Source of the DNA: Candidatus Buchananbacteria bacterium
GTDB lineage: Bacteria; Patescibacteriota; Patescibacteriia; 2-01-FULL-39-33
Direction: 5' to 3'
NCBI GenBank assembly: GCA_903888345.1
Contig: CAISTG010000033.1
Coordinates: forward strand, 1 to 32,141
Length of the DNA stretch: 32,141 nucleotides
A model generated the notes under the pieces. The model searched no databases, was not told where the DNA came from, and was given only the letters and a program-made list of their open reading frames with translations. How positions within the stretch are numbered: the stretch's first letter is position 1; the number at the start of each line of letters is the position of its first letter. The position numbers and the translations under genes are program-made. Below are positions 1 to 32,141 of this stretch, piece by piece.

Positions 1-102
1 ATTAAGCTTAATTTCCTTATTCATAATTGGAAGCACCCATCTCAACCTTTCTTCGAGAGCATCCTGAGGTAGTTTCGTACACATAGTAGCTGATTTTGCC
101 AT
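1..102 (-). CDS. Partial IS transposase, N-terminus only, running off the contig (MAKSATMCTKLPQDALEERLRWVLPIMNKEIKLN...)
   Basis: Open minus-strand frame from ATG at 102 to the window edge; identical to the 32056-32141 copy; peptide resembles N-termini of HTH/DDE integrase-core (IS481/IS3-like) transposases. Confidence 0.5.
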   Translation of the reverse strand, partial: MAKSATMCTKLPQDALEERLRWVLPIMNKEIKLN

Positions 103-140
103 ACTTTTGGAAAAACCGCCATATGTATGTACACATTACC
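17..140. repeat. 124-bp perfect inverted repeat, left copy (IS end)
   Basis: Reverse complement is identical base by base to 32018-32141; identity stops at 141. Confidence 0.95.
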
Positions 141-148
141 TCTGAACA

Positions 149-177
149 TTGACATTTTTTTAAAAAAAGAGTATAAT
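149..177 (+). promoter_or_regulatory. Consensus sigma70 promoter TTGACA-N17-TATAAT
   Basis: ttgaca 149-154, 17-nt spacer, tataat 172-177. Confidence 0.8.
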
Positions 178-229
178 GACAAAACATGAACCTTACAAAT
201 AGCAACAAAACCCCAAAGGACTCTCGCCA

Positions 230-427
230 ATGCTCGAAGACAAGTTGGACATTTGTACCAAATGTGGTCAAATCAAGTATATCCATGACAGAAATGCGCG
301 TACTTGTCGTGAATGTCACGCACCATCATATCAACATAACCACCTGAAGCAAATTACTCGGAGGGACTCTGCTCATGAAGAAGACAGCTCAGTTGATAGT
401 TATCGTCATTATGGCTGCCGCATTTAA
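230..427 (+). CDS. Small CxxC...CxxC zinc-ribbon-like hypothetical protein
   Basis: 65-aa ORF downstream of the consensus promoter; two Cys pairs; weak SD. Confidence 0.4.
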   Translation: MLEDKLDICTKCGQIKYIHDRNARTCRECHAPSYQHNHLKQITRRDSAHEEDSSVDSYRHYGCRI

Positions 428-590
428 CGGTTGTCAATCAGTAAATTTGAAACGAGGTTGGGACTCGGTCCAGGTTAAACCGGTACACATTACCGTTGTC
501 GAACGAGCGCCTATAGGTAATCAGCAACATTATTTACCAGCGCATGACTATTGGTATAAGCACCAGGATAATTATCACCCTGGGAAATAG
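375..590 (+). CDS. Small putative lipoprotein
   Basis: Signal peptide with lipobox-like AAFNGC; SD ggaggga upstream. Confidence 0.55.
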   Translation: MKKTAQLIVIVIMAAAFNGCQSVNLKRGWDSVQVKPVHITVVERAPIGNQQHYLPAHDYWYKHQDNYHPGK

Positions 591-627
591 TTCAATATTT
601 ATTAAAAAGCAACAAGGAGTGAAGATC

Positions 628-1350
628 ATGATGAAAACAGCTTGGGTGGTAGTATTGATGGGTATTGTCATTTTGTCAGTTTCTGGTTGTGCCACTTCTG
701 TTAGGGTGGTGCCGGATAATACCGTGACTACAGTTACGACCGATCCTAACATCGATCCTAATGATGGACCCTATGAGTATTCTGAAGGATTGACTAAAGT
801 GACTATTTATGACCCCTATGATTATTATTTTTTGGAGGGTGGAATTATTTATCACTATGATCATTTTGCAACGACACGCATCGTCGTTGTTGGTCAGCCG
901 CCGATGGACCGACCGATTTATCGTCACCGTATTCCCGAACATTATTATGATTCGCATCCGCCGTCAAGACAGCGGTTTCAGCGGTATGAGAATCAACAAC
1001 GGAATAAGCCGCCGCGCTTTGACGGGCCGCCAGCGGGAACTGGTCAGCGACACGATCGAATGGATCCGCCGGCCTTTAGACCGAATCAACGACATAATGA
1101 TAATGGGAAAACGCGGATACACAACGATAATCAGCTCACTGTCAAACCATCAGCTAATCCCAGTTTGATTCAGCCTAACGGACAACAGGGCAATCATCGC
1201 TCTGGGGTGCAACGCCAGGCTCCGACTCAGCGCAGTAACCGATCTGCTCCGCAGATGAATAATCAGCAGGCGCCAAATCGGGGCTCGGCTAGACCAGCAG
1301 GTGGCCGGCTCTCTGGCGGCAATTCCGGCGGTCAGCACAAGCGACGCTAG
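628..1350 (+). CDS. Putative lipoprotein with Asn/Gln/Arg/Pro/His-rich low-complexity C-terminal half
   Basis: ORF 544-1350; likely start 628 with SD aaggag; lipobox LSVSGC. Confidence 0.7.
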   Translation: MMKTAWVVVLMGIVILSVSGCATSVRVVPDNTVTTVTTDPNIDPNDGPYEYSEGLTKVTIYDPYDYYFLEGGIIYHYDHFATTRIVVVGQPPMDRPIYRHRIPEHYYDSHPPSRQRFQRYENQQRNKPPRFDGPPAGTGQRHDRMDPPAFRPNQRHNDNGKTRIHNDNQLTVKPSANPSLIQPNGQQGNHRSGVQRQAPTQRSNRSAPQMNNQQAPNRGSARPAGGRLSGGNSGGQHKRR

Positions 1351-1366
1351 TACTTTAACTTTAACC

Positions 1367-1399
1367 GACGCTCTCATTTGAGAGCGTCTTTTCTTTTTG
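1367..1399 (+). terminator. Intrinsic terminator
   Basis: gacgctct-catttg-agagcgtc followed by ttttcttttt. Confidence 0.85.
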
Positions 1400-1426
1400 C
1401 CATTTTTCCACTAAGATACCTATATT

Positions 1427-2629
1427 ATGAAAGTAATCGCTGATCTACATATTCACTCTAAATACTCGCGTGGTTGCTCGCGCGAGTTAATTTTAGAAAA
1501 TATCGAAAAATGGTGTGAGTACAAAGGTATCAAGTTGGTTTCCACTGGCGACTTTACTCATCCCGCTTGGTTTAAAGAGATTAAGACCAAGCTAGAGGCT
1601 GCCGAAACAGGATTATACAAGTTAAGAGGCTCGGTCAGCTCTGTTCGCTTTATGGTTGGGACGGAGATTAGTTGTATTTATACGCAAGGTGGCAAGTGTC
1701 GTCGGATTCATCTTTGTGTAATGGTGCCCAGTATCGAAGTAGCCGAACTATTAAACTTAGAATTGACTAAGCGTGGCTGCAACTTGAAGTCCGACGGCCG
1801 GCCAATCATTGGCTTGTCAGCTAAAGCCTTAGCGCAGTTAGCTTGGTCAATCGACCCGAACTGTTTTATTTTTCCGGCGCATGCTTGGACGCCGTGGTAC
1901 TCGATTTTTGGCTCGAAATCAGGTTTTGATTCTATTGCTGAATGCTTTGAAGAATTAAGTGATAAAATTTTTGCAATTGAAACCGGATTGTCTTCCGATC
2001 CGAAAATGAATCATCGTTTAACAAATTTAGATAAAATTTCACTAATTTCTAATTCTGATGCGCACTCCTTGGTTAATTTGGGACGCGAAGCGAATATTTT
2101 ATCAGTAAAGGAATTAAATTATCAAAATATAATCAAGGCAATCAAAAGTAATAATAAAAAACAATTTCTCGCGACGATTGAATTTTTTCCGCAAGAAGGA
2201 AAGTATTATCTTGATGGTCATGCTGACTGTAATTATTCTTGCTTACCTCTAGAAAGTAAAAAAAATAAATATTGTTGTCCACACTGCGGTAAAAAATTAA
2301 TTCTCGGAGTTTTGCATCGAATTGATGAGCTAGCTGATAGAAAAAAAATAGTTAGTGAAGAATATATCCCACAAATTAATATAATTCCCTTGCAGGAAAT
2401 CATTGCTGCTACTTTTAAGGTCGGTAAGAGTTCTAAAAAGGTGCAACAAGAGTATTTAAACATTGTCAGTAAGATTCCTGAACTAGAGTGTTTAATTGAA
2501 ACTGATTTCGTCAAACTAGAATCAATAACCTTGCCATTGATTGCCGACCATATCATGAAAGTGCGCCAGGGAGACGTTAAGATTATACCTGGTTTTGACG
2601 GTGTTTTCGGAAAAATCGCGATTGAGTAA
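1427..2629 (+). CDS. PHP-domain nuclease, endonuclease Q (EndoQ)-like
   Basis: 400 aa; DLHIHSKYS PHP motif, STGDFTHP, SNSDAHS and a C-terminal CxxxPLES..CCPHCGKKLILGVLHRIDELADR zinc-finger region typical of EndoQ. Confidence 0.75.
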   Translation: MKVIADLHIHSKYSRGCSRELILENIEKWCEYKGIKLVSTGDFTHPAWFKEIKTKLEAAETGLYKLRGSVSSVRFMVGTEISCIYTQGGKCRRIHLCVMVPSIEVAELLNLELTKRGCNLKSDGRPIIGLSAKALAQLAWSIDPNCFIFPAHAWTPWYSIFGSKSGFDSIAECFEELSDKIFAIETGLSSDPKMNHRLTNLDKISLISNSDAHSLVNLGREANILSVKELNYQNIIKAIKSNNKKQFLATIEFFPQEGKYYLDGHADCNYSCLPLESKKNKYCCPHCGKKLILGVLHRIDELADRKKIVSEEYIPQINIIPLQEIIAATFKVGKSSKKVQQEYLNIVSKIPELECLIETDFVKLESITLPLIADHIMKVRQGDVKIIPGFDGVFGKIAIE

Positions 2630-2652
2630 GTTATATAAATAAATTTTACAAT

Positions 2653-2690
2653 AAAAAAATCCACCCTCTGCGCATAAGGGTGGATTTTAT
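2653..2690. terminator. Bidirectional intrinsic terminator
   Basis: aaaatccaccct-ctgcgcata-agggtggatttt with A/T tracts on both sides. Confidence 0.85.
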
Positions 2691-2705
2691 TTTTTGAGAA
2701 AATTC

Positions 2706-2801
2706 TTATTTCTTTTTCTTTTTAGCTGCTTTCTTTTTAGCTACTTTCTTAACGGCTTTCTTAGCTACTTTCTTCTTAGCTGCTTTTTTCTTTGCTGCCA
2801 T
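2706..2801 (-). CDS. 31-aa Lys/Ala-rich basic protein MAAKKKAAKKKVAKKAVKKVAKKKAAKKKKK (histone H1 tail-like)
   Basis: Manual translation; ideal SD (aaaggaggtg) ~9 nt upstream of ATG; -10 TATAAT upstream; terminator immediately downstream. Not in the supplied ORF track (<60 aa). Confidence 0.8.
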   Translation of the reverse strand: MAAKKKAAKKKVAKKAVKKVAKKKAAKKKKK

Positions 2802-2954
2802 ATGGGTGTTCACCTCCTTTCAATCTTCTTGCGAAAAAAATATTTTGAGAACTGAATGTACGCGCAAGATAATTTTTTAGATTAATGATCATTAGATAAA
2901 TTTTTGTAATGCGCAAAATTTTTCTAACCTGATTTTATTATAGCACATTTTTTT

Positions 2955-3338
2955 TTATGCAACAATAGTTATCCACAGTTTTTTTGGTAATTTTATTTTT
3001 ACATATGAAACGAATTCTTCTTCGTTATGAAAATATATTTTTTCTGTTTCTCCTTCGTTATATTGCGGGCAGTTTTTCTGATCATAGTCACGACAAATCT
3101 TTGGACGATCTTGATAATGTGCACATAATTTATTTTTTAATTTGCGGCAAGGAGTTTTAAATTCTAAATACCATTTATTATCATGGCCAATATAGACGCC
3201 GATATTTTGATGTAATAAAAACCAATGAATGTTTTCTACTTCATCTTTTGTGGTTGGTTTATCAATTTCGGTTGCGATGTAACGGCAACAAGCATCGCAT
3301 TTCTGGCAGAGATCTTTATTAACGTGGTCTGACTTCAT
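2955..3338 (-). CDS. YkgJ-family cysteine cluster protein
   Basis: CQKCDACCRY...CRKLKNKLCAHYQDRPKICRDYDQKNCP pattern. Confidence 0.75.
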   Translation of the reverse strand: MKSDHVNKDLCQKCDACCRYIATEIDKPTTKDEVENIHWFLLHQNIGVYIGHDNKWYLEFKTPCRKLKNKLCAHYQDRPKICRDYDQKNCPQYNEGETEKIYFHNEEEFVSYVKIKLPKKLWITIVA

Positions 3339-3351
3339 ATTTTGTGTAATT

Positions 3352-3372
3352 AAAAAACCGCCTAATTTGGCG
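3352..3372 (-). terminator. Weak intrinsic terminator downstream of tRNA-Val
   Basis: minus strand CGCC-AAATTA-GGCGG-TTTTTT. Confidence 0.5.
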
Positions 3373-3462
3373 ATTATTGGTGGATGGCTGAATAAAAAAT
3401 AGAAAGATAATGATGGGCCTCCTTAGCCCGCCCGAGCGGACTTTAACCAATGGTATTTATTA

Positions 3463-3539
3463 TGGTGGACGACAGAGGAGTCGAACCTCTGACCTTCTCA
3501 ACGTCAATGAGACGCTCTAACCAACTGAGCTAGTCGTCC
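3463..3539 (-). tRNA. tRNA-Val(GAC), CCA encoded
   Basis: Cloverleaf GGACGAC/GTCGTCC; anticodon arm TCTCA-TTGACGT-TGAGA; discriminator A then CCA. Confidence 0.93.
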
Positions 3540-3663
3540 AGATTGTATTTAAATTATAGCAAATTTAGCCTATTTGTCAATATATTGTCGTGATTAACTT
3601 AATTTTTTCCAAAAATATGCCAAACTGCTATAATGTGATTACTTAAGAATTAACTATTATAAT

Positions 3664-4443
3664 ATGTCGCAGGAGTCAATAAACGTAAGTCAGTCGGGAA
3701 AGTTATTGGGTGAGCAGGTAAGTCGCGCGGTAGTGCTTAAAGATGAGTTATGTGAGATTATTGAAAGCAATCGTGAATTAGCTGAAGCTTTTGCTGTTTT
3801 GCGACGAGGTTATCCTGATTTAGAACTTAATCTGCAATCATCCGGACCGGAATTTCGAGCTGCTGCAAGTATTATTACTGATAAAATTGTTGCTGCTGCC
3901 ATAAATAATCTATCGAAGACATCAAAAGTTACCGTTGTTTTGCCTTGGCGGAGCGCGTTAGCCTTCGCTGGGAGTTTTAAGAAGCTAAGCATTAATAATT
4001 TCTATCATTTGAGCTCCAAACGTGACGAGTTGACGCTGGAGACGATGGTTGATTTCGAATACGGTAAAATTGAGGCTGGCGACACGGTTTTTATTGCTGA
4101 CCCGATGATTGGAACCGGCAACACGATTATCGACGCCATCGAACGGTTAGTCAGTCAAGAAGTTAAGGTTGAAAATGTCATTGTTGTCGCGGTTGTCGTA
4201 GCGCCACTAGGCATCTCGCGAATCAAAAAAGCTTATCCCGCCATAAAAATAATCGTCGGCTCACTTGATGACGGCTTAGACGATCAAGGCTACATCTACC
4301 CAGGCCTGGGAGATTTTGGAGATAAATATTTTGCCAAATTTTCAACTCAGGAGTTAACTGAATTGGTTGATTTACTTGAATTAGATGAAGTAACTGAAAA
4401 GAGACTACGCGAGCGAATGAGTAAGCAGGCGGAGAGTGTTTAA
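3664..4443 (+). CDS. upp: Uracil phosphoribosyltransferase family protein
   Basis: PRPP loop DPMIGTGNTIIDAI and C-terminal GYIYPGLGDFGDKYF. Confidence 0.85.
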   Translation: MSQESINVSQSGKLLGEQVSRAVVLKDELCEIIESNRELAEAFAVLRRGYPDLELNLQSSGPEFRAAASIITDKIVAAAINNLSKTSKVTVVLPWRSALAFAGSFKKLSINNFYHLSSKRDELTLETMVDFEYGKIEAGDTVFIADPMIGTGNTIIDAIERLVSQEVKVENVIVVAVVVAPLGISRIKKAYPAIKIIVGSLDDGLDDQGYIYPGLGDFGDKYFAKFSTQELTELVDLLELDEVTEKRLRERMSKQAESV

Positions 4444-4461
4444 TATCGCTAGCAGGCGATT

Positions 4462-4499
4462 TGGCAAATAAGCGTATACTCGCGTGTTAATGGTAGGCC
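4462..4499. repeat. att-like site A (38-bp direct repeat)
   Basis: tggcaaataagcgtatactcgcgtgttaatggtaggcc identical to 12504-12541. Confidence 0.95.
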
Positions 4500-4958
4500 C
4501 ACGGGGTTTAGACTGGAACACTATAGAAAACATGATTATAAACTGGAAAGCGGTTATTGGGCGGATCAATCCAGCCTGCTTGCAGGTGGCAATCTAGTCG
4601 TTTATTGGGTTTTTAAGCACGCTGGGCTAGAATAGTCATTCATTTATTATTAACCATAAGGGTATGGAATATAGATGATTATTGTTGCCCGAGCCATAAA
4701 TGAACAGTGGTGCGACTATTATACTACCATTATTAGCTTTATTCAAGCATTACTACATAACCATTACATTAGAATATTCTTTGTTTTATGGCTTAAACGG
4801 CATTTATCGTCTCCTAACAAGATAACTTATTACATAAGAATCATCAACAGAATTTGACTGTTTTATGCCCTGATTAGGTCCTAGCCACTTCAACAGGGTT
4901 AACACGGCGCCACGGGGCTCTAATGGGCAATTCAACCGTCAAAATAGTTACTAAATGA

Positions 4959-6092
4959 TCACTTGCTAGCATCCCATAATTCCTCAAAAAACCTCAGGTA
5001 AGCGTCAGCGATGTGTTGATTTCTAATTTGAATAATCGTCGGCTCATCTTGGAAAATTTGAGTTATGACGGTATCTCCAAAAACATTATAGTTAGCTGGG
5101 TTCTGTATATTTCGTGGCATATTGCGAAATTGGTTCAATTTTGGATAGTCTTTAACTAATCGTTTATCTATTTTACTTTGAGTATACGAGACAATTTTCC
5201 AAACAATGTGCCGCTTAATTCTTATTTTTTCATAAAACTTATAAAATTCTCCCATCAACGAATACCAGGCATCGCCCACGCCACCTGCCACATAAATTAT
5301 AGAATTATCGGGCAATCTTTTCATTAGACCCATATGGTAGGCCTGAAACTGCTCAGTTCCCTTAAATACCTCAATCAATTCATCGCGTTTTGCAATATCA
5401 AGTATAAATGACTTTATTTCTCGATTGGTCTGTGCTGTAAAAAATGTCGCAGTTTTTTCATCTTGAATTAATTCGCCATTTTTTAAAAATAAAATTCTAT
5501 CAGCAACTGACATAGCAAACGACATATGATGAGTGACAATCACCATCGCATAACCATCCTTAGCCAAAGCCCGAATTAAATCTAATACGCCTTTAGTAAG
5601 CTCGGGGTCAAGTGCCGAAGTGATCTCGTCTAACAGTAATACCTCTGGCTTCATCATGACGGCTCGCAATAAAGCAATTCTTTGTCGCTGTCCACCAGAC
5701 AAATGAGATGGATAATTGTCAGCAAAATCATTTAACTCAAAACGATTCAATAAAAATTTAGCACGTTCTAAAATTGATGATTTTGATTCTTTTAAATTTA
5801 AATTGGGAGCTAGAATTAAATTTTCTAATACGGTTAAATGAGGCCATAAAGTATAATCTTGTGGGACATAGCTAGCCAATTTTCCATCCTCCAGCCGAAT
5901 TAATCCACTATCCATTATTTCTAGCCCTGCTAAAGCTCGTAATAAAGTACTTTTACCAGATCCACTAGCGCCTAAAACACAAATAACTTCCCCGCGATTG
6001 ACGGTGACGGTTATATTATTGATGCCTCGAAATTCATCATCACTAGGATATTTTTTTGTAATATTTTGTGCCTTAAGCATAATCTGTGACAT
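4959..6092 (-). CDS. Polar amino-acid ABC transporter ATP-binding protein with ~130-aa TrmB-sensor-like C-terminal extension
   Basis: Walker A GASGSGKST, LSGGQRQRIALLRA, LLLDEITSALD; C-terminal GDTVITQIFQDEPTIIQIRNQHIADAYLRFFEELWDASK resembles the end of TrmB regulators. Confidence 0.85.
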   Translation of the reverse strand: MSQIMLKAQNITKKYPSDDEFRGINNITVTVNRGEVICVLGASGSGKSTLLRALAGLEIMDSGLIRLEDGKLASYVPQDYTLWPHLTVLENLILAPNLNLKESKSSILERAKFLLNRFELNDFADNYPSHLSGGQRQRIALLRAVMMKPEVLLLDEITSALDPELTKGVLDLIRALAKDGYAMVIVTHHMSFAMSVADRILFLKNGELIQDEKTATFFTAQTNREIKSFILDIAKRDELIEVFKGTEQFQAYHMGLMKRLPDNSIIYVAGGVGDAWYSLMGEFYKFYEKIRIKRHIVWKIVSYTQSKIDKRLVKDYPKLNQFRNMPRNIQNPANYNVFGDTVITQIFQDEPTIIQIRNQHIADAYLRFFEELWDASK

Positions 6093-6741
6093 ACTTTTTC
6101 TGCATCCATGAAATAAATAAATGGAGGGGTGCTAAAATAATTAAGAAAAATACAACTATCAACGAATAAATTTCAACTGGTTTATAGATCATTGCATTAA
6201 TAGTTTGGGCGACGCGGAATAGCTCAGGAACTGATATTAGGCTGGCCAACAAAGTATATTCTAGCATAGCCGCTTGTATTAATAATATTTGAGGCAAAGC
6301 ACGACGTACTAATAATGGTAATTCAATACGATTAATAATTTGATTAGAGGACATGCCTAAAGTAATGCCTGACTCGCGATATGATTTTGGCAACAACTTA
6401 AGTTCCGAGCTTATAATCGCAGCGGTAGCGATTAAATTGACTGCTCCTAAAGCCAAAATAGTAGTCCAGAAAGGATTGATTACTACTCCTAATAAACTTT
6501 GCAATGGATAATGCAACCAGAATAGCAACACAAGTACAGGAATAACTTTAGTGATAAAACGTCCACTATTTATGATAATGGTTAAGCCAGGACTGTATCT
6601 GCCACCCAAAATACCCAAAAGGGTTCCAAACGGAACCCCAATGATGATGATACATCCCAACAGCTTTAAGGTGGTCAAAAAGCCCTGAAATAACAAATAA
6701 TGATATTGAATCAATACCTGAAACATAATAATTACGATCAA
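6073..6741 (-). CDS. Amino-acid ABC transporter permease (HisM/GlnP type)
   Basis: Multi-TM; permease EAA-loop-like region RESGITLGMSSNQIINRIELPLLVRRALPQILL; overlaps the ATPase start. Confidence 0.85.
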   Translation of the reverse strand: MIVIIMFQVLIQYHYLLFQGFLTTLKLLGCIIIIGVPFGTLLGILGGRYSPGLTIIINSGRFITKVIPVLVLLFWLHYPLQSLLGVVINPFWTTILALGAVNLIATAAIISSELKLLPKSYRESGITLGMSSNQIINRIELPLLVRRALPQILLIQAAMLEYTLLASLISVPELFRVAQTINAMIYKPVEIYSLIVVFFLIILAPLHLFISWMQKKYVTDYA

Positions 6742-6744
6742 TGA

Positions 6745-7605
6745 TTATTTATTTATTGAATAATCAGTGGCAACTCCATATTTTTGCAATATACGGTAAA
6801 TTGATCCATCATTAATCATTTCATTTAGTGGAACATTCCACATATTGACCATTGAGTCTTCTCCTCGTGCAAAAGCAAAATCTAATCCATATTTGCGTAC
6901 GGGAGTATTGCCAACTTGTTGAATTTTGCCAGGATTAGATTTTAGAAAATCATTTGCCGCAGACGGTTCAGCAAATTCTACATCACCTTTTTTATTAACG
7001 ATGTTAAGAAAGACTTCAGCATAAGATGCGGTCTGTGGTAAAGTATTTAATTTAGCATTTGGGTAATCTTCTGCCGCAATAAATGTAGATAATTCTCCAT
7101 CAACAGCACTAATAGTGACATCACTGGAGTTTATTTTGCTCAGGTCATTGTTGAAACGATTATCACCGGCTCGTACATATGGATAAAGTACGCTATTCAT
7201 CGGTCCGATTGAAAATACAGCCTCACGCGCCCGAGCAGAACTAGGCCACATCTGAGTTCCTAATAAATCGTAGCGCTTGGTTTTCAGACCCTCAAGAGCC
7301 GATCCCCAACCAACCTCTTCAGTCCAGTTGGTTTTAATATTTAACCTTTTTGCAGCTTCTTCAATAATATCATAAGATACGCCCGATAATTTACCGGTAG
7401 TCTGGTCTTTTGACAATAATGGTGGGTATACAATATAACCAATACGAATTTCTCCGTTATTAATAACCTTATCAGCTACGGATTGCGCTTTGTTTTGACC
7501 AGAAGGAGTAGCCAGCTTAACAGTAATCAAACTGACAATCACTACTAATGCTATTATGCCAGCAACACCAAGCCATTTAACCGATACATTGTTTTGTTGT
7601 TTCAT
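6745..7605 (-). CDS. ABC transporter substrate-binding protein (SBP_bac_3 type), N-terminal TM anchor
   Basis: N-terminal TM, GEIRIGYIVYPPLLSKDQTTGKLSGVSYDIIEEAAKRL, order matches importer operon. Confidence 0.85.
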   Translation of the reverse strand: MKQQNNVSVKWLGVAGIIALVVIVSLITVKLATPSGQNKAQSVADKVINNGEIRIGYIVYPPLLSKDQTTGKLSGVSYDIIEEAAKRLNIKTNWTEEVGWGSALEGLKTKRYDLLGTQMWPSSARAREAVFSIGPMNSVLYPYVRAGDNRFNNDLSKINSSDVTISAVDGELSTFIAAEDYPNAKLNTLPQTASYAEVFLNIVNKKGDVEFAEPSAANDFLKSNPGKIQQVGNTPVRKYGLDFAFARGEDSMVNMWNVPLNEMINDGSIYRILQKYGVATDYSINK

Positions 7606-7647
7606 AATTATTAGTTATTTATTTTTTTTATTATAACACAATTTAAA

Positions 7648-7839
7648 CTATAAAGAAAGAGCCAGCTTCAAACATTGAGTGCAGTACGGTTGACTGGGTT
7701 TTGGCAAATGAGGGTATTGTTTGTAAAGTCGGTGTTTCAAAAATAGTTGATCGCAATTGAAGCATTTCCAGACATTTGCATTTTGTCGCGGGATAAAGGG
7801 TTTCAAATAGTAGACACGGTGATTTGTATTATTAGGCAT
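7648..7839 (-). CDS. Small zinc-finger-like protein
   Basis: WKCFNCDQLF...PYCTQCLKL, CxxC x2. Confidence 0.5.
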   Translation of the reverse strand: MPNNTNHRVYYLKPFIPRQNANVWKCFNCDQLFLKHRLYKQYPHLPKPSQPYCTQCLKLALSL

Positions 7840-7861
7840 AGGAGCTGTGGTTAATAATAAG

Positions 7862-7890
7862 AAGCCGAGAGATCGCTGGTCTCCCGGCTT
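7862..7890. terminator. Hairpin, probable terminator
   Basis: agccgagaga-tcgctgg-tctcccggct followed by ttcttgttt. Confidence 0.5.
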
Positions 7891-7900
7891 TCTTGTTTAG

Positions 7901-8266
7901 TTAAATATTTCTAACAAACCTACAATTAGGATAGTTTGAGCATCCCAAGAAACTACTGCCCGACTTGCCATGACGCTCTTTTAGTTGACTTCCGCATTTT
8001 GGGCAATTATTAGCTGAACCAAAAATGGCGGCAGAGTTACTGGAAGCTATAGTGGTTGGAGAGGACTTAGCACTATCGGCATGTGAGTTGCCTGATAATT
8101 CACCATTAAGTTGCGATTTGAGTTCGTTGTATAATTTGATGGCTTCAACAGTACCCTCGGTTCTAACATTAACGAGCGTGCTTTTCTCGATTACGTCTCC
8201 GTTAGCATTTCTTCTTATGTTGTAACTGATTTGAATTGGATTGTAGGTATTTTCGTTAATCGTCAT
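7901..8266 (-). CDS. Protein with C-terminal topoisomerase-type zinc ribbon
   Basis: CPKCGSQLKERHGKSGSSFLGCSNYPNCRFVRNI. Confidence 0.75.
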   Translation of the reverse strand: MTINENTYNPIQISYNIRRNANGDVIEKSTLVNVRTEGTVEAIKLYNELKSQLNGELSGNSHADSAKSSPTTIASSNSAAIFGSANNCPKCGSQLKERHGKSGSSFLGCSNYPNCRFVRNI

Positions 8267-8523
8267 ATAGCTACCTCCCCATTAACAGCGCCATACACTC
8301 TGGGCTGTTCATTAATTCCTTGGCACTTATAACAGAGTACTGACAGCGGATCATAGCCAAAGAATCTCAAGTTATATGTGCTGATTCTACCGCCACAGCG
8401 AATGCACTTCATAATTGGTGCGGGCGTTCTGGACCAGTTGTTATTAAGTAAGTCCGACAATACGCTCTCAGTGAGAATTTCTTTGTTTCTCAGCTGATGC
8501 CTGTTTAGTTTTTGCTTGAACAT
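8263..8523 (-). CDS. Small zinc-ribbon protein
   Basis: MKCIRCGGRI...LCYKCQGI; 4-bp overlap with 7901-8266 start (translational coupling). Confidence 0.6.
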   Translation of the reverse strand: MFKQKLNRHQLRNKEILTESVLSDLLNNNWSRTPAPIMKCIRCGGRISTYNLRFFGYDPLSVLCYKCQGINEQPRVYGAVNGEVAI

Positions 8524-8532
8524 AGATTTGAG

Positions 8533-8832
8533 TTAATTAATTTTTTCGCATTGATAGGGTAAGAAAAATAAATGGCAAGTCCTAGGTATTTTTCTTAATT
8601 GACCATTGGGTTCATTTTTCTCAATAAACACAATTGATTTGAGCGACCTTTCTCCTTTTTTTACTTTGTACCCACGCTTAGTCGCTTCTCTAAAGGTAAG
8701 GGCGTTTGAAGCTGGGTCGTACTGCGCTGCTGCCTCAGACCCAAAGCGATCCTTAATCTGACATCGAACCATCTCTGCCGTGCGTTGACTGCCTGACCAA
8801 TTTGTAGCCAGGACTTCACTTACACTTTCCAT
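8533..8832 (-). CDS. ArdC N-terminal-domain-like protein
   Basis: NALTFREATKRGYKVKKGERSLKSIVFIEK resembles ArdC-N core; good SD aaaggag. Confidence 0.55.
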   Translation of the reverse strand: MESVSEVLATNWSGSQRTAEMVRCQIKDRFGSEAAAQYDPASNALTFREATKRGYKVKKGERSLKSIVFIEKNEPNGQLRKIPRTCHLFFLPYQCEKIN

Positions 8833-8853
8833 AGACTTGCTCCTTTCTTAACC

Positions 8854-8879
8854 AAAAAAACCACCAGAGTTATTGGCGG
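8854..8879 (-). terminator. Putative attenuator hairpin in the leader of the 8832->7901 operon
   Basis: minus strand CCGCC-AATAACTCT-GGTGG-TTTTTTT just upstream of the SD; no minus-strand gene upstream. Confidence 0.5.
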
Positions 8880-9114
8880 AATTATTGGAATATTATTAGT
8901 AAATGACCTTAGAATTTAAGATCAAAAATACAGTGGTATGGGAAATCTTTAGTTTGGTTGGGTGGGAGTTGTTTGAATTGGGTCCCCAGCGGTGGCTGGG
9001 TTCCATGAGGTAACCATTCCATCTGCTTCCGGAAGACTTTTTAAAAAATTTTGCACATTTTTTTTATGACTTATGGTAAAATAAAATCAACAGAGTAACT
9101 AAAACTATAATAAA

Positions 9115-9609
9115 ATGCTAAAAATTGAACAATGTAGAAAGTTAAATATCAGTTCGCTTGATACTAATGACGGCTGCTCCCATATAGCTGAGGCAGAGTG
9201 CGATGGCCAGAAGTTTCCCGTGGCTTATGCTTTTGATCTTAATGATGATTCTAGGGTGGTTAATATTTCTTTCCAGTCCAACAACAAAATACAAAAGCAA
9301 ACCATAGCAATAGAAATGGTAGAGTTGCCGCTGGGAGATAAAGCGTATTTTGGGTGTGATTGCGGCAAGAGGTGCTCAATATTATACCAGAAGCCAGATG
9401 GAGGAGTATTTGCTTGTCGTGAGTGCCATAAGCTGGTGTATGAAGTTAAAACAATCAACAAGAATCTTATGGGCGGAGTACTGTACAAGATGAACAGACT
9501 AGAGTGCTTATTGCAGAAAAGGAAGAAAATCAACCATATTTTTTATGACGGGAAACCGACCAAAAAAGTGGCGCAATTCATCCATCTTCGCGAGAAATGG
9601 TGTGTCTAA
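9115..9609 (+). CDS. Zinc-ribbon hypothetical protein of mobile-element type
   Basis: CDCGKRCSILYQKPDGGVFACRECHKLVYE motif. Confidence 0.6.
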   Translation: MLKIEQCRKLNISSLDTNDGCSHIAEAECDGQKFPVAYAFDLNDDSRVVNISFQSNNKIQKQTIAIEMVELPLGDKAYFGCDCGKRCSILYQKPDGGVFACRECHKLVYEVKTINKNLMGGVLYKMNRLECLLQKRKKINHIFYDGKPTKKVAQFIHLREKWCV

Positions 9610-9616
9610 AACAAAT

Positions 9617-9760
9617 TTAAGGTATAAGTACAAAAAAAAGGAAAATAATAATCAATACAATATTTACTAAAATTCTTAAATAATGCCAATAAATAAGGCC
9701 TTGATCACTATTTTTAGATATTCCGACCAATAACCACTTGTTTTTTGGGGCTGAATTCAT
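9617..9760 (-). CDS. Small membrane protein (47 aa), hypothetical
   Basis: Internal ATG at 9760 preceded by tataat; hydrophobic C-terminus. Confidence 0.3.
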   Translation of the reverse strand: MNSAPKNKWLLVGISKNSDQGLIYWHYLRILVNIVLIIIFLFFVLIP

Positions 9761-9893
9761 TTTTACTCGTGCTATAATCAAATTATATGAAACGGTTATG
9801 ACAGCCAACTGTCCGAAGAAATCGGCTAATAAGCTAAATTCTTCGTACAACCTAGAGCTCTAGTAGTCAAGGTTTAACAACAAGACTACCACA

Positions 9894-10020
9894 AACTATT
9901 GTTCCAATAACAATAGCCATTACAAAAAGTAATGGTGGATTTTTTATTGGACGATAACCTCAACTTATTAATCAAATCGTTCAAAGAACGGTCAGATTAG
10001 CCTAATTACACTAGGCTATC
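9894..10020. other. Hairpin-rich intergenic segment
   Basis: ctattgtt-ccaat-aacaatag; ccattac-aaaaa-gtaatgg + T-run; tagccta-attacac-taggcta. Confidence 0.65.
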
Positions 10021-10051
10021 TTAAATTCGCCCTTATCGGCGTAAAAAAGAT

Positions 10052-10459
10052 ATGAAATTATCTCCAATCCAAGCTATTAGGCTTAAATGCATTGAATGCA
10101 AAGCAGATGAAGTAGCAGAAGTCAGAAACTGCGATTTTTATGATTGCGTTTGTTGGCCATATCGCCTGGGAAAGAACCCCGCCAGAAAGGGCGTGGGAGG
10201 CAACCCAAATCTCAAGATGAGTGATAGTACCAAAAAAGGTACATCTAAGCCTAACTACCCCTCTGAGTTGGCAAAAAATGACCAAAACACCCCTTCTAGA
10301 ACGAAGATCCTCACACCTTTAAACACCATTAGAAAGGAATGTTTGGATTGTATGCGAGGTCACCGAGATATGATAAGGGATTGCTCTGAGGGCTGTGCCT
10401 TACATCCCTTCCGCTTTGGTGAAAATTCAAAGCCAAATGAAGTCGATAAAACTCAATAA
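10052..10459 (+). CDS. Tandem-duplicated Cys-motif protein (CxxC...C...C...P[YF]R[LF]G[KE]N)
   Basis: Two copies: IRLKCIECKADEVAEVRNCDFYDCVCWPYRLGKNP and IRKECLDCMRGHRDMIRDCSEGCALHPFRFGENS. Confidence 0.6.
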   Translation: MKLSPIQAIRLKCIECKADEVAEVRNCDFYDCVCWPYRLGKNPARKGVGGNPNLKMSDSTKKGTSKPNYPSELAKNDQNTPSRTKILTPLNTIRKECLDCMRGHRDMIRDCSEGCALHPFRFGENSKPNEVDKTQ

Positions 10460-10490
10460 GCAACCACTCAAATGATTTGAAGCCACGGTC

Positions 10491-10658
10491 ATGAACAATC
10501 CGATATCGCAAGGCATATCGTTTGAAGAATTCAAAAAAGCCCTCGGAGAGACCGCGGACAAATATTCTGACGCTCAAATTGATGAGTTATGGCGTTTATG
10601 TGACCATTTGGCAGACATTGTTTTCACTGACTGGCTTAATAAGGTTAATACGGTATAA
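10491..10658 (+). CDS. 55-aa small protein upstream of the recombinase (MNNPISQGISFEEFKKALGETADKYSDAQIDELWRLCDHLADIVFTDWLNKVNTV)
   Basis: Manual translation; not in the ORF track (<60 aa); position directly before the recombinase. Confidence 0.65.
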   Translation: MNNPISQGISFEEFKKALGETADKYSDAQIDELWRLCDHLADIVFTDWLNKVNTV

Positions 10659-10693
10659 TGTGTAGTAAAGACATTAAAATATAGTTTCTAAAT

Positions 10694-12406
10694 ATGAAAA
10701 CAGAACCAGCCAAAAAAATCATCAACTGCGTCGTACAGTGTCGAGTCAGCTCCCTCAAACAATCGCATGAGGGCGAGAGTTTAGAAACTCAAGAAAAGGA
10801 TTTGCGCCGGCTGGCCGCGGCTAGAGGGTGGAATATTGTACCTAATGATATAGTTTGGAGTACTGCCATATCTGGTAGAAAAACCGATCGTGATGACTTT
10901 ATGGAAATTATCGCCTATATAAAAAGTCACCCTGGATTCGTCGACAATTATGTTTTCAAGTCAATTGATCGTGCCACACGAGCAGGAACCGGTGAGTACA
11001 CCAGTATGAAAAATGAACTTTCTAAGTATGGCGTGCAGATGGTTGATTACAACGGCGTTATTCAGAAATCAATAAATACTCTTGAAAATTATGGCCTGGA
11101 ATATCCCTGGAGCATCTACTCACCTAGTGAGATAACTGAAGGCGTGTTGGCGACAACTGCCAAACAAGAAGTTACCACTATTCTAACCAGGCTGATAGGC
11201 CAAGAAATAAACCTAACTAACCAGGGGTATCACGCAAGGCGTCCGGCTGAGGGCTATCTCAATAGCAGGATTTATGTTGATGGAAAAAAGAAAACGATTC
11301 AAATTCCAGATCCTGAGCGAGCAAAATTTTACATTTCTATGTTTGAATTGCGCGCTCAAGGTCTTAAAGATAAAGAGATAGTCGACCGAGTAAATGCGAT
11401 GGGGTATCGTTCGCTGGCTCAAAATAAATGGAACAAGGAGCACTCAAAAATAATCGGCCAGATGGGTGGCAAACCATTATCTATCAAACAACTGCAACGG
11501 CATATTAAGAATACTATCTATGCCGGGGTTATCTGCGAGAAATGGACTCGCTTCAAACCAATTAAAGTCCAGTACGATGGTCTTGTTAATATTGATCTAT
11601 GGAACCAAGCTAATCGTGGTGGCGCAAATCTTAGAGAAAATCTTGACGGAAGCATTGAGTTTGTGGCAATCGCAACAAGTAAGACGGGCGAATTTAGAAA
11701 CAGAAATAATCCACTATTCCCGTTTAAGTTCGTTCTCTGTCCGAAATGCCACCAGCCATTTTGCGGTAGTGAACCGCGAAATAGAGTTGGTAACAAAATT
11801 CCATACTACCATTGTTCGCGCGGCCATAAATATTTTGGCATTCCAAAAAATACTTTTGATAACAATGTAAAACAATATATCAGCAATCTAAAATTTAATC
11901 CCGATATTCTAAACGCGCTTGAAGCAACCTTCATGGCGAAGTACCGTCAGCGAGAAGCGGAGATCGTGCAAGCTTCTGGAAATATCCATCATAATATTGC
12001 TGAATTAGAAATAGAACAGAAAACAAAACTAGAAGCACTAGCTCTTTCCAAAAGCGTAGTCGTGCGCGAGAAATTTGAACAGGAGATTGACGCGCTAGAA
12101 GTCAGGATAATAGAAGCCGGTCGGCAATGCGACATAATCAAAATAAGCCGTGATGATATCAAGGCTTTTATGAGGGAAGCAAAATTAATAATGGAACACC
12201 CAGCAGAAACCCTATTAAATCAAGGGGATATGCGTGTTCAGCGCGAACTTTTTGGGCTTGTTTTTGAAGAGTTGCCTAACTATGAGGAAATAGTTAATGG
12301 AACACCCAAATTGTCGCTAATTTTCAATCTTTCTTCGGCTTTTACAACCAATGAAAGACAACTGGTAGGCCTGGATGGAATTGAACCATTCGTCACTCTA
12401 CGTTAA
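10694..12406 (+). CDS. Large serine recombinase (resolvase + recombinase + zinc beta-ribbon domains)
   Basis: CRVSSLKQSHEGESLETQ, FKSIDRATR, zinc ribbon CPKCHQPFCG...YYHCSRGH, coiled coil; C-terminus encoded in the att core. Confidence 0.9.
   Translation: MKTEPAKKIINCVVQCRVSSLKQSHEGESLETQEKDLRRLAAARGWNIVPNDIVWSTAISGRKTDRDDFMEIIAYIKSHPGFVDNYVFKSIDRATRAGTGEYTSMKNELSKYGVQMVDYNGVIQKSINTLENYGLEYPWSIYSPSEITEGVLATTAKQEVTTILTRLIGQEINLTNQGYHARRPAEGYLNSRIYVDGKKKTIQIPDPERAKFYISMFELRAQGLKDKEIVDRVNAMGYRSLAQNKWNKEHSKIIGQMGGKPLSIKQLQRHIKNTIYAGVICEKWTRFKPIKVQYDGLVNIDLWNQANRGGANLRENLDGSIEFVAIATSKTGEFRNRNNPLFPFKFVLCPKCHQPFCGSEPRNRVGNKIPYYHCSRGHKYFGIPKNTFDNNVKQYISNLKFNPDILNALEATFMAKYRQREAEIVQASGNIHHNIAELEIEQKTKLEALALSKSVVVREKFEQEIDALEVRIIEAGRQCDIIKISRDDIKAFMREAKLIMEHPAETLLNQGDMRVQRELFGLVFEELPNYEEIVNGTPKLSLIFNLSSAFTTNERQLVGLDGIEPFVTLR
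12363..12389. repeat. att-like site B (27 bp of tRNA-Ile 3' end)
   Basis: tggtaggcctggatggaattgaaccat identical to 12533-12559. Confidence 0.95.
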
Positions 12407-12503
12407 TGTAGTCCGTAGCCGTTAGGCGGAGGATAATAGTTGAGTGCCGGCGGAGGCCGGCTCCAGAACATATTGCCAGCCTGGAGTCCGGTTCATCCGG
12501 ACC

Positions 12504-12541
12504 TGGCAAATAAGCGTATACTCGCGTGTTAATGGTAGGCC
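12504..12541. repeat. att-like site C (38-bp direct repeat, running into the intact tRNA)
   Basis: Identical to 4462-4499. Confidence 0.95.
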
Positions 12542-12608
12542 TGGATGGAATTGAACCATCGACATCTACGTTATAAGCGTAGCGCTCTAACCCCTGAGCT
12601 ACAGGCCC
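12533..12608 (-). tRNA. tRNA-Ile(UAU), CCA encoded
   Basis: GGGCCTG/CAGGCCT acceptor; anticodon arm CTACG-CTTATAA-CGTAG (34-36 = TAT); T arm GATGG-TTCAATT-CCATC. Confidence 0.85.
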
Positions 12609-12659
12609 TTAATCTAGCTATATTTTAATAGAATTCGCCATAAAAATCAAGTTAACCAC

Positions 12660-12688
12660 TTGACTTTTTTGCTTATTTAAGTTACAAT
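12660..12688 (+). promoter_or_regulatory. Promoter TTGACT-N17-TACAAT for cca
   Basis: ttgact 12660-12665, tacaat 12683-12688. Confidence 0.65.
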
Positions 12689-12722
12689 TTAGTTTCATAT
12701 CAAGTTGTGCTACAATTAAAAT

Positions 12723-14231
12723 ATGGAGAAAAATGAGCAAAAATTGATTAATTGGCAGAAGCAGATCAAAGATTTGCCTGAGTTTGTGTTTATTGCGAAA
12801 TTATTTGAGCAATTTCCTCAATCGGAGGTGTATTTAGTTGGTGGTGCTGTTAGGGATATTATCTTAGAACGTCAAACTAAAGACTACGATTTTGTGGTGA
12901 AGTGTGTTCTAGCCAAAGAGCTAGAAGATTTTTTCTCTAAATTAGGAGAAGTTAATCTGGTCGGAAAAAGTTTTGGCGTCTTTAAGTTTGTTCCGACTGG
13001 CTTTCATATCGGCGATAATCTAACTGAAGCCTTTGATATTGCCTTACCACGGACGGAAGTTGCCGGCATGAGTGGCGGTTATAAGGATTTCGAAGTTCAA
13101 AGCGACGCTAACTTAAATATTGAAGCTGACTTATCGCGCCGCGATTTTACCATTAATGCCTTGGCGTGGAATTTAAAAGAGCAAAAAATCGTTGATGAAT
13201 TTTCTGGTTTACAAGATTTAGAAAATAAAATTATTAAAGCGATTGGTGATCCGGCGCAAAGATTTCAAGAAGATTATACTCGAATGTTACGTGCGATCAG
13301 ATTTTCTTGCCAGTTAAATTTTACCATTGAAGCTAAAACTTTCGCCGAAATTAAAACTAAAGCGAAAAAAATTAAAACGATTGCACCGGAGAGAATTAAT
13401 GAAGAGTTTACTAAAGTGATTATGTCGACGCGAGCGGAAGAGGGGATTAGAATGATGCAGGAAATTGGATTGCTAACTGAACTTATTCCGGAATTAGCGA
13501 GTAGCTCAGGCGTGACACAGAATCGCCATCATATCTATGATGTTTATGAGCACAGTGTCCGCGCATTAGGAGCGGGAGCACAACGTGATTACAAATTAGA
13601 AGTTCGTTTAGCTGCTATGTTGCACGATATCGGCAAACCGCAAACCAAAGAGGGGGAAGGCGAAGAATCAACTTTCTATAATCACGACATTGTTGGTGCG
13701 AAGATCGCCAAGAAAATTCTTAAACGCTTAAGTTATTCTAATGATGTTATAGATTATACTGTCCACTTAGTCCGTTATCATATGTTCTATTATGCTTTAG
13801 ACATTGTTTCTGATTCAGGAGTGAGAAGATTGCTGTCGCGGATTGGTAAGGATAATATTGATGACTTTATTAACTTGAGAATCTGTGATCGCTTAGGTAT
13901 GGGCCGGCCTAAAGCCAAGCCGTGGAAATTGATGGAATTAGAACGCAGATTTAAAGAAGTTCAGTTAGATCCGATTACGCCGAAAATGATTGCGCTCAAA
14001 GGCGATGAATTGATGCAGTTACTGAAGATTACCCCAGGACCACGAGTTGGCTTAATTCTTAACGCGCTCTTGGGAGAAATTCTAGAAGATCCAAAGAAGA
14101 ATGATCATGACTACTTAGTAACTCGAGCGCAAGAAATTAATAAGTTGAGTGATGCAGAGTTAAAACAATTAAATCCCGATGTAAAGTTTTACGAAGAAGA
14201 ACGCAAACGGGAATTACATCAAGAAAAGTAA
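12723..14231 (+). CDS. cca: CCA tRNA nucleotidyltransferase / poly(A) polymerase with HD domain
   Basis: YLVGGAVRDIILERQTKDYDFVV, RRDFTINALAWN, HD motif MLHDIGKPQT. Confidence 0.9.
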   Translation: MEKNEQKLINWQKQIKDLPEFVFIAKLFEQFPQSEVYLVGGAVRDIILERQTKDYDFVVKCVLAKELEDFFSKLGEVNLVGKSFGVFKFVPTGFHIGDNLTEAFDIALPRTEVAGMSGGYKDFEVQSDANLNIEADLSRRDFTINALAWNLKEQKIVDEFSGLQDLENKIIKAIGDPAQRFQEDYTRMLRAIRFSCQLNFTIEAKTFAEIKTKAKKIKTIAPERINEEFTKVIMSTRAEEGIRMMQEIGLLTELIPELASSSGVTQNRHHIYDVYEHSVRALGAGAQRDYKLEVRLAAMLHDIGKPQTKEGEGEESTFYNHDIVGAKIAKKILKRLSYSNDVIDYTVHLVRYHMFYYALDIVSDSGVRRLLSRIGKDNIDDFINLRICDRLGMGRPKAKPWKLMELERRFKEVQLDPITPKMIALKGDELMQLLKITPGPRVGLILNALLGEILEDPKKNDHDYLVTRAQEINKLSDAELKQLNPDVKFYEEERKRELHQEK

Positions 14232-14238
14232 GTACAAT

Positions 14239-14262
14239 AAAAAATCCGCAGTTGTCTGCGGT
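14239..14262 (-). terminator. Intrinsic terminator
   Basis: minus strand CCGCAG-ACAA-CTGCGG-ATTTTTTATT. Confidence 0.8.
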
Positions 14263-14272
14263 TAATGTGCGC

Positions 14273-14536
14273 TTAAAAGTTATTTGCCTTGTTAATGGCG
14301 GAGCTTCTAAATTCCGCAACTTCTTGATCGGTGGCGACTTGCGAAAAGTCCTGATTCCAGGCGTTTCTCAGGAAATCAATGGATTTAGTTTGAAAGTAGG
14401 AATAATTACCATCTTCCCAAAGTCGGACCATAGTTACTTGTTTATTGTAATCAACACGATCAACGCGATCAATAGCCTTGATGGCAAAAAATTGACCGCA
14501 ACAATGGTAATATTTTCCTACCTCGGGTTTCATCAT
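14273..14536 (-). CDS. Hypothetical protein (87 aa)
   Basis: ORF with SD-like ggagaac and downstream terminator. Confidence 0.55.
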   Translation of the reverse strand: MMKPEVGKYYHCCGQFFAIKAIDRVDRVDYNKQVTMVRLWEDGNYSYFQTKSIDFLRNAWNQDFSQVATDQEVAEFRSSAINKANNF

Positions 14537-14586
14537 TGTTGTTCTCCTTTTTTAAAATCGTTAATATACTTATCTAATGAACATAT

Positions 14587-15567
14587 ATGTCAAATAAAAT
14601 TATCACAATTGACCAAGAAAGTAAAGGGGAGCGTTTAGACCATTTTTTGGTTAAAACTCTTCCAGATTTTTCTCGTTCAAAAATTCAAACCATGATTAAG
14701 GAAGGCCTAGTGTCAGTTAATGGCAAAGAGGCCGCTGTTCATCGTTTCCTGAAAGAGGGCGACAAGGTTGAAATTTTGAAGCAACCCTTAGAATTGTCTG
14801 AGAAAGCTGCCAAAAAAGCGCGTCCCAAGAAGGAATTCGTTGAGGATCCTTTGATTGGTCGCGGAATTTGGAAAAAGATCAAGATCGTTGATGATACACC
14901 AGAATTCTTGGTCATTGAAAAACCGTCGGGAATTTTAGTGCATCCGACCAGCAAAGGTGAAACCAATACCTTGATTGATTGGGCTGTTTCAAAATATCCA
15001 GAAATTGCTAAGATTGGTGATGAACCAGGACGAGCTGGTATTGTTCATCGTTTAGATAAAGAAGTTTCGGGCTTAATGGTAATTCCAAAAACTTTGGCCT
15101 CATTTGAAAACATCAAACGTCAATTTAAAATTAGAACTATTGATAAGAAATACATCGCCTTAGTTTATGGTCGTGTTAAAAATGAAACTGGAGAAATCAA
15201 TTTTCCCATTAGTCGCTCGGTTTCTAAATCGGGCATGTTTGCCGCTTTGCCACTGGGATCTGAACTAGGCAAGGCCGCTAAAACTATTTATCATATTAAG
15301 CAAAAGTTCATTAATCATACTTTGCTTGAAGTAGAAATTATGACTGGTCGAACTCATCAAATCAGAGTTCATCTTTTGGCTATGGGTCATGGTATTGTCG
15401 GAGATCCTTTATATAAAAATAAAGGCATTAAAGAAAGAGGCGTGCCAGAGAGAATTTTCTTACATGCTGCTAGTTTGGCTTTTAATGATTTAGAAGGCGT
15501 GCGTCATCAGTATACTAGCGAATTGCCGGGAGGTCTTAAAGATTATTTGAAAAAAGTTAAAGCCTAA
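14587..15567 (+). CDS. RluA-family pseudouridine synthase with S4 domain
   Basis: S4 ERLDHFLVKTLPDFSRSKIQTMIKEGLVSVNG; GIVHRLDKEVSGLMV; MTGRTHQIRVHLLAMGHGIVGDPLY. Confidence 0.92.
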   Translation: MSNKIITIDQESKGERLDHFLVKTLPDFSRSKIQTMIKEGLVSVNGKEAAVHRFLKEGDKVEILKQPLELSEKAAKKARPKKEFVEDPLIGRGIWKKIKIVDDTPEFLVIEKPSGILVHPTSKGETNTLIDWAVSKYPEIAKIGDEPGRAGIVHRLDKEVSGLMVIPKTLASFENIKRQFKIRTIDKKYIALVYGRVKNETGEINFPISRSVSKSGMFAALPLGSELGKAAKTIYHIKQKFINHTLLEVEIMTGRTHQIRVHLLAMGHGIVGDPLYKNKGIKERGVPERIFLHAASLAFNDLEGVRHQYTSELPGGLKDYLKKVKA

Positions 15568-15571
15568 GGGC

Positions 15572-15616
15572 ATGCATCATGGAGTATGGAACATGGATCA
15601 TACATCATGGGACATA
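15572..15616. repeat. Degenerate ATCATGG/ATGGAACATGG microsatellite-like repeat
   Basis: catgcatcatggagtatggaacatggatcatacatcatgggacat. Confidence 0.6.
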
Positions 15617-15627
15617 GAAAGGCTAGC

Positions 15628-15664
15628 AAAAAAAACACCGCGGAAATTTCTGTGGTGTTTTTTG
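15628..15664. terminator. Bidirectional intrinsic terminator
   Basis: aaaaacaccgcgg-aaatttc-tgtggtgttttttt-type hairpin. Confidence 0.8.
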
Positions 15665-15668
15665 TAAT

Positions 15669-17270
15669 CTATTTTTTTAGAATTTTGGCTCGTTCTAGAA
15701 CCTGCCGTGGCGTGTATTTATAGGGATGTAATTTGCCTAAGGCTTTTAACGCTTGTGCTTTGGTTATAAAGCCGACGGTTACTTCACGCGCCAGTCTAGT
15801 GCTGTCAGGATGAAATCCTAGTAGTCGCTTAGCCATGCGTTCCATTGATCGGGCGTAAAGACAAGAATTAGAATTAGATTCAATAAAATCTTCAAATTTT
15901 GGCGGTTCCCAGCCTAACTTGTCTAAGATTTTTTTCGTTTCCTTGCTGTTTCGTTGGAGTATAAACGGTAAATGAAAAACATAAACTGGTCGACTATTTT
16001 TTGTCGGCTGTAATTTTCTGACCCCTGAGACTTTGTAGTTAGAGCCCTTTTGGGCGGCACTGAGATTAGTCCATTCATTAATTCCCAAAATCATCACATT
16101 AACGCCGCGTTTAATGGCCTCACCATAATAAGAACGAACGACCATGCGGCGGCAGAGTTGGCAAGATCGGACAAATATCGGTGAATGTTGACATTTAACC
16201 GAATAATGTTGACGTCCTTCTTGATAGGCGCGTTGAAATTTTAGTTTGGTTTCGAGAGTAAATGGTTCCTCATAAAGTCGAACCGTTTTCTCATAAGAGG
16301 CTAGATCAATTTTTCGGATATAGGAACGGATGTCAATAACTTCATGATCAACCTTAAGAAATTTCGCAGTATGTTTGGCTCGCGGTATTGTTGTTTCTGG
16401 TAAATAGCCTAAGTTATGCGTAATGGCGAGTGGCGTAAAGCCCATTTGCTTAATAGTGTGAAGAGTGGCAGTGCTATCTTTGCCTCCGGAAATTCCTACT
16501 AAGACGTCATGTTTACCTCGGCCTTTGCCAATAAATGACTTTAGAAATTCTAATTCTTTTTTAAGATGTTTTAAATCAAGGTGTTGTTCATAAGCGCTGC
16601 AAATATGGCAATAGCCATTTTTATCAAATTTGATGGCGGGATTGCGGCCAGTATTAACGCAGCGTTTGCACATTCTGGTTAAACTTTCATGTTTGGCTAA
16701 AATATTTTTAACCGTCTGCGCAATATTATTAGTTGAGGTATTGATAGCCAAGTCCGCAACTTTTTTAATATTTTTTGTCTTATATAATTTTTGTTCAGTT
16801 TTGATCTCAATTTTGGCTTGTTGTTTGGTATAATCGCGATCTCGCATTAATCTTTTGATTAAATCTTTTTCACTTGTCTCTAAATATATGACAATGTCGT
16901 TATGAAGACGGCAATATTTAGCATTATCGAGTCCGCGCAAGCCGGTAAAAACAATATTTTTATATTTCGGATTTTCCACATACAATCTATGTAGAGCGCG
17001 AGCAATAAAATCTGGCGAGTATTGATGTTGTAGCTTAGTAAAAGTTTCTCGAGCTTGTTCGCGGCTAACAGTCGAATATTTTTTGGTTGCTAACTGATCT
17101 AAATTTTCTAGCAAAGTCTTTTCATTAGGTAATTTCTGATAATTGGCGGCAATAGGAAAAATAACCGCAGTAGCAGCTTCGATTGTTTTGCAATTTAATC
17201 GACGAGATAGTTCTTGAGCAATGGTAGTTTTACCACTGCCTGGTTCTCCAAAAATTACAACTCTGTTCAT
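15669..17270 (-). CDS. Fusion: N-terminal P-loop nucleoside/adenylate-kinase-like domain + C-terminal PP-loop ATPase (N-acetyl sugar amidotransferase/WbpG-like)
   Basis: Walker A GEPGSGKTT; CKRCVNTGRNPAIKFDKNGYCHICSAY; PP-loop VGISGGKDSTATL; start MNRVV at 17270 with TATAAT upstream. Confidence 0.8.
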   Translation of the reverse strand: MNRVVIFGEPGSGKTTIAQELSRRLNCKTIEAATAVIFPIAANYQKLPNEKTLLENLDQLATKKYSTVSREQARETFTKLQHQYSPDFIARALHRLYVENPKYKNIVFTGLRGLDNAKYCRLHNDIVIYLETSEKDLIKRLMRDRDYTKQQAKIEIKTEQKLYKTKNIKKVADLAINTSTNNIAQTVKNILAKHESLTRMCKRCVNTGRNPAIKFDKNGYCHICSAYEQHLDLKHLKKELEFLKSFIGKGRGKHDVLVGISGGKDSTATLHTIKQMGFTPLAITHNLGYLPETTIPRAKHTAKFLKVDHEVIDIRSYIRKIDLASYEKTVRLYEEPFTLETKLKFQRAYQEGRQHYSVKCQHSPIFVRSCQLCRRMVVRSYYGEAIKRGVNVMILGINEWTNLSAAQKGSNYKVSGVRKLQPTKNSRPVYVFHLPFILQRNSKETKKILDKLGWEPPKFEDFIESNSNSCLYARSMERMAKRLLGFHPDSTRLAREVTVGFITKAQALKALGKLHPYKYTPRQVLERAKILKK

Positions 17271-17333
17271 AGTTTGGATATTAGTATTACCGTTATTATA
17301 GCACAAGGATGGGGTTATAAAAATTTGATAAAT

Positions 17334-17368
17334 AATAAAACGCCATCATTATTTGATAGCGTTTTATT
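17334..17368 (-). terminator. Intrinsic terminator of groEL
   Basis: AATAAAACGCTATCA-AATAA-TGATGGCGTTTTATT. Confidence 0.85.
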
Positions 17369-17372
17369 GGAG

Positions 17373-17399
17373 TAGATTCCCGCCTGCGCGGGAATGACG
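17373..17399. repeat. REP-like palindrome copy 1
   Basis: tagattcccgcctgcgcgggaatgacg; near-identical copy at 31880-31906. Confidence 0.8.
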
Positions 17400-17409
17400 G
17401 TAGGACTAA

Positions 17410-19071
<1,662 letters not shown>

Positions 19072-19120
19072 TTATTGTTTTGTAATTATATTTTTATATT
19101 TTCATTCCTTTTCCCGTCCA

Positions 19121-19262
19121 CGTCTTGCGACCATTAGAAAATATTGTGCCAATTTTAAACGGGAATGAACGGCCGATAGGCAAATCAAAACAGCGACAGC
19201 GTTTTTGATTTAGTGAATGTAGTTTAAAATTTGGCCATGATTTTCTCCGGTCGCGATTCTTG
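19121..19262. other. Nested imperfect inverted repeat in the groES-groEL intergenic region
   Basis: gcgacc..agaaaat..gccaa-ttttaaac (19127-19160) vs gtttaaaatttggcc..attttct..ggtcgc (19222-19254); inner aaatcaaaa/tttttgattt. Confidence 0.75.
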
Positions 19263-19295
19263 CTCCACTTCTTCTAAAGAAGTGGAAAGAGGGAT

Positions 19296-19568
19296 TTATT
19301 CAACCACTGCGAGTAAGTCATCATGTCCCAGAATCTTGTATTCATGGCCGTCTTGCTTAACTTCGTCACCAGCGTATTTGCTATAAATAACTTTTTGGCC
19401 AATTCGGAGGCTTAATTTCTCCAATTTTTCGCCAGTTCCCAAGGCAATGATTTCACCTTCAGCTTTCTTTTCTTTAGCGGTGTCAGGCAAAATAATACCC
19501 GATTTAGTCATTTCCTCTTCGGGAGTGGCAGCAACCAAAACTCGGTCGCCAAGTGGCTTGATGTTCAT
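19296..19568 (-). CDS. groES: Co-chaperonin GroES
   Basis: MNIKPLGDRVLVAATPEEEMTKSGIILPDTAKEKKAEGEIIALG. Confidence 0.97.
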   Translation of the reverse strand: MNIKPLGDRVLVAATPEEEMTKSGIILPDTAKEKKAEGEIIALGTGEKLEKLSLRIGQKVIYSKYAGDEVKQDGHEYKILGHDDLLAVVE

Positions 19569-19630
19569 AATATTTAGTCTTTAATTATTATTAAATTTAA
19601 ACAAAAAATGGTTATAGGTTATATTCACTA

Positions 19631-19657
19631 TTAGCACTCCAATAGTAAGAGTGCTAA
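19631..19657. promoter_or_regulatory. CIRCE operator (HrcA site)
   Basis: TTAGCACTC-N9-GAGTGCTAA, perfect, upstream of groES. Confidence 0.95.
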
Positions 19658-19825
19658 CTGCTTAACTGCTATTATTGTAGTTTCAGATCGAATATTTGTC
19701 AAGATATTTTGAGATTAAAATGAGTTGATTTTCTGCGCCAAAATGTAGTATAATATAGAGACATCAATAAATTTAATAATATACCAAATCAGTTTAAAAA
19801 ACTAATAACTTGGTTATTAGCTTTT

Positions 19826-21130
19826 TTGATAAAAAGGCTATTTAACTTGGGATTTCTTCTTGGTCGGTCTTTTCGATGGCTGGGATTTTGGCTGTCTCCT
19901 TTGGGACGGTTGATTTTTAAATCGGTTATTTTGCCATTATATGGACAGTATCTCTGGATTAAATTAAACACCAAGCGGATTGCGCCCAAAAGAATTGATC
20001 GTTTACTATTAATTTTAACTAACAAGTATTTAATTCATGTCTTGGTTATATTCATCGGCGTCGGTGTAGTGGTTTCTAATTCATTGGCTTACGAAAGTAA
20101 GGATGATTATGGTCAAAACTCATTGATGTATAAATTGGCCGGTGTGAGTGATTTAGAAATTATTGAAGACAACACTACGATCGACGATACAAAAAATTAT
20201 AATTATCAAGATCAAGGCACCTATTTGGAGGGAAATTCATTTTCTCAAGACAATGGTAGTGATAGTGATAATATTTTTTCTGATCAGGCGACGACCCAGG
20301 GTGATTTGGCCTTAGTTAAACCCGATATTGTTTCCACTGGTGATGCTAAAGCGCAGATTGGCAGTATCCGCGAGTATTTCGTGGTTGAGGGTGATACTAT
20401 CTCCAGTGTAGCGCGAAAATTTGGAGTTACCATTAACACCGTAATGTGGGCCAACAACTTATCATTCTCGTCCTATGTGAAGCCTGGCCAACGTCTAGCA
20501 ATTCCTTCAGTTTCAGGTGTTATTCATAAAGTGGCTAAGGGTGACACGCTTGGTAAAATTGCTATTACTTATGGTATTTCCAGTGGCGCTATTAAAGAAG
20601 CTAATGGTTTAGCGGATGACAACTTAACTTTGGGAACTACTTTGATTATTCCTGGTGGTAAGATCATTGAAACTGCCAAACCAAAAGCGACTATTACTAA
20701 GACGACAACAGCGACTAAGGCCCCAGTCAAATCGACTTATGAAAATTCTGAACCGTTAGAAAGTTCTGGCCGTATGGTTTGGCCAGATTCATGTCGTCGT
20801 ATTTCTCAGTATTTCAAGGGTTGGCGCCATACTGGACTAGATATCGCCTGTCCTTGGGGTAGCGCGTTATTTGCCGCAGACGCTGGACGTGTCTCTCGGG
20901 TTCAATATGGTCGCACCGGGTATGGTTATAATGTTATCATTGATCATGGCGGTGGTATTCAGACTCTGTATGGCCACATGAGCGCTATTGACGTTGTTGT
21001 CGGACAGTATGTGGGCAAGGGCGAAGTAATTGGCGCCGAAGGATCGACCGGTCGTTCTACTGGCCCCCACGTTCACTTTGAGGTCAGAGTTAATGGTTCT
21101 ATGGTTAATCCTTTGAGCTATATCCGCTAA
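19826..21130 (+). CDS. Membrane-anchored LysM (x2) + M23 metallopeptidase
   Basis: YFVVEGDTISSVARKFGVT, HKVAKGDTLGKIAITYGIS, HTGLDIACPWGSALFAADAG, GHMSAIDVVVGQYVGKGEVIGAEGSTGRSTGPHVHFEVR. Confidence 0.92.
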   Translation: MIKRLFNLGFLLGRSFRWLGFWLSPLGRLIFKSVILPLYGQYLWIKLNTKRIAPKRIDRLLLILTNKYLIHVLVIFIGVGVVVSNSLAYESKDDYGQNSLMYKLAGVSDLEIIEDNTTIDDTKNYNYQDQGTYLEGNSFSQDNGSDSDNIFSDQATTQGDLALVKPDIVSTGDAKAQIGSIREYFVVEGDTISSVARKFGVTINTVMWANNLSFSSYVKPGQRLAIPSVSGVIHKVAKGDTLGKIAITYGISSGAIKEANGLADDNLTLGTTLIIPGGKIIETAKPKATITKTTTATKAPVKSTYENSEPLESSGRMVWPDSCRRISQYFKGWRHTGLDIACPWGSALFAADAGRVSRVQYGRTGYGYNVIIDHGGGIQTLYGHMSAIDVVVGQYVGKGEVIGAEGSTGRSTGPHVHFEVRVNGSMVNPLSYIR

Positions 21131-21141
21131 TTTGGCACACA

Positions 21142-21170
21142 TTGACAGGTGGGTTAATTTAAAGTAGTAT
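21142..21170 (+). promoter_or_regulatory. Promoter TTGACA-N17-TAGTAT
   Basis: ttgaca 21142-21147; tagtat 21165-21170. Confidence 0.5.
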
Positions 21171-21223
21171 AAACTATCAGTTAGATCTTTAACACTTCAA
21201 CCTTCAACCAGGAGACCATTAAA

Positions 21224-21784
21224 ATGGCGATTCAAATCCGGTGTTTTAAGTGCGATCGGCAATTCTTAATGCGGTCGGATAATGCTGAAGCCCTAGCTAT
21301 CGAGTTTGATAATCACTTGATCAAGGTCATTTGTCCTCAATGTGGTTACAGTAACTATGAATTTTTACTCACGGATGAGTCGAGATTCGGCAAAACATTT
21401 GCGGGGTCGGTAGGAGCTGAGCATCAGCAGGTAATTAATTTTGATCAAACCGATGTTGAACTTGCCGATGCTGACGAAAACTGGAGCGCCGTGGATCAAA
21501 TGGTCTTTGATTTTTATCAGGACCATCTGCCGGAAGTTAGCGGCACTTATTGTCCGGTCCCAGTGCTGGATAATCAGGGTCGTGCTATTGGAGTCTATAA
21601 GGTTATTGGTCAGCCTAGCCCGGAAGTCTATGAACGTATGTTTAAGCCTGACAAGTATCGTGACTCAGTCCCGAATACACTGGGTAGAGATCAATGCCCG
21701 GGAGATGCTCTGGATGAGGTTTCCGCCACTGAACCGGCAGATGTCGGTGGAATTTTTGGCGGGGTGACTATGCCGGAGAAATAA
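21224..21784 (+). CDS. Hypothetical protein with N-terminal zinc ribbon
   Basis: IRCFKCDRQF...KVICPQCGYSN; SD aggaga. Confidence 0.7.
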   Translation: MAIQIRCFKCDRQFLMRSDNAEALAIEFDNHLIKVICPQCGYSNYEFLLTDESRFGKTFAGSVGAEHQQVINFDQTDVELADADENWSAVDQMVFDFYQDHLPEVSGTYCPVPVLDNQGRAIGVYKVIGQPSPEVYERMFKPDKYRDSVPNTLGRDQCPGDALDEVSATEPADVGGIFGGVTMPEK

Positions 21785-21801
21785 TAATGTACAATTATAA
21801 A

Positions 21802-21834
21802 ACCGCTGACGGAAATTCGTCAGCGGTCTTTTTT
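21802..21834 (+). terminator. Intrinsic terminator
   Basis: accgctgacg-gaaatt-cgtcagcggt-ctttttt. Confidence 0.85.
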
Positions 21835-23357
21835 CATTCAACTTTTGGCCGATACTGTAAGGCTTCAGCGAGGTGGTCGATGGTGATGGTTTCGCTGTTT
21901 TCTAAGTCAGCAATGGTTCGTGCTAATTTTAAAATTCTAAAATAGACTCGCGGTGACAAGTGGAAAGATTCGATGGCGGATTTGAGTAATTGTTTGGTAG
22001 CGTCATCAGTGACGCAATATTTTTCGGTCAAAGCGGAAGTCATTTCGGCGTTAGAAAATATTTTGTCATTCTTAAATCGTTCCAGTTGAATATTTCTAGC
22101 TGCTTGAATGCGTCGCCGGATAGTGGCTGAATCTTCGGCATTGAAAGTAGTGGATAGTTCTTCAAATTTAATTCGTGGCACTTCAATATTAATATCAATG
22201 CGATCTAAAAGTGGTCCGGAAACCCGTTTTTGATAGCGGATAATATCCGATGGTGTACAGCTGCAAGATTTTTCGTTGTCATTAAAGTAGCCACAGGGGC
22301 AGGGATTCATGGCGGCAGCGAGTAAAAATTTAGCGGGAAATTTTAAGGTACCAGCCGCGCGAGAAATAGAAATCATGCCATCTTCGAGTGGCTGACGCAG
22401 ATTTTCTAAAACTGATTTCGGGAATTCTAAAAATTCGTCTAAGAATAAAACGCCACGATGGGCTAAAGAGATTTCGCCTGGTTTGGGCCAAGCACCACCA
22501 CCAACTAAAGAAATGCCGGAAGCAGTGTGATGCGGAGAACGAAAGGGGCGATTGATAATTAAGGGTTCACTGCTGGTTAGTTGGCCGGCCGCGGAATAGA
22601 TCTTGGTAACTTCAAGTGATTCGGCCAAAGTCATTTGCGGCAAGATAGATGGTAAGGCTTTGGCGAGCATGGTTTTGCCAGATCCTGGTGGACCAGACAT
22701 GAGAATATTATGATTACCGGCAGCAGCAATTTCTAGGGCGCGCTTGGCCGAATTCTGGCCTTTGATATTTTTAAAATCAGTAGAAAAATTTGTGGCAACA
22801 TTGAACTCAGTAATTTCTTGGCGCGCCTGGTCGATAAATTCTTGACCATTGAGAAAACCAACCAATTGTTTGAGGGTTTTAACGGGATAGATATTGATTT
22901 CTTGAACCAAGGCGGCTTCTTTGGCATTGGCAGCCGGTAAAAAGAGATTAGTGATGCCCCGTGCTTGGCACATTAAAGCGATGGAGATGATTCCCGGCAC
23001 GGGACGGACCTCGCCACTGAGACTCAGTTCGCCAATAAAAAGTGAATTATCGATTATTGTATTGGTATTAATTTGACCAGATTTTAAGAGACAGGCGACG
23101 GCAATCGGTAAGTCGTAATAATTACCAGATTTTTTGAGATCGGCGGGGGCGAGGTTGATAATGACATTGCCTCGGGGGAAGCTGAGATCAGAGTTTTTGA
23201 TGGCACTACGAACGCGGCTTTTGCTTTCATCGACAGTTTTGTCAGCCAGGCCGACAATAAAAAAACCCGGCTGGGAGTGCGGGGAGTGATCGGCTTCAAC
23301 AATCACCGGTTCGGCATCAAGGCCGATAATGGCGCAGGCAAGGGTTTGAACTGACAT
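21834..23357 (-). CDS. YifB/ComM-family Mg-chelatase-like AAA+ ATPase
   Basis: MSGPPGSGKTMLAKALPSILP, NRPFRSPHHTASGISLVGGG, AAMNPCPCGYFND. Confidence 0.95.
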   Translation of the reverse strand: MSVQTLACAIIGLDAEPVIVEADHSPHSQPGFFIVGLADKTVDESKSRVRSAIKNSDLSFPRGNVIINLAPADLKKSGNYYDLPIAVACLLKSGQINTNTIIDNSLFIGELSLSGEVRPVPGIISIALMCQARGITNLFLPAANAKEAALVQEINIYPVKTLKQLVGFLNGQEFIDQARQEITEFNVATNFSTDFKNIKGQNSAKRALEIAAAGNHNILMSGPPGSGKTMLAKALPSILPQMTLAESLEVTKIYSAAGQLTSSEPLIINRPFRSPHHTASGISLVGGGAWPKPGEISLAHRGVLFLDEFLEFPKSVLENLRQPLEDGMISISRAAGTLKFPAKFLLAAAMNPCPCGYFNDNEKSCSCTPSDIIRYQKRVSGPLLDRIDINIEVPRIKFEELSTTFNAEDSATIRRRIQAARNIQLERFKNDKIFSNAEMTSALTEKYCVTDDATKQLLKSAIESFHLSPRVYFRILKLARTIADLENSETITIDHLAEALQYRPKVE

Positions 23358-23430
23358 GGTTTGTTAATTTGTTAATATTATAGCATATTAGGCCATTTTA
23401 CAATAAATTATTATTTAGCAAAATTTTTGC

Positions 23431-23459
23431 TTGACTTTTTTGTTAAAATAAGTTATTAT
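23431..23459 (+). promoter_or_regulatory. Promoter TTGACT-N17-TATTAT for rplS
   Basis: ttgact 23431-23436; tattat 23454-23459. Confidence 0.6.
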
Positions 23460-23495
23460 TTGAGAGTAAATTTAAGACGAAAATAAGTAAAAACT

Positions 23496-23858
23496 ATGGC
23501 TACTAAAGAAAATATCACGAAAGATTGGCAAGCAAAGATCCTGCCTTTAGTGAAGGCTGGCGTGACTGTCAAGGTTCATCAGGTTATCAAGGAAAAGAAC
23601 ACCAAAGGTGAAGAAAAAACTAGAATTCAAATTTTTGAAGGTATTGTTTTGTCGCGTAAAGGTGGCGTTGGTAAATCTGCTACGATTACTGTCAGAAAAA
23701 TCGCTTCCGGCGGCGTTGGCGTTGAAAGAATTTTCCCAATCTGGTCTCCTGCAATTGATAAAATCGATTTAGTTAAAGAGGCTAAAGTTCACAAAGCTAA
23801 ACTTTATTATCTTAAGGATTATAAAAAGAAGTTGTCCGAAAAACAAATCAAAGGTTAA
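23496..23858 (+). CDS. rplS: Ribosomal protein bL19
   Basis: VKVHQVIKEKNTKGEEKTRIQIFEGIVLSRKGG...GVGVERIFPIWSPAIDKIDLVKEAKVHKAKLYYLKD. Confidence 0.95.
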   Translation: MATKENITKDWQAKILPLVKAGVTVKVHQVIKEKNTKGEEKTRIQIFEGIVLSRKGGVGKSATITVRKIASGGVGVERIFPIWSPAIDKIDLVKEAKVHKAKLYYLKDYKKKLSEKQIKG

Positions 23859-23904
23859 TTTTATTTTACCACTGTTAACCCCTATTCTGGGGTTAACAGT
23901 ATTT

Positions 23905-23988
23905 GCGGACGTGGCGGAATTGGTATACGCGCAGCCTTGAGGTGGCTGTGGTCGCAAGGCCTTGGAGGTTCAAGTCCTCTCGTCCGCA
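23905..23988 (+). tRNA. tRNA-Leu(GAG), no encoded CCA
   Basis: GCGGACG/CGTCCGC; anticodon loop TTGAGGT; long variable arm. Confidence 0.93.
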
Positions 23989-23998
23989 TTGAGATTTA

Positions 23999-24072
23999 GC
24001 ACGCCTAGCTCAGTTGGTTAGAGCATCTCGTTTACACCGAGAGGGTCAGGGGTTCGAATCCCTTGGCGTGCA
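23999..24072 (+). tRNA. tRNA-Val(TAC)
   Basis: GCACGCC/GGCGTGC; anticodon arm TCTCG-TTTACAC-CGAGA. Confidence 0.93.
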
Positions 24073-24127
24073 CATAGAGTCTACAGTAAGTGAGTAAATT
24101 AAAATAAACTAAATTATTTTTGGTTAC

Positions 24128-24153
24128 GGGTTTAGGGATTCGAAACCCTTGAC
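24128..24153 (+). pseudogene. tRNA 3'-end relic
   Basis: gggtttagggattcgaaacccttgac closely resembles the T arm of the adjacent tRNA-Val (gggtcaggggttcgaatcccttggc). Confidence 0.45.
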
Positions 24154-24181
24154 TAGTATATATTTTTTGATTAAAATACTT

Positions 24182-24424
24182 ATGCAAATCATCATTGGTA
24201 TCTTAGTAGTTATTGTCGGATTTTATATGGCTTATCGCCCGCGATTTTTTGTTGAATTTCTCGGACATCAAGCTTGGGCCGAAAAAATCTTTCAAGTTTA
24301 TGATGATGAGTTAGCTTATAAGTTGATCGGTGTAATTGTAATATTCTTGGGAGCCTTGATTATGACAGGATTAGTCTGGAATTTGCTCGGTTGGGTCTTG
24401 TCACCAATCATTCGTAACGGCTAA
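24182..24424 (+). CDS. Small two-TM membrane protein
   Basis: MQIIIGILVVIVGFYMAYRPRFFVEFLGHQAWAEK...; ORF 24149-24424, more likely start 24182. Confidence 0.65.
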   Translation: MQIIIGILVVIVGFYMAYRPRFFVEFLGHQAWAEKIFQVYDDELAYKLIGVIVIFLGALIMTGLVWNLLGWVLSPIIRNG

Positions 24425-24441
24425 TAGATAAAATTTAATAC

Positions 24442-24514
24442 GGGCCCTTAGCTCATTTGGTAGAGCACCTGCTTTGCAAGCAGGGGGTGATCGGTTCGAG
24501 CCCGATAGGGTCCA
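24442..24514 (+). tRNA. tRNA-Ala(TGC)
   Basis: GGGCCCT/AGGGTCC; anticodon arm CCTGC-TTTGCAA-GCAGG. Confidence 0.93.
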
Positions 24515-24526
24515 CAAAATAATATG

Positions 24527-24556
24527 AGACGCCTGTGATTACTGGCGTCTTTTATT
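24527..24556 (+). terminator. Intrinsic terminator
   Basis: gacgcc-tgtgattact-ggcgtc-ttttatt. Confidence 0.75.
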
Positions 24557-24680
24557 AAAAAGTCGGCGAGTGAGCGAGGAAGTCAGGCTATGGTCCACAA
24601 TCAACTTGTATTGGGGGAAAGTTAATTTAGTCCACTTCTATTTTTTTAATCTCTTATAAACAAAAGAGGAGGCCAGATCA

Positions 24681-25004
24681 ATGGGGCCAGGTGGCAAAAA
24701 GTATTTTAAGGTGTTGCGTAATGACTTGACTTCAATTGGCTTGCTGGGAGCAAAACGAATGCAGTATTGTTTCGGCGTCTGGAATTATCCTGGCGAGGTG
24801 ATTTCTAATCATCCTAGAAAGGGTGGTGGCTTGTGGGTAGCTCATACCAAGTCTCAGGCAAAGGCAATGAGTAAATATGCGTTTAAAAAATACGGCATTA
24901 AAACAAGAATTTTTTCTTGTCAAATTGGAGAAGTAATTTACCAAACCTCTTGTCGTCTTAAGACTGATCGTTTATTTTTTGAAGCAGTTGATGAAGTTCT
25001 TTAA
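24681..25004 (+). CDS. Hypothetical protein (107 aa)
   Basis: ORF with SD agaggagg. Confidence 0.55.
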   Translation: MGPGGKKYFKVLRNDLTSIGLLGAKRMQYCFGVWNYPGEVISNHPRKGGGLWVAHTKSQAKAMSKYAFKKYGIKTRIFSCQIGEVIYQTSCRLKTDRLFFEAVDEVL

Positions 25005-25104
25005 ATTATGAGGCGTACCTAGAATCGAAAGATTAGAACCGTCCGGATTAGGGCGGTTTTTATATTTTTGCTATAATTAGTGTATATAATTCTAACCCAA
25101 TCCT

Positions 25105-25554
25105 ATGTTACGCGTTACTTCCCCGGCTTTTTATGATGGCGCTTCGATTCCTAAAAAGTACACTTGCGATGGCGAGAATGTTAGTCCACCACTAACACTT
25201 GTTAATGTTCCCGAAAAGACGCAAAGCTTAGCGGTGATGATGATTGACCAGGATTCTTCTAGTGGCCACTTTACTCACTGGGTTCTATTTAATTTAGATC
25301 ACGCGATTGGGCATTTGCCCGAACGTTACGTGCCATATAGTGGCTCCTTCGGCCAGAATGATTATGGCCATAGTAGCTATGGTGGTCCCTGCCCTAATAC
25401 CGGCAAGCATCGTTATACTATAACCGTTTATGCTCTTGATATTAAACTTAATTTATCTGCCGGCGCTAATCGTTCATCATTAAAGTCGGCGATGACCGGT
25501 CATATTCTAGAAGAAGCCGAACTGAAGGGACTGTATCAGAAAGTAAAAGTATAA
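25105..25554 (+). CDS. PEBP / YbhB-YbcL family (Raf kinase inhibitor-like) protein
   Basis: YTCDGENVSPPL...DQDSSSGHFTHWVLFNL...YGGPCPNTGKHRYTITVYAL. Confidence 0.92.
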   Translation: MLRVTSPAFYDGASIPKKYTCDGENVSPPLTLVNVPEKTQSLAVMMIDQDSSSGHFTHWVLFNLDHAIGHLPERYVPYSGSFGQNDYGHSSYGGPCPNTGKHRYTITVYALDIKLNLSAGANRSSLKSAMTGHILEEAELKGLYQKVKV

Positions 25555-25593
25555 CGATCATATAATTTGCAATAACAAAAAAACAGGACTGAC

Positions 25594-26367
25594 TTAGTCC
25601 TGTTTTAGTTTATCGATAAATTCTTTGATCATGGATTGGATTTTGACGCCCTTAGGTAATTTTGCATAATGATGCCCGAATTTATATTTGAAAATATCCG
25701 TTTTGATTTCTCCGAGTAAAACGCGATAGACTTCACAGGCCACATACTTAGCGGCGATGTTAAGTCGACCCTCAGCTTCTAAACGACGAACTGAAATATA
25801 TACCTTGGGTTTTTTGAGAATTTTAAATTTACCCATTTTTTTGGCGCGAGTAATGTATTCATGATCTTCGGCTAACTTTAAGGTTTCATTATAGCCGCCA
25901 ATTTTTTCGTGTAAAGATTTTTTGATTAAGATACAGGCGCCGGCTGCATGTGGATAGAAGTATTGGGTGACGGAAATATAGGCATTGGCGACTTCATGAA
26001 GCATTTGGTCAATTAATTTGTCGCTTAAGGGGATAACCCCGCAAGAAGCAGCATCTACTTGTTCTTCTTCGGCTTCGGCCATCATGAATTTGAGAAATTT
26101 TCCTGATACAAAAACGTCGGCGTCCAAAAATAATAACCATTCGCCTGAGGCCGCTTTAGCGCCAGCGTTACGACCAACGGCTGGTAAGCCGCCAGCAACA
26201 ACTCGTGCTCCATAGGACTGAGCAATTTCAATGGTTTTATCGGTAGACCCGGCATCGGACAGAATCATTTCGTAGTCCTTAAATTCTTGATCTTTAAGCG
26301 ATTCAAATAAATCTGGCAGGGTTTTTTCTTCGTTTAAAGCGGGTATAATAATTGATACTTTTGGCAT
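25594..26367 (-). CDS. Family 2 glycosyltransferase
   Basis: VSIIIPALNEEKTLPDLFESL, LSDAGSTDKT, LFLDADV, AEDHEYITRAKKMG. Confidence 0.92.
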   Translation of the reverse strand: MPKVSIIIPALNEEKTLPDLFESLKDQEFKDYEMILSDAGSTDKTIEIAQSYGARVVAGGLPAVGRNAGAKAASGEWLLFLDADVFVSGKFLKFMMAEAEEEQVDAASCGVIPLSDKLIDQMLHEVANAYISVTQYFYPHAAGACILIKKSLHEKIGGYNETLKLAEDHEYITRAKKMGKFKILKKPKVYISVRRLEAEGRLNIAAKYVACEVYRVLLGEIKTDIFKYKFGHHYAKLPKGVKIQSMIKEFIDKLKQD

Positions 26368-26449
26368 AAGGTTACTAAAAGTATAACCAAATTTTGAGTT
26401 TTTTGCAACTGTTATGTTATAATATATTTATTACAATTTAATCAAAAAA

Positions 26450-28999
26450 ATGAAGAGAGGGATCATTTTTATTTGTTCTTTGTTCGTCCTGGCGATCGTC
26501 GTAACCGCTGGGTTTTTTATTGGAAAAATTGATAATGTCAGTGCGAAAGATTTAAGGCTAACAATATTTCCCATTGATACTGGCAGTAGCTTAACCGCAA
26601 CTGATTGGTCTTGTTCTGATTGTGGTATCGGTGGCGGTTCAGCAGACAATTTTTACTATTTTAAATCTTCAACCACGGGTATAGTTAGTAGGGAATTTAT
26701 CATTCCTGATTCTTCGGTTAGCGATTTAGAATTTCGCGTTCGAACTTATAATTGGACTTCTAGTACTTTGCCAGTGTTAAAAGTTTTCATCTCAGTCGAT
26801 GGCGGTGATTTTTCCGAGTTAAAATCTTTTACAATTGTAACCTCAACCTTAACTTCGACAACCAACTCTCTTTATCAGGCGGAAATAGGCAATGGCGGAT
26901 TAATTAGTTTAATAGACTACGTCGGAAAAAAGGTTATTGTTAAAATTTATTCACCAATGACATATTTGGCTGGTGTCTCGACTTATCGAACTGTTGGTAT
27001 TGATAATTTAGTTATTTCTTATAACTTAAACACCATTAATCAACAACCCGTCGCCAACTCAACTATTAGTACAACTACGGCTGAAATTGGCGAGGAAATA
27101 TATTTTAATGGTTCTGGTTCTAGTGATACCGATGGTACGATTATTGATTGGATTTGGAATTTAGCTGGCGACATAGTCCATTCAGCTACCACTAGCCGCA
27201 GTTTTGCTACTACGGGCACTAAGCCGATTTCTTTTTGGGTATTAGACGACGATAATGCTTCTTCGGTTACTCAGTATTTCAATTTAAACATTGTCGAACA
27301 TTTAGCGCTGGCGACCGATACTGATCCGTTAGCCACTACGACCCCAACATCTACTTGGCCGATAATTAAAGCTGGTGATTTACTGATCAACGAAATTTAC
27401 CCAGCACCACCAACGGGAGAATCAGAATGGCTGGAGCTGTCTAATAATACGTCTTCGACGCTGAAGTTGGATGGTTTGTATATATTGGATGGAAAGTTTA
27501 CTACAACGACTTTAAGTGCAGAAATAGCGGCAGGCGGATATTTAGTAATTGAAACCATTGCTGGTAATCTCAATAATGATGGCGATGATGTTACTCTAAG
27601 AAACGCGGATTACATTATCGATCATACTAATTACGGTGACTTTTCCAATAAACGAGACCAGAGTTGGGCGCGCGATAGCGGTGGAAATTTTGCAACCACA
27701 ATTAGAATCACCAAAGGTACAGTTAATGTGATTGAGGCCAAACCAGTTGTAATTAGTAGTGGCGGCAGCAGTTATTCGTCCGGTAAGGCTACAATTACTA
27801 GCGCGACGACAACAGCAACTTCAACGGCCGCCACTTCGACCGCCCCTGATTATCGGGGTCAATTAATTATAAATGAAATTTTACCCGATCCCGATAGTGC
27901 CAGTGGGGAAGAATTTATTGAATTAAAAAATTTATCAGCTGCTGATATTACACTTAATGGTTTTTATCTTGCTGACAACACTAATGTTAAGCATCTGATT
28001 AAAGCCACGACCAATATTATTATCGCCGCTGGTGGTATAGTAGCGATCAAGCGCGCTTCGTCGACGATTGCGTTAAATAATTCTGGTTTCGAAGCAGTTA
28101 GTTTGCTTGATCCAGCTGGACAATTAATCGATCGAATTACTTATCAAGCAAAAAGTGTTAAGGGTCAGGCTTATGCGCGCAATGACGTTGGTGAATGGTT
28201 GTGGACAGATCAGATTACGCCAGGCGTCGAAAATCTGTTTACTAGTCAAACCGAAGTTTTAACTACGACCGCTGTTGTCAGTAAAATCAAAGCAGCGACG
28301 TCTAAGGCGAGTGCCAATTATGGTTTAGTCGACTTAGAAAAAATTTCTGAATTACCAGATGCGTCTAAAGTAAAAGTTCGTGGTGTCGTGTCTGTCGAGC
28401 CGGGAATTTTAGGCGTGCAAGTATTTTACTTGGCCGGATCGGGCATTCAAGTTTATTGTTACAAAAAAGATTTTCCCGATTTGAAGGTCGGGGATTATAT
28501 CGAAGTTAATGGTGAATTATCCACGGCAGCGACGGGACGTCGACTGAAGATGTCGACTAAAGCTGATGTTAAGTTTATAGAAAAACGAGATGCGCCGCTG
28601 CCCCACCAATTAACTATCGCCGATGTTAATGACGATTATGAAAATAGTTTGGTGACCATCAATGGAGAGATTATCCAGATTAAGGGTCGTAGTATATTTA
28701 TTGCTAGTGATGATGGTGAATTGGAGGTTTACGTTAAAAGCCAAATAAATTTTCAGGATTTAAATTTGGCCGAAGGTGATTTATTGGCCGTGACTGGAAT
28801 TATTTTAAAGAACAAAGAAAATTATCGTTTAACGCCGCGGACTTTAGCCGACTTTAAAGCAACCAAAGGACAGGTCCAGGGGGCCTTCGCCACTTCAACA
28901 AATAGTGTAAATTTAAATAATCCAACCTACTATTTACTAGTAATAATTTTCTTTTTAATCGCAATTATTATTATATTTTGGCTAAAATTAAAAAAATAA
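26450..28999 (+). CDS. Secreted, C-terminally membrane-anchored surface protein: PKD-like domain, two lamin-tail domains, OB-fold-like modules
   Basis: Signal peptide; FNGSGSSDTDGTIIDWIWN; LLINEIYPAPPTGESEWLEL and LIINEILPDPDSASGEEFIEL; C-terminal TM + KLKK. Confidence 0.85.
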   Translation: MKRGIIFICSLFVLAIVVTAGFFIGKIDNVSAKDLRLTIFPIDTGSSLTATDWSCSDCGIGGGSADNFYYFKSSTTGIVSREFIIPDSSVSDLEFRVRTYNWTSSTLPVLKVFISVDGGDFSELKSFTIVTSTLTSTTNSLYQAEIGNGGLISLIDYVGKKVIVKIYSPMTYLAGVSTYRTVGIDNLVISYNLNTINQQPVANSTISTTTAEIGEEIYFNGSGSSDTDGTIIDWIWNLAGDIVHSATTSRSFATTGTKPISFWVLDDDNASSVTQYFNLNIVEHLALATDTDPLATTTPTSTWPIIKAGDLLINEIYPAPPTGESEWLELSNNTSSTLKLDGLYILDGKFTTTTLSAEIAAGGYLVIETIAGNLNNDGDDVTLRNADYIIDHTNYGDFSNKRDQSWARDSGGNFATTIRITKGTVNVIEAKPVVISSGGSSYSSGKATITSATTTATSTAATSTAPDYRGQLIINEILPDPDSASGEEFIELKNLSAADITLNGFYLADNTNVKHLIKATTNIIIAAGGIVAIKRASSTIALNNSGFEAVSLLDPAGQLIDRITYQAKSVKGQAYARNDVGEWLWTDQITPGVENLFTSQTEVLTTTAVVSKIKAATSKASANYGLVDLEKISELPDASKVKVRGVVSVEPGILGVQVFYLAGSGIQVYCYKKDFPDLKVGDYIEVNGELSTAATGRRLKMSTKADVKFIEKRDAPLPHQLTIADVNDDYENSLVTINGEIIQIKGRSIFIASDDGELEVYVKSQINFQDLNLAEGDLLAVTGIILKNKENYRLTPRTLADFKATKGQVQGAFATSTNSVNLNNPTYYLLVIIFFLIAIIIIFWLKLKK

Positions 29000-29020
29000 T
29001 TGGTATTTAGAGCAATAATA

Positions 29021-29049
29021 TTGACAAAATGATAAAAATGTGATAGACT
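29021..29049 (+). promoter_or_regulatory. Promoter TTGACA-N17-TAGACT for rtcB
   Basis: ttgaca 29021-29026; tagact 29044-29049. Confidence 0.55.
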
Positions 29050-29117
29050 ATGTTATTGGGCTTGATAGTCTAATATGCACTTAAACAAGGTAAAAACAAC
29101 ATAAGGAGTACAGTAGA

Positions 29118-30278
29118 ATGAAGGATTTTCGAATCTATGGTCAGGTTGATGATGAAACGGTGGCGCAAATGAGATTGGCTATGGAACTTCCGATTTCGGC
29201 TTATGGCGCCATTATGGCCGATGGTCATGTGGGCTACGGCTTGCCGATCGGCGGAGTTTTGGCGACGCGGAACGCAGTCATTCCGGGTGGTGTTGGTAAC
29301 GACATTTCCTGCGGTATGCGCGCCTGCAAAACCAATGTGAAGGTGTCCGATCTTCTGGACAACTTCGGCAATGACGTGATGCAAGCTTTACTGGCGATCA
29401 AGGCCGTCGTAAAAGTTGGTCTGGGTCAAGTCTACGAAAAGCCGCAAGGGCATGAATTGTTTGATCGTCGGGAATGGAATGAATATTCGATCCTGAAGCA
29501 AAACCATCAGGCGGCGCGCAACCAATTCTCTTCAACCGGTTCTGGCAATCATTTCATCGATTTGTGCGCTGATCCGGAAGGGGTATTGTGGATACTGATC
29601 CATTGTGGTAGCCGGAATGTCGGCGCTAAGGTGGCGGAGTATTTCATGGAGTTGGCCAAGTTGGAAACTCCGGACGTCTGTGATAAAATCGCTTACTTGT
29701 CCATGGACTCGCAAGTCGGCCAGGACTACTGGAAAGTGATGGAATTCTGTGGCGAGTTCGCGTATGCGGGACGAGACCGCATTAGTGAAAAAGTTTTGAC
29801 GGCGCTGGGTGTGCGGGAAGTATACTCCATTCAGAACCACCATAACTTCGCCTGGAAGGAAGAGCACTTCGGGGAGCCGTTGATTGTCCATCGCAAGGGT
29901 GCGACACCGGCTGGCGAGGGAGTTCTCGGAATAGTTCCGGGTAGTATGGGCGATTTCGCCTATATCGTTCGCGGTAAGGGCGATCTGAACTCATTGAAGT
30001 CTTGTTCACATGGTGCTGGTCGGCAGATTGGCCGCAGTATGGCTAAGGGCAAGAAAGGCAGGGATGGCCAGTGGAAGCGTCTACCGCAAGTTCAGGAAAG
30101 TGATATGTGCGAATACCTTCGGGTACGCGGTGTCACTTTGCTGGGCGGAGAGGTTGATGAAGCGCCACAGGCTTACAAGAGAATTGAAGCGGTGATGGCG
30201 GCTCAAGCCAGTTTGGTTGAGCCGATGATCGCCCTGATGCCCTTTGGTGTGATTATGTCAGCAGCCGCTGATCGATAA
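29118..30278 (+). CDS. rtcB: RtcB-family RNA ligase
   Basis: DGHVGYGLPIGGV, GNDISCGMRA, GSGNHFID, HCGSRNVG, QNHHNFA, HRKGATPA, SHGAGR. Confidence 0.92.
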   Translation: MKDFRIYGQVDDETVAQMRLAMELPISAYGAIMADGHVGYGLPIGGVLATRNAVIPGGVGNDISCGMRACKTNVKVSDLLDNFGNDVMQALLAIKAVVKVGLGQVYEKPQGHELFDRREWNEYSILKQNHQAARNQFSSTGSGNHFIDLCADPEGVLWILIHCGSRNVGAKVAEYFMELAKLETPDVCDKIAYLSMDSQVGQDYWKVMEFCGEFAYAGRDRISEKVLTALGVREVYSIQNHHNFAWKEEHFGEPLIVHRKGATPAGEGVLGIVPGSMGDFAYIVRGKGDLNSLKSCSHGAGRQIGRSMAKGKKGRDGQWKRLPQVQESDMCEYLRVRGVTLLGGEVDEAPQAYKRIEAVMAAQASLVEPMIALMPFGVIMSAAADR

Positions 30279-30296
30279 TTATTTGTACAAACAAAA

Positions 30297-30332
30297 CGCC
30301 TCACCAGGTAAAACTGGTGAGGCGTCTTTTAT
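30297..30332. terminator. Intrinsic terminator
   Basis: acgcctcaccag-gtaaaa-ctggtgaggcgt-ctttta. Confidence 0.88.
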
Positions 30333-30342
30333 TTAAAATGTT

Positions 30343-31788
30343 TTATTCACTGACTTCTTCGGTAGGAGGTTCAGCCATCTCTTCAACTACTGGGGCTTCT
30401 TCTAAGGTTTCTGCTGGCTCAGTAACTTCAGTTACTACTGGTTCTTCAGCTACTGGAGTTTCTTCGCTAGCTTCAATTTCGGCAGCGACTTCAGCTAGTT
30501 CCGCCTTAACACCGTCAGAGATAATATCGATCTTCCAGCCGGTTAAGCGCGAGGCTAAGCGGACATTTTGCCCGGCACGGCCAATTGCTAGCGACAATTG
30601 ATCTTCTTTAACTTTGACAACTGCGAAATGACTAGCCTCATCTGTTTTAACGTCAACCACCTTGGCTGGTGACAGGGAGTTAGTAATAAATTTGGCTGGA
30701 TTTTCATCCCACAAAATAATATCAACTTTTTCACCGGACAATTCGCTAATGATGGTTTGAATACGAGAGCCACGTTGACCGACACAAGAGCCGATCGGAT
30801 CAATGCTTTCTTCGTTCGAAGCGATAGCAACTTTAGTACGGCTGCCAGCTTCACGGGCAATTGATTTGATCTCAATGGCGCCGGAGGCAACTTCAGGAAT
30901 TTCATCTTCGAATACGCCCTTAACTAAATCGGTCGTGGTGCGTGATAATAATAACATGGAACCGCGAGCATTAGCATCGACTGATTTCAAATAGAACTTC
31001 ATGCGATTGCCGATGTTATAGCGTTCACGTTCAACTTGTTCTTCTGGAGGCAAGATAGCAACAGTGTTGCCTAAATCAACCAAGACATTGCGACCTTCAC
31101 GGCGTTGAATGGTACCGATAATAATGGTATTCTCCATTGATTTGTATTCTTCAAAAATTTTCAGTCTTTCTTCTTCTCTTAATTTTTGAATAATAACTTG
31201 TTTGGCCGTTTGAGCCGCCATACGTCCGAATTCACCGGGTACTTCTAATTGAGTGATAATTTCTTCATCCAATTTAGCGTCAGGATTAATTTCTTTGGCA
31301 TCCTTAAGTTGAATTTCAGTTTTAGGATTAAATTTTCTTTCTTCAATATCTTCATCAGCGACTTCTTCGGCTAAGAAAGATTTAATCACCTTGGTTTCAC
31401 CTTGGTTTTTTTCTTCCTCTTCTTGTAATTGTTTTTCTTTTAAGGCGGCGGCGAAGGCAGCGGCAAAGGAGGCGCCAGCTTCTTCTTTAATCTTTTTTTG
31501 TTTTGATTTTGATTCGGTTTTGACGGTGGTAGTCACTGTTTTTTCTTCAGCAACCTCTCCCTCTTCGCCTTCTTCAGGCACATCCTCAACGACAGTTTTA
31601 ACATCAAAAACTTTAACGTCGCCGGTTTTGGCGTCGAATTCAGTAATGATGTTCTGCAGTTTATTGCCGAAATCTTTGCGATAAGCGGCGGCCATAGCCG
31701 ACTCGATGGCGACCAAGACCACTTCTTCGCTTAAGTTTTTTTCCTGGCAGATCTGTTGGATGGCTGCCTGGATAGGTGATTGACTCAT
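30343..31788 (-). CDS. nusA: Transcription termination/antitermination factor NusA with long NTD insertion and acidic tail
   Basis: S1 TIIIGTIQRREGRNVLVDLG, KH domains CVGQRGSRIQTIISELSGEKVDIILW and LAIGRAGQNVRLASRLTGWKIDI. Confidence 0.95.
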   Translation of the reverse strand: MSQSPIQAAIQQICQEKNLSEEVVLVAIESAMAAAYRKDFGNKLQNIITEFDAKTGDVKVFDVKTVVEDVPEEGEEGEVAEEKTVTTTVKTESKSKQKKIKEEAGASFAAAFAAALKEKQLQEEEEKNQGETKVIKSFLAEEVADEDIEERKFNPKTEIQLKDAKEINPDAKLDEEIITQLEVPGEFGRMAAQTAKQVIIQKLREEERLKIFEEYKSMENTIIIGTIQRREGRNVLVDLGNTVAILPPEEQVERERYNIGNRMKFYLKSVDANARGSMLLLSRTTTDLVKGVFEDEIPEVASGAIEIKSIAREAGSRTKVAIASNEESIDPIGSCVGQRGSRIQTIISELSGEKVDIILWDENPAKFITNSLSPAKVVDVKTDEASHFAVVKVKEDQLSLAIGRAGQNVRLASRLTGWKIDIISDGVKAELAEVAAEIEASEETPVAEEPVVTEVTEPAETLEEAPVVEEMAEPPTEEVSE

Positions 31789-31879
31789 ATGTTTATTAGA
31801 TTTTATCCATTATCGTCATCCTCAGAAAATCCGTAAATGAAATGGTAGGATTTGTCTGGGGATCCAGCTTTATCTGACC

Positions 31880-31906
31880 TAGATTCCCGCCTTCGCGGGA
31901 ATGACG
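31880..31906. repeat. REP-like palindrome copy 2
   Basis: tagattcccgccttcgcgggaatgacg; one mismatch to 17373-17399. Confidence 0.8.
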
Positions 31907-31937
31907 TAAAGGCGTATTAATTTATTCTCTTCTTACG

Positions 31938-31966
31938 AAAACTGGCAGCCCATTTAAGGCTGCCAG
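31938..31966 (-). promoter_or_regulatory. Promoter-proximal hairpin + T4 in the nusA leader (candidate attenuator)
   Basis: minus strand CTGGCAGCC-TTAAATG-GGCTGCCAG-TTTT. Confidence 0.6.
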
Positions 31967-31980
31967 ATACATCTAAAATA

Positions 31981-32009
31981 AGTATAGCACAAGTGCTTTT
32001 ATTTGTCAA
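31981..32009 (-). promoter_or_regulatory. nusA promoter TTGACA-N17-TATACT
   Basis: minus strand TTGACA (32009-32004), TATACT (31986-31981). Confidence 0.8.
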
Positions 32010-32017
32010 GGTAGGTG

Positions 32018-32141
32018 GGTAATGTGTACATACATATGGCGGTTTTTCCAAAAGTATGGCAAAATCAGCTACTATGTGTACGAAACTACCTCAGGATGCT
32101 CTCGAAGAAAGGTTGAGATGGGTGCTTCCAATTATGAATAA
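32018..32141. repeat. 124-bp perfect inverted repeat, right copy (IS end)
   Basis: Reverse complement of 17-140. Confidence 0.95.
32056..32141 (+). CDS. Partial IS transposase N-terminus, running off the contig
   Basis: MAKSATMCTKLPQDALEERLRWVLPIMN..., same frame as the left copy. Confidence 0.5.
   Translation, partial: MAKSATMCTKLPQDALEERLRWVLPIMN

Follow-up and report, generated by a model that had tools for sequence, protein, structure and literature searches.

The window, that is, the whole stretch of 32,141 nucleotides analysed here, contains a group of genes placed between upp (3664-4443), which follows tRNA-Val at 3463-3539, and a tRNA-Ile(UAU) gene (Table 1). The group is bounded by two att-type sites, A and B, and a third such site, C, overlaps the tRNA gene. 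An earlier note on this DNA had claimed a serine-recombinase element between A and B, and our analysis supports that claim: core to core, the element measures 7872 bp (4491 to 12362) and encodes a single large serine recombinase at its right end. Its cargo is an ABC transporter, whose solute-binding protein is missing from seven of the nine family relatives. Three small element genes recur in the elements of relatives, two of them in G001, a genome of the same genus, and one in G365.

Table 1. Features of the element and its flanks, in window coordinates
Feature	Position	Strand	Remarks
Site A, attL-type	4462-4499		Host arm L (29 bp) and 9-bp core, then element end X; identical to C over 38 bp
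Element left end X, non-coding	4500-4958		Resembles nothing in the spacer right of B
ABC transporter, polar amino-acid-type (cargo)	4959-7605	-	Pfam PF00005, PF00528, PF00497
Transporter ATPase	4959-6092	-	
Transporter permease	6073-6741	-	
Transporter solute-binding protein	6745-7605	-	
Topoisomerase-type zinc-ribbon protein	7901-8266	-	PF01396
Element backbone protein, common to G001 element	8533-8832	-	tblastn 41%, 5e-24
Element backbone protein, common to G001 element	9115-9609	+	tblastn 40%, 5e-39
Cys-rich protein, relative adjoins G365 recombinase	10052-10459	+	tblastn 28%, 1.5e-7
Large serine recombinase, 570 aa	10694-12406	+	Last codons (..LVGLDGIEPFVTLR) inside site B
Site B, attR-type	12363-12420	-	Core and R arm (27 bp as in C), then decayed tRNA-Ile 3' part
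Spacer Z	12421-12503		Two GC-rich hairpins; single copy in genome; source not detectable
Site C, unoccupied attB-like	12504-12559		L, core and R
Intact host tRNA-Ile(UAU), CCA encoded	12533-12608	-	ARAGORN; 98.6% identical to G001 orthologue

Three att-type sites around a 9-bp core

The repeats and coordinates reported in the earlier note proved exact. Site A is identical to 12504-12541 in site C at 38 of 38 positions, and the first part of site B (12363-12389) is identical to C at 27 of 27, while the only sequence common to A and B is a 9-bp core, TGGTAGGCC. By chance, an exact repeat somewhere in 32 kb is expected about 7e-15 times at a length of 38 bp and 3e-8 times at 27 bp. Since a fourth copy of the 9-mer lies at 5335, within the transporter gene, the core by itself carries no evidential weight, and the evidence resides in the L and R arms; across the whole assembly (1.39 Mb, 66 contigs), the only matches to the att region are sites A, B and C. 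The half-site logic proposed earlier, in which A is L-core-X, B is Y-core-R and C is L-core-R, stands. The core is the complement of the last nine nucleotides of tRNA-Ile(UAU), GGCCTACCA, CCA included, and the intact tRNA that had been recognised in C is also called there by ARAGORN, on the minus strand.

The overlap between attL and attR is limited to these 9 bp, as is expected of large-serine-recombinase elements. The arms of serine-integrase att sites are expected to show an imperfect inverted symmetry; the inverted symmetry of the arms here, which we looked at to place the crossover, was not significant (p = 0.77 and 0.94). Of the tRNA-Ile genes inspected, the one described here encodes CCA (12533-12541), and those of the family relatives lack it.

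The recombinase, its relatives and the host locus

The recombinase contains the Resolvase (PF00239, 6e-14) and Recombinase (PF07508, 5e-5) domains, matches the phrog_95 integrase profile (5e-35), and has a zinc ribbon with a CxxC and C..H pattern starting at residue 349. The catalytic residues R17 V18 S19, R62 and D92 R93 R96 are alike in this protein and its G001 homologue. Among 381 genomes of the class, full-length relatives at E<=1e-40 were found only in G001 (39-40% identity) and G365 (46%), and none was found in the genome contig collection, IMG/VR or phage records.

The reading frames of both homologues extend into an intact tRNA-Trp at its 3' end, the tRNA beside each element being whole, and in all three elements the last recombinase residues (..GIEP..) are read from the T-arm antisense in one frame. 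In G016, the same is seen for a distant homologue and tRNA-Glu, and a fragment in G013 adjoins tRNA-Trp. Because the G001 and G365 homologues end in the tRNA-Trp 3' end in the same GIEP frame, B can be taken as the true right junction quite apart from the repeats. A search for the corresponding left junctions in G001 and G365 found none, and the comparison thus confirms the right end only; A is taken as the left end because no other place joins the core to host arm L without the R arm.

The G001 element in tRNA-Trp (L049:5918-19872) also encodes a primase-like protein, and some of its genes look like a type III restriction-modification system. Just upstream of tRNA-Trp, G001 (L049:5268-5921) and G365 (L060:799-1452) have related genes for a 217-aa helix-turn-helix-like protein.

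The tRNA-Ile locus of G001 is free of the element and has a single tRNA-Ile(UAU), with the L sequence at a like offset: its downstream flank contains GGCTAATAAGCGTA at nearly the same offset as GGCAAATAAGCGTA here (13/14, p = 0.0004). Because of this resemblance, we regard L as old host flank, and therefore the L-core-R order of C as the ancestral arrangement. The earlier note had proposed a comparison with element-free sister genomes; none of these carries all three sites, and G001 has one copy. In the family relatives, tRNA-Val(GAC) comes after tRNA-Ile(UAU), mostly near cca, and in none of the nine was an element seen between the two tRNA genes. The gene upp, which flanks A, is missing from eight of these nine and appears to be a lineage-specific gain between tRNA-Val and tRNA-Ile. 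Since the intact tRNA-Ile is nearly identical to its G001 counterpart and lies near cca as in the relatives, it is the host orthologue, and for this reason we rejected rescue of the host by an element-borne tRNA. In window 2955-14231, comparison with G001 shows the segment holding the Val and Ile tRNA genes to be inverted with regard to cca and the zinc-cluster protein gene on its flanks.

A second, partial target and its origin

The earlier note had proposed a tandemly duplicated target. The tRNA-Ile(UAU) target is indeed present twice, but the second is not a whole copy: the duplication is limited to 29 bp of flank and roughly 50 nt at the 3' end of the tRNA. The decayed anticodon arm proposed to follow B does exist: positions 12363-12405 match tRNA nucleotides 36-76 (93%, E 3e-10). 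When A and B are rejoined and compared with C, they agree perfectly over 55-56 bp (29 of L, 9 of core and about 18 of R); beyond these the match continues with several indels as far as roughly the 5' strand of the anticodon stem, where it ends. Serine-integrase attP half-sites are about 25 bp long, and contacts in attB reach to about position 19 (PMC3783163). The perfect block is thus about the size of a serine-integrase footprint, which is what a functional site would preserve, and this suggests that the block may have been kept as a recombination site while the remainder decayed.

Between B and C, neither the 5' half of the tRNA (p = 0.88) nor its upstream flank (p = 0.93) was detectable. 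Spacer Z (83-97 bp) contains no ORF and gave no match; its source was found neither in that upstream flank nor in the upp 3' end (p = 0.14) or the element left end (p = 0.49), and it has no similarity to the G001 spacer (p = 0.44). We also considered its hairpins as a dispersed repeat and rejected this, Z being single-copy in the genome.

A dead or partial tRNA-Ile stands beside a working one in three of ten family genomes, namely G006, G008 and the one described here. In G006 (L054:4181-4311), a tandem second tRNA-Ile(UAU) is interrupted by two GC-rich hairpins, and there is no element. In G008 (L055:3281-3457), an intact tRNA-Ile(UAU) is nested in an older, decayed tRNA-Ile, within the anticodon loop of the latter, and is flanked by a 13-bp inverted repeat, CCCTGTCAAATAT, whose exact sequence is repeated nowhere else in that genome.

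Two origins fit the second target about equally, and we give neither quite an even chance. One is an earlier tRNA-targeting island, probably of the tyrosine-integrase type, which displaced the 3' part of tRNA-Ile and then eroded to about 100 bp, now Z; the serine-recombinase element would afterwards have taken that displaced fragment as its target, and A and B would stay attL and attR. Two successive insertions, which the earlier note had raised, are possible in this one form. The duplicated part begins at about the anticodon stem, takes in the 3' end and continues into the flank, as identity blocks of tRNA islands usually do; moreover, the tRNA 5' half is missing, Z does not match the flanks, and decayed islands with later tandem integration are on record (PMC5704250). 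The CCA in all three cores, missing from the inspected tRNA-Ile genes of relatives, could come from an attP. However, the short Z holds no integrase or gene relic, and for a block of this kind the 29 bp of identity in L past the tRNA is a long stretch.

The other origin, which bears on the second target only, is a partial tandem duplication before insertion, with a 170-bp unit of Z, L, core and tRNA 3' part, the leftmost Z having been lost when upp was gained. The tandem tRNA-Ile of G006, in the same family, offers a precedent in which the flank is also repeated and the hairpins lie in the dead copy, all in the absence of an element, and L as ancestral flank agrees with such an event. Yet the extra copy in G006 is whole and on the other side, and the dissimilarity between Z and the G001 spacer also counts against a duplication.

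The element could also be taken to reach from A as far as C, in which case it would measure 8042 bp, the 38-bp repeat would supply its att sites, and B would be a tRNA fragment in its interior. The A/C repeat is the longest perfect one, but we consider this unlikely, since L is host flank in the sister genome, serine-integrase attP and attB have little sequence in common (PMC3783163), and the relatives put the element end where recombinase and tRNA meet, which is B. It is very improbable that the arrangement is an assembly artefact, one occupied and one unoccupied strain having been joined into a chimera in this fragmented and possibly metagenome-derived assembly: the 66 contigs and repeats close to k-mer length would allow one, but two intact forms would not yield a decayed tRNA and a unique spacer of 83-97 bp, and the assembly holds no other match.

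A proposed integration scheme and its significance

Based on these results, we propose that the locus probably holds a 7872-bp integrative element with its own recombinase, with A as attL and B as attR, which occupied the partial target copy and left C empty. The tRNA-Trp junctions of the homologues, the recurring small genes and the element-free locus in the same genus support this reading of A and B, and the earlier assignment of the three sites as attL, attR and unoccupied attB is upheld. The element's own large serine recombinase would have catalysed its entry, recombining attP with attB at a crossover within the core, the last 9 nt of tRNA-Ile(UAU); an attP of the form Y-core-X would have given attL (L-core-X) at A and attR (Y-core-R) at B. 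The target used would be the partial copy directly downstream of the complete gene, not the working gene itself, and the complete gene would still form an intact attB (C). Excision would take attL x attR recombination and a directionality factor. We infer the recombination event, a continued ability to excise, the mobility of the element and the origin of the partial copy from the sequence.

The earlier note had suggested that the duplication protects the tRNA, and this role finds no support. The tRNA needs no protection, since its last 9 nt, CCA included, are the core, and insertion here leaves it whole. What the arrangement does entail is that an unoccupied attB is still available in the working tRNA.

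The element resembles other large-serine-recombinase elements (phage integrases and Tn4451-type IMEs) in its Resolvase and Recombinase domains, its short common core and its end at the recombinase gene; unlike in those, the target here is a tRNA 3' end, and a second, unoccupied attB-like copy adjoins. The closest described systems are the ssrA islands of Dehalococcoides and SCC (CcrAB). In the former, DsiB, a serine recombinase, directs integration to the T-loop of tmRNA, and its gene contains the repeat (PMC3146451). Like our element, these islands and SCC have a serine recombinase with an att repeat embedded in its gene, and they integrate at the 3' end of a gene, tRNA-like or essential, that stays intact. 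However, they have paired recombinases (DsiA/B, CcrA/B), whereas there is one here, and their target is tmRNA or rlmH, whereas it is tRNA-Ile here and tRNA-Trp in the relatives; for these reasons we do not file the element with them. The long repeats here, in addition, are L and R halves that an empty third site also carries.

CIME accretion and tandem att arrays likewise have three att-type sites, possibly with a decayed segment between two, but here that segment is 83-97 bp without genes and the outer site is attB-like (L-core-R), not attR. In the tRNA-dependent lysogeny of actinobacteriophages, attB also lies in a tRNA, with a core of about 10 bp and an intact tRNA of the same isotype near; that tRNA is supplied by the phage (PMC10865867) and the integrase is a tyrosine integrase, whereas here a serine recombinase is encoded beside a host orthologue. 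Our element would work as large-serine-recombinase integrative elements ordinarily do; what sets it apart is an unusual target and an attB that has been duplicated. It is a variant of known tRNA- and tmRNA-targeting integrative elements, in an arrangement that is uncommon but understandable.

Genes for tRNAs are the classical target of tyrosine integrases, and serine integrases at tRNA 3' ends are far less described. To our knowledge, few integrative elements have been delimited in the Patescibacteria-like group, itself little studied, in which gene content and genome size appear to place this genome. The natural attL, attR, attP and attB for one recombinase can be obtained within a single window, and its activity is thus directly testable. 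The locus further suggests that integration can be targeted to tRNA copies that are dead or partial. As a tentative and rather doubtful extension, the class may harbour a serine-integrase lineage specialised on tRNA 3' ends (Ile, Trp and perhaps Glu), with C-terminal codons supplied by the tRNA and, here, a decayed or partial copy as a spare attB. If this were true, the essential tRNA and its attB would stay free for further insertions.
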